This document shows positions 1 to 41,275 of a DNA stretch of 41,275 bases, in pieces. Source of the stretch: Promethearchaeota archaeon (lineage in GTDB: Archaea > Asgardarchaeota > Lokiarchaeia > Sigyniarchaeales > SOKP01). A program made the position numbers and the translations under genes. The stretch covers positions 2,427,614 through 2,468,888 of the forward strand of contig CP070831.1 in the NCBI GenBank assembly GCA_020344955.1, in the 5' to 3' direction. The notes beneath the pieces are model-generated. The model saw only the letters and a program-made list of their open reading frames with translations, had not been told where the DNA came from and did no database searches. Positions within the stretch are counted from its first letter, which is position 1; the number at the start of each line of letters is the position of its first letter.

Positions 1-2
1 CT

Positions 3-815
3 CAATATGACTTACTTACGACAATAAATATGCTCCAAACCGCACAGAAATTATATGAAGAAGAAATACCTGCTTTTACTAAAGAGGACCTAGATAAATT
101 TGGAGTAAGAGCACATAATTTAACAGTAGAAAATCAAGAAAGTGGATGGTTTGAAGGTGAAATCATTCCAATTGAAGGTCATGTCGAGGGAAATGTTGAT
201 GAACCAATGATGGTTGACAGGGATATGGCTGCCAGAAAATCTACTCTAGAAGGTGTAGCTGGATTAAGAAGATTATCTAAACCCTTTTTCTTAAAAAAGA
301 ATGGTGGTAGAGCAGGTTATAAAGAAAGAGAGGGAACTACAGAAGGAGTAATTACAGCTGGTAATTCTTCACCTCTAAATGCTGGGGCCACAGTATGCCT
401 TCTAATGGAAGCAGAAGAAGCTAAAAAGCGGGGGATTGAACCAATGGCAAGAATTGTATCAATTGGATGGGCAGGGGTAGATCCTACTGTAATGGGACGT
501 GGTCCTGTTCCAGCAACAGAAAAAGCATTGAAATATGCTGGTCTAACGGCAAATGATATCGATTATTGGGAAATAAATGAAGCATTTACAATGGTAGCTT
601 TAAACTGTATGAAAGCTTTTAATATTCCTGAAGAGAAAGTTAATGTAATGGGAGGATCTACTGCAATTGGACATCCATTAGGAGCAACAATGATCAGATT
701 ACCTGGTACTCTTGCCCGAATCTTAAAGGATAAAAAAGCTAAGTATGGGGTAGCCAATGCTTGTGTAGGTGGCGGTCAAGGCGTTGCTACAGTAATAGAA
801 AATATGGATGCATAA
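3..815 (+). CDS. Thiolase (acetyl-CoA acetyltransferase family), C-terminal part
   Basis: This is the C-terminal part of a thiolase, which condenses or cleaves acyl-CoA thioesters. The frame is open to the left edge, so the true start and the nucleophilic Cys of the N-terminal half lie outside the window; the ATG at 30 is internal, because the residues before it continue the family pattern. Visible signatures are the conserved helix beginning MLQTAQKLYEEE, the EINEAFT loop (family NEAF), GGSTAIGHPLGAT carrying the catalytic His, and CVGGGQG with the second catalytic Cys near the C-terminus. Substrate cannot be told: it could be a degradative, mevalonate-type or SCP-x-like enzyme. An oligo-T terminator follows. 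Confidence 0.93.
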   Translation, partial: QYDLLTTINMLQTAQKLYEEEIPAFTKEDLDKFGVRAHNLTVENQESGWFEGEIIPIEGHVEGNVDEPMMVDRDMAARKSTLEGVAGLRRLSKPFFLKKNGGRAGYKEREGTTEGVITAGNSSPLNAGATVCLLMEAEEAKKRGIEPMARIVSIGWAGVDPTVMGRGPVPATEKALKYAGLTANDIDYWEINEAFTMVALNCMKAFNIPEEKVNVMGGSTAIGHPLGATMIRLPGTLARILKDKKAKYGVANACVGGGQGVATVIENMDA

Positions 816-836
816 AATTAAATAATATTAAATTAC

Positions 837-855
837 TTTTTTTAAATTTTTTTTT
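837..855 (+). terminator. Oligo-T terminator after the thiolase
   Basis: Two T-runs (837-843 and 847-855) lie about 20 bases after the thiolase stop. Archaeal RNA polymerase terminates at such U-tracts without needing a hairpin. No gene is seen between here and the dodecin promoter. Confidence 0.5.
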
Positions 856-935
856 GTATATTTTTATCTGAATTTTTGCTGATTATTATTGATTTTCTTG
901 AATAAATAAATTCCATTAGATTAATCTACTTTCTG

Positions 936-950
936 CGAAATATTTAAATA
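936..950 (+). promoter_or_regulatory. BRE/TATA promoter of the dodecin gene
   Basis: A purine-rich BRE-like CGAAA is followed by TATTTAAATA, an archaeal TATA box. Transcription would begin about 25 bases downstream, near 972, giving a leader of about 30 bases before the ATG at 1004. Confidence 0.5.
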
Positions 951-1003
951 TTAACGTATATCAAATAATCTTACAAAAGAAGTAAAATGGATTTGAAATT
1001 AAA

Positions 1004-1210
1004 ATGCCTGTTTACAAAAGTATTCAATTAGTTGGGACGAGCGATAAGAATTGGGCTGATGCCGTTAAGAATTGTTATGAAGAAGCGAAGAAGAGTCTCC
1101 GTGGAATTCGAAACATACAAATTATTGAATCTGACGTTAAAGTTAAGGAAGATATTGACAAATTGATTTACAGGGTTCGTGTTCAAGTAAACTTCCAATT
1201 AGAAAGATAA
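1004..1210 (+). CDS. Dodecin family protein
   Basis: Dodecins are about 70-residue proteins that assemble as hollow dodecamers and store or buffer flavins. Length (68 aa) and pattern fit: an N-terminal strand (VYKSIQLVGTS), one helix (W17 to L32, including NWADAVKNCYEEAKKSL), then two long strands ending VNFQLER. By alignment to the family pattern, the flavin-stacking Trp is replaced by Asn37 and the conserved Gln of the binding site by Arg57. The family assignment is firm; flavin binding is doubtful. The gene stands alone with its own TATA box and T-rich terminator, as expected for a small abundant protein. Confidence 0.9.
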   Translation: MPVYKSIQLVGTSDKNWADAVKNCYEEAKKSLRGIRNIQIIESDVKVKEDIDKLIYRVRVQVNFQLER

Positions 1211-1221
1211 GTCTATATAAT

Positions 1222-1245
1222 ATTTTTTATTTTTTTTTCTTTTTC
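1222..1245 (+). terminator. T-rich terminator after the dodecin gene
   Basis: A dense T-tract interrupted by single A and C bases starts about 12 bases after the dodecin stop. Confidence 0.5.
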
Positions 1246-1319
1246 TAAATGCGTATTGGGAATACTACACTTTAAACTTACTATAATATAATAGAATTTT
1301 ATGAATTTTATGGTTAAAT

Positions 1320-1327
1320 TTTAAATA
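1320..1327 (+). promoter_or_regulatory. TATA box for the 42-residue membrane microprotein
   Basis: TTTAAATA lies 46 bases before the ATG at 1373. Initiation near 1350 would leave a short leader. This supports the small downstream frame being expressed. Confidence 0.35.
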
Positions 1328-1372
1328 TAACAAAATCTAGTTAGAATTAACAGCTCTAAAAATCGGGTAATT

Positions 1373-1501
1373 ATGTTTCAGTCGGATAATATAATAGATT
1401 TTCTTTTAGATCCAGCAGTTTTCCCATACATTATAGGGGGAATTATCTTATTAGTAGTAATAATTATTTGCCTTACGATACATAGGAAACTAAGGCAATA
1501 A
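1373..1501 (+). CDS. Single-pass membrane microprotein (42 aa)
   Basis: A short frame of 42 residues starts with ATG 46 bases after a TATA-like box. Residues 1-18 are mildly acidic (two Asp), residues 19-36 form one strongly hydrophobic segment (IIGGIILLVVIIICLTI), and the tail HRKLRQ is basic. This is the pattern of a single-pass membrane protein with an extracytoplasmic N-terminus by the positive-inside rule. I recognise no family and it stands alone between the dodecin and a convergent TPR gene. It could be a chance frame, but the sharp polarity of the sequence and the nearby promoter argue that it is real. Confidence 0.45.
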   Translation: MFQSDNIIDFLLDPAVFPYIIGGIILLVVIIICLTIHRKLRQ

Positions 1502-1523
1502 AATTTCGTACTAATATACAATT

Positions 1524-2048
1524 TTATTTAATTTTCATCCTTTTTAATTGATCTAATTTACGTCTAACATGAGATCGTGCCGTTATTGCATAAGTAAAAT
1601 TCGGATCAATTTCTAGTGCATGGTCATAATACTTTAGAGCTTCTGTGTATTCTTCTTTATTTTCATATATTAATCCTAAGTTATATAAGCAATATTTATA
1701 ATCTGGTTTAATTTTTAATGCTATTTCAAATGACTTTCTCGCTTCTTTAATTTTGTTTAAGTTAAAATAAGCTAAACCTAAATTATAAAAAGCTCTATAA
1801 TTTTTTGGACTTAATTTAGTAATTCTTTCAAATATTTGCTTAGCTTTTTCATATTCTAATGTATAGTAATCATTAAGGTATCCCCCATAATTAAATAAAG
1901 CCTTTATCAATAAATTTTTAATCTCTTCTGAATTAGGCTTCTCTCCATGTAGGTTTTCTAGTATTTCTATACATTCTTCAAACTTCTCTTGATTAAGCAA
2001 ATTTTTTGCTTTTTCAATAACATCTGTAGACTCGTTTGAAATTTTCAT
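1524..2048 (-). CDS. TPR repeat protein
   Basis: A 174-residue protein made almost entirely of tetratricopeptide repeats, which serve as protein-protein docking surfaces. Clear repeats run over residues 85-118 (YRAFYNLGLAYFNLNKIKEA) and 119-152 (YKYCLYNLGLIYENKEEYTE), with Ala/Gly at the expected helix-packing positions and Pro at repeat ends (LKIKPDY, LEIDPNF); more degenerate repeats occupy the N-terminal half. There is no signal peptide. It lies 21 bases downstream of the GNAT-like gene on the same strand, so the two probably share a transcript. The partner is unknown. Confidence 0.85.
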   Translation of the reverse strand: MKISNESTDVIEKAKNLLNQEKFEECIEILENLHGEKPNSEEIKNLLIKALFNYGGYLNDYYTLEYEKAKQIFERITKLSPKNYRAFYNLGLAYFNLNKIKEARKSFEIALKIKPDYKYCLYNLGLIYENKEEYTEALKYYDHALEIDPNFTYAITARSHVRRKLDQLKRMKIK

Positions 2049-2069
2049 GAAACTAAATTAGAATAATAG

Positions 2070-2558
2070 TTATATTTCATTTTCATACCAGATGTTTGGA
2101 GACTTCTTTACTCCAAGCTTTAAAAATAAACTTCGAATAGCACTGTCAGAATCAGGAGCTATAAAGAATACTTTATCCATTTTTAAAGTTCTCTTAATAT
2201 ATAATTGGAGCTCTCGAATAATTTTTTCTTCAATTCCTTTTTTGAATGAATCATCTTTTTTAGTTATTACTTGATGAATTAACACTCTATCATTTCCCAA
2301 ATAGTCTCTAAACAAAGTATAAGTACCAAAACCTACGAGATTTCCATCTTCCTTGGCTACAACCATAGAGTTCCGATATTGAAGATCTAAAGTCCTACGA
2401 TTTAGTTCTTCTTCAAATTTTTCCCAATGAGAGAAGAAATAAGACTTGATCGAGATAAATTCTTTAAACAAAACTTTTAATGCTTCCTTATCCACTCTTG
2501 GATCGTACCTATCAATTATAATCAACTTTTTCACCGTAGAAATTTTGATATTTAACAA
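2070..2558 (-). CDS. GNAT-like N-acetyltransferase
   Basis: This 162-residue protein has the layout of a GNAT acyltransferase, which moves an acyl group from acyl-CoA to an amine. A central strand pair (MVVAKEDGNLVGFGTYTLF then VLIHQVITKK) is followed by a helix where the CoA-binding loop should be, and a C-terminal FLKLGVKKSPNIWYE resembles the family's FYxKLGF region. The canonical RxxGxG/A loop is degenerate (SFKKGIEEKI), so cofactor binding is not certain. It is the first gene of a two-gene unit with the TPR protein and is divergent from dUTPase across a 61-base gap that must carry both promoters. Confidence 0.5.
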   Translation of the reverse strand: MLNIKISTVKKLIIIDRYDPRVDKEALKVLFKEFISIKSYFFSHWEKFEEELNRRTLDLQYRNSMVVAKEDGNLVGFGTYTLFRDYLGNDRVLIHQVITKKDDSFKKGIEEKIIRELQLYIKRTLKMDKVFFIAPDSDSAIRSLFLKLGVKKSPNIWYENEI

Positions 2559-2619
2559 AATATCTATTCTTTAATAAAAATTATTTTTTAAAACTGTAAA
2601 TAAATTATATTGATATAAT

Positions 2620-3135
2620 ATGAGTAGAAAGATTAATAATAAAATCCTCTCAATTCCTTTAAAGAGATTAAAAGAAAATACTATTATCCCAACTCCATCA
2701 AAACCAGGGGATGCAGGTGTTGATGCTAGAATTATGGGTTTTAAGAAAATTATTCATGAAAATGATAAAAAGGAATTAGTTGATGTTGACACAGATACCT
2801 ATACTTTGAAACCGCTTGAAAGAATAGGCTGTCCATTAGGATTTTCAACAGCGATACCAAAAGGTTATTATTTTGAAGTTGTCCCTAGGAGTGGGCTAGC
2901 ATTATGGGATGGCTTATCGATTGTAAATTCTCCAGGTACAATTGATGCAGGTTATCGAAATGAGTGGATGGCAATAGTAGTTAATCTTTCAAATAAAGAT
3001 GTTACCCTAAAAAAAGGTGAAAGAATTTGCCAACTTATTTTGTCTAAAATGTATGATTATAAATTTATTGAAACGAATGAATTGCCTGAGTCTGAACGAG
3101 GAAAGGGTGGTTTTGGAAGTACAGGTAAGAATTGA
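2620..3135 (+). CDS. dut: Trimeric-type dUTP diphosphatase
   Basis: Hydrolyses dUTP to dUMP and pyrophosphate, keeping uracil out of DNA and feeding dTMP synthesis. All five family motifs are present in order: PGDAGVDA (29-36), PRSGLA (89-94), GTIDAGYRNEW (106-116) with the catalytic Asp and uracil-pocket Tyr, ERICQLI (134-140), and the glycine-rich C-terminal arm RGKGGFGSTG (160-169). At 171 residues it is longer than the usual 140-150 because of a charged insertion (about 41-60) between motifs I and II. A dCTP deaminase is a relative, but motifs III and V favour dUTPase. Confidence 0.93.
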   Translation: MSRKINNKILSIPLKRLKENTIIPTPSKPGDAGVDARIMGFKKIIHENDKKELVDVDTDTYTLKPLERIGCPLGFSTAIPKGYYFEVVPRSGLALWDGLSIVNSPGTIDAGYRNEWMAIVVNLSNKDVTLKKGERICQLILSKMYDYKFIETNELPESERGKGGFGSTGKN

Positions 3136-3177
3136 ATATTAATTAAATATTAAAATTTTATAAATAAATGATATAAT

Positions 3178-3390
3178 ATGTCAGAATTAACAAAAGAAGA
3201 AATTTTTATTATTGAAAAACTTAGAGAAAAGGGAGGAAAGCTAATTTATAAAGAATTACAGGTTTGTTGCGAGAATGAATTTGAAGGAGTAAGACTAATT
3301 TTAAAAAAATTAAAAGAAAAGGGGTATGTTGATTATGAAGGGATGATTCCCGGATTTTCTGCAGAAATTGCGTTAATTAAGGATATTTAA
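3178..3390 (+). CDS. Small winged-helix protein (70 aa)
   Basis: A 70-residue protein with a predicted winged helix: helix 1 (KEEIFIIEKLREKG), helix 2 (IYKELQVCCE), recognition helix (EGVRLILKKLKEKGY) and a wing (VDYEGMIPGFSAEIALI). This order is common in archaeal DNA-binding proteins of the MarR/ArsR-like superfamily. It has no effector domain. It lies 42 bases after dUTPase on the same strand and may be cotranscribed. Its target is unknown; a protein-interaction role cannot be excluded. Confidence 0.65.
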   Translation: MSELTKEEIFIIEKLREKGGKLIYKELQVCCENEFEGVRLILKKLKEKGYVDYEGMIPGFSAEIALIKDI

Positions 3391-3541
3391 AATATTAAAA
3401 TGAAATTTTAATCACCAAGTTTATTGATTTTCCCCTATACTTTCCCCTAATTATTTATATAAATTCTTTCTATATTTAATAGAATCTCATGAAAAACCTT
3501 TAAAAAAATATGAATTTAGAATAGAAAATAATCTCTTTAAT

Positions 3542-4552
3542 GTGTGTATTCAAGTGCCTATAGAGTTTTATAATCCACCCTCAGCAATATTAGCTTCAGG
3601 TTCAAAGTTAGGAGTTGAACTCGGAGGGACTAAAGCAATTGTAAGTATCGATAATCTTCATAATTTACATTCGGAAGGTAATATTTTTACTGAATTAAGC
3701 TGGGGGGCATTCTATCAAGAAGAAGGTTTAGAAGATCAAATAGATACATTTGAAACTAAGGAATTTGACTCTGTCAGAGAAGACCCTGACGCCTTAATAA
3801 AAACTATTATAGACAGTATTTATAATATTATAAATAATCAGAAACTATTCTACGGTATTGTCGATTTTGAAGTAGATGCTTTTCTTAATCAAAACACAGT
3901 AATTCCTGGACTTAAATTAGATTACCTAATTATCAACAAATTATTAGATGCTCATAAAAAGACAAGAGACAAGGAATTATTTCCCAAAATTATGTCAGAT
4001 GCTAAAGGAACAAAGAAAATTACGGTTGAATTTCAAGGGAAAAAGAAGAAGATTCTCCATATTATGGGTAATAAATTAGAAGATTTAGCAGATATTTTAA
4101 GGTTTGCTAACGGATTTGCTACAGGGATTGTATGTACCTCTCGAGGTGCTGCAAATTTATATGTTTTAAGCGATAACATCGTTTTTGAGGAAGATATAAT
4201 ACCTGACCTTCATATTGATGAAGAAAATTTAGCAATAATTGAGCTTGGTATTCAAAGAGAACTTTTATTTCCGATAAGTTGGTTTAGAATAGATCTGGGG
4301 ATTAAATCACTAGAAACTTTAGAATTGTGGGACGAAATTAAAGATCACCCTAAATTAAATAAAGCTCTAGCTCGTTATGAAAAATACATTACTAGTTTAG
4401 TATATAAAAAATTTCAGATGATGGCTTCTACTGAAAAAATAGGCACTGATTTTGAAGATGATTTTTATGAAATGAGTTTAGCTGAAAGAAGAAAAGCACT
4501 TAGAGACATGGCAGAAGCTATAAGAAAATTGACAGATGAATACAAGAAATAA
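3542..4552 (+). CDS. Uncharacterised 336-aa protein
   Basis: I do not recognise this protein. It starts at GTG 3542; the overlapping ATG at 3540 is in another frame and stops after seven codons, and the first in-frame ATG is far inside. It is soluble and acidic, without a signal peptide or membrane segment. Features include a hydrophobic beta-rich N-terminal part (SKLGVELGGTKAIVSID), a middle alpha/beta region with several long hydrophobic strands, and a helical, charged C-terminus (AERRKALRDMAEAIRKLTDE). The GGTK string recalls ROK kinases but no other sugar-kinase motif follows. It converges on gatC. Confidence 0.75.
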   Translation: MCIQVPIEFYNPPSAILASGSKLGVELGGTKAIVSIDNLHNLHSEGNIFTELSWGAFYQEEGLEDQIDTFETKEFDSVREDPDALIKTIIDSIYNIINNQKLFYGIVDFEVDAFLNQNTVIPGLKLDYLIINKLLDAHKKTRDKELFPKIMSDAKGTKKITVEFQGKKKKILHIMGNKLEDLADILRFANGFATGIVCTSRGAANLYVLSDNIVFEEDIIPDLHIDEENLAIIELGIQRELLFPISWFRIDLGIKSLETLELWDEIKDHPKLNKALARYEKYITSLVYKKFQMMASTEKIGTDFEDDFYEMSLAERRKALRDMAEAIRKLTDEYKK

Positions 4553-4560
4553 ATATTGAT

Positions 4561-4866
4561 TTATTCTTTCAGAATTCTTGGAGCTTTAAAAAATCCATCC
4601 TTTTTATGTTTAGCATTCTTTAAAGCTTCTTCAGGAGAAAGAGATTCCCGTGGTATGTCTTCTCTAAAAACATTTTTTAAGTCCTCTATTGGATGAGTCA
4701 TCGGTTTTATATTGCTTGTATCTAAGTTATCTAGTTTCTTAAAATAAGAAAGAATATCACCAATTTCTTTTGCAAGTTTTTCTTTTTCTTCTTCTGATAA
4801 TTCTAATAGTGCTAATTTTGAAATATGATCAATAGTATCTTTTGATAACTCATTATTCTTAGGCAT
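4561..4866 (-). CDS. gatC: Asp/Glu-tRNA amidotransferase subunit C
   Basis: GatC is the small subunit of the GatCAB complex, which converts Glu-tRNA(Gln) or Asp-tRNA(Asn) to the amide form; it bridges GatA and GatB. The 101-residue sequence has the family order: an N-terminal helix (IDHISKLALLELSEEEKEKL), a second helix (IGDILSYFKKLDNLDTSNI), the conserved motif KPMTHPIEDLKNVFREDIP, and the C-terminal DGFFKAPRILKE. Length matches the family. gatA and gatB are not in the window, so it is separated from its partners, unless they lie elsewhere in the genome. Confidence 0.92.
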   Translation of the reverse strand: MPKNNELSKDTIDHISKLALLELSEEEKEKLAKEIGDILSYFKKLDNLDTSNIKPMTHPIEDLKNVFREDIPRESLSPEEALKNAKHKKDGFFKAPRILKE

Positions 4867-5008
4867 ATCTTAACTCATTAAGTTATAGTCTTATAAAATA
4901 ATTAAGCTTGATCATATTAGTTTTTAAAAATTAGAAGTGAAATTTAGATTTTCATTTTATTTAACCTCAATTTTAGACTTTAAAATATTGGAATATCAAA
5001 TAAATAAG

Positions 5009-5016
5009 TTTATATA
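5009..5016 (+). promoter_or_regulatory. TATA box of the PadR gene
   Basis: TTTATATA lies about 25 bases before the centre of the predicted operator, placing the start of transcription at about 5036-5040, inside the palindrome at 5031-5060. Confidence 0.45.
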
Positions 5017-5030
5017 TTCAATAATCTCTA

Positions 5031-5060
5031 TATCAGTTACTGGTAGTCCAGTCACTGATA
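5031..5060. promoter_or_regulatory. Palindromic operator upstream of padR
   Basis: Two 13-base arms, TATCAGTTACTGG and CCAGTCACTGATA, are inverted repeats matching at 12 of 13 positions with a 4-base spacer. The site overlaps the expected transcription start of the PadR-family gene, which is the usual place for a self-repressing dimer to bind. Binding by this PadR is inferred from position. Confidence 0.55.
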
Positions 5061-5077
5061 GTCCACAACTGGTACTA
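5038..5077 (+). repeat. Three phased ACTGRTA direct repeats overlapping the operator
   Basis: ACTGGTA at 5039, ACTGATA at 5054 and ACTGGTA at 5068 recur at 15 and 14 bases. The first two belong to a longer shared 13-base unit, NACTGRTAGTCCA. The array extends the palindrome towards the gene and suggests cooperative binding by more than one dimer. Confidence 0.45.
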
Positions 5078-5112
5078 TTTGATTTTATAGAAAACTCGGA
5101 GATTTATATTCC

Positions 5113-5694
5113 ATGGTTGAAAATTATCATAAAAATTTTGAAAAAGTATTGAAAAAAAACTTTACAAATATTTTTGTATTAACTATTCTTGAAAAAGAAC
5201 CTTCTCATGGTTATAAGATAGGTATTGAAATTGAAAAACGCACTTTAGGAATGTGGAAACCATCAGCATCAACACTCTATTGGATATTAAATAACCTAAA
5301 AGAAAAGGGATTCATAAGACTCTTTAAAGAAGACAAAAACAAGAAAATCTATCAAATCACAGATACAGGTAGAGAAACCTTAAGATTAATGAAAATAACT
5401 CAACGTAAGATAAGAAAATCATATCGTCGTTTTCTAACTACATCAATAGTCAATAATGGTACAGTTGATGAAGAGGAGCTTGAACACTTTAATGATGTTC
5501 CAAGTATCCAAATGTTACCAACAGCCTTGAGACCAGATAAGTTTAATGGGGATTTAACACTATCAGAGAGGCTTAACATTTTGGAAATTCAAAGAGCATC
5601 CATAATAGAAAATCGTGATAGAATGAATGACTACATCAAAGATTTTGATAAAGCAATTTTAAAAATAAAAAAAGAACTGGATAATGAGGAATAG
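5113..5694 (+). CDS. PadR-family transcriptional regulator
   Basis: A 193-residue PadR-family regulator. The winged helix spans residues 16-85: KNFTNIFVLTILEKEPSHGYK, then the recognition helix with the hallmark PSASTLYWILNNLKEKGFI and a wing ending IYQITDTGRETL. The C-terminal part (about 140-193) is a helical, coiled-coil-like dimerisation segment, longer than in the minimal class-2 PadR proteins. A palindrome sits at the predicted transcription start, so self-regulation is likely. The radical SAM gene follows 64 bases downstream on the same strand and may be its target. The ligand is unknown. Confidence 0.88.
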   Translation: MVENYHKNFEKVLKKNFTNIFVLTILEKEPSHGYKIGIEIEKRTLGMWKPSASTLYWILNNLKEKGFIRLFKEDKNKKIYQITDTGRETLRLMKITQRKIRKSYRRFLTTSIVNNGTVDEEELEHFNDVPSIQMLPTALRPDKFNGDLTLSERLNILEIQRASIIENRDRMNDYIKDFDKAILKIKKELDNEE

Positions 5695-5758
5695 AAATCT
5701 CAAAAAGAAAAGTTTAGAAAAAATTGGTAAGAATGATTAAAAGCGAGTTGATATAAAA

Positions 5759-6730
5759 ATGAGTATAGAACAAAATAAAAAAAGAATAAATTTTCTTACT
5801 TTTCTTATCTCTTATAAATGTACTAACGAATGTAAGCATTGTGCGATTCCAGGTTCTCCAAATCAAGACAGAATTTTGATGAAACTGGATGATGTAAAGA
5901 AATATTTAGAGGATATTACCTCTAACTATATAGTTAATGAAGTAGGTTTTTTTGGAGGAGAGCCTCTCCTTCATCTTAATTTACTAATTAGCTTCATTGA
6001 AGAAGTAAAAAAATTTGATATTTCAAAGATAGGATTACCAACGAATGGATTTTGGGGGAAAGATGATTCTACTGCCAGAAACTATGCCCTAAAGTTAAAA
6101 GAGGCGGGTTTAAATAGCATTGGTTTTAGTGTTGATACATTTCATCAAGAATTTATTCCACTCGATGTAGTGAAACGAGCAATAAAAGCTGCTGATGAAG
6201 CTGGAATTGAACAGATATATTCAATAACTCAAAATCTAGGACCTCAAAACACAAATAATCTTTTTAATGAACAGAATAAAAAAATCACTGAAGAAATATC
6301 CAATGAGTTTAAGTTTTGTCAAGTAATAAATAGTGAATTACAAATAAGAGGTCGAGCTGTAAGAGAACTTTCTAAATATTTTAAAATAACAACAATGCCT
6401 TCGGATAGATGTCTTATTTTTAAGGTTCCAATGTTCATGATTGATCCTAATGGATGGGTTTTTCATCAATTGTGTCATGGAATTTGTATTGGAAATGCCC
6501 AGCAAAAACCCTTATCTGAAATAATAAGTGAATTTAACTATCGTAAACATCCAATAACAGGGAAGCTTGTAGTTAAAGGAGGACCCCAAAATATTCTTGA
6601 AATTGCGATTGAAGAGGGATATAAACCCCTAAATGGGTATGTAGACAAATGTCATCTCTGCTTTTCCACGAGGAATTTTCTTCGTCCTTTTTATCCAAAT
6701 ATCCTTGAACCCTCAAATTTATACTTTTAA
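5759..6730 (+). CDS. Radical SAM protein with C-terminal Cys-rich region
   Basis: Radical SAM enzymes use a 4Fe-4S cluster to split S-adenosylmethionine into a radical. The cluster motif is C21-x3-C25-x2-C28 (CTNECKHC), followed by the SAM-binding FFGGEP (64-69) and a (TNGFWG)/(SVDTFHQEF) barrel core. Further Cys residues at 218, 239, 243, 298 and 301 (LCHGICIGN and CHLCFSTR) probably bind an auxiliary cluster of the SPASM/Twitch type. Length (323 aa) fits. It follows the PadR gene, which may control it. No precursor peptide is visible nearby, so a peptide-modifying role is open; the substrate is unknown. Confidence 0.85.
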   Translation: MSIEQNKKRINFLTFLISYKCTNECKHCAIPGSPNQDRILMKLDDVKKYLEDITSNYIVNEVGFFGGEPLLHLNLLISFIEEVKKFDISKIGLPTNGFWGKDDSTARNYALKLKEAGLNSIGFSVDTFHQEFIPLDVVKRAIKAADEAGIEQIYSITQNLGPQNTNNLFNEQNKKITEEISNEFKFCQVINSELQIRGRAVRELSKYFKITTMPSDRCLIFKVPMFMIDPNGWVFHQLCHGICIGNAQQKPLSEIISEFNYRKHPITGKLVVKGGPQNILEIAIEEGYKPLNGYVDKCHLCFSTRNFLRPFYPNILEPSNLYF

Positions 6731-6830
6731 GTGATATGAAAAAAAGATAGAACATCAACTAATGGAATTTTGGGATAATCTTTAAAAAATAATAATAAAA
6801 ATTAATTGGTATCTCTATTTTATTGTTAAT

Positions 6831-7184
6831 ATGGTTGATGAAGATGATTTAAGACTTGAAATTCCTAGCTATGCATTTATAGCTCTAGCAAGACGTGGAA
6901 TGGAAAAAATTTCTTTAGATCAATGTTTTCTTGATAATTGCGATAATCAGGATATGTCTCTATTAGAACCCATTAAGAAAGAAGTACAAGAAGATGAAAA
7001 GAAAATCATTAAGAAAATTCATATCAGATGTAAAAAATGTAATCGCGTTTTTATACTAAAGCTTGAAACCTTGAAAAATGTAGCAAAATCAACTAAATCA
7101 AAGGAAGAGGAGCCCTTGCCAATGGGATTGGTATACGCTCTTGATGAAAATGGTAAAAATTTAGGACATATTGGGTATTTTTAA
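6831..7184 (+). CDS. Small Cys-pair protein, possibly zinc-binding (117 aa)
   Basis: A 117-residue protein I do not recognise. Cys pairs C32-x4-C37 and C67-x2-C70 (IRCKKCNRVF) could together bind one zinc ion, with the second resembling a zinc-ribbon knuckle followed by a beta strand (VFILKLETL). The middle is charged, the C-terminus ends with a hydrophobic LVYALDENGKNLGHIGYF. The stop codon lies one base before the ATG of the HAD hydrolase, so the two genes are surely cotranscribed and translation may be coupled. Confidence 0.7.
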   Translation: MVDEDDLRLEIPSYAFIALARRGMEKISLDQCFLDNCDNQDMSLLEPIKKEVQEDEKKIIKKIHIRCKKCNRVFILKLETLKNVAKSTKSKEEEPLPMGLVYALDENGKNLGHIGYF

Positions 7185-7185
7185 A

Positions 7186-7887
7186 ATGAAATTTGATATC
7201 TATTTATTTGATTTAGATGGTACATTGCTCCACCTTGGTAATATTAGACATTATGCCGGAAAAATCTTGATGGAGGCTTTAAAAAGACTAAGAGCAAAGT
7301 ATCCTCCTACTGGTGATGAGAAATTTAAACTTTGGACATCCCAACAAGGTTACTTAAAAGTTTTGGAAGGGTGGGGCGTTGAAGAACCACAAAATTTCTG
7401 GAAATTTTTCGATGAAATTGATTTTGAAAAGAGGAAAACACTTATTAAAGAAAAGAAGGTTTATTTGTATCAAGATGTAAATTACATGCTAAAGAAAATT
7501 TATCATCATAAAGATAGCAAAAAGCTAGCAATTGTGACAAACACAGCATATTACATATGTGATTTTATTTTAAATAAATTTAATATCAAGAAATTTTTTC
7601 ATGAGACTTTTAGTTTGGGTTATTATGATAATGACCAGGAATTAGCTAAACCATCTCCAAAAGGCATTCTGACTATATTAGATAAATTCAAATATGATCC
7701 AAATGAATCAAATGCTATTTTAGTTGGAGATTCTAAACTTGATATTATTGCTGCTAAAAATGCTAAGATTTATGCATGTTTAATAAGAAGAGAATTAAAT
7801 CCACGTAATATGCGATATAAAGAATGGAATATTCAACCAGATTTCGTCATAGAAGAACTAAATGAACTATTTGATTTACAATATTAG
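7186..7887 (+). CDS. HAD-superfamily hydrolase
   Basis: A haloacid dehalogenase-like hydrolase, most likely a phosphatase. Motif I is DLDGTLL near the N-terminus (nucleophile and acid/base Asp), motif II is IVTNTA, motif III has the Lys in AKPSPKG, and motif IV is LVGDSKLDIIAAKNA. A helical cap (about residues 20-95) sits between motifs I and II, as in class C1 enzymes. The ATG at 7186 is chosen over the TTG at 7171 because it directly follows the upstream stop and begins MKFDIYLFDLDG. Substrate unknown; gph-like or nucleotidase activity is possible. Confidence 0.88.
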   Translation: MKFDIYLFDLDGTLLHLGNIRHYAGKILMEALKRLRAKYPPTGDEKFKLWTSQQGYLKVLEGWGVEEPQNFWKFFDEIDFEKRKTLIKEKKVYLYQDVNYMLKKIYHHKDSKKLAIVTNTAYYICDFILNKFNIKKFFHETFSLGYYDNDQELAKPSPKGILTILDKFKYDPNESNAILVGDSKLDIIAAKNAKIYACLIRRELNPRNMRYKEWNIQPDFVIEELNELFDLQY

Positions 7888-8008
7888 AAATTATAGAAAT
7901 TATTTGTTTCATCCCTTAATTTTATAGAAACACATATTTTTAATCAATAAAAATAAATATCCAAACTGATTTTTATTTAATATTGAATATCTTAAGAGAC
8001 TAGTCCAA

Positions 8009-9736
8009 ATGTCGACAAAATTAGGAGAAGAAAATATTTTACTGAAAAAAGTGTGGAAAATCATCAATTTAATCCAAGCTAATCAGTTATTTGTTCATTT
8101 CAAAGATTTGAGCATTAGATATCAAGATGAAAAAAGTAAAAAATTAAGTACAAAAAAATTACCCGAAATATTATCACTCTGTATACTGAATGCTATAGTT
8201 CCAAATTCTGCTATACTCTTAGTAGGTGGCCATGGTGGTGGTAAAACAACACTTGCTAAACTTTTGGGAAGAATGTTTACTTCTAATTCGCTTAATGAAA
8301 TAGAAAACTCAATTATAAGAGGGCATCCTCAATTAACTGAAGAGAAACTTATTGGAACACTTAAACTCGGCAAGTTAATGAAAGAAGGTGAGGAAGAGGT
8401 TGTATGGAGACAATTTGTTACAAATTTCTGGAAAATTATAGATGAAGTAAATCGATTGACACCATATGCTCAGGATATCCTCTTATCATTACTGGCTGAA
8501 GGAACTGTTAAATATTACGATTCAATAACATCAATTAATAAATACAGCTTATTTGCTACTATAAATCCACATGATATTGGCACATTTGAATTATCTCAAC
8601 CATTTTTGGATAGGTTTGGAATATCTGTTCCTATTAGCATGCCTGGAAGTCATGATTTGCAAATTATCTTAGCGGGGAAAGATGAAAAATATAGTGGTCG
8701 AGATGAATTAATAGAGGTGCCAAAAGTTTTATCTATTGACGAATTGATGGAAATTTGGTATTATGTTAATAAAATGACTTTTACATCTGATGTTAATAAT
8801 TACATACATGCTATAATTAGAGAATTTACATTATGTTCTAGAGTTGATAAAGCAAATACTGAGGATTTAAAACCAAGTACTGGTTTATGTTCAGGTTGTC
8901 ATTTTAATACAGCTCAAAACATCTGTAATAAAATTGATTCGATTCTAAGTGTAAGAGTTGCAAAAGATCTTTTAAGATATTCGAAAGCTTTAGCTTGGTT
9001 ATTAGGAATCTATGAAATTGATGTCAATATTGTGAATACTATTGCACCATATGTAATTTCACACAGAGCAATATATGTAAAAAGAGATTTAGACAAAGCT
9101 CCTTATTTTGGAGATAAATATGAATTCACTCGCAACATTTTAAATACTATTCAAAAAAGATTTAAAAATCGTGAAGTGTGTTATCAAATTTCTGAGAGAT
9201 ATCGCCAAGGGAATCCCAAAAATGATGATTTAACTGAATTGAAAAAATTCGAGAAGAATGATTTGATTGTAAAATATGATTTAATACCATTTGTAAATTC
9301 AATAAATAATAAGGAATATGCACCAATTGCCCAACTAATACAGGATGCGTCTAAAAAAGGAGATATTACTAAACTAGCTGAAATTAGAAATCAACTCTTA
9401 GAGGAAATTGATTTTCCAAATAGAGGAGACTTAATTGAATGGTGTAATCGTGAGCTTTTCAAACAAACAGTTACCGACTATGTATTCAAGTATCAATTTA
9501 ATAAGGAATTATGGGCAGATATTGCTTCTGAATTTTCTGATCTAGACCAACCTTTAAAAGAGGCATTTAGTCAAAGGCAGACAAAACAAATTCGTACAGA
9601 AGATATGCTTCTTGAAATTAATGTTACTGGAACTAAAGAAGATTCCTTGGTGAATATTCAGGTTTCTGGAGGTTCTGAGGCAATAAAATTAAGATCCATT
9701 TTAGATAATCTAGATTACATGAAAAAGGAAGAATAA
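8009..9736 (+). CDS. MoxR-type AAA+ ATPase with four-Cys insertion
   Basis: A 575-residue AAA+ ATPase of the MoxR kind, which act as chaperones remodelling or loading cofactors into partner proteins together with VWA proteins. Walker A is GGHGGGKTT (73-81), Walker B is IIDE (143-146), sensor 1 is in ATINP (183-187), and QPFLDRFG precedes the arginine finger region. Before the sensor-2 lid (VRVAKDLLRYSKALAWLLG) lies C276-x17-C294-x2-C297-x8-C306, a possible Fe-S or zinc site not usual in MoxR. The C-terminal 200 residues are an added domain I do not recognise. The VWA gene starts 17 bases after the stop. Confidence 0.85.
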   Translation: MSTKLGEENILLKKVWKIINLIQANQLFVHFKDLSIRYQDEKSKKLSTKKLPEILSLCILNAIVPNSAILLVGGHGGGKTTLAKLLGRMFTSNSLNEIENSIIRGHPQLTEEKLIGTLKLGKLMKEGEEEVVWRQFVTNFWKIIDEVNRLTPYAQDILLSLLAEGTVKYYDSITSINKYSLFATINPHDIGTFELSQPFLDRFGISVPISMPGSHDLQIILAGKDEKYSGRDELIEVPKVLSIDELMEIWYYVNKMTFTSDVNNYIHAIIREFTLCSRVDKANTEDLKPSTGLCSGCHFNTAQNICNKIDSILSVRVAKDLLRYSKALAWLLGIYEIDVNIVNTIAPYVISHRAIYVKRDLDKAPYFGDKYEFTRNILNTIQKRFKNREVCYQISERYRQGNPKNDDLTELKKFEKNDLIVKYDLIPFVNSINNKEYAPIAQLIQDASKKGDITKLAEIRNQLLEEIDFPNRGDLIEWCNRELFKQTVTDYVFKYQFNKELWADIASEFSDLDQPLKEAFSQRQTKQIRTEDMLLEINVTGTKEDSLVNIQVSGGSEAIKLRSILDNLDYMKKEE

Positions 9737-9753
9737 GAGAATTTAAAGTCAAG

Positions 9754-11472
9754 ATGATTCAATCTAGAAGAAAAAAAGGAAGAAATTTTAAACAAGGGGC
9801 TTCAGAAAAAGAAAAGAAAATCATAGAACTAGCAAAAATAGCCTGGAACAAGACTTTAAAAGAATTTTATTATCCTCCCTTAAATGAACCAAATTATGTA
9901 TTTGATTATACTCATTTAGAAGGATTCTATATTGATCCAGATCATCGATGGCAAATAACAATGAATCTAGCTAATACTCCCATACTTAAAGATGATCAGG
10001 AATATATAGATTATTTTTATATTATTTCACTACATGAAGTTTCTCATTACCAAATTATACCATATGACGGATTAATTAATGCAAAATTACTTAGATCTGC
10101 TATGGAGTATGTAAATCAGAATTATGCACCTATTGTAGTAAATATATTTGCAGATTTAATAATTGATACTAAATTATTCAAAAAATATACTGATCTCATT
10201 ATTTGGGAAATGTGTGAGACTTATAAACATCTAAACAGTAAGGGGCCCATGAGTAATTTTAGTAAATTTTTATTTCGAGCTTATGAGAAAATGTGGAATA
10301 AAGATGTTATAGGGGATGAAACATTAAAAGAAATGGATTCTTTAGCAGGAAAAGTTTCAAAAATTATTCTCAAAGATTTCGAAGATGAATCAACTTGGGA
10401 AAAGAAAGTTTCCCAAATAGCAAATAATTTAAATATATTAATCCAAGACACTTTTACATTGATTGGAACAAGAGGAATTTTAGATAGAAATAAAGAAAAA
10501 AGAAAAAGTCCTGGAGGAGCATTTGTAGAAGTTCCTAAAGATGTTTTAGAAATAATGGACAATCCTTTAGAAAATAAAAATTCAGATAAACTTAAAGAGG
10601 GTAATGATGACAGTCTACAGCAAAAATCTGAAGAATTTGCTAAAAATATCCCGTATTCTGAATTTGGAGGTCCTGCGCGTCAAGCAGGTATTTTGGTCGA
10701 TGGAAGCACGTTAGCTGCATGGTATAGAGGTTTAGCTAAAAATTTGATTGAGATAAAAATTTTTGAACAAAAACCAGGAGGACAATTACCCATTTATCCA
10801 GAACTCTGGCGTATTGGAGATAGAATAGAAGAATTAGATATTGTACAAAGTCTGCTGAATAGTCCAGTAATTATACCAAATATCACTACAAGAAAATGGG
10901 CATTTACAGCAGGACCTGGTCATTTAATTGAACAGGAGATACCAGATCTTCTAATTGTTCTAGACTCTTCAGGATCTATGGGTTGGAATTATACTTCTAG
11001 ATCTATTAGTGGTAGAGGGCCATATCATACAGCTCTAGTAGCCGCTTTTGCATCTTTACATTACGCAGCTAGTAAAGGGGCCAAATTTAGTATAATTAAT
11101 TTTTCAAATAGAGCTGATATTTGCCAATGGACATCTAATTATAAAAAAGCTGAAAAAACACTATTGCGATATCAAGGAGGAGGTACATTTCTGCCAATAG
11201 AAGAAATTACCAATCAATGTGAAAAAGCAGAAAAAAAGGCGTTAGTTTTTATAATTACAGATTTTGGCATATATAATTGGAGTAAAGCTAAGAAAGCTAT
11301 GCTAAATTTGGTTGAAAAGGGGCATAAAATTGTAGGTTTTTTCATTGGATCCAAGAAAATACCTAAAGACAAATTCAAGAGTTTATTTGATAGAGTCACA
11401 TTCTATGGTATAGGAAATCCTAAAGATTTAATTAGTCTAGTAATAAAAGAAGTACAAAATTATTATGTATGA
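9754..11472 (+). CDS. Metallopeptidase-like plus VWA domain protein
   Basis: A 572-residue protein with two modules. The N-terminal part has a zinc-peptidase signature HEVSH (94-98) in a helix, followed at about 130-140 by NIFADLIIDTKL, which may hold a third ligand. The C-terminal VWA domain has an intact MIDAS: DSSGS (404-408), Thr478 in GGGTFLP, and Asp503 in ITDFG, so it should bind a divalent metal and a protein partner. This resembles the bacterial putative-metallopeptidase/VWA-like (DUF2201) proteins that sit beside MoxR ATPases. No signal peptide: it is cytosolic. With the upstream ATPase it forms an operon. Confidence 0.8.
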   Translation: MIQSRRKKGRNFKQGASEKEKKIIELAKIAWNKTLKEFYYPPLNEPNYVFDYTHLEGFYIDPDHRWQITMNLANTPILKDDQEYIDYFYIISLHEVSHYQIIPYDGLINAKLLRSAMEYVNQNYAPIVVNIFADLIIDTKLFKKYTDLIIWEMCETYKHLNSKGPMSNFSKFLFRAYEKMWNKDVIGDETLKEMDSLAGKVSKIILKDFEDESTWEKKVSQIANNLNILIQDTFTLIGTRGILDRNKEKRKSPGGAFVEVPKDVLEIMDNPLENKNSDKLKEGNDDSLQQKSEEFAKNIPYSEFGGPARQAGILVDGSTLAAWYRGLAKNLIEIKIFEQKPGGQLPIYPELWRIGDRIEELDIVQSLLNSPVIIPNITTRKWAFTAGPGHLIEQEIPDLLIVLDSSGSMGWNYTSRSISGRGPYHTALVAAFASLHYAASKGAKFSIINFSNRADICQWTSNYKKAEKTLLRYQGGGTFLPIEEITNQCEKAEKKALVFIITDFGIYNWSKAKKAMLNLVEKGHKIVGFFIGSKKIPKDKFKSLFDRVTFYGIGNPKDLISLVIKEVQNYYV

Positions 11473-11476
11473 ATTA

Positions 11477-11749
11477 TTAACGTTTATTAATTTCGCGTAA
11501 ATACAATTTCATGAAATAACGTTGGCTTTGGCAATACAATAATTTATCTTTATCTGTTAAATGACTACATTTTTGTAATACATTTTGAATGTCTGAAAGC
11601 AGTTTAAAGTTATCATATTTTGAAGTTTGTGGTATCTCCTCTACTTGTTTACTGACTTGCTTGTTAAGAACATTAGGTTCATAGAATAAATCTTTAAGAT
11701 TAAGAACAGGTTCTGAATCTCCTAACTTTGAAATTATCATTTCTTTCAT
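11477..11749 (-). CDS. Hypothetical protein, 90 aa
   Basis: A 90-residue protein I do not recognise, converging on the VWA gene with 4 bases between the stops. The N-terminal half is polar and likely disordered; the C-terminal half is helical (FKLLSDIQNVLQKCSHLT, then DKLLYCQSQRYFMKLYLREI) with Cys at two points. Codon pattern and a plausible minus-strand TATA (TTTTTAATATATATG, about 11818-11834 in reverse) support it being real. Four helically phased GTAATA boxes lie upstream of this promoter. Confidence 0.5.
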   Translation of the reverse strand: MKEMIISKLGDSEPVLNLKDLFYEPNVLNKQVSKQVEEIPQTSKYDNFKLLSDIQNVLQKCSHLTDKDKLLYCQSQRYFMKLYLREINKR

Positions 11750-11861
11750 TCGGTATTGAATTTTTTTTACGACTCATTCAAATAATGGTAAATATCTCTA
11801 TGATAGCAGAGCGATATCTACATATATATTAAAAACATATGATCTGTTCTTTTGAAACTAA

Positions 11862-11899
11862 GTAATATGTGTGTAATATCTTGTAATACGTTTGTAATA
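11862..11899. promoter_or_regulatory. Four GTAATA boxes at one-turn spacing
   Basis: GTAATA occurs at 11862, 11873, 11883 and 11894, so the intervals are 11, 10 and 11 bases, close to one DNA helical turn. The array lies about 30 bases upstream of the minus-strand TATA of the 90-aa gene, a place where archaeal activators bind. Function is inferred. Confidence 0.35.
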
Positions 11900-11951
11900 T
11901 CTTCAGAAAAATTATTTTAAGAATGAGCAAGAAAAAAGAATGTATTTAATT

Positions 11952-12470
11952 TTATAAAACCTCAAGGATACTGTCAACATCCAACCATCCTTTTTGGGCA
12001 TGTATAATCGTTCCATTTTTATCAATAACAAATTGTCCAGGTCCCTGCTTTTCCCAACCTTCATAATCTCCATGTTCAAAACCCAATTTTAAAGCTTCTT
12101 TCAATTTTGAACGGATTTTTGTGATAGCTCCAGCTGTCATCAATCCAAGACCATATTCTTTATATAATTCATCTTTAGAACTAGGTATAACAGGAAAATC
12201 AATGTGTTTATTTTCAATATACTCTTTTGCTACTTTTTCGCCAGATTGTGTGATATAAAGAATCTTAGCTCCTTTTGCTTCAATTTCAGTTTTGCGATCC
12301 AAAATAGTCTTTAGATCTAATTGGCATATTGGGCAGCCAAAATACCTTGAAAAAATAAGAACAATTTTATGTTCCCCAATTATTTCACTTAAATCAACGG
12401 TTCCTGCATTATAGGAATTAATTTTAAATGAAGGTGCTTTATCTCCTTCTTTTAAATCGTTTTTTACCAT
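11952..12470 (-). CDS. Peroxiredoxin-like thioredoxin-fold protein
   Basis: A 172-residue redoxin of the AhpC/TSA superfamily, probably reducing peroxides with thiols. The N-terminal EGDKAPSFKINSYNAGTVDL and the strand IVLIFSRYFGCPICQLDL place Cys46 and Cys49 at the start of the active-site helix; a CPxC pair in FSRYxGCP is typical of the peroxiredoxin-like AhpC-TSA_2 group rather than classical two-Cys peroxiredoxins. Later elements (GPGQFVIDKNGTIIHAQKG) give the cis-Pro-like strand and the final beta hairpin. It is a single-gene unit. Bacterioferritin comigratory-type activity is an alternative. Confidence 0.82.
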   Translation of the reverse strand: MVKNDLKEGDKAPSFKINSYNAGTVDLSEIIGEHKIVLIFSRYFGCPICQLDLKTILDRKTEIEAKGAKILYITQSGEKVAKEYIENKHIDFPVIPSSKDELYKEYGLGLMTAGAITKIRSKLKEALKLGFEHGDYEGWEKQGPGQFVIDKNGTIIHAQKGWLDVDSILEVL

Positions 12471-12684
12471 AATTTACCAAATTTCTGATAATTTAATCTT
12501 GATAAAATAAATTTTCCATTAAAAATTTATTTAATTGTTTCTGTTTATAAAGAATTGATAATTTCTTGATGAAATATAATCAATTAATTTTAATAATGTA
12601 AGCTCAATAAATAACATAATAAGAAATTACAATTTAATCAAAATAATATCTTTTAATAAAAAATCTAACTGAAAGGTAAAACTT

Positions 12685-13476
12685 ATGGAAAAAAAAGTAT
12701 ATGTTTGCAAGAAAGGTAAGAAATCTAGTGTTATTATTGAAGATATAACCGTCCAGATTAAAGAAGGTGCTACAGTAGTTATGGGTTTTGCAGGTATCGG
12801 ACTTATTGGACCTATTGTTGCTAACACCCTTATTGAACAGATCCCTGATATAAAAGAAATTGGTTTTATCACTTCTGAATATCTCCCACCTATCTCAGTT
12901 TTTTATGCTGGTGTATTAAAACATCCTTTTAGATTACTTTACTCTACCCAACATAATTTAATTATTGGTATATGTGAGGTTCCTTTCCAAGTAACTACTG
13001 CTTACAATGATCTGAGTAAAACTATTTGTAATTGGGCTTTATCCGATGATGTTAAAGCAAAAGAATTAGTCATATTTCAAGGTATCCCCCAAAGAGGAAT
13101 TATTGATGATTATCCCGTATACTATGCTGCTGAAGAGATAATGATGGAACATCTTAAAAAATTTGGTATAACTAAGGTCGAGAAAGGGATCATAGTTGGT
13201 CCAGAAGCTACCGTTTTGAACGAAGCTTTAATGAACAGATTGAATGCTTTCGCTTTATTTACTCCTGTATTAGAGATTCCAACTCCAGAAGGTGCTGCCA
13301 GTATTTTAGAAGTCTTAAATAAAATCTATAATTTATCAATTGATACAGCCTCTTTAATAGAACAGGGAAAAGAAATTAAAGCGAAAATGTTAGAACTAGC
13401 ACAGAAAGCTCAGGAATATCAGGAGCAACAACAGTTACCTGGTAAAAAGGAAGCGTATACAAAATACTTTCAATAA
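12685..13476 (+). CDS. PAC2-family protein (archaeal proteasome-assembly-chaperone homologue)
   Basis: A 263-residue PAC2-family protein, the archaeal relatives of the eukaryotic proteasome assembly chaperone. Signatures are the N-terminal VVMGFAGIGLIGPIVANTL (31-49), the central acidic helical part, and TPEGAASILEVLNKIYNLSIDT (about 212-233), a family hallmark. The C-terminal 30 residues are a Gln-rich helix ending KYFQ, which resembles the HbYX tail that docks into proteasome alpha-ring pockets but with Phe where Tyr is expected. An AAAGGT ribosome site lies 8 bases before the ATG. A T-run at 13490-13497 ends the transcript. Confidence 0.85.
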   Translation: MEKKVYVCKKGKKSSVIIEDITVQIKEGATVVMGFAGIGLIGPIVANTLIEQIPDIKEIGFITSEYLPPISVFYAGVLKHPFRLLYSTQHNLIIGICEVPFQVTTAYNDLSKTICNWALSDDVKAKELVIFQGIPQRGIIDDYPVYYAAEEIMMEHLKKFGITKVEKGIIVGPEATVLNEALMNRLNAFALFTPVLEIPTPEGAASILEVLNKIYNLSIDTASLIEQGKEIKAKMLELAQKAQEYQEQQQLPGKKEAYTKYFQ

Positions 13477-13489
13477 TTAATTTTCTCTA

Positions 13490-13497
13490 TTTTTTTT
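13490..13497 (+). terminator. T-run after the PAC2 gene
   Basis: Eight consecutive T bases lie 14 bases past the stop codon, a typical archaeal termination signal. Confidence 0.45.
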
Positions 13498-13615
13498 GAT
13501 TGATATTCTATAAAAATTAATTTTAAAATACACCTTTATTTAGATAAACTAATTAAGCAGTACTAGAATACGAAATAAAAAGATTTTAAGGTAATTTCTT
13601 ATAAAGGAGAAATTT

Positions 13616-14041
13616 GTTCCGGTCCAGATTGACCAAGAATTATGTTTAAGATGCGAGCGATGTTTAAGAGCTTGCAAAGTAAAGGCAATTTATTTTGAAC
13701 ATGGGATCAGAAAGGTTGATTATGTTACATGTAAAGCCTGTTTAAATTGTGTTCAAGTTTGCCCTAGAAATGCTATAGAGGTCACGTCCATTACAAGTCC
13801 AGATCAAATTATCAGTATTAAAATTGATCATGAGAAATGTAGTATGTGTGGTAAATGCTTGGATGAAAATGGCAAATTCTGTCCCAAAAATCTCTTTTAT
13901 AAAGACAAAGTGAAAAAAGTAGGAAGAGAAGAAGAAGGAATCAGATATAAATATAGAGAAATTAATAAATGCCAAGGCTGCTTAAAATGCGAAATCTCTT
14001 GCTCAGAAGGAGCTATTGAACCCGTAAAATTTGAAACTTAA
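13616..14041 (+). CDS. Polyferredoxin with four 4Fe-4S motifs, start codon not canonical
   Basis: An electron carrier with four CxxCxxCxxxC-like motifs: CLRCERCLRAC, CKACLNCVQVCP, CSMCGKCL followed by CP, and CQGCLKCEISC. The frame is open from 13595 but contains no ATG, GTG or TTG before an ATG at 13844, which would cut off the first two clusters and the start of the third. A strong ribosome site AAAGGAG (13603-13609) instead points to about 13616 (GTT). I list the 141-aa version from there; the start is unsure, and an unusual start or a sequence error are both possible. It converges on afpA, a flavoprotein that is a natural redox partner. Confidence 0.8.
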   Translation, partial: VPVQIDQELCLRCERCLRACKVKAIYFEHGIRKVDYVTCKACLNCVQVCPRNAIEVTSITSPDQIISIKIDHEKCSMCGKCLDENGKFCPKNLFYKDKVKKVGREEEGIRYKYREINKCQGCLKCEISCSEGAIEPVKFET

Positions 14042-14061
14042 AGCTTATCATTAATTTCTGT

Positions 14062-14613
14062 TTATGTCTCAGATAAAAATTTTTCTATTATAAGAGGTTT
14101 AATTTCAGCAAAATCAGATATTACTAAGACACCTTCCATTCTCTTTAATCTTTCAATATTTTCAAGTTCAATATCTCTTATTTTTAAAACCAATGGTGAT
14201 CCATCTGGACGAGAAGTCACAATAGGCTCAATATCCTGATCTGATGGAAATATATAAACTATTTGACCTCCTTTTATAGCTTGAGCTATACAATTAGTTA
14301 TTAGACTATCTGCGATCCCATAAACTATTTTTGCTACACTATTAGCTGAAACAGGGCAAACTAAGAACATATCATAATTTCCAAGCTGTAGTGGTCCAGC
14401 ATAGAATGGAATATTAGGAGTCTTTTCAATTTTCACCTTTTTAACGACTTCAATTAAAGCTAACCATTTCTTATACCATTTAACAACCGCCGCTCCTTCT
14501 TTTGATAATATAACAGTTAAATCTATATTGAATTCCTCTTGTAATTCTTTCATTAAATCGATGGATTCTTGAAGAACATAACCTGTTCCTGTCATCCCCC
14601 ATATGAGCTTCAT
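14062..14613 (-). CDS. afpA: Archaeoflavoprotein AfpA
   Basis: AfpA is an FMN-binding, UbiX/flavoprotein-fold electron carrier of archaea that accepts electrons from ferredoxin. The 183-residue sequence closely follows family members such as MJ0208: N-terminal KLIWGMTGTGYVL, VVKWYKKW (43-50), PVSANSVAKIVYGIADSLITN (87-107), VYIFPSDQ, and IELENIERLKRMEGV near the C-terminus. It overlaps the DAPG-hydrolase-like gene by the ATGA arrangement (14610-14613), so the two are translationally coupled. The four-cluster ferredoxin gene converges on it from the other side. Confidence 0.88.
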   Translation of the reverse strand: MKLIWGMTGTGYVLQESIDLMKELQEEFNIDLTVILSKEGAAVVKWYKKWLALIEVVKKVKIEKTPNIPFYAGPLQLGNYDMFLVCPVSANSVAKIVYGIADSLITNCIAQAIKGGQIVYIFPSDQDIEPIVTSRPDGSPLVLKIRDIELENIERLKRMEGVLVISDFAEIKPLIIEKFLSET

Positions 14614-15125
14614 TTCGTAATCACTGATCTTTCTTTATATAAACTTGGCAAAAATTCAGTAAAATATCCTATTTCTTCAATATTATGTTTTCTTAAGTGT
14701 TCAATGAATGAATTTGGGATTTGAGCAGGTAAACGAAATGTTGATCTTAGAAGAGTTCCATTAGGAATTGATTGATATTCATGTAAAATCCAACTCATAG
14801 GATTATTTTTATTATCTAAAACACTCGCTGCATTTTTATGGTTAAATTCAGCCTTAATTGGTATAGAGTCAGGATTTTCCCATCGAATTCTTAATGTTGT
14901 CGGTCTTCCTTCGATTGTTTCAACTACACGATGTATAGCCCCTACATGACCTTTCACATCTCTAGGAGAAATTTCCCATTCAAATGATTTATGATCTCTG
15001 GGATGCCATAATCTATATCGTTCTGAATTATCAATATGATCCCACCACCAATCGATCATTTCAGGAGAAACTCCAGAAAGTTTATGTTCAACGATTATAT
15101 CAGTAGTTTCCTTTTTATCGTTCAT
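14610..15125 (-). CDS. DAPG-hydrolase-like (PhlG-type) protein
   Basis: A 171-residue protein resembling the DAPG hydrolase (PhlG) fold, a relative of START-domain proteins that cleaves a carbon-carbon bond in 2,4-diacetylphloroglucinol with zinc. The tryptophan-rich MIDWWWDHIDNSERYRLW (23-40) followed by HPRDHKSFEW is a hallmark, then GAIHRVVE and IRWENPDS. It is much shorter than PhlG, so it may lack one or more zinc ligands and do a different reaction. It is the first gene of a two-gene operon with afpA (4-base overlap), which hints at a redox-linked small-molecule pathway. The reaction here is not known. Confidence 0.65.
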   Translation of the reverse strand: MNDKKETTDIIVEHKLSGVSPEMIDWWWDHIDNSERYRLWHPRDHKSFEWEISPRDVKGHVGAIHRVVETIEGRPTTLRIRWENPDSIPIKAEFNHKNAASVLDNKNNPMSWILHEYQSIPNGTLLRSTFRLPAQIPNSFIEHLRKHNIEEIGYFTEFLPSLYKERSVITK

Positions 15126-15220
15126 TTTTAGTGAAAATAGAAGTTTAATTAACTCTTAACTTATGAAAAATTAGCTTTATTTATAAAATCTAACTAAAAG
15201 AATTAATAATTTAAGCATGA

Positions 15221-15230
15221 TAAATATTTA
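15221..15230 (+). promoter_or_regulatory. TATA box of the cysteine desulfurase gene
   Basis: TAAATATTTA lies 39 bases before the ATG at 15269, with transcription expected near 15255. The divergent DAPG-hydrolase-like gene has its own reverse TATA (TTTATAAATAAA read on the minus strand) near 15177-15188. Confidence 0.4.
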
Positions 15231-15268
15231 ATGATAATATTCTCAAAATAATTAGCTTTGGAATTAAT

Positions 15269-16501
15269 ATGAATAATTCGAAATATATTTATCTTGATAA
15301 TGCTGCGACAACTCCAATGGACCCTAGAGTTATTGAAGAAGTTAGTAAACACTTTAGGGAGACTTATGGGAATTCTTCAAGCTTACACTCGGTAGGCCAA
15401 AAAGCAGGTCAAATATTGTTAAAATCACGTGAATTAATTGCATCAGTAATAAATGTAAAAAGAGATGATATTTTTTTTACTTCTTCTGGAACAGAGGCAG
15501 ATAATATTGCTATTTTTGGTGTTGCTTTAAAAAATCAGAACAGGGGTAATCATATTATTACGACATCCATAGAACATCATGCAGTAGAGAACCCCTGCAA
15601 GGAATTAGAAAAAAGAAATTTTAAGGTTACTTTCTTACCTGTCGATAAATATGGTATTATTAGTATAAAAGAATTAGAGAATGCAATAACAAAAAAGACT
15701 ATACTTATCAGTATTATGTTTGCTAATAATGAAATTGGTACTATCGAACCAATAAAAGAAATTGGAACAATAGCAAAGAAATATAATGTTATCTTTCATA
15801 CTGATGCTGTTCAGGCATTTGGAAAAGTTCCAATTGATGTGGATGATATGAACATTGATTTATTATCTGCTTCTGCCCATAAACTTTACGGTCCTAAAGG
15901 TGTTGGGATGCTATATATCCGAAATAAAGGTATAAAAGAAGGGTGGGGAAAGTTTATTCAACCAATTATGTTTGGTGGAGGTCATGAAAGAGATATGAGA
16001 CCAAGTACTGTTAATGTCCCTGGAATTGCAGGTTTTACAAAAGCAGCAGAATTAGCTTTAGAAGAAATGGAGCAAGAATCTCAAAGACAAATAAAATTAA
16101 GGGATAAAATCATTAAATGGGTTACGGAAAATATTGAAGATAGTTATTTGAATGGACATCCTACTCTAAGACTTCCTAATAATGTGAATTTAGGGTTTAA
16201 ATATATTGAAGGAGAATCTATCGTATTAGATCTGGATATAGAAGGGATAGCAACATCAACTGGTTCCGCTTGTTCATCAAAATCACTGGATCCTAGTCAC
16301 GTACTTATCGGAATTGGATTAAAGCCAGAAGAAGCTCATGGATCTTTAAGGGTCTCTCTGGGTAGATTTACAACAGAAGAAGATGTAAAGTATTTCTTAG
16401 AGAAATTACCCGTTGTAATTGAAAGATTGCGAAAGTTGTCTCCGCTAAAAAAGGGTGTAAAGTATATGTTTGATAAGAACTCTACAGATCATCAGCGTTA
16501 A
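15269..16501 (+). CDS. Cysteine desulfurase (NifS/IscS type)
   Basis: A PLP enzyme that converts cysteine to alanine and a persulfide, supplying sulfur for Fe-S clusters and thio-modified tRNA. The N-terminal YLDNAATTPMDPRV, HH at 103-104 (SIEHHAVENP), the PLP lysine K205 in SASAHKLYGPKG, and active-site Cys335 in TSTGSACSS, all in order with HVLIGIGLKPEEAHGSLRVSLGR, place it in the class I (NifS/IscS) branch. 410 residues is normal. The likely scaffold partner, IscU, is 11 kb downstream rather than adjacent. A TATA box and short leader precede it. Confidence 0.95.
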   Translation: MNNSKYIYLDNAATTPMDPRVIEEVSKHFRETYGNSSSLHSVGQKAGQILLKSRELIASVINVKRDDIFFTSSGTEADNIAIFGVALKNQNRGNHIITTSIEHHAVENPCKELEKRNFKVTFLPVDKYGIISIKELENAITKKTILISIMFANNEIGTIEPIKEIGTIAKKYNVIFHTDAVQAFGKVPIDVDDMNIDLLSASAHKLYGPKGVGMLYIRNKGIKEGWGKFIQPIMFGGGHERDMRPSTVNVPGIAGFTKAAELALEEMEQESQRQIKLRDKIIKWVTENIEDSYLNGHPTLRLPNNVNLGFKYIEGESIVLDLDIEGIATSTGSACSSKSLDPSHVLIGIGLKPEEAHGSLRVSLGRFTTEEDVKYFLEKLPVVIERLRKLSPLKKGVKYMFDKNSTDHQR

Positions 16502-16690
16502 ATTTATCAAAAAATTTTTTTATATACTACCTTTTTCTTAAGATCCATAATAATCAATGGATTTTAATTAATTAATGCAATTTTAATCTTATTAATTAAA
16601 AGTACTATTATAAAAATCTTTAAACTCTTATTCCACATCATACTGAATAAACCTTATAAATTCAAATTGTAAATACTAATATTAAAAATA

Positions 16691-16705
16691 TTTAAATATA
16701 TTATA
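16691..16705 (+). promoter_or_regulatory. Strong TATA box before the first acidic microprotein gene
   Basis: TTTAAATATATTATA lies 85 bases upstream of the ATG at 16776. The same arrangement (TTTAAATATATAATA, 87 bases) precedes the second acidic gene at 22398. The leader would be about 55 bases. Confidence 0.5.
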
Positions 16706-16775
16706 GAATTTATTACTTACTTGATATTATAGAGTTATGTTATTTTTAGACAATAATTAAGTATCGGTGGAAAAA

Positions 16776-16925
16776 ATGAGTAGAAAAAAAATTGAGGACG
16801 AAGATGAGGATTGGGACGAAGATGAGGAATCGGATGATGATGAAGAGGATTGGGACGAAGATGAGGAATCGGATGATGATGAAGAGGATTGGGATAATGA
16901 TGGATATTTCGAAGAAGAATATTAA
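16776..16925 (+). CDS. Acidic Trp-repeat microprotein 1 (49 aa)
   Basis: A 49-residue protein, almost all Asp and Glu after a short basic start (MSRKK), with tryptophans at exactly 13-residue steps (W13, W26, W39) and ending FEEEY. Two perfect 13-residue units (EDWDEDEESDDDE) are encoded by identical 39-base repeats. A ribosome site GGTGG (16766-16770) precedes the ATG by 5 bases and a strong TATA box lies 85 bases upstream. A second gene of the same design is at 22398-22505. I know no family; metal buffering or a nucleic-acid-mimic role are guesses. Confidence 0.7.
   Translation: MSRKKIEDEDEDWDEDEESDDDEEDWDEDEESDDDEEDWDNDGYFEEEY
16806..16883 (+). repeat. Perfect 39-base tandem repeat, two copies, in microprotein 1
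   Basis: Copies 16806-16844 and 16845-16883 are identical base for base, coding EDWDEDEESDDDE twice; the start of a third copy (GAGGATTGGGA) follows. Identity at synonymous sites indicates a recent duplication or ongoing slippage. Confidence 0.85.
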
Positions 16926-17025
16926 AATTAAATGTATTTAATTAGAAGTATAAGAATATCCTCAGATATTTAAATCTGAGATTAAAATTGATGACAAATC
17001 TTCAAATTTTCTATATCATCACAAT

Positions 17026-18345
17026 TCAACCACTAAATAACAATAGTAAAGGTAAATATGCTATAGATAAAACTATGTGAATTATTGCGAAAGTAGCCCC
17101 AACTTTCAATAATCTTTTAAAATTTAAGTTTTCCACGTTGTTATTCTGAGCAATCTTAAGCGTCATAACATCACAAGCAGCTCCTTGAGGTATTAGATTT
17201 CCCCCAATATTTACTGCTATTATTAATGCATAATATAATGGAACAGAAGGAAATCCAAATCCCCCATCTATCACTGGAGTTATTAATAAATTGACGATAG
17301 GAATAAATACTAATGCTGTGGGAGTATTAGCAACGACTCCAGACACAAAGCTAACAAGTAATAAAATAATTAAACTAACTAGAAAAGGATTTAAAGTCTG
17401 AAAAGGTATATTTTTAAAAAGATTTTCAAAACCTGCAACTCCTAAGCAACCAACAACGACATATAATGAAATAAAAAAAAAAATTATTTCCCATTCAATA
17501 TCCTTTAAAAATTCGCTCATCTTTTTTTTTGTAAATTTTCTATTAATCAATACTAATAAAAATGCGGAAAATGCGGCGGTTAAATAAAGTAACGGTAGAA
17601 TTGCAAAAAGTATTATTGTTATGATAATTGCAATACTGTTAAAATGGAACATTTTTTTATTTGATATCATTACTTTTGCATCTATTAGATCTAGGACGTA
17701 CTTCTTTTGTATATCTTCTATCTGCGGTTCTTTACTAAGTTGGAATTTATCTATTAAAAAAGCTGTTATGAATAATAAAAAAAAAGAGAAAATCCAATAA
17801 TAGATGATGAAATAAGCCGTGTCTAAACGAAACGCAGCGGAGATTATAATATTTTCTCCACTAGAGAAGGGTGTTATAATTGACCCTATGTTTATACAGA
17901 TTGTCATTCCTAGTAGATATGTCCCTGCTCTAGTTTTCAAGAATCGACATAGCCGTATAACCACTGGTGCTAATATTAAAACAACAACCACATCACTAAT
18001 GATAGCTGCTAAAAGGGTTGTTATGAGACATAATAAATAAAAAAATATCCTCCTATTACCTTTTGAAATTTTGAAAAGTTTTACAGCTAAAAATTCTAAA
18101 ATATTTGAATCTTGTGCGATTTTAGTTATTATACTCATACATAAAATGACTATTATAGCTTCAAATTCTATAAATGAAATAAAATTAGTTATGTCAAGAC
18201 CTTTTACTACACCTGTTATAGTACCTGCTGTAAAGCAACATAATAATGAAATAGTTACAAAATCAAATTTCTTTGATGAATAGCTTATTAATATAACAAT
18301 AAAAATAACAAATATTACAATTAGGAGCCAAAGATCCTCCAACAT
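17026..18345 (-). CDS. Ion-transporter-superfamily permease (SLC13/ArsB-like)
   Basis: A 439-residue integral membrane protein of about 10-12 segments in the ion transporter superfamily (ArsB, NhaD, citrate-type and SLC13 relatives). It has the internal two-fold pattern of this group: DVVVVLILAPVVIRLC with INIGSIITPFSSGENIIISA in the first half, and VANTPTALVFIPIVNLL with VNIGGNLIPQGAACDVM in the second; these are the hairpin-loop regions that bind the substrate anion and sodium or protons. A short cytosolic loop (about 195-235) joins the halves. Substrate cannot be told; arsenite, a dicarboxylate or Na+/H+ exchange are all possible. Confidence 0.85.
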   Translation of the reverse strand: MLEDLWLLIVIFVIFIVILISYSSKKFDFVTISLLCCFTAGTITGVVKGLDITNFISFIEFEAIIVILCMSIITKIAQDSNILEFLAVKLFKISKGNRRIFFYLLCLITTLLAAIISDVVVVLILAPVVIRLCRFLKTRAGTYLLGMTICINIGSIITPFSSGENIIISAAFRLDTAYFIIYYWIFSFFLLFITAFLIDKFQLSKEPQIEDIQKKYVLDLIDAKVMISNKKMFHFNSIAIIITIILFAILPLLYLTAAFSAFLLVLINRKFTKKKMSEFLKDIEWEIIFFFISLYVVVGCLGVAGFENLFKNIPFQTLNPFLVSLIILLLVSFVSGVVANTPTALVFIPIVNLLITPVIDGGFGFPSVPLYYALIIAVNIGGNLIPQGAACDVMTLKIAQNNNVENLNFKRLLKVGATFAIIHIVLSIAYLPLLLLFSG

Positions 18346-18529
18346 ATTTATTTATTTGTATGTTAAGTCATAAAATAATTTTTATAAAAGTGAAATAAGA
18401 ATTTAAACTTGTGTAAATTTAAATTAAATTTAATTATCTTATCTCTAAATAAATATTAATAATTCCTAATAGAATTGTAAATTTTATTACAGAATTAACT
18501 CTAGAATTCTATATAAGGTAATTTTTATA

Positions 18530-19639
18530 TTGAATGGCGAAGTAATTTTTTTCCGATTAACGGATGTGGGACGTAGTATTGATTTGAATAAGGTGATTAA
18601 TATTATTCCTGCAATTCACGATAAAAAAATTGTTAAAACTAAAGATACGCCATCATATGTAGATTTTCCAGCTCCCTTACTTTTAGAAGTTACTCAAAAA
18701 ATATCCTCTGATTTAAAAAATGTTGAAGATTTAACTCTCTATATTAAATTATATTCTGATGGTGTGATTTCCTTGATTGCTAGACTTGTTTTCCGAGATT
18801 TCACTTTTAAAAAATTACACACTTTAAGGAGAATTAAATTTAAGACTTCTGATGGTGAATTTCAAATTAGCAATTTTATGAAATATCATCAAGATAAAGT
18901 GTTTAAACAAATAAGAGATTGTATCAATGAAGAAGGTTTTATATTTGGTGAATCTGAGCACGAAAGATATACATTATATTGTTTAACTGATGATTTAGAG
19001 AATCCTAAAGAATTTATAGGAAATGAGAGAAGGTATATTTCAGCTCTACTTATGGGAGAAAATCCTGAATTAAACCTTAGTGAAGAACAAATTGATAAAA
19101 CACTTGGTCAACCATTTTCTTTTTTAAAAAATGATTTGATAATCTTTGATTTTGATAGAGGATTGATAATTGATCCCAATTATGATTATGAAGATATTTT
19201 ATATGTGGTTGAGATTGCTAATTTTCAAATGCTTGAATTACGTGTATTAGATAAGTTATTAGATCGAAGGTTAGCAATAGCAGAAGAAGATATACGTAAA
19301 ATTTATTTCAAAAGTAGGAGTATTGTTAGAAGATTAAAAAAAAAAATGGGGAGGCTAATTCGATTAAGATATGATTTAATATTTTTATTAGAAAATATTG
19401 AAAATGTTTCAAAGTTAGTGGGCGATTATTATTTGGCAGAAATATATACATATTTAGCGGAGTTATTTCAATTGAAACAATGGAGTAAAAGTATAAGACA
19501 TAGACTTGAAACTTTAGAAAATATATACAATGTTACACAAACTAATATTAATGAAAAATTCCTGCTTTATGTTGAGATTCTACTTAGCTTTGTCTTTATT
19601 ATGGAATTTATTTTACTACTCCTAGATTTTTTCTTATAG
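18530..19639 (+). CDS. RMD1/DUF155-like membrane-anchored protein
   Basis: A 369-residue protein starting at TTG 18530 (no in-frame ATG nearby). Its C-terminal half has the plan of RMD1/DUF155 proteins: FDFDRGLIIDPNYDYEDIL, a helical region (VEIANFQMLELRVLDKLLDR), a long coiled-coil segment with YLAELFQLKQWSKSIRHRL and LETLENIYNVTQTNI, and a single C-terminal membrane helix (YVEILLSFVFIMEFILLLL, about 348-366). Eukaryotic RMD1/RMND1 are mitochondrial inner-membrane proteins supporting translation. The N-terminal half is divergent. The 3' end overlaps the convergent gene by 6 bases. The assignment rests on pattern, not alignment. Confidence 0.55.
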   Translation: MNGEVIFFRLTDVGRSIDLNKVINIIPAIHDKKIVKTKDTPSYVDFPAPLLLEVTQKISSDLKNVEDLTLYIKLYSDGVISLIARLVFRDFTFKKLHTLRRIKFKTSDGEFQISNFMKYHQDKVFKQIRDCINEEGFIFGESEHERYTLYCLTDDLENPKEFIGNERRYISALLMGENPELNLSEEQIDKTLGQPFSFLKNDLIIFDFDRGLIIDPNYDYEDILYVVEIANFQMLELRVLDKLLDRRLAIAEEDIRKIYFKSRSIVRRLKKKMGRLIRLRYDLIFLLENIENVSKLVGDYYLAEIYTYLAELFQLKQWSKSIRHRLETLENIYNVTQTNINEKFLLYVEILLSFVFIMEFILLLLDFFL

Positions 19640-21565
19640 TCTAATCCTTTTTAATGTTGCTTCTAAAATTCTTCTTAACATCTCTTTATAGGGTATATTA
19701 GCAACATTACACATTTTTGCTAAATGTCCATCCCAACACCAACCAGGATTCGGATTTACCTCTAAAAGCTTAGGATTCCCTTTGCTATCTAAACGCCAAT
19801 CAAACCGCGTATAATCTTGACACTCCAGACGTGTAAATAATTTAAGAGAACATGCCTCTATTATATTAACTATTTCTTGTGGAAGATTTGCAGGAATTGA
19901 TTTAATATTCCAATAAACAGAATCTGGTAACCATTTTGCTTCATACCCACATATTTGTGGTAATTCTGGTGGCAAACTTGAATAATCTTCTTCAATAATT
20001 GGAAGGATAATATAATTATCAGTTGGATTTCCAATAATTCCAACTGAAAGATCTTTTCCAGTGAGGAATTGTTCAATAAGAATTGGTTTATCATAACCAA
20101 ATTTTTCACGAATTTCTGTTATTGCACTTAGTAATTCTTCTCCGTTTTCAACTACACTTTTTTGAGTAATTCCAAAACTAGAATCACCAAAATTAGGTTT
20201 TACAATTGCAGGGAAATATAGTGGTAGATCAATAATTTTTTCTTCAGGTTTGATGAAAATGGCTTCAGGAACAGGAATTTCTAACTCTTTTGCAATACCT
20301 CGAACTAATGATTTATCATAACAAAAGGCGAGACATTGAGGTCCTGAACCAGTATATGGAATATTTAGAATTTCCAATAAAGCAGGAATATGTAATTCCT
20401 TTCTAGCATCGTTTAAATAACCTTCATCACACAAATTAAAAGCAAAATCAACTTTTCCTCTTAAATTCTGTAAATCTTGAATAAGAGTGTTATGATTATC
20501 TAAATATACAAAATTAAATTCATGAAGATTCTTTAATGCGTTTTTTAATTGATCTACAGTATAAAAATCATCGTCATCAAATATATTAGATGGTTTAAGC
20601 AAATCAGGTTTATTAGGGTCTCCAAAAATTACGACCACATTATTTTTAATTTTCTTTTCTTTCTTTTTAACTTCAGTCCATTCTTTCTTTACAGTAGCAC
20701 TAACAATGATCCTTTTTTTCATCATACCTAAATCTTGGCCTCGCTGAGATTCAGGAGTAATTGAGCCATTAAAAATTATATCACTGAAACCTACGTCTTT
20801 TAATAATTTTGAAATCTTGTTTTTAGAATATAGTCTTTCTGAATAAAACTGATCAACTAATACACCTTTATTAACGTGGGTTATAACTTCCCGAGAAATC
20901 AATTTATGTTTGTCTAAAGATAAAGATCTCTCTCTACAAACGAAAAGTTCTTTATCGATCCATTCCCATGAACGTCGTTCAAAATTTTTTTTAATATAAT
21001 CTCCATCTGTAATATCGACTAATATTTTTCCCCATGGTTTTAAAACACGGAAAACTTCTTTTAAAACTCGAAAATCGTCATTCATAGATTCAAAATATCC
21101 AAAACTATTACCCAAAATCATAACAAAATCAAAAGTATCTGTATTGTAAGGTAATTTTCTTGCATCACCTTCACCAAATTTACATATAACACCACGATTT
21201 TTTGCAGTTGATTTAGCTTTTTGAATTAAATATCTAGAACGATCCAATCCATAGATATTATTAAATCCCTGACTAGCTAATTCAATACAATGTCTTCCTT
21301 GACCGCAACATAGATCTAAAATATAATGCTCTGGTTGGAAATTCATAATACTTGAGAAATAAGCTATTTCAGATTTAGTAATTCTTTGATCTTCTACCAC
21401 ATCACCATCTGTTTTTAAGTAATAAGCGTTAAAAATCCTTTTCCACCAATCTTTTTTAACATATTCTTCTAAATTGAAGACAGGGCCAATACATTTTGAT
21501 GAATGCTTTTCTTTACTTTCAAAATTTCTTTTTTTATTATTTATGCCTTCTGTTTGAGTTGTCAT
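19634..21565 (-). CDS. Methyltransferase fused to a D-Ala-D-Ala-ligase-like ATP-grasp
   Basis: A 643-residue two-enzyme fusion. Residues about 60-300 are a class I SAM methyltransferase: motif I LDLCCGQGRH (83-92), then DFVMILGNSFGYF and EVFRVLKPWGKILVDI. After a Lys-rich linker, residues about 310-640 are an ATP-grasp ligase of the D-alanine-D-alanine ligase type: IPYTGSGPQCLAFCYDKSLV, FPAIVKPNFGDSSFGI, ILIEQFLTGKDLSVGII, and the metal-binding LLEVNPNPGWCWDGHL. Such ligases join amino acids or hydroxy acids. Archaea lack D-Ala peptidoglycan, so it more likely makes a modified amino-acid or peptide product. It is a single-gene unit. Confidence 0.85.
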   Translation of the reverse strand: MTTQTEGINNKKRNFESKEKHSSKCIGPVFNLEEYVKKDWWKRIFNAYYLKTDGDVVEDQRITKSEIAYFSSIMNFQPEHYILDLCCGQGRHCIELASQGFNNIYGLDRSRYLIQKAKSTAKNRGVICKFGEGDARKLPYNTDTFDFVMILGNSFGYFESMNDDFRVLKEVFRVLKPWGKILVDITDGDYIKKNFERRSWEWIDKELFVCRERSLSLDKHKLISREVITHVNKGVLVDQFYSERLYSKNKISKLLKDVGFSDIIFNGSITPESQRGQDLGMMKKRIIVSATVKKEWTEVKKKEKKIKNNVVVIFGDPNKPDLLKPSNIFDDDDFYTVDQLKNALKNLHEFNFVYLDNHNTLIQDLQNLRGKVDFAFNLCDEGYLNDARKELHIPALLEILNIPYTGSGPQCLAFCYDKSLVRGIAKELEIPVPEAIFIKPEEKIIDLPLYFPAIVKPNFGDSSFGITQKSVVENGEELLSAITEIREKFGYDKPILIEQFLTGKDLSVGIIGNPTDNYIILPIIEEDYSSLPPELPQICGYEAKWLPDSVYWNIKSIPANLPQEIVNIIEACSLKLFTRLECQDYTRFDWRLDSKGNPKLLEVNPNPGWCWDGHLAKMCNVANIPYKEMLRRILEATLKRIRL

Positions 21566-21917
21566 TATTGTTTTATAAACAGCTTTTTAATTTTAATACA
21601 TATAGAAGAAAATAGAGTTTTTTAAACATACACGAAGTCAAAACAAATTTATTATATTCTTTAAAAATGTTATCGTCTGTAATAATGTTTCTAAAATTAT
21701 CAATTTTAATACTATTTGTCATCTATAGTTTTGGCGATTATAACGATTATGTTATTTAGATTTGATTATAATAAATTAAATTAGATAAATATGTTTGAAG
21801 TTAAATAAGATTAAACACATTTAAAAAGTTTTTGATATAATTTATAATTCATAAAATTAAACAATATACACATAACTTTCCGAAAATGTTCAAAATATTC
21901 CATAAAAAATTGATACG

Positions 21918-22182
21918 ATATATAAGCTAAGTTTAAAGAAATAAATAAAAACTTTATCTGTTATAATGTATTCTTTTCTTAGACATTTTAGGGTGTTTAA
22001 CGATTTCTATTGATGATTGAGTCATTACTCTCAATTATAATTGTGCTAAATGAAACAATCTTACGTAAATCTGATTTATTATTGAATTTAGAAATAAATT
22101 CAAATTTATTAAAGATTCTAAGAAATACATAGAATTTAGGAACCTAAAATCCTATTAAAATTAATTTTTTATTTTAAAAAGG
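21918..22182 (+). ncRNA. Candidate structured RNA in the long gene-free stretch
   Basis: The stretch 21566-22397 holds no convincing coding frame. Within it, a TATA-like ATATATAAG (21918-21926) is followed by three perfect inverted repeats: ATTGAG/CTCAAT (22016-22035), a 9-base-pair hairpin TTGAATTTA with a GAAA loop (22082-22103), and TTTAGG/CCTAAA (22135-22148), then a weak hairpin containing a T-run (22151-22182). The GAAA tetraloop is of the stable GNRA class. In such A+T-rich DNA short hairpins arise by chance, so this is a weak proposal; strand is assumed from the TATA box. Confidence 0.2.
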
Positions 22183-22310
22183 CAACATTACTTTACTGCT
22201 GATAAAATTTAAATTTTTAAAGTTCGTAAAGAATTCATGAAAAATTTTAAATCTTATATGATCTCAATAAGTTCTTTCACTTTTAATTATTGTAATCAAA
22301 ATTAGAAACA

Positions 22311-22325
22311 TTTAAATATATAATA
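22311..22325 (+). promoter_or_regulatory. Strong TATA box before the second acidic microprotein gene
   Basis: TTTAAATATATAATA lies 87 bases before the ATG at 22398, nearly the same box and distance as upstream of the first acidic gene (16691-16705, 85 bases). Confidence 0.5.
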
Positions 22326-22397
22326 ACTTTTTTATCGTAATTGATAATATATGATCATTTCAATCTAATTTTAATGATAAAAGAGGAGATAAATAAA

Positions 22398-22505
22398 ATG
22401 GTTGGAAAAGAAAAAGATGAAGATGATGAAGACTGGGATGAAGATGATGAGGACTGGGATGAAGATGATGAAGACTGGGAAGATTTTGATGAGGAAGAAT
22501 ATTAA
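22398..22505 (+). CDS. Acidic Trp-repeat microprotein 2 (35 aa)
   Basis: A 35-residue protein built of three heptads DEDDEDW after a short start (MVGKEK), with tryptophans at 13, 20 and 27, and ending DEEEY like microprotein 1. The heptads are coded by 21-base repeats. A good ribosome site AGAGGAG (22382-22388) and a strong TATA box precede it. The shared first Trp at residue 13, the EEEY end and the matched promoter make this a paralogue of the gene at 16776. Function unknown. Confidence 0.7.
   Translation: MVGKEKDEDDEDWDEDDEDWDEDDEDWEDFDEEEY
22416..22478 (+). repeat. Three 21-base tandem repeats in microprotein 2
   Basis: Units at 22416-22436, 22437-22457 and 22458-22478 code DEDDEDW each; they differ only by one synonymous GAA/GAG change. 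The unit length (21) differs from that of the paralogue (39), so the repeats expanded independently. Confidence 0.8.
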
Positions 22506-22658
22506 AAATTAAGAATTCTAATTCTGTTTAATCATCATAATTCATCAATAGATTAATTAAAAAGAAATTTTTTTAAAGATTTTAAATCATTTATCTAATA
22601 TAAATTATAAGACGCTTAAACATTAAAATAAAAAGAAGAAATTATAGGAGGTTCTCAT

Positions 22659-22871
22659 ATGATATTATTTCTGGCTAATTCTTCATCATTTTTATTATTA
22701 CTGGGATCTTTAGCGATTTTTATTTTTTCAATCTTAGTATTAATAATTAATATTTATCAAGAGATTAAAAAGGGAAGTCTTGAAAATGAAATTTTAATTC
22801 TTTTAACTGGATTTGTAATTTGCTTTTTAATCCCAATAATATTAGGACTATTTAATCAATTAACCAAATAA
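22659..22871 (+). CDS. Two-helix small membrane protein (70 aa)
   Basis: A 70-residue protein with two hydrophobic segments (about 8-32, LLLLGSLAIFIFSILVLIIN, and 44-64, LILLTGFVICFLIPIILGLF) joined by a polar loop (YQEIKKGSLENE). No family is recognised. The ribosome site AGGAGGT (22646-22652) is the best in the window, placed 6 bases before the ATG. It ends 16 bases before the MobA-like gene's ATG, so the two are probably cotranscribed; a link to that function is only suggested by position. Confidence 0.65.
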   Translation: MILFLANSSSFLLLLGSLAIFIFSILVLIINIYQEIKKGSLENEILILLTGFVICFLIPIILGLFNQLTK

Positions 22872-22887
22872 ATTGTGGAGATTAATA

Positions 22888-23556
22888 ATGAAATTAGATA
22901 ATGAAAAATATTTAGCAATTCTTATATTAATTGGTGGAAAAAGTAATCGTTTTGGTACTGAAAAACCAGCAATTGATCTGCTTGGGAAACCTTTAATATT
23001 ACATCAAATAGATATTTTGTACAAATTTGACCACGATCTATTTCTAGTTGCTCATTCTGAAGAACAAATATATGAATTCCGTAAGCAGATCGAATTTCCA
23101 GAACAAATTAAATTTATCGTAGATGATCGTGAAATCTTCAATTATCCAAAATTCTATAAACCAATGCTAGGGATTTATTCAGGTTTTAAAGAATTAAACA
23201 ATCTAGGATTTGAAAAAGCATTCGTCCTTTCGGGTGATATGCCTTTAATAAAACCAGAAGTAGTTAATTTAATGATAAATGAATCTTTAGAATACGAATG
23301 TACTATCCCTAGGTGGAATAATGGATTCTTGGAACCTTTTTTTGCTATTTACCCTGTACTCAAAGGATTTCAAAAAGCAAAAGAAATTTTAACTAATGAA
23401 AATTATGGCCTATACAATTTTATAGATAAAGATTGGAATATTAATTATATATCGATAGAGAAGGCTATTCTGCCATTAGATAATAAATTATTAAGTTTCA
23501 TTAATATTAATGGCCCAATAGATATTGCAAAATTATTAAAAATTTATGATGGATAG
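22888..23556 (+). CDS. MobA-like molybdopterin nucleotidyltransferase
   Basis: A 222-residue nucleotidyltransferase of the MobA type, which attaches GMP to molybdopterin to make the guanine dinucleotide cofactor. It has the N-terminal sugar-nucleotide loop GGKSNRFGTEK (16-26), LGKPLILHQID, a metal-site LSGDMPLI (114-121), and the closing FININGPIDIAKL. The ATG at 22888 is preferred over the upstream TTG at 22873 because the ribosome site GTGGAG (22875-22880) precedes it. No other molybdenum cofactor genes are in the window. A related CTP- or GTP-using transferase for another cofactor is possible. Confidence 0.8.
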   Translation: MKLDNEKYLAILILIGGKSNRFGTEKPAIDLLGKPLILHQIDILYKFDHDLFLVAHSEEQIYEFRKQIEFPEQIKFIVDDREIFNYPKFYKPMLGIYSGFKELNNLGFEKAFVLSGDMPLIKPEVVNLMINESLEYECTIPRWNNGFLEPFFAIYPVLKGFQKAKEILTNENYGLYNFIDKDWNINYISIEKAILPLDNKLLSFININGPIDIAKLLKIYDG

Positions 23557-23801
23557 TTTATTTAATAGCTCGAAATGAATTATTAATATGATTCACTTCT
23601 AAAATAAATGTCAAATACTTCTTAAAAGACATGAAAGTTAATTCTTGTTCAAATTTAGATAATCTAATTTATTTATGAGTAAATTTTTATATTGCTAAAA
23701 TGTGTATATATTGAATAAGTTTATTAAGCGGGAATGATATTAAGAATATTCAAGTAGAAAAATAAATTTATTAATAAAATTGTTTAAAGGTGAAAACATA
23801 A

Positions 23802-24719
23802 ATGAAAGGTTATATAGATTATTTGAATAGAGAATCACTCCCAGAAGATAAATGTTGTGAAAAACCTTGCATTACTACCACAGGAGGAAATAAAGTTTGT
23901 TTGAATTGTGGATTAATCTTAGATATTCATTTAGTAGAAAATGAAAGAAGAGCTTATAGTAAAGAAGAAATTGAAAAAAGAAAACAAACAGAACCTAGGT
24001 GGAGAGATTTTGGATCACGAACTGTACTTCCTAGAGAAAAAGTAGACTATAAAGGTCATTATTTAAAAGCTGAAAGCAAAACTCTTTTTTTGCGGTTATC
24101 CAAAATTCAAAATTCTTTAATTTCAAGTATAGAAAGAAATTTTTGGGAAGCTAAACCAAAGATGAAACAATTAGTCTCTAAATTAAATATTCCTGAATAT
24201 ATTCATGAAACTGCTTGGAAAATTTATAGTCTTGCTGCGAAAAAAAAAATGACTATGGGACGCTCAATTGAAGGTTTTATAACTGCATCTTTATATGTTT
24301 CTATTAGAGTTCATGAATTTCCCAAAATATTAGAGGAAATATGTGATGCTGCGATGATCCCTCGTAAAACTGTGATTCATTCTTTAGGTTTACTCCTTCG
24401 CGAAGTTTTACCAGAATTAAATTTACATTATAAGCCAATAACAGTAAAACAATTAATATTTAAATTTGGAAATGAATTAAATGTTTCAATGGAAATCCAA
24501 AAAAATGCTTTAAAATTATTATGTGATTCTTCAAAGAGAGGACTTTCAACATTAGGAAAAGATCCTAAGGGATTTGCAGCATCATCAATATATCTTGCAG
24601 CTAGATATACTGACCAGAAGAGAACCCAAACAGAAGTCGCAGAAATTGCAAAAATAACAGAAGTCACCTTGAGAACTAGAATAAAAGAAATTAAAATTAG
24701 AATGAAAATCACACGCTAA
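23802..24719 (+). CDS. tfb: Transcription initiation factor TFB
   Basis: TFB is the archaeal TFIIB that bridges the TATA-bound TBP and RNA polymerase. The 305-residue sequence has the N-terminal zinc ribbon (C18/C19, C23, C33, C36), the B-reader WRDFGSRTVLP (68-77), and two cyclin repeats (about 110-200 and 205-300), the second with the DNA-binding helices ending TEVTLRTRIKEI. The ribbon's first Cys pair reads CCEKPC rather than the usual CxxC, so spacing differs. Many Asgard and halophile genomes carry several TFBs; this could be a secondary one. It has its own promoter after a 245-base gap with no gene seen. Confidence 0.93.
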   Translation: MKGYIDYLNRESLPEDKCCEKPCITTTGGNKVCLNCGLILDIHLVENERRAYSKEEIEKRKQTEPRWRDFGSRTVLPREKVDYKGHYLKAESKTLFLRLSKIQNSLISSIERNFWEAKPKMKQLVSKLNIPEYIHETAWKIYSLAAKKKMTMGRSIEGFITASLYVSIRVHEFPKILEEICDAAMIPRKTVIHSLGLLLREVLPELNLHYKPITVKQLIFKFGNELNVSMEIQKNALKLLCDSSKRGLSTLGKDPKGFAASSIYLAARYTDQKRTQTEVAEIAKITEVTLRTRIKEIKIRMKITR

Positions 24720-24864
24720 TTATTATAATTACTTTTTATTAAAAAAAAAAATCAAAAAACATATAATATTATAAAACAATTGATACCTATTCCTTCTATC
24801 TAATTAATACATTTTAAATTTGTCAATTTAAATAGTTTAATATTTTTAACTAAAGGTGCACTCA

Positions 24865-25275
24865 ATGAATGATTCAGAATATAAATATAACTTTATAGAA
24901 GAAAATAGAGTTTTGATAAGAGATGACTATAAAATAAAGGGTAAAGAGTACGTAATAATAAATTTGAATAAAAAACAGATCAACGCCTTAACTGAATGTA
25001 CAGATTTGCTTTCTGTGGCTCCATTAGTCTCCCCTAAATTTAGTAATAGAATTGAAAAATTTTTAATGCCTAGGTTTGATGAATTAACTAAGATTATATA
25101 CTCAATTAAAACATTACCTGATGAATTACAAGTCGAAATTTCTAAAGAAAATCATGATGACCTTATTAAAAGCTTTTCACTTGTCAGTGTCAGAGCTGGT
25201 TTAGAAGATAGAGGGTATTCTATTGAAGATTTAAAGAAAGCATTAGGAAAAGTGAAGTATTACAAATGGAAATGA
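24865..25275 (+). CDS. Hypothetical protein, 136 aa
   Basis: A soluble 136-residue protein I do not recognise. The ATG at 24865 is chosen over the GTG at 24856 because AAAGGTG (24852-24858) is a well-placed ribosome site. It begins with a beta-rich section (ENRVLIRDDYKIKGKEYVIINL) and continues with helices (FSNRIEKFLMPRFDELTKIIY, and GYSIEDLKKALGKVKYYKW). No Cys site, signal or membrane segment. It lies between tfb and the beta-CASP gene on the same strand. Confidence 0.65.
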   Translation: MNDSEYKYNFIEENRVLIRDDYKIKGKEYVIINLNKKQINALTECTDLLSVAPLVSPKFSNRIEKFLMPRFDELTKIIYSIKTLPDELQVEISKENHDDLIKSFSLVSVRAGLEDRGYSIEDLKKALGKVKYYKWK

Positions 25276-25387
25276 TTTACTTTTCTAAGAATTAAAAAGA
25301 TAGTCTTTTTTCCTTGATTTAATTTACTTCAAATTTTTAATTCATAAATAGTAATTGTTATTTTAATTGATATATAACATTATATAA

Positions 25388-27691
25388 ATGAATATTGAGG
25401 AATTTAAATTTTTAAATAAGACAATTTTGCTTGAAGAAAAAGAAAAATTAGGTTCTTCATACAAGATCAAATCTTATAAAATTAAACTGAAATTGATGGT
25501 AGATAACAAAATTCCTCAAAAGAAAATTTTTGATGTTCTTAATCACTTATTATTTAAAGATAAATCTGTTTCAAACAAAACTAAAACATCAATTTCTAAA
25601 ATAATTTATTCTCAAAATGATAGAATTATCATTTTAATTACACCCAATGGAAATGACATAATTAGAAATAGAGATAAGCTGATTAGGAATTATGGATGGT
25701 TTTTCTTCATATCTAAAATTGATACTGAGCAAAAAAAGCATAAAAAGGAGAAACCAAAAAAGAAAGAGGAAAAAAAACAAGAAAAGACAGTTAGCTCAGA
25801 AGAATTTCAATATGAAGATTTGAGAATTTCTTTAAAACAAAAGGAAAATATGCGTCCACTATATCACACGAAAGAATATAGACATTATTTAAAGATCATC
25901 AAATCAGAAAATATACAGCAAGCTCCTATAAAAGATGTTCTGGATAATTTATTTTTTAAGAATGATTCAATTCCAGCAGAGGAAAAAAAGGGAATTAGAA
26001 AAATTATATATTACAAGGAAGAAAAAGTAATTGTATTTAAATCTCTTATAGGAGATGAAATGTATGAAAATTTAGAAAATCTTGTTAAGAAATATGGGTG
26101 GTACTTCTATATCACAGGAGTTCCTGTCGGAAAAAGTGATATATCAATCGCCATAGATAAAATTGAGAAAAAGTTTGATTTGGATTATTTTTCAGATATC
26201 CCATTAATTGATGAAGAAAGTAGCTCAAATCATGTTAGGTTAACGATTTATCCAATCATATTGAAACCAAACCATAATTGTCATATTCTAGGTGTGGGGA
26301 ATATGAATATCATATTAGATTGTGGTCTTTCTGAGAACGATGAAGAAAACGAGATAGAAGGAGATTTTAGATATATTGAAGAATATATCCAAAATTTACC
26401 TCAATTTATTTTAGAAGAGGAAAAAAATAGAAAAGAAATAGAAATTGAAGATTCAAATGAATTTACTGTGGAAGATATTCCTAAGAATCCTAAAATCGAT
26501 GCAATATTTATTTCTCATAGCCATTTTGATCATGTCTCAGGACTAAAAGAACTAATTAAAATACTTCCTGATGTTCCTGTATTATGTTCTCGAATTACTT
26601 TAGATTTATATCTATTAAGAGATTCAAACTTTTTAAAACAAGAAAATCATGAAGATATTGAAGAAGAAGAATACCAAAATATAATTAAAAATGTTATTTA
26701 TGTAGAAAACGGTACGAAAATAGATTTTAAGGAAAAAAATTGTTCACTCTCATTTTTCCATGCTGGACATATGCCTGGAGCATTGATGATGTTAGCAAAA
26801 ATAAATAAATTTAAATTCTTGTATACTGGAGATTATACTTATATAGACATTACTCCATTCGCAGGTACAAGAAGATTCTTAGAACAAATTTCCCGTCCTA
26901 TCGACTATTTATTGATAGATGGTACTGCCGCAAAAGATGATTTTGGAAATATTTCTGACCAGTTTCATAGTTTAATATTATTTTTAGAACAAAAAGCAGA
27001 ATATGGGGATAATTCCTTAATCGGAGCTGATCCATCAAGTTTAGCTATTAGTTTCATGCTAATCTTTTGGCGATATTTCAGGAAACTTCAATTAAGACGT
27101 GGATTCGAAAAACGTCCGAATATTTATGTAGATATGATGGTCCGAAAGAATATACAAGTTATTAACCATCGCTACGAATATATCTATGGTCCTATTTCAA
27201 GATTAATTAGAGAAAAAGCAAATCCTTTTAATAGCATAAAATTTAGATGGTTTGATAATACTAATTTGAATTTTTTACGTAAAAAAAATAATATTATAAT
27301 ATCACATCCCCCAGACCTTTCCTATGGATTGATAAGAAATATTATCAATAAAATAGGAAGAAGTCCACATAATTTTGTTTTTCTAGCAGGATCAATCCAC
27401 GATCCTCCCGGTTCCGATTTAATAGAAGGAGCTGGAGAAATTGAATTTTCTGAGACATGGAAAATGCCATTCCGAGCATTTTTACTTAATACTTTTGCGC
27501 CGCACATTAAAATTAATCTTCATGCAGATAAGAATCAATTGAGAGAAATGATAAAAAATTTAGTACCAAAAGAAGTCTGTTTTTTCCATCAATCTCCCAA
27601 AAAACTAACAGAAGTAGTAGAATATGTAAAACAATTGGGTGTCGATAAAGTATCATTACCTAAAAAAAGGAAACTCCTAATATTGAATTAA
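25388..27691 (+). CDS. Beta-CASP metallo-beta-lactamase protein with duplicated N-terminal domain
   Basis: A 767-residue protein whose C-terminal part (about 280-767) is a metallo-beta-lactamase with beta-CASP insert, the fold of archaeal and eukaryotic CPSF73/RNase J nucleases. Motifs: SHSHFDHVSG (375-384), FHAGHMPGALMM, YTGDYT, and C-terminal LHADKNQL with the histidine-containing CFFHQSP. Residues 25-110 and 160-244 are two copies of an N-terminal domain (each with DVLNHLLFK or DVLDNLFFK and a closing NYGWFFF or KYGWYFY), joined by a Lys/Glu-rich linker; these do not look like the KH domains of aCPSF1. An RNA-processing role is likely, unproven. Confidence 0.85.
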   Translation: MNIEEFKFLNKTILLEEKEKLGSSYKIKSYKIKLKLMVDNKIPQKKIFDVLNHLLFKDKSVSNKTKTSISKIIYSQNDRIIILITPNGNDIIRNRDKLIRNYGWFFFISKIDTEQKKHKKEKPKKKEEKKQEKTVSSEEFQYEDLRISLKQKENMRPLYHTKEYRHYLKIIKSENIQQAPIKDVLDNLFFKNDSIPAEEKKGIRKIIYYKEEKVIVFKSLIGDEMYENLENLVKKYGWYFYITGVPVGKSDISIAIDKIEKKFDLDYFSDIPLIDEESSSNHVRLTIYPIILKPNHNCHILGVGNMNIILDCGLSENDEENEIEGDFRYIEEYIQNLPQFILEEEKNRKEIEIEDSNEFTVEDIPKNPKIDAIFISHSHFDHVSGLKELIKILPDVPVLCSRITLDLYLLRDSNFLKQENHEDIEEEEYQNIIKNVIYVENGTKIDFKEKNCSLSFFHAGHMPGALMMLAKINKFKFLYTGDYTYIDITPFAGTRRFLEQISRPIDYLLIDGTAAKDDFGNISDQFHSLILFLEQKAEYGDNSLIGADPSSLAISFMLIFWRYFRKLQLRRGFEKRPNIYVDMMVRKNIQVINHRYEYIYGPISRLIREKANPFNSIKFRWFDNTNLNFLRKKNNIIISHPPDLSYGLIRNIINKIGRSPHNFVFLAGSIHDPPGSDLIEGAGEIEFSETWKMPFRAFLLNTFAPHIKINLHADKNQLREMIKNLVPKEVCFFHQSPKKLTEVVEYVKQLGVDKVSLPKKRKLLILN

Positions 27692-27782
27692 TATCCTTCA
27701 TTTTTAAGTTATCAACCAAAAATCTTTAAGGTAAAAATTTCTTATACTTCATAGAATTACATCTAGAGTAAGGTGATTATAT

Positions 27783-28163
27783 ATTTATTCTGAAAAAGTG
27801 ATGGAGCACTTTAGAAATCCTCGAAATATGGGAGAAATGAAAGATGCAGATTCAATTGGTGAAGTTGGAAATCCTGTATGCGGCGATTTAATGCATATAT
27901 ACATTAAAGTGAAAGAAGAAAATGGACAAGAAATTATTGATGATATCTCTTTTCAGACATTTGGGTGTGCTGCTGCTATTGCAACATCATCAATGGTAAC
28001 TGAATTAGCGAAAGGAAAAACATTAGACGAAGCGTTGAAAATTACTCGAGGAGATGTTGCTGATTCCTTGGATGGTCTCCCTCCCATAAAATTGCACTGC
28101 TCTAACCTCGCTGCCGATGGATTACATATGGCTATTAAGAAATATTATGAAACTAAGAAATAA
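27783..28163 (+). CDS. iscU: IscU-type Fe-S cluster scaffold, probable ATT start
   Basis: IscU accepts sulfur from cysteine desulfurase and iron to build 2Fe-2S clusters. It has the three ligand Cys: GNPVCGD, TFGCAAAIATSS and KLHCSNLAADG, with the surrounding family sequence. The reading frame continues upstream of the GTG at 27798, giving YSEKVMEHFRNPRNMG, the conserved IscU N-terminus; its first codon is ATT at 27783, preceded at the right spacing by GGTGAT (27772-27777). I therefore take ATT as the likely start; GTG 27798 would delete the conserved YSEK. It is followed 24 bases later by a nitroreductase. Confidence 0.9.
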   Translation: MYSEKVMEHFRNPRNMGEMKDADSIGEVGNPVCGDLMHIYIKVKEENGQEIIDDISFQTFGCAAAIATSSMVTELAKGKTLDEALKITRGDVADSLDGLPPIKLHCSNLAADGLHMAIKKYYETKK

Positions 28164-28186
28164 TTATATTTTTTCCTTCTAATGCC

Positions 28187-29053
28187 ATGAATTTTAGTAA
28201 ATCAATTATTGATATAATCAAGGAGCGAGTTTCATGTAGGACTTATTCTGGGCAACCTCTTGAGAAAGATATAAGAGAGAATGTGATAAAATTATTAGAA
28301 AACCATGATTTAAAAAGTCCCTTTAGTGAATTTGCTGGAAGAGTGAGATTCAAACTTGTCAGTGTTCCTGATTTTGATCCAAATGAAAGTAAAAAGTTAG
28401 GAACTTATGGATTAATTAAGGGAGTTCAAGATTTCGTTGTAGGAGCAGTTGAAAAATCTCAGTTTGATAGAGAACATTATGGATATTTGATGGAGACTAT
28501 CATTTTAACTCTTACAGATATTGGCTTAGGTACATGTTGGTTAGGTGGGTTCTTTAACAGGAGTCTTTTTGCATCTAAAATTGAAACTAGTTCAGATGAA
28601 ATTGTACCTGCAATAACTCCCATTGGATATCCTGCTCAAAGATCAACAACAGAAAAGATAATTAGAGCTTTTGCTAAAGCCAACAAGCGATTATCATGGG
28701 AACAGTTATTCTTTGAAGGTGATCTCTCGGCGTCTCTTACTACGATTAAAGCAGGAAAGTATTCAAAATTGCTTGAAATGGTTCAACTTGGTCCATCTGC
28801 AGGAAATAAACAACCATGGAGGATAATTAAAACAATTGGTAAAAAAAAGTTTCATTTTTACTCCATTAATCCTAAAGATGGACGATTCTTAAAATATAGT
28901 AAATTTCGACCTTTAGATATAGGTATAGCGGTTTGCCATTTTGATCTTGCCGCAAAAGAATTAGGAATAAAAGGAAACTGGTTATTTGAAAGCCCTAACA
29001 TTACTGGAACTGAGGATTTATTGTATAAAATTACTTGGAATGAAAATGAGTAA
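28187..29053 (+). CDS. Nitroreductase-family flavoprotein (TM1586 type)
   Basis: A 288-residue FMN oxidoreductase of the nitroreductase superfamily. The N-terminal IIKERVSCRTYSGQPL has the FMN-phosphate Arg. A mid-protein TLTDIGLGTCWLGGFF and a second nitroreductase-like block near SAGNKQPWRIIK (typical LxPSAxNxQPW, here at residue 205 on) indicate the TM1586-like two-half architecture in one chain. It lies 24 bases after iscU, probably in the same transcript, which hints at a redox role near Fe-S assembly. Substrate unknown. Confidence 0.85.
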   Translation: MNFSKSIIDIIKERVSCRTYSGQPLEKDIRENVIKLLENHDLKSPFSEFAGRVRFKLVSVPDFDPNESKKLGTYGLIKGVQDFVVGAVEKSQFDREHYGYLMETIILTLTDIGLGTCWLGGFFNRSLFASKIETSSDEIVPAITPIGYPAQRSTTEKIIRAFAKANKRLSWEQLFFEGDLSASLTTIKAGKYSKLLEMVQLGPSAGNKQPWRIIKTIGKKKFHFYSINPKDGRFLKYSKFRPLDIGIAVCHFDLAAKELGIKGNWLFESPNITGTEDLLYKITWNENE

Positions 29054-29226
29054 ACTAATACAAAAAATCAACATAAGATTTGAATTAACTTAAATTATAA
29101 ATTTAGGGATAACTCAATATTTATTCTACAATCAAAGTTAAAGAAATGTTTTCAAATTATAAACAAAACATATAATAGCTAATCTTAGTAATTTATCAAT
29201 AGATAATAAGGTGAAATTTATATACT

Positions 29227-32097
29227 ATGGAATCTACTGAAAAGATCAAGATTAAGCTTAGTGGAATGACATGTGCTAATTGTGCTTATAAAATTGAAAC
29301 TAAGCTAAAAGGATTAGAGGGTGTAGGAAACTCAGTAGTTAATTTTGCAAATGAAGAAGCTACTGTTGAATTTAATCCAAATACGACGAATTATAATATT
29401 TTCAATAGAGCTATTCGAGATTTAGGATATAAATCTTCTTTAGCTAAGATAGATCTTAAAGTTCTAGACGATTTGACTGAAAATGAATTCGATATATTTA
29501 GTAAAGATGTGAAATCTATAGAGGGAATTTATGAAGTTAGAGGAAATTTTACTGCTAAAAAGCTATTTATTGAATTTAATGAATTAAAATTGGATGAAAA
29601 TAAAATTTTTACACAAGTTAAAAAATTGGGGTATAAAATTGAGAAAGCAGCTGGAACAATGGATAAAGAGATCGAAAAACATAAAAAAGAAATGAGATAT
29701 CGACTCCGAATTCTTATTATTTCATTAATATTTACATTTATCATAACACCCATTAGCTGGTTTATCCCCGATACATTTACTAGAAATTTAATCTTATTCT
29801 TTTTTGCTATTGGTAATTATGGTATTGCAGGGTCATTTTTCTTAATTGGAGCCTACAAATCCCTAAAAAACAGATCAACTAATATGGATGTATTAGTTGC
29901 ATTAGGAACAACCACAGCATTAATTTACTCGATACTAACAACCTTTCTCATCGATGGTAAGACTTTTTATGAAGCAATGAGTATGATCTTATCCTTCTTA
30001 CTAATTGGGAAATATTTTGAACATAAAACTAAAGGTCAGACTTCAGAAGCAATTAAGAAGTTAATTGGGTTGCAACCAAAAACAGCAACATTATTAAAAG
30101 ACGACTTAGAAATTGAGATCCCAATTGAAGAAATTGAAATTGGAGATGTACTAATTGTAAGACCAGGTGAAAAAATACCAGTCGATGGGAAAGTAATTAA
30201 AGGTAAAACTAAAGTTGATGAGTCAATGATTACAGGTGAAAGCAAATATGTAAAAAAGGAAATTGATAATGAAGTAATTGGTGCAACAGTTAATCAAACT
30301 GGTTTAATACATTTGGTGACTCAAAAAGTAGGTAAAGATACACTTCTATTTCAAATTATTGATTTTGTAAAAGAAGCACAGAGCAAAAAAGCAGCAAAGC
30401 AACAATTAGCAGATAAAGTTAGTAATTATTTTGTGCCGGTTGTAGTTATAATTGCATTGGGAGCTTTTCTATATTGGTATTTAATTGCTCAAATAGGGTT
30501 AGAATTATCTTTATTAGTTTTTACTTCAATTGTTGTGATTTCATGTCCATGTGCTTTAGGTTTAGCTATTCCTACAGCAGTAATGGTTGGAACGGGGAAA
30601 GGTGCAGAAAATGGTATTCTATTGAAAGGTGGAGATTCTTTAGAAGCAATAAATACAATAAATACAATGGTTTTTGATAAAACTGGAACTTTAACGATGG
30701 GAAAACCTAAAGTCTCTGTTATTTTTACTGAAGAAGATTTGAATTCTAATGGATATAATGAAAATGAATTGCTATTTTTTGCTGGAAGTGCTGAAATGGG
30801 ATCTGAACATCCCTTAGGGCTAGCTATAATTGAAGAAGCCAATCAAAGAGGGTTAAAACTTGAAACGCCAACTGATTTTGATGCAAAACCGGGTAAAGGG
30901 TTAATTTCCACAATTAAAAGTAAACAAATTCTAATAGGCAATGAAAAGTTAATGGATGAAAACAACGTATCTATTGAAGAATATAGAAGTAAATATAATG
31001 AATTTCAACAACAAGGAATTACAACTATTTTAGTTAGTATCGACCATCACATAAGCGGAATTATTGGTATCTCAGATAGAATAAAAGATCAAGCATCATA
31101 TGCATTAGATAAATTGAGAGAGAAAGGGTTAGAAATATATATGATAACAGGGGATAACAAACAAACCGCTTATATTATTGGTGAAAAATTAAAAATAGAT
31201 AAGAATCATATCTTAGCTGAAGTATTACCAAATGAAAAAGCCTTTGCGATCCAAAAACTCCAGGAATCAAATGAGCATAAGATAATAGGTATGGTAGGCG
31301 ATGGTATTAATGATGCTCCCGCCTTGGCACAAGCAGATGTAGGAATCGCAATTGGTTCTGGGACAGATGTAGCAATTGAAACTGCTGATATTGTATTAAT
31401 GAGAGGAGATCTTCGAAATGTAGTTTCTGCTATAAATTTATCTAAAAAAACTTATAAAAAAATGATTACAAATTTGTTTTGGGCTTTCATTTATAATATC
31501 ATTGGTATACCTATCGCTGCGGGGATACTATATTATGCCACTGGATTTTTTTTGCCACCTTATTTAGCAGCCGTTTTTATGGCATCGAGTTCAGTTTCCG
31601 TAGTAATAAATGCGTTGTTTCTGAAAAGATATGAACCGAAAACCCCTCAACAACTCGAAGAAGAAGAGTTATTGAAATCTCAAGAAAAAGTAAGGGATCC
31701 AGTTTGTGGTATGGAAATTGATCCAAGACGAGCAATTGAACATGAATATAGAGGTAAAATCTATCACTTTTGTAATCCAAATTGCGAATCTCACTTTATA
31801 CGAGATCCTGAAAGATTTAAAAATTATGATGCAATGGATCCTAAATTAATGCAAATGAAAAGCCCTGAAGAAAGTGATAAAGACGTTATTATAATTGAGA
31901 ATAAGCAAAAAAAAGAGGAGGATAAAAAAATGGGACAATTAAGATGTGTGGAATGTGGATTGGAACAGGAACTTCCAATGCATTGTGGACAAGCAATGCA
32001 TAAAGAGGGTGATCAACTAGTTTGTTGGATGGGTCCTAGTTGTGGAGCTCAACCTATTCCAGAGCATCACGGTAAACAAATGGAAGTTATTGAATAA
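29227..32097 (+). CDS. copA: Copper-type P1B ATPase with YHS and Cys-rich C-terminal tails
   Basis: A 956-residue heavy-metal-pumping ATPase, most like CopA. An HMA domain with GMTCANC (C16, C19) is followed by a degenerate HMA (95-141) lacking the Cys pair; eight membrane segments hold the transport CPC (440-442); the phosphorylation site is DKTGTLT (D484), with EHPLG and GDGIND (691-696). The C-terminus adds a YHS domain ([10 protein letters not shown]827) and a 55-residue Cys-rich piece from M902. That M902 has a strong in-frame ribosome site (GAGGAGG, 31915-31921), so it may also be made separately. Cu+ export is likely; Ag+ possible. Confidence 0.92.
31915..31932 (+). promoter_or_regulatory. 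Internal ribosome site and in-frame ATG inside copA
   Basis: GAGGAGG (31915-31921) sits 8 bases before an in-frame ATG at 31930 that begins [13 protein letters not shown]. This would yield a 55-residue Cys-rich protein from the end of the P-type ATPase gene. No other gene in the window has so strong a site inside it. Confidence 0.4.
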
Positions 32098-32118
32098 AAA
32101 GATACTTGGGGAGTGAAT

Positions 32119-32301
32119 ATGGAAAAATTAAAACTTGTTTGTTGTAAATGTGGCAATTTGATGGAAACACTTCCCGGTAGTAGCCAAGATGTAATTATTG
32201 ATGAAGAAACTGGCGAAATGCTCTATTGGAGTGGGCAAAAATGTGGTTATAGGACTATTGATTGTATTGTATGTGAAAAATGCCAAGAAAAAGGATGTTA
32301 A
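32119..32301 (+). CDS. Cys-rich small metal-binding protein (60 aa)
   Basis: A 60-residue protein with Cys arranged as CCKCG near the N-terminus (VCCKCGNLME), KCGYR in the middle, and CIVCEKCQEKGC at the C-terminus, giving nine Cys. A zinc- or copper-binding fold is likely. The ATG at 32119 follows a GGGGAG ribosome site by 6 bases; the GTG at 32113 is less likely. It begins 21 bases after copA and belongs to that operon, so a metal chaperone or sensor role is a reasonable inference. No named family recognised. Confidence 0.7.
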   Translation: MEKLKLVCCKCGNLMETLPGSSQDVIIDEETGEMLYWSGQKCGYRTIDCIVCEKCQEKGC

Positions 32302-32306
32302 GTTAA

Positions 32307-32314
32307 TTTTTTTT
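32307..32314 (+). terminator. T-run after the copA operon
   Basis: Eight T bases lie 5 bases past the stop of the Cys-rich gene, ending the copA transcript before the cysteine synthase gene. Confidence 0.4.
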
Positions 32315-32403
32315 ATTCAAAATTTTATTTTTAATAAAAATCAATCTTTAATGTGAATTTTACTTATCACATTTCAATTAAATAATATTTGTCTAGAAAC
32401 ATT

Positions 32404-33399
32404 ATGAAGTATTATTCAGATATTTTGAAATTAATTGGGAGAACACCTTTAGTTCGGATAAATAAGAGTAATCCAAATCCAAACGTGTTAATGTTAGCAA
32501 AACTAGAGAAATACAACCCTTCTGGGTCCGTTAAAGATAGAATCGCAATATCAATGATAGAAGAAGCTGAGAAAGAAGGACTATTAACACCAAAAAAAGT
32601 AATAGTGGAGCCAAGTAGTGGAAATACAGGAATTGGGTTGTCTTTAGTATGTGCAGCGAAGGGTTATCCATTAGAAATAGTCATGCCAGAAACAATGTCA
32701 GTAGAGAGACGTAAAATAATGACTGCTTATGGTGCTAAAATTACATTAACTCCAGGAGACAAAGGAATGGATGGAGCACAAGACTATGTTGAAGAGTTAG
32801 TAAAACAAAATCCTGACAAATATTTTTTTCCTAATCAATACGCTAACCAAAACAATCCTTTGGCTCATTATCGATATACCGCAGAAGAAATAATTGAAGA
32901 TACAGATGGAGAAATCGATGTTTTTGTTGCGGGATTAGGTACTTCTGGTACTTTGATGGGTGTTTCAAAGAGGTTAAAGGAACATAATTCTAAAATTAAA
33001 ATCGTTGCGGTTGAACCGGAGGAAGAGGCTCCTATTCAAGGATTAAAAAACCTAAAAGTCTCATATGTACCAGAGATCTATAATCAATCGCAAATAGACG
33101 AAAAAATATATGTTAAAGAAGAAGATGCTGAACACGCTTCCCGGATGCTCTCCCTACAAGAAGGAATATTTACAGGCATAAGCTCTGGCGCAGCAATGCA
33201 TGTTGCCAGAAATATCGCTAAAAAAATGAATTCGGGGACATTAGTGGTGCTATTACCTGATGGTGGAGAAAAATATATCTCTCATCCTATTTATTATCCT
33301 GAAAAATGTCTAGAATGTACTAAAAAATGTAAAATAATGACGTTATGGGATGATAAATATATTGCTTCCATAACAGATTGGTGGGAAACAAAAGAATAG
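32404..33399 (+). CDS. PLP-dependent cysteine synthase
   Basis: A 331-residue PLP enzyme of the CysK/CysM group that makes cysteine from an activated serine and sulfide. The start is ATG 32404 (MKYYSDILKLIGRTPLVRI), not the TTG at 32389. PLP Lys lies in NPSGSVKDRIA, substrate loop in EPSSGNTGIGLSLV, glycine loop in GLGTSGTLMG, and the C-terminal PDGGEKY. The tail adds C302-x2-C305-x3-C309 (KCLECTKKC) after the core, which may bind a metal or regulate activity. The gene faces an MFS gene across 2 bases at its 3' end. Confidence 0.9.
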   Translation: MKYYSDILKLIGRTPLVRINKSNPNPNVLMLAKLEKYNPSGSVKDRIAISMIEEAEKEGLLTPKKVIVEPSSGNTGIGLSLVCAAKGYPLEIVMPETMSVERRKIMTAYGAKITLTPGDKGMDGAQDYVEELVKQNPDKYFFPNQYANQNNPLAHYRYTAEEIIEDTDGEIDVFVAGLGTSGTLMGVSKRLKEHNSKIKIVAVEPEEEAPIQGLKNLKVSYVPEIYNQSQIDEKIYVKEEDAEHASRMLSLQEGIFTGISSGAAMHVARNIAKKMNSGTLVVLLPDGGEKYISHPIYYPEKCLECTKKCKIMTLWDDKYIASITDWWETKE

Positions 33400-33401
33400 C
33401 T

Positions 33402-34691
33402 TTATTTCTTATTCAATTTATTATCTCTTTTCTTTACAATCAGCCAAATTTCTAAAGAGATAAAAATTATCAATCCTATTAAACACATTGAAGCGCCAAT
33501 GAGAAATCCCATTTGATATGCAAAGACTTCGCTAGTACCTTGACTTATCAAGAAATCAATTAACGGACCAGATATAAAGGTAGAAGCAGTTCCCCATGAT
33601 AAAAAAAATGTTGTATTATATACTGCAAATAATTTTCCACGTATTTTTGCAGGTATTAAAATAGAAGCTATAGCATAGGATGATGCATATATTATAACTT
33701 CTGCTGCTCCAATCAAAAATCCCCCCACAAAAATGAGTTCTAAATGGATCGTGGTAGCAGTAATTAATAAAGCTATTATTCCTATGGAAGTTCCTAAAAT
33801 TAATGTTCGATAATGACCAAATTTCTGACTTAAAAATCCCGCTATAAATCCTATCAACATCACTGCTACTGATCGTGTATTTGCTATAAAGCTCAACATA
33901 ATACTATCTACGTTAAATCCGGAATCTAAAGAAAGATATTGTGAATAAGGTACAGCGATGCTGTTTCTTCCAAAATTAATAAAAACTAATGCTATAATGA
34001 ACACAAAAAATACTAAAATATTTTTTTGATTATTTTCTTCTACATCTAAAATTTTCTCTTCTCTACCCATTTCCAAATTAATTCCACCTTCAGGACTAAA
34101 AAATAACATAGGAAGTGCTGAAAAAAACATTACAAATGATGCAACAAAAAATAATGGTCCATTTCTAAATCCATAACCCGAATCATATAGTAGACCACCG
34201 ATAAATATCCCAATAATTCGTCCGGCTCCACCAAGACTTGTTAATCGACCCATGATTTTACTTCTTTTCTCAGAAGGGTATAAATCGCTTATCAAAGCAC
34301 TCCATCCAATATTACTCATTGACCAAAACATCTCCACAATACTTAAACCTATAATGATTACCCATCCAGCTAATATAAAATTATTAAAAATTGAGTGAAA
34401 CCCCCAAACAGTTAATGTTCCTATTCCGGCTAATACCTCACCACATACGACTAAAGTTCGCCTTCTTTGTACTCGATCCGATATCGGACCCCACACAAAG
34501 TTTTGAAATATTACTGACATTATCATTGGAATAGTCGCATAAAGAGTTGTCTCAAACACAGACATGTTCAAGAACTCTTTCATATAAATGGATAAATAGG
34601 TGTAGAAAAGACCCCTTCTGAACATCGCAAGCATTTGAAAAGAAGATAGTCCTGTAAAAATTTTTATAGGTGATTTATGAATAACTTTCAT
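33402..34691 (-). CDS. Major facilitator superfamily transporter
   Basis: A 429-residue MFS permease with about 12 membrane helices. Motif A between helices 2 and 3 reads FVWGPISDRVQRRR, and a related loop FIAGFLSQKFGHYRT follows the central cytosolic linker (REEKILDVEENNQKN), showing the two homologous six-helix halves. The group cannot be set from the sequence; drug export or sugar uptake are possible. It is converging on cysteine synthase and has its own promoter region at 34692-34855, which holds no gene. Confidence 0.88.
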   Translation of the reverse strand: MKVIHKSPIKIFTGLSSFQMLAMFRRGLFYTYLSIYMKEFLNMSVFETTLYATIPMIMSVIFQNFVWGPISDRVQRRRTLVVCGEVLAGIGTLTVWGFHSIFNNFILAGWVIIIGLSIVEMFWSMSNIGWSALISDLYPSEKRSKIMGRLTSLGGAGRIIGIFIGGLLYDSGYGFRNGPLFFVASFVMFFSALPMLFFSPEGGINLEMGREEKILDVEENNQKNILVFFVFIIALVFINFGRNSIAVPYSQYLSLDSGFNVDSIMLSFIANTRSVAVMLIGFIAGFLSQKFGHYRTLILGTSIGIIALLITATTIHLELIFVGGFLIGAAEVIIYASSYAIASILIPAKIRGKLFAVYNTTFFLSWGTASTFISGPLIDFLISQGTSEVFAYQMGFLIGASMCLIGLIIFISLEIWLIVKKRDNKLNKK

Positions 34692-34855
34692 GGTAAGTTT
34701 TACAGCTTACTTTTAAATACTTGAAAGATGTATTTTTTCTAAAATTTTCTATTTATATTTTTTGTATATGAAAATTATAAAGAACTTTTTACATTTTTAA
34801 GAGAGAATAGAAAGATAAGTAATTAAGGAAAATTAGACTTTTTTCAAAATTTTAA

Positions 34856-37294
34856 TTATTCAAATACTTGTTTCCACTTATCTAATTGTTTTAATAATCT
34901 CTTAGTATTTGGAATTTGATTTATTTGTTCTGTATACATTGGATAGTATTTATATAGATTATTAAGGAGTTCAAGTAGAGATTGTTGATTTTCTGTTTGA
35001 TTTGGGATATCCTTCTTTAATTGAAACAAAGTTCTTTTTTCTTTCTTGGACTCTATAGCTTTAAGGAAGTTTTTAATAACAGAGATTCTGAAATTGGAAT
35101 ATTCTTCAGGTCTAAAATTTGCTAATGAATAATTTATATTATCATCAGAGATTGGAAAGAATGTAATTTTTTTATCTTCAGGATCATCTAGATTCTCAAT
35201 TAAGGAAAGTTCTAAGTCATTACCGCTTAAATCTTCTAGTATCAAATATACTTCACCAGAGGGGATTTTTGTAGTTCTCTCAATTTGACCTAGAATTTCA
35301 GAAATTGGAATATCAAAATCTGGATTCTTTACAGGATTTTCTATCCGATAAATATATTCTTTTTTTATAATCTGAATAATCTGATCTATGAGATCGTCAG
35401 TAATAGTTGCAAAAGAGATTTGAGCTTCTTCAATTTTTTTCTTATGAATTTCCTTATCCTTTTGCTTCCTGCTATAGTCAGTACTAAGAGAAGAAATTAA
35501 TTTATCTGCAGTTTTACTGGTCTCTTCGTTATTCACTAATCTACTAGTCTTGCTAATTTCTTCAGTAGCTGTTTTAAATAATCTTTCACTTAGATATTGC
35601 CTTGCTTTTTGTTCAGCGACCCCTTTTTTCTCATAACGTTCAGTTACAGAAACAAAATTTATCATTTTTAGAGGTTTACCAATATCTTGTTTTTCTTCTG
35701 TAATCAATATATCCATATCCTTTTTTGCTAAAGTATTAAGAAGATCATAGACATTACTCTTGGATAATTGCGTAGTTTTGATTAATTCTCTCTCAATTAT
35801 TTGAATGGGATAAGCTTCACCTCTTCTAATATATTCACTCCTAATTATTTTATAAATCTTATCCATACTCCTTTCCTCTTCAGATACGGTTTCTTTTTGT
35901 AATCTCATAAACATTGATGTTTCTCGGGGTTTAAGATAATAGATTAATAAAGTTGTGCCTAAGAAAAAAATCATTAGCACTGAGATAATGTATTTATCAG
36001 CCATCAACACAATCCCTACATCTGTTATTATTTGATTAGAAATCTCGCTAGCTAAAGAGAAGCGTGTTAATGTTTGAGCAAAAACACATGCTAAACAGAG
36101 TAAAATCAAACCATCTTGTTTGAAAAATAAGATTCGCCATCCTAAAGTTTTTCCAGTTTTGCGAATGATTCGATATAAGAAGTACATTGAAACAATAAAC
36201 TCGAATATAAAAACATATGATACTGCTGAACCTGTTGCACCTATTGATGCCTTAAAGGCGTTTATTGTGGGATCTTGCAGCAGCATAAAAATACTAATTT
36301 GTAGTATTTGAAAGAAAAAGATAAATAACACGATCAATGAAAATGTAAAATTATCAAATGTTCCTGCTCTTTTAGTTTCTGCTCGTCTTCTAGTAAAGAC
36401 AAATTCAAAAATAATAAACATAAGTGTCATCACTAGACTAAAATATATCAACGGCATAATTACTCCCATTTCAAGATTATAAACGCCCACAGCACTACTA
36501 GGATCAAATATACTAAAAAAATCTAATGATAACCATACTAGAAAGCTTCTATAAAATAATGAAATTACAACTAGAACTCCTAAAATAAAAAAAGGGATAA
36601 TAATTGCAAAAAATCGCCTAGTTATTGAATATTTCTTAATGAATCTTGCTTCAATCTTTGTTGAGAATTTCCTTGAATAGATATAAAAGCGACTACTTAA
36701 TAAGACTAACCATATCATCGCTAATGTCAATAAATATGTCATAAAATTAATACTCGTTCCTAGATAAAGAAATAGTAGGTAAAGCGAGGCAATAAGACCA
36801 CAATATAATATTAATTGCTTAATCGCAGATTTGTTTTCAAAAATAAAAATTCTAATTTTATCGATACTAAATATTATGGACAAAACTAATAGAAATGCTA
36901 CAATTGTGTTTGAAAATGCGAAAGGATTTCCAAACATTAAATATCGAATCCAATCACTTTCTGGAAGGTTAATTGCTGTAATTAAAATAAGAGAATAAAT
37001 AATAAAAATTCCATATAACCCCCAAAACTTTTTTTTAAAAGAATATGATTTTGGCTCCTTACCGTTTAAATAAACTTCTTGATGAATAATTTTATCATAA
37101 AAATTTGTCTTAAGCCTTGACTTTAATGCACCTACTTTTACCCTTTGTCTTATTACAAAATCTTTAGCCTTTTTCTTTACACTGTTATCATTAGGTTTTG
37201 AGATTTTGTGTATCTTTAATTTATCTGATTTTTTATCCTCTTCAACTGAATTTGACTTTTTTGAAGAATTAGAATCAGATTGCTTATCAGACAT
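34856..37294 (-). CDS. Large membrane protein with two winged-helix-like modules
   Basis: An 812-residue protein. A Lys/Ser/Asp-rich cytosolic N-terminus (1-85) is followed by about ten membrane segments between 92 and 453. The soluble C-terminus holds two related modules: 477-551 (IYKIIRSEYIRRGEAYPIQI, then LSKSNVYDLLNTLAKKDMDI) and 634-715 (IIQIIKKEYIYRIENPVKNP, then IPSGEVYLILEDLSGNDLEL). Their order of helices and a strand hairpin fits winged helices. Between them is a charged helical linker. No family is recognised; a membrane-bound DNA-binding sensor is one possibility. It is divergent from a 76-aa gene. Confidence 0.75.
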   Translation of the reverse strand: MSDKQSDSNSSKKSNSVEEDKKSDKLKIHKISKPNDNSVKKKAKDFVIRQRVKVGALKSRLKTNFYDKIIHQEVYLNGKEPKSYSFKKKFWGLYGIFIIYSLILITAINLPESDWIRYLMFGNPFAFSNTIVAFLLVLSIIFSIDKIRIFIFENKSAIKQLILYCGLIASLYLLFLYLGTSINFMTYLLTLAMIWLVLLSSRFYIYSRKFSTKIEARFIKKYSITRRFFAIIIPFFILGVLVVISLFYRSFLVWLSLDFFSIFDPSSAVGVYNLEMGVIMPLIYFSLVMTLMFIIFEFVFTRRRAETKRAGTFDNFTFSLIVLFIFFFQILQISIFMLLQDPTINAFKASIGATGSAVSYVFIFEFIVSMYFLYRIIRKTGKTLGWRILFFKQDGLILLCLACVFAQTLTRFSLASEISNQIITDVGIVLMADKYIISVLMIFFLGTTLLIYYLKPRETSMFMRLQKETVSEEERSMDKIYKIIRSEYIRRGEAYPIQIIERELIKTTQLSKSNVYDLLNTLAKKDMDILITEEKQDIGKPLKMINFVSVTERYEKKGVAEQKARQYLSERLFKTATEEISKTSRLVNNEETSKTADKLISSLSTDYSRKQKDKEIHKKKIEEAQISFATITDDLIDQIIQIIKKEYIYRIENPVKNPDFDIPISEILGQIERTTKIPSGEVYLILEDLSGNDLELSLIENLDDPEDKKITFFPISDDNINYSLANFRPEEYSNFRISVIKNFLKAIESKKEKRTLFQLKKDIPNQTENQQSLLELLNNLYKYYPMYTEQINQIPNTKRLLKQLDKWKQVFE

Positions 37295-37373
37295 TTTTAA
37301 AACAAAATAGTGATTAATATTATATGTTGTTTATGAGAACTTTTAAAATTTCATAAAAGGAGTATGTGTATTT

Positions 37374-37604
37374 ATGTTCAAAAAATTTGATATCCAAAAA
37401 ATTGAAGTTAAATTTATTTGTCCTATTTGTAGTGCTGAAAAAAAAATTGCAATTCCAACATCTATTATTTTGGAAGGAAAAGAAGACTTAACTACGATGT
37501 TCATAGATAAAGGAATGATATGTAATCATCAATTTCAAGTATATATAAATAAAGATTTTAAAATTCAAGATTATCTGATTATAGACCAAGATTATATTGA
37601 TTGA
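37374..37604 (+). CDS. Small zinc-ribbon-like protein (76 aa)
   Basis: A 76-residue protein with C16-x2-C19 (ICPICSAEKKIAIP) and C50-x-H52 (MICNHQFQVYI), which could together bind a zinc ion in a beta-rich fold; the remainder is beta-strand pattern with FQVYINKDFKIQDYLIID. The layout recalls small Asgard proteins, but I cannot name a family. It is divergent from the large membrane protein across 79 bases. Confidence 0.7.
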   Translation: MFKKFDIQKIEVKFICPICSAEKKIAIPTSIILEGKEDLTTMFIDKGMICNHQFQVYINKDFKIQDYLIIDQDYID

Positions 37605-37663
37605 AGTTTTTCAATGAAAAATTTGATTTCATGAAGTAAATTTTTAAAAAGATTCAAGTATAA

Positions 37664-37676
37664 CATATAAATATAG
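37664..37676 (+). promoter_or_regulatory. TATA box of the 92-aa gene
   Basis: ACATATAAATATA lies about 25 bases upstream of the ATG at 37701, so transcription would start almost at the initiator codon and the mRNA is probably leaderless. Confidence 0.4.
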
Positions 37677-37700
37677 TAATATTATTATTTTATTTGGAAT

Positions 37701-37979
37701 ATGGAAAAAAAGCCTAACCAAAACAGAGAAAATTTTATTCAATTGGTTAAAAGAGCGATTGAGTTACTTTGTGAAAAAAATATCTCTGAAGTAGTTATTC
37801 TCTCTTCTTACAAGATTAATTCTGTTCTTAAAGAATCCTACGGTGTGGATATTAAAGTAGATAAAATAGGGAGATTATTAAGTAGGATAGCTAAGTTAAA
37901 TGAATTAAAAAGATTGAGTACGAATATTCCAAAATATAAATTACAAATTTCAAAGGTCTCGAGTTTAAAATTCTTTTGA
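37701..37979 (+). CDS. Small HTH-like protein (92 aa)
   Basis: A basic 92-residue protein I cannot name. It has three helices (FIQLVKRAIELLCEKNISEV, YKINSVLKESYGVD, KIGRLLSRIAKLNELKRL) with spacing like a winged helix, and a strand pair after NIPKYKLQIS. Its 3' end meets the JAMM gene tail to tail, separated by 2 bases. DNA-binding is a guess. Confidence 0.6.
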   Translation: MEKKPNQNRENFIQLVKRAIELLCEKNISEVVILSSYKINSVLKESYGVDIKVDKIGRLLSRIAKLNELKRLSTNIPKYKLQISKVSSLKFF

Positions 37980-37981
37980 TT

Positions 37982-39358
37982 TTAAATTTTGGTTATGTTC
38001 CGAAAATTTGTAATGATTTTTTGGAGTCTTTCTAATAAACTTCTTATTTCAGAGGAATTATTTTTAAATACTTGTAGTTCGGCATTCAATTTTTCAAACT
38101 TTTCATCTATGCTTGAATTTAATGGCGTTATAGTTTCTATTATATGATCTTTAAAATCTAGGGTAATTGAATTTATTCGATCGGTAGAACTGGTTAAATT
38201 AGATACTATATGGTTTACTAATTCTTCAATTTTTATGTTATTACGGGAATTATCTTCAAGTTTTTCATTACTAGTGGCAACGAGTTGATCAATTTCATTA
38301 TTTAGATTTTTTATATTTTCTTCAACGACTTCATTTAGATTTTTTATAATAGTTTCTTTAACTTGAGTAAATCCCTCAGCAAATTGCTTCTGTTCTTCAA
38401 TTCGAGTATCTACATATCTAATAACATCCTTTTTAAATTTGACAACTATTTCATTTAAAGTCTTCTTAAACCAGTTATTGACTTTGAGGAATCCAGATGA
38501 TACAGTTTCTTTCATCTTATTAACCGATTTGCTAATATATTCAGTTCCTTGGGAATTTCCTCTGCTAATATCATTAAACCAATCTCCAATTTGAGCTTTA
38601 AAGGTTTCAACAAACATTTCTGATAGCTTTTGAGAACCTTGTTTAAATCCTGAGAATAGAGAGGTAATTTGTGAATAATCTAAATATTCCTCTTTTAATA
38701 ATTCTGGTTCTTCGGGTGATGGAATTTCTTGCAATTCACCTGGAATTTGCTCATCAATTTCATTAATCTCTTTAATTAAAATGGGATTTTTTTTCTGAAA
38801 ATCCTCTAAAAATTTCTGAACCCATTTAAAATATTCTAATGTAGAGGGTATTTCAAGTTCAAATGGTATACTAGAGTATTTATCAGTTTTGGAATAATCA
38901 TCAAGTCTAAAAATGTCAAATCCCAAGTTCATTCCTTGTCCCATTAAAGTGTGATCAAATACAATGCTAAAACAATAAGGTGATTCCTCATTTTGAAAGT
39001 ATTGTAGGTTCCCTAAATCACTTTCAGAAAGATATAATCCCCACGAAGGATGAGAATGATAATAACCCAGTAAATTCAATGAATATTTTTTGCGAATTTG
39101 TTCAAACAATTCATACATATCTTTATCAAACCCAATTTCCACTTTATCACCATGAGTTATTGGTATAGCATTTTCTATTATAACTTTATTCTCTGCAACA
39201 TTATATTTTCCTATACATACCCCCAATACTTCTATACTGTTTTCTAAAGCATTACTCCCAAAACGTAGCACATGAGTTATCATGTTTCTGAAAGCTTCTT
39301 TTTTTATGAAAATACTCGCGTTTGCAGGATTGTTATTATCAGTTTCTTTATCTATCAA
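37982..39358 (-). CDS. JAMM/MPN+ metalloprotease with coiled-coil tail, copy 2 (458 aa)
   Basis: A member of the JAB1/MPN/Mov34 family that cleaves ubiquitin-like modifiers from targets. All catalytic residues are present: Glu43 (SIEVLGVCIG) and the HxHx7SxxD metal site H101, H103, S111, D114 (HSHPSWGLYLSESD). Residues about 1-180 form this domain; 180-235 is a Glu/Pro-rich linker; 235-458 is a long helical coiled coil with many Asn/Lys/Glu. It starts 10 bases after the upstream JAMM gene and is its paralogue. It resembles Rpn11-like enzymes in the motif but has its own tail. The substrate is unknown. Confidence 0.85.
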   Translation of the reverse strand: MIDKETDNNNPANASIFIKKEAFRNMITHVLRFGSNALENSIEVLGVCIGKYNVAENKVIIENAIPITHGDKVEIGFDKDMYELFEQIRKKYSLNLLGYYHSHPSWGLYLSESDLGNLQYFQNEESPYCFSIVFDHTLMGQGMNLGFDIFRLDDYSKTDKYSSIPFELEIPSTLEYFKWVQKFLEDFQKKNPILIKEINEIDEQIPGELQEIPSPEEPELLKEEYLDYSQITSLFSGFKQGSQKLSEMFVETFKAQIGDWFNDISRGNSQGTEYISKSVNKMKETVSSGFLKVNNWFKKTLNEIVVKFKKDVIRYVDTRIEEQKQFAEGFTQVKETIIKNLNEVVEENIKNLNNEIDQLVATSNEKLEDNSRNNIKIEELVNHIVSNLTSSTDRINSITLDFKDHIIETITPLNSSIDEKFEKLNAELQVFKNNSSEIRSLLERLQKIITNFRNITKI

Positions 39359-39367
39359 GTCTATTTA

Positions 39368-40840
39368 TCAGCCTCCTTTTTCATGTTTTTCAATTTTTTT
39401 TAATAAATCTTCATTTTGCTTTTTCAAATCAGTTATACTTTTTTGGAGCGTTTTGTTTTCATTTTCTAATGTATCGAGTTTATTTTGGATAGGATTCTTT
39501 GAGCTCTCTAACAATATAATAGCTGCTTTTAGGTCTGAAAGAAACTCTTTAGTATCTTTACTTAAATTGATAAAATTCCCAATTACCTTGTTAGAATTTT
39601 TTGTAATTGTTCCTGAAACTTTTTCTATTTCATCTTTCAAAATATTTACAGAGGAATTTCCGAATGAATTGATATTTGTTGATAAAGTTTCAGCAATATT
39701 GATTTGCTTCTCTAAGATCTCTGAAGATTTAAATTGAACCTTATTAATTTCTGATAACTTTTCATTGTATTGATTCATAAAATCTAGCAGTTTGTCTATA
39801 TCTTGTTTCAATTTTTTCTCAAATAATGAATTAATTTGCTCTTCTAATTCGAATTTAATTTCATTGAATGATTCTCTAAAAATTTCTAGATTTGAGTCAA
39901 ATCCTTCGAATTTATCATCAATATACATATCCAATTCGTTTAATTTTTCTTTTAATGAAAATTTAAAATCCTTTTGTAGATTAGACATCCCTTTACTAAG
40001 GCTCTCCCTAATGTTAACAATATCACTTCTCATTTGCAAGTTGCTTTCAACAGTGTTTCTTATCATATTTTCACTCCATGAATTAATAAACATAATTAAT
40101 GGGCCTATTGATAAATCCAAAAAATCTGATAATCCGGTTTTTAAACTTGATAAGATAACTTGAAGATCTAATTCAGGTTTTTTTGCTAGAATTTGGTTTT
40201 CACTTGGAAATGTAATATCTCCAAAAATATCAGGTAATTCATTAATTTCTAAAATGGGAGGCTCCTTTGAGTGGACAAAATTTATTAATTCAAATAACCT
40301 AATATAATAGTCAATACTATCAGGAGCTTCAACACTAGCTTTTATTTCATGATAGCCAGACATTTGACCTTTAGCAGGGTTGTCTAATCGAAAAGTACGA
40401 AATCCTAAATCTCCTGGTTTTTCTAAGTATGTGTGGTCAAAAACAATTCCTATTGCACTTGGATTGGGTGTCTGCCAACCAAGTTGATTACGAATATCAG
40501 TAGAAGAAAAGAATATATCAAGACTAGGATGAGAGTGAAACCATCCACAACTAAACCAATTTTTTTCTGCATAAGTAGCATCAACCATAGAAAATGTTAC
40601 ATAGTCTTCCGGCTGAAAGGCAACTTCAATTGAGCTCCCATGGGAGATAGGAACTGCGTCCTCAATAATAACATCTCTAATTCCTTTTTTATCAGGATCC
40701 CCCTCTAAATGTCCAATAAGAATTCCCATAACTTCCTTAAATTGCCTACGATCTCGTTCTTTATTACCAAAACGAAGGACATGCACAAGCATTTTATAAT
40801 AAGCATCAGGTTTTATAATTACTCTTTTTTCAGATGACAA
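39368..40840 (-). CDS. JAMM/MPN+ metalloprotease with coiled-coil tail, copy 1 (490 aa)
   Basis: First gene of the tandem JAMM pair. Glu36 (EVMGILIG) and H102, H104, S112, D115 (HSHPSLDIFFSSTD) complete the zinc site of an active MPN+ deubiquitinase-like domain (about 1-190). The rest (about 235-490) is helical, ending in a heptad-rich coil (NPIQNKLDTLENENKTLQKS). The pair shares core and tail plans but tail sequences differ. A reverse TATA box (CTATATATATTTC, 40883-40895) lies about 45 bases upstream of the ATG, so the two genes are expressed from their own promoter and not from the zinc-ribbon gene behind them. Confidence 0.88.
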   Translation of the reverse strand: MSSEKRVIIKPDAYYKMLVHVLRFGNKERDRRQFKEVMGILIGHLEGDPDKKGIRDVIIEDAVPISHGSSIEVAFQPEDYVTFSMVDATYAEKNWFSCGWFHSHPSLDIFFSSTDIRNQLGWQTPNPSAIGIVFDHTYLEKPGDLGFRTFRLDNPAKGQMSGYHEIKASVEAPDSIDYYIRLFELINFVHSKEPPILEINELPDIFGDITFPSENQILAKKPELDLQVILSSLKTGLSDFLDLSIGPLIMFINSWSENMIRNTVESNLQMRSDIVNIRESLSKGMSNLQKDFKFSLKEKLNELDMYIDDKFEGFDSNLEIFRESFNEIKFELEEQINSLFEKKLKQDIDKLLDFMNQYNEKLSEINKVQFKSSEILEKQINIAETLSTNINSFGNSSVNILKDEIEKVSGTITKNSNKVIGNFINLSKDTKEFLSDLKAAIILLESSKNPIQNKLDTLENENKTLQKSITDLKKQNEDLLKKIEKHEKGG

Positions 40841-40882
40841 ACGTAATCACAATTTTATTAGATTTAGATATAAATAATTAAT

Positions 40883-40895
40883 GAAATATATATAG
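40883..40895 (-). promoter_or_regulatory. TATA box of the JAMM operon
   Basis: Read on the minus strand, CTATATATATTTC lies 43-55 bases before the ATG at 40840. Transcription should start near 40858 and leave a short leader. The 138-base gap to the upstream gene contains nothing else. Confidence 0.4.
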
Positions 40896-40978
40896 TTTAT
40901 TTATTCGCTAAAATATTTAGTTTAACTCTTTTTAGTTAATCAGTAAATAAAAACTAGGGGTAAAAATATTGAAACAAA

Positions 40979-41275
40979 TTAAGATGAATGTGGTAAGCGT
41001 TTTCCGCAGTAGGGACAGTACAAAAATCCTAAATCTTTACCACAAAAAGGACAGAATTCTCCTTCTGAACCAGCTTGTGTTTGTTCACTGACACCTTCCT
41101 TTGGAATAGAAGGTAATTGTCTTGTCGTTTTTAGGGTTGGGGTAGCCTCCTGCGCTTCGGCTTTTCTTGCCATTACTGTTGCCTTAAAAGCTTGTCTTCG
41201 TTCCTCTTCCATCTCTTCTAGGGTCTTTTCTCCTTCTACTTTTACCCATCCTTGAACTTTAGGTCTTGATAATTC
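40979..41275 (-). CDS. Zinc-ribbon-tailed protein, partial
   Basis: A protein that runs off the right edge: the frame is open from 41275 to the stop at 40979, so the ATG at 41212 is probably internal. The visible 98 residues have a charged helical segment (EEMEEERRQAFKATVMARKA), a Pro/Ser/Gln-rich flexible part, and a C-terminal double-CxxC zinc ribbon (CPFCGKDLGFLYCPYCGKRL), a common tail on archaeal proteins that binds zinc and often partner proteins. Its identity cannot be told from this part. It precedes the JAMM operon on the same strand. Confidence 0.7.
   Translation of the reverse strand, partial: ELSRPKVQGWVKVEGEKTLEEMEEERRQAFKATVMARKAEAQEATPTLKTTRQLPSIPKEGVSEQTQAGSEGEFCPFCGKDLGFLYCPYCGKRLPHSS

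Follow-up and report, generated by a model that had tools for sequence, protein, structure and literature searches.

A 41,275-nucleotide stretch of DNA (the whole of which is termed here 'the window'), located in a Lokiarchaeia-type genome of 3.34 Mb, contains two short open reading frames that would encode strongly acidic chains with evenly placed tryptophans, and thereby raises the question of whether such frames are genes at all and, if they are, what their products might do. That question extends beyond this locus: no known group is more closely related to eukaryotes than Asgard archaea, and proteins built of Asp, Glu and Trp are easily missed by similarity searches, since low-complexity sequence scores weakly.

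Both frames, here named P0001 and P0002, had been described in an earlier note made from the sequence alone, and proved to be exactly as given there, in coordinates, in length (49 and 35 residues), in the 13- and 7-residue steps between their tryptophans, and in the EEEY sequence with which both chains end. The features of the two genes and their surroundings are as follows:

16683..16724, + strand: putative archaeal promoter of P0001 (function inferred), with an A-rich BRE-like stretch, the TATA element TTTAAATAT at 16691-16699, and CTTACTTGA at 16716-16724
16766..16770, + strand: Shine-Dalgarno-like GGTGG of P0001
16776..16925, + strand: P0001, acidic Trp microprotein of 49 aa, MSRKKIEDEDEDWDEDEESDDDEEDWDEDEESDDDEEDWDNDGYFEEEY; net charge -30; 6.2 kDa; C-terminal ...WDNDGYFEEEY
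16806..16894, + strand: 39-nt tandem repeat in P0001 (2.3 copies, 100% match)
19634..21565, - strand: fusion of a SAM methyltransferase and a D-Ala-D-Ala-ligase-like ATP-grasp domain (by Pfam), divergent from P0002; syntenic marker of the P0002 site, used as a landmark only
22305..22344, + strand: putative, conserved promoter of P0002 (function inferred), with BRE-like GAAAC at 22305-22309, the TATA element TTTAAATAT at 22311-22319, and CGTAATTGA at 22336-22344
22383..22388, + strand: Shine-Dalgarno-like GAGGAG of P0002
22398..22505, + strand: P0002, acidic Trp microprotein of 35 aa, MVGKEKDEDDEDWDEDDEDWDEDDEDWEDFDEEEY; net charge -23; 4.5 kDa
22416..22480, + strand: 21-nt tandem repeat in P0002 (3.1 copies, 95% match)

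The tryptophans of P0001 (residues 13, 26 and 39) and of P0002 (residues 13, 20 and 27) owe their regular steps to these in-frame tandem repeats of 39 and 21 nucleotides, respectively. Among the genes of the entire 3.34 Mb genome only these two carry the motif (D/E)3-W-(D/E)2, and no comparable reading frame was found in 60 dinucleotide-preserving shuffles of the window. P0001 and P0002 are very probably real microprotein genes. The additional remark that they are too short for the usual gene callers is doubtful, given that Prodigal and similar common programs take genes of at least 90 nt. Downstream of P0001 lies a CitMHS transporter gene on the opposite strand, and downstream of P0002 a 70 aa reading frame and a MobA-like gene.

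A family of acidic microproteins across Asgard archaea

When genomes were searched at the protein level, P0001 and P0002 retrieved few relatives, because of the low complexity of the two chains. The family was therefore sought with a degenerate DNA pattern representing the motif, and with the same pattern written backward as a control. The forward pattern matched 85 of 228 Asgard genomes and the control none. In a sample of 60 distinct short members, most of which are preceded by a Shine-Dalgarno-like sequence, the chains are 25 to 77 residues long, contain little besides Asp, Glu and Trp, and have net charges of -10 to -43. Approximately 90% of their tryptophans are flanked by Asp or Glu on each side, and an aromatic residue occupies the C-terminus of 34 members (8.8 expected). 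The regular tryptophan step, although present in P0001 and P0002, is not a rule of the family, in which spacings between 4 and 23 occur and 6 to 7 is the most frequent; this counts against the earlier note's reading as a whole.

Outside of this distribution, the pattern was rarely encountered. Of 44 genomes reached by way of other contigs, four gave matches: two (G256 and G265) sit inside ordinary proteins, a third is an Acidobacteria reading frame with a DW-repeat tail, and the fourth comes from an unclassified archaeon that has short EEEW frames. Comparable frames were absent from 97 kb of Asgard PCNA loci and from about 780 kb of non-Loki loci, where the single match (L081) turned out to be a Lokiarchaeota contig.

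The statement that these chains resemble no known family agrees with searches of Pfam, in which ten members gave no match at E values up to 10, and of PDB sequences, in which P0001 gave none, with the provisos that low-complexity filtering may hide matches in both and that neither had a positive control. No published account of such a family was found in the open-access literature, which does not prove its absence elsewhere. P0001 and P0002 appear to belong to a fast-evolving and apparently undescribed Asgard family of free-standing acidic microproteins, revealed by the degenerate pattern over much of this group. A single origin across the Asgard families lies beyond proof from such low-complexity sequence, and convergence is possible.

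Conservation and relationship of the two genes

Among 21 Lokiarchaeia contigs, about 15 hold a same-site relative at the P0002 site, which is marked by the methyltransferase/ATP-grasp gene; six of the approximately 21 lack a microprotein there, and none of about 60 non-Loki contigs has one near that gene. Two alignable groups, with five sequences each, gave pN/pS ratios of 0.41 and 0.36, showing that purifying selection acts in both. For P0001 only one same-site relative was found, a 5'-truncated remnant in the close relative G018; relatives of type A, which carry NDG close to the C-terminus, occur at another site in G008, G009, G011 and G015. Disruption of the frame in close relatives, which the earlier note had named as evidence against its proposal, was therefore seen in part for P0001 and not for P0002.

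Upstream of P0002, identity to the same-site relatives is 56-85%, and the TATA and CGTA-TTGA columns of the alignment are kept in at least 9 of 11 sequences. The region upstream of P0001 can be aligned with this group, and its alignment with that of P0002 scores 44.5, as compared to a mean of 29.4 (SD 3.3, maximum 36.0) against the upstream regions of 28 other genes of the window. Low complexity places paralogy of the two genes beyond proof from their protein sequences; the likeness of their upstream regions supports it, and the earlier claim that they are paralogous is probably right.

A basic neighbour and a possible function

In four non-Loki Asgard families the microprotein gene adjoins, usually head-to-head, a gene whose product is very basic (pI 10.2-11.3, net charge +21 to +37); a search of 224 Asgard genomes detected this protein in 39. 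An acidic-Trp frame lies within about 1 kb of the basic gene at 27 of 30 fetched loci, and 25 of those 27 (one of them, L288, less typical) display the head-to-head arrangement, at distances of 195-425 bp. At L183, an f28-type locus, the microprotein lies at 4894-4992 and the basic protein at 5266-6156. The basic protein gave nothing over cut-off in Pfam or NCBIfam. Its predicted model (pLDDT 83.7) is weakly PaaX/Cas2-like, with a best E value of 0.004 and a TM score of about 0.23; the PaaX and Cas2 folds are those of nucleic-acid-associated proteins. Two profiles found no homologue in Lokiarchaeia, where their weak matches are confined to brief segments of the helical part and lie mostly within larger reading frames, and the evidence for a partner therefore comes from the other Asgard families. 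The adjacency could reflect shared regulation alone; the neighbour may, judging from gene order, be a binding partner of the microprotein.

The explanation that we prefer, while placing it a little short of an even chance, is that the microproteins form a genuine family of disordered, polyanionic, Trp-anchored binders of basic proteins, and possibly nucleic-acid mimics. The chain would be disordered; its Asp/Glu polyanion would cover that face of a basic protein which is positively charged and binds nucleic acids; and the spaced tryptophans, together with the terminal Trp, Phe or Tyr, would serve as hydrophobic anchors that confer affinity and some specificity. The microprotein would thereby act as a small chaperone or competitor, that is, as a nucleic-acid mimic. 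Its client would likely be the adjacent basic protein where that gene adjoins, and in Lokiarchaeia would be encoded elsewhere, with histones among the candidates. Both the Loki-only NDG motif and the N-terminal Lys cluster look like elaborations. Precedents for acidic-aromatic binding are provided by the acidic domain of APLF (PMC9328677), by DSS1 with RAD52 (PMC6954417) and by acidic activation domains (PMC8137143). The nucleic-acid mimicry suggested in the earlier note, with its putative binding to the nucleic-acid site of a partner, gains weight from the conserved basic neighbour in other Asgard families and is consistent with the net charges of the members.

If the interaction is real, the microprotein and its basic partner would be two small proteins immediately usable at the bench, and acidic-aromatic disordered regulators, which are prominent in eukaryotic chromatin and repair, would occur in free-standing form, too, in the archaea nearest to eukaryotes. 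A bolder form of this proposal, that the Asgard-wide microproteins (near-absent in the sampled non-Asgard genomes) are dedicated polyanionic chaperones of a basic nucleic-acid-handling protein and the functional archaeal forerunner of such eukaryotic acidic-aromatic regulators as DSS1 and histone-chaperone tails, is decidedly unlikely.

Alternative explanations

Binding of Ca2+ or lanthanides, which the earlier note had also raised, is unlikely. A D-x-(D/N)-N-D-G-x-aromatic-(D/E) segment would form an EF-hand-like half loop with Trp or Tyr alongside, and the acidic repeats would add low-affinity sites. NDG occurs 15 times in the 60 members (0.66 expected), and the motifs resemble the start of an EF-hand loop or lanthanide-binding tag in Loki-family members such as P0001: Asp at loop position 1 in 14 of 15, Asp or Asn at position 3 in 10, Asp at position 5 and Gly at position 6 in all 15, a hydrophobic residue at position 8 in all 15, and an acidic one at position 9 in 14. 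However, at position 12, where EF-hands carry Glu, only 6 of 14 have an acidic residue, which is Glu in one; the flanking helices are missing, their place being taken by acidic repeat; and all 15 motifs lie within the Loki family, with none in P0002. The enrichment and half-loop appearance lend the metal-binding idea some weight, whereas the Loki-only distribution and the usual lack of Glu at position 12 count against it.

It is rather unlikely that the microproteins are histone chaperones, in which the acidic-aromatic chain would bind archaeal histones in the way that acidic tails of the APLF, FACT or Nap1 type bind those of eukaryotes. The acidic segment and aromatic anchors needed for that type are present, a feature that is necessary and not sufficient, and the acidic domain of APLF is likewise a disordered acidic chain with Tyr, Phe and Trp anchors that imitates DNA contacts (PMC9328677); APLF-type domains, however, are part of larger eukaryotic proteins, in contrast to a microprotein that is the acidic chain alone and whose histone binding is putative. 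Histone-fold genes are present in the genome of the window (two matches) and in nearly all Loki-family genomes, and families f12, f13 and f24, with few or no histone matches, are also without the microprotein pattern. Histone presence nevertheless does not cleanly divide genomes with and without the microprotein: f2, f4, f17 and f20, for example, possess histones and few or no free-standing matches, leaving a weak association that phylogeny confounds. In G124 a histone gene and a microprotein gene are about 0.85 kb apart, but such proximity was seen in that genome only, and the constant neighbour in four families is a different basic protein.

A DSS1/Sem1-like adaptor, possibly related to eukaryotic DSS1 (Pfam DSS1_SEM1), is improbable. 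On this reading the microproteins would be small, acidic and disordered chains with Trp that assist complexes of recombination, of ssDNA binding or of the proteasome. They and DSS1 share a length of tens of residues, strong acidity, Trp in an acidic context and a free-standing gene, and DSS1 binds basic DNA-repair proteins, RAD52 among them, through ionic and aromatic contacts of its acidic and aromatic residues (PMC6954417). The microproteins differ in having no detectable sequence match, in searches that filtering and the lack of a positive control weaken, and in usually being arrays of repeats that close with an aromatic residue; inspection of the sequences revealed no C-terminal amphipathic helix past the acidic region, the members ending instead in an acidic run and, in many cases, an aromatic residue.

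Two further readings were both disfavoured on the evidence against each. Neutral growth of GAN-rich tandem repeats, open by chance, would account for the near-perfect tandem copies and for the truncated P0001 counterpart in G018, but is made highly improbable by pN/pS ratios of about 0.4, by conserved position, upstream region and Shine-Dalgarno sequence, by the enriched C-terminal aromatic residue and by the empty backward control. Scarcely credible is a leader (attenuator) peptide that would gauge tryptophan supply through its Trp codons, as short intergenic frames with several Trp codons might suggest, since neither the CitMHS gene nor the genes following P0002 are tryptophan genes, and the microprotein genes of other Asgard families are mostly oriented away from their constant neighbour.

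Other acidic domains and tails

To our knowledge, Mediator is missing in archaea. Acidic transcription activation domains resemble the microproteins in their acidic residues with Trp, Phe and Leu, their low sequence constraint and their fuzzy binding (PMC8137143). The microproteins, in contrast, have no attached DNA-binding domain. E. coli SSB and T7 gp2.5 use an acidic C-terminal tail with an aromatic end for docking. Work on the C-terminal Phe of T7 gp2.5, which is essential, is cited in PMC9917605. The microproteins are also acidic with an aromatic end, but SSB-type tails belong to ssDNA-binding proteins, whereas the microproteins are mostly free-standing, with many tryptophans and no OB fold.

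A general link to PCNA was rejected: 30 Asgard PCNA genes had no microprotein alongside, and Loki-family PCNA, judged by the length of its open frames, has no long tail. In four genomes, all of family f15, the acidic-Trp repeat does form a C-terminal tail on PCNA, and these tails are the nearest parallel to those of the SSB type.

Two acidic tryptophan microprotein genes

In an analysis based on sequence throughout, the two short reading frames located in an earlier note were recovered at the same positions when the window was re-read:

16776-16925 (+): P0001, 49 residues, net charge -30, tryptophans at residues 13, 26 and 39, C-terminus EEEY
22398-22505 (+): P0002, 35 residues, net charge -23, tryptophans at residues 13, 20 and 27, C-terminus EEEY

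The fixed tryptophan steps described for these frames are indeed present in both, where they arise from in-frame tandem repeats of 39 nt (P0001) and 21 nt (P0002), but do not extend to the family, since spacing ranges from 4 to 23 across 60 distinct members. The window covers bases 2,427,614-2,468,888 of a single-contig genome of 3,343,605 bases, in which no third copy with (D/E)3-W-(D/E)2 was found, and no comparable ORF arose in 60 dinucleotide-preserving shuffles of the window. Translation of P0002 could alternatively begin 24 nt earlier, at an ATG at 22374; a GAGGAG ahead of 22398 favours the shorter form. The proposed paralogy of the two genes was strengthened by their upstream regions, which align with a score of 44.5 (P0001 against the upstream regions of other window genes: mean 29.4, SD 3.3, maximum 36.0), a result that supports their origin as copies from duplication of one gene together with its putative promoter.

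At the level of sequence, these acidic-aromatic chains are a conserved gene family under selection. The 60 members are related and were partly chosen through the motif pattern (with seven loci that did not look like family members omitted by hand), and the figures, from our own scripts and simple null models, are descriptive rather than formal probabilities. Approximately 90% of tryptophans carry Asp or Glu on either side, a composition figure biased by selection on the Trp/acid pattern. The chain ends in Tyr, Trp or Phe in 34 of the 60, versus 8.8 expected from composition, a count reached by none of 20,000 simulated sets and with no obvious bias from that selection. Two groups, each of five sequences that could be aligned, gave pN/pS values of 0.41 and 0.36; these are Nei-Gojobori proportions from our own script, with D-to-E exchanges scored as non-synonymous.

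Recurrent sites in Lokiarchaeia

With (D/E)3-W-(D/E)4 written as a degenerate DNA pattern, matches were obtained in 15 of 39 close-sample genomes, mostly in ORFs of 30-77 residues, and the backward control pattern matched none. Three recurrent positions were recognized among Lokiarchaeia:

Site i (P0001): downstream of cysteine desulfurase
Site ii (P0002): near a methyltransferase/ATP-grasp fusion gene, often with a MobA-like gene as well
Site iii (type A): adjoining a DUF255/thioredoxin-like gene, in genomes G008, G009, G011 and G015

Disruption of the frames in close relatives, raised in the earlier note, applies in part to P0001, whose sole same-site relative is a 5'-truncated remnant in genome G018, and not to P0002. 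Site ii is occupied in about 15 of 21 Lokiarchaeia contigs. Among approximately 60 non-Loki contigs no site-ii microprotein was found, the sole match there (L081) being itself a Lokiarchaeota contig. Two elements are conserved upstream of site-ii genes: a TATA-like TTTAAATAT, with an A-rich BRE-like stretch ahead of it, and, approximately 25 nt further on, CGTAATTGA. The G011:C24 copy lies downstream of cysteine desulfurase, yet carries a P0002-type upstream region, and is better read as a P0002 relative. The P0001-like remnant (L047, 5363-5449) lacks a start and lies next to sequence that, judged by eye, is similar to the final part of the adjacent CitMHS gene.

The fusion gene at 19634-21565 joins a SAM methyltransferase to a D-Ala-D-Ala-ligase-like ATP-grasp enzyme, and its conservation across archaea and many bacteria is strong, the best 80 matches sharing 63-82% identity. 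Most of the named relatives of its product with 66-82% protein identity come from Candidatus Lokiarchaeota/Lokiarchaeia genomes, which marks the host as a Lokiarchaeia-type Asgard archaeon; among the numbered Asgard families, the window's own Loki family is f1.

Distribution and genomic neighbours

In a phylum-wide sample, the motif pattern was present in 85 of 228 genomes (backward control, 0 of 228), and similar ORFs that stand alone were seen in Asgard families f28, f23, f26, f18, f15 and f9. In four f15 genomes the repeat instead forms the C-terminal tail of PCNA (PCNA_N E of 3e-14 or better):

L194 4202-5083: PCNA with acidic-Trp C-terminal tail
L217 4143-5051: the same
L218 3189-4007: the same
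L165 637-1560: the same

Elsewhere, an EEEW-type repeat terminates a longer, Cys-containing ORF (several Cys residues) to which it is fused and which has no Pfam match (L197 4909-5568; genome G150, family f19), and, outside Asgard archaea, an Acidobacteria ORF (L252 1063-1617) bears an acidic DW-repeat tail.

One protein family (cluster 0) recurs beside the microprotein gene in f28, f23 and f26. This basic protein (263-323 residues, pI 10.2-11.3) has no Pfam or NCBIfam assignment; profile searches found it in 39 of 224 Asgard genomes and in none of the Loki family. An acidic-Trp ORF was present in 27 of 30 loci fetched through the basic protein, 25 of them head-to-head (upstream, opposite strand, 195-425 bp away; one, L288 of family f8, is acidic and less typical); in the two f26 genomes the two microprotein copies are placed downstream and share the strand of the basic gene. 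Compared positions in f18 placed pattern matches 0.4-0.5 kb from the basic gene in three genomes. In two genomes a second acidic-Trp ORF flanks the basic gene on its other side (L264, 2337-2675; L265, 1004-1474), ending DWPEEFWDDD[IV]E[ED]DYDDW.

The basic protein was modelled with AlphaFold2 from an alignment of nine sequences (mean pLDDT 83.7); the model combines an alpha/beta portion with three long helices at the C-terminus. Its closest PDB match was PaaX (E = 0.004, TM 0.23), with several Cas2 proteins weaker, which offers a hint, and no more, of a nucleic-acid-associated fold.

Possible function

Two associations are shown at the level of sequence: genomic linkage of microprotein and basic-protein genes in four Asgard families, and, in a fifth family, a PCNA to which the microprotein's repeat is fused. 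The microprotein may be a disordered chain that attaches by charge to basic protein surfaces, with its tryptophans and terminal aromatic as anchors, and that would act as a chaperone or as a competitor for nucleic acid. Binding of such a kind, with aromatic anchors required, is described for the APLF acidic domain (PMC9328677); further published cases of acidic-aromatic binding are DSS1 with RAD52 (PMC6954417) and acidic activation domains (PMC8137143).

The best rival to charge-driven binding of basic proteins is metal binding by NDG-bearing members such as P0001: NDG was observed 15 times versus 0.66 in shuffles, a count with no obvious bias from selection on the Trp/acid pattern but perhaps somewhat inflated because one of two collecting sub-patterns included W-D-N-D-G. 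The motif is, however, confined to Loki-family members and absent from P0002, and loop position 12 is mostly unsuitable. A histone chaperone would be a special case of basic-protein binding; Lokiarchaeia do carry histone genes, and this co-occurrence favours it weakly. Sequence gives no support for placing the family in DSS1/Sem1, although profile methods cope poorly with such a composition. An artefact rather than a gene, or a leader peptide, are disfavoured readings.

Other genes in the window

Two further pairs of adjoining genes were noted by eye:

8009-11472: two large genes, MoxR-type ATPase-like and VWA-domain-protein-like
37982-40840 (-): two genes for JAB/MPN-type (JAMM)-like proteins with long coiled-coil-like tails
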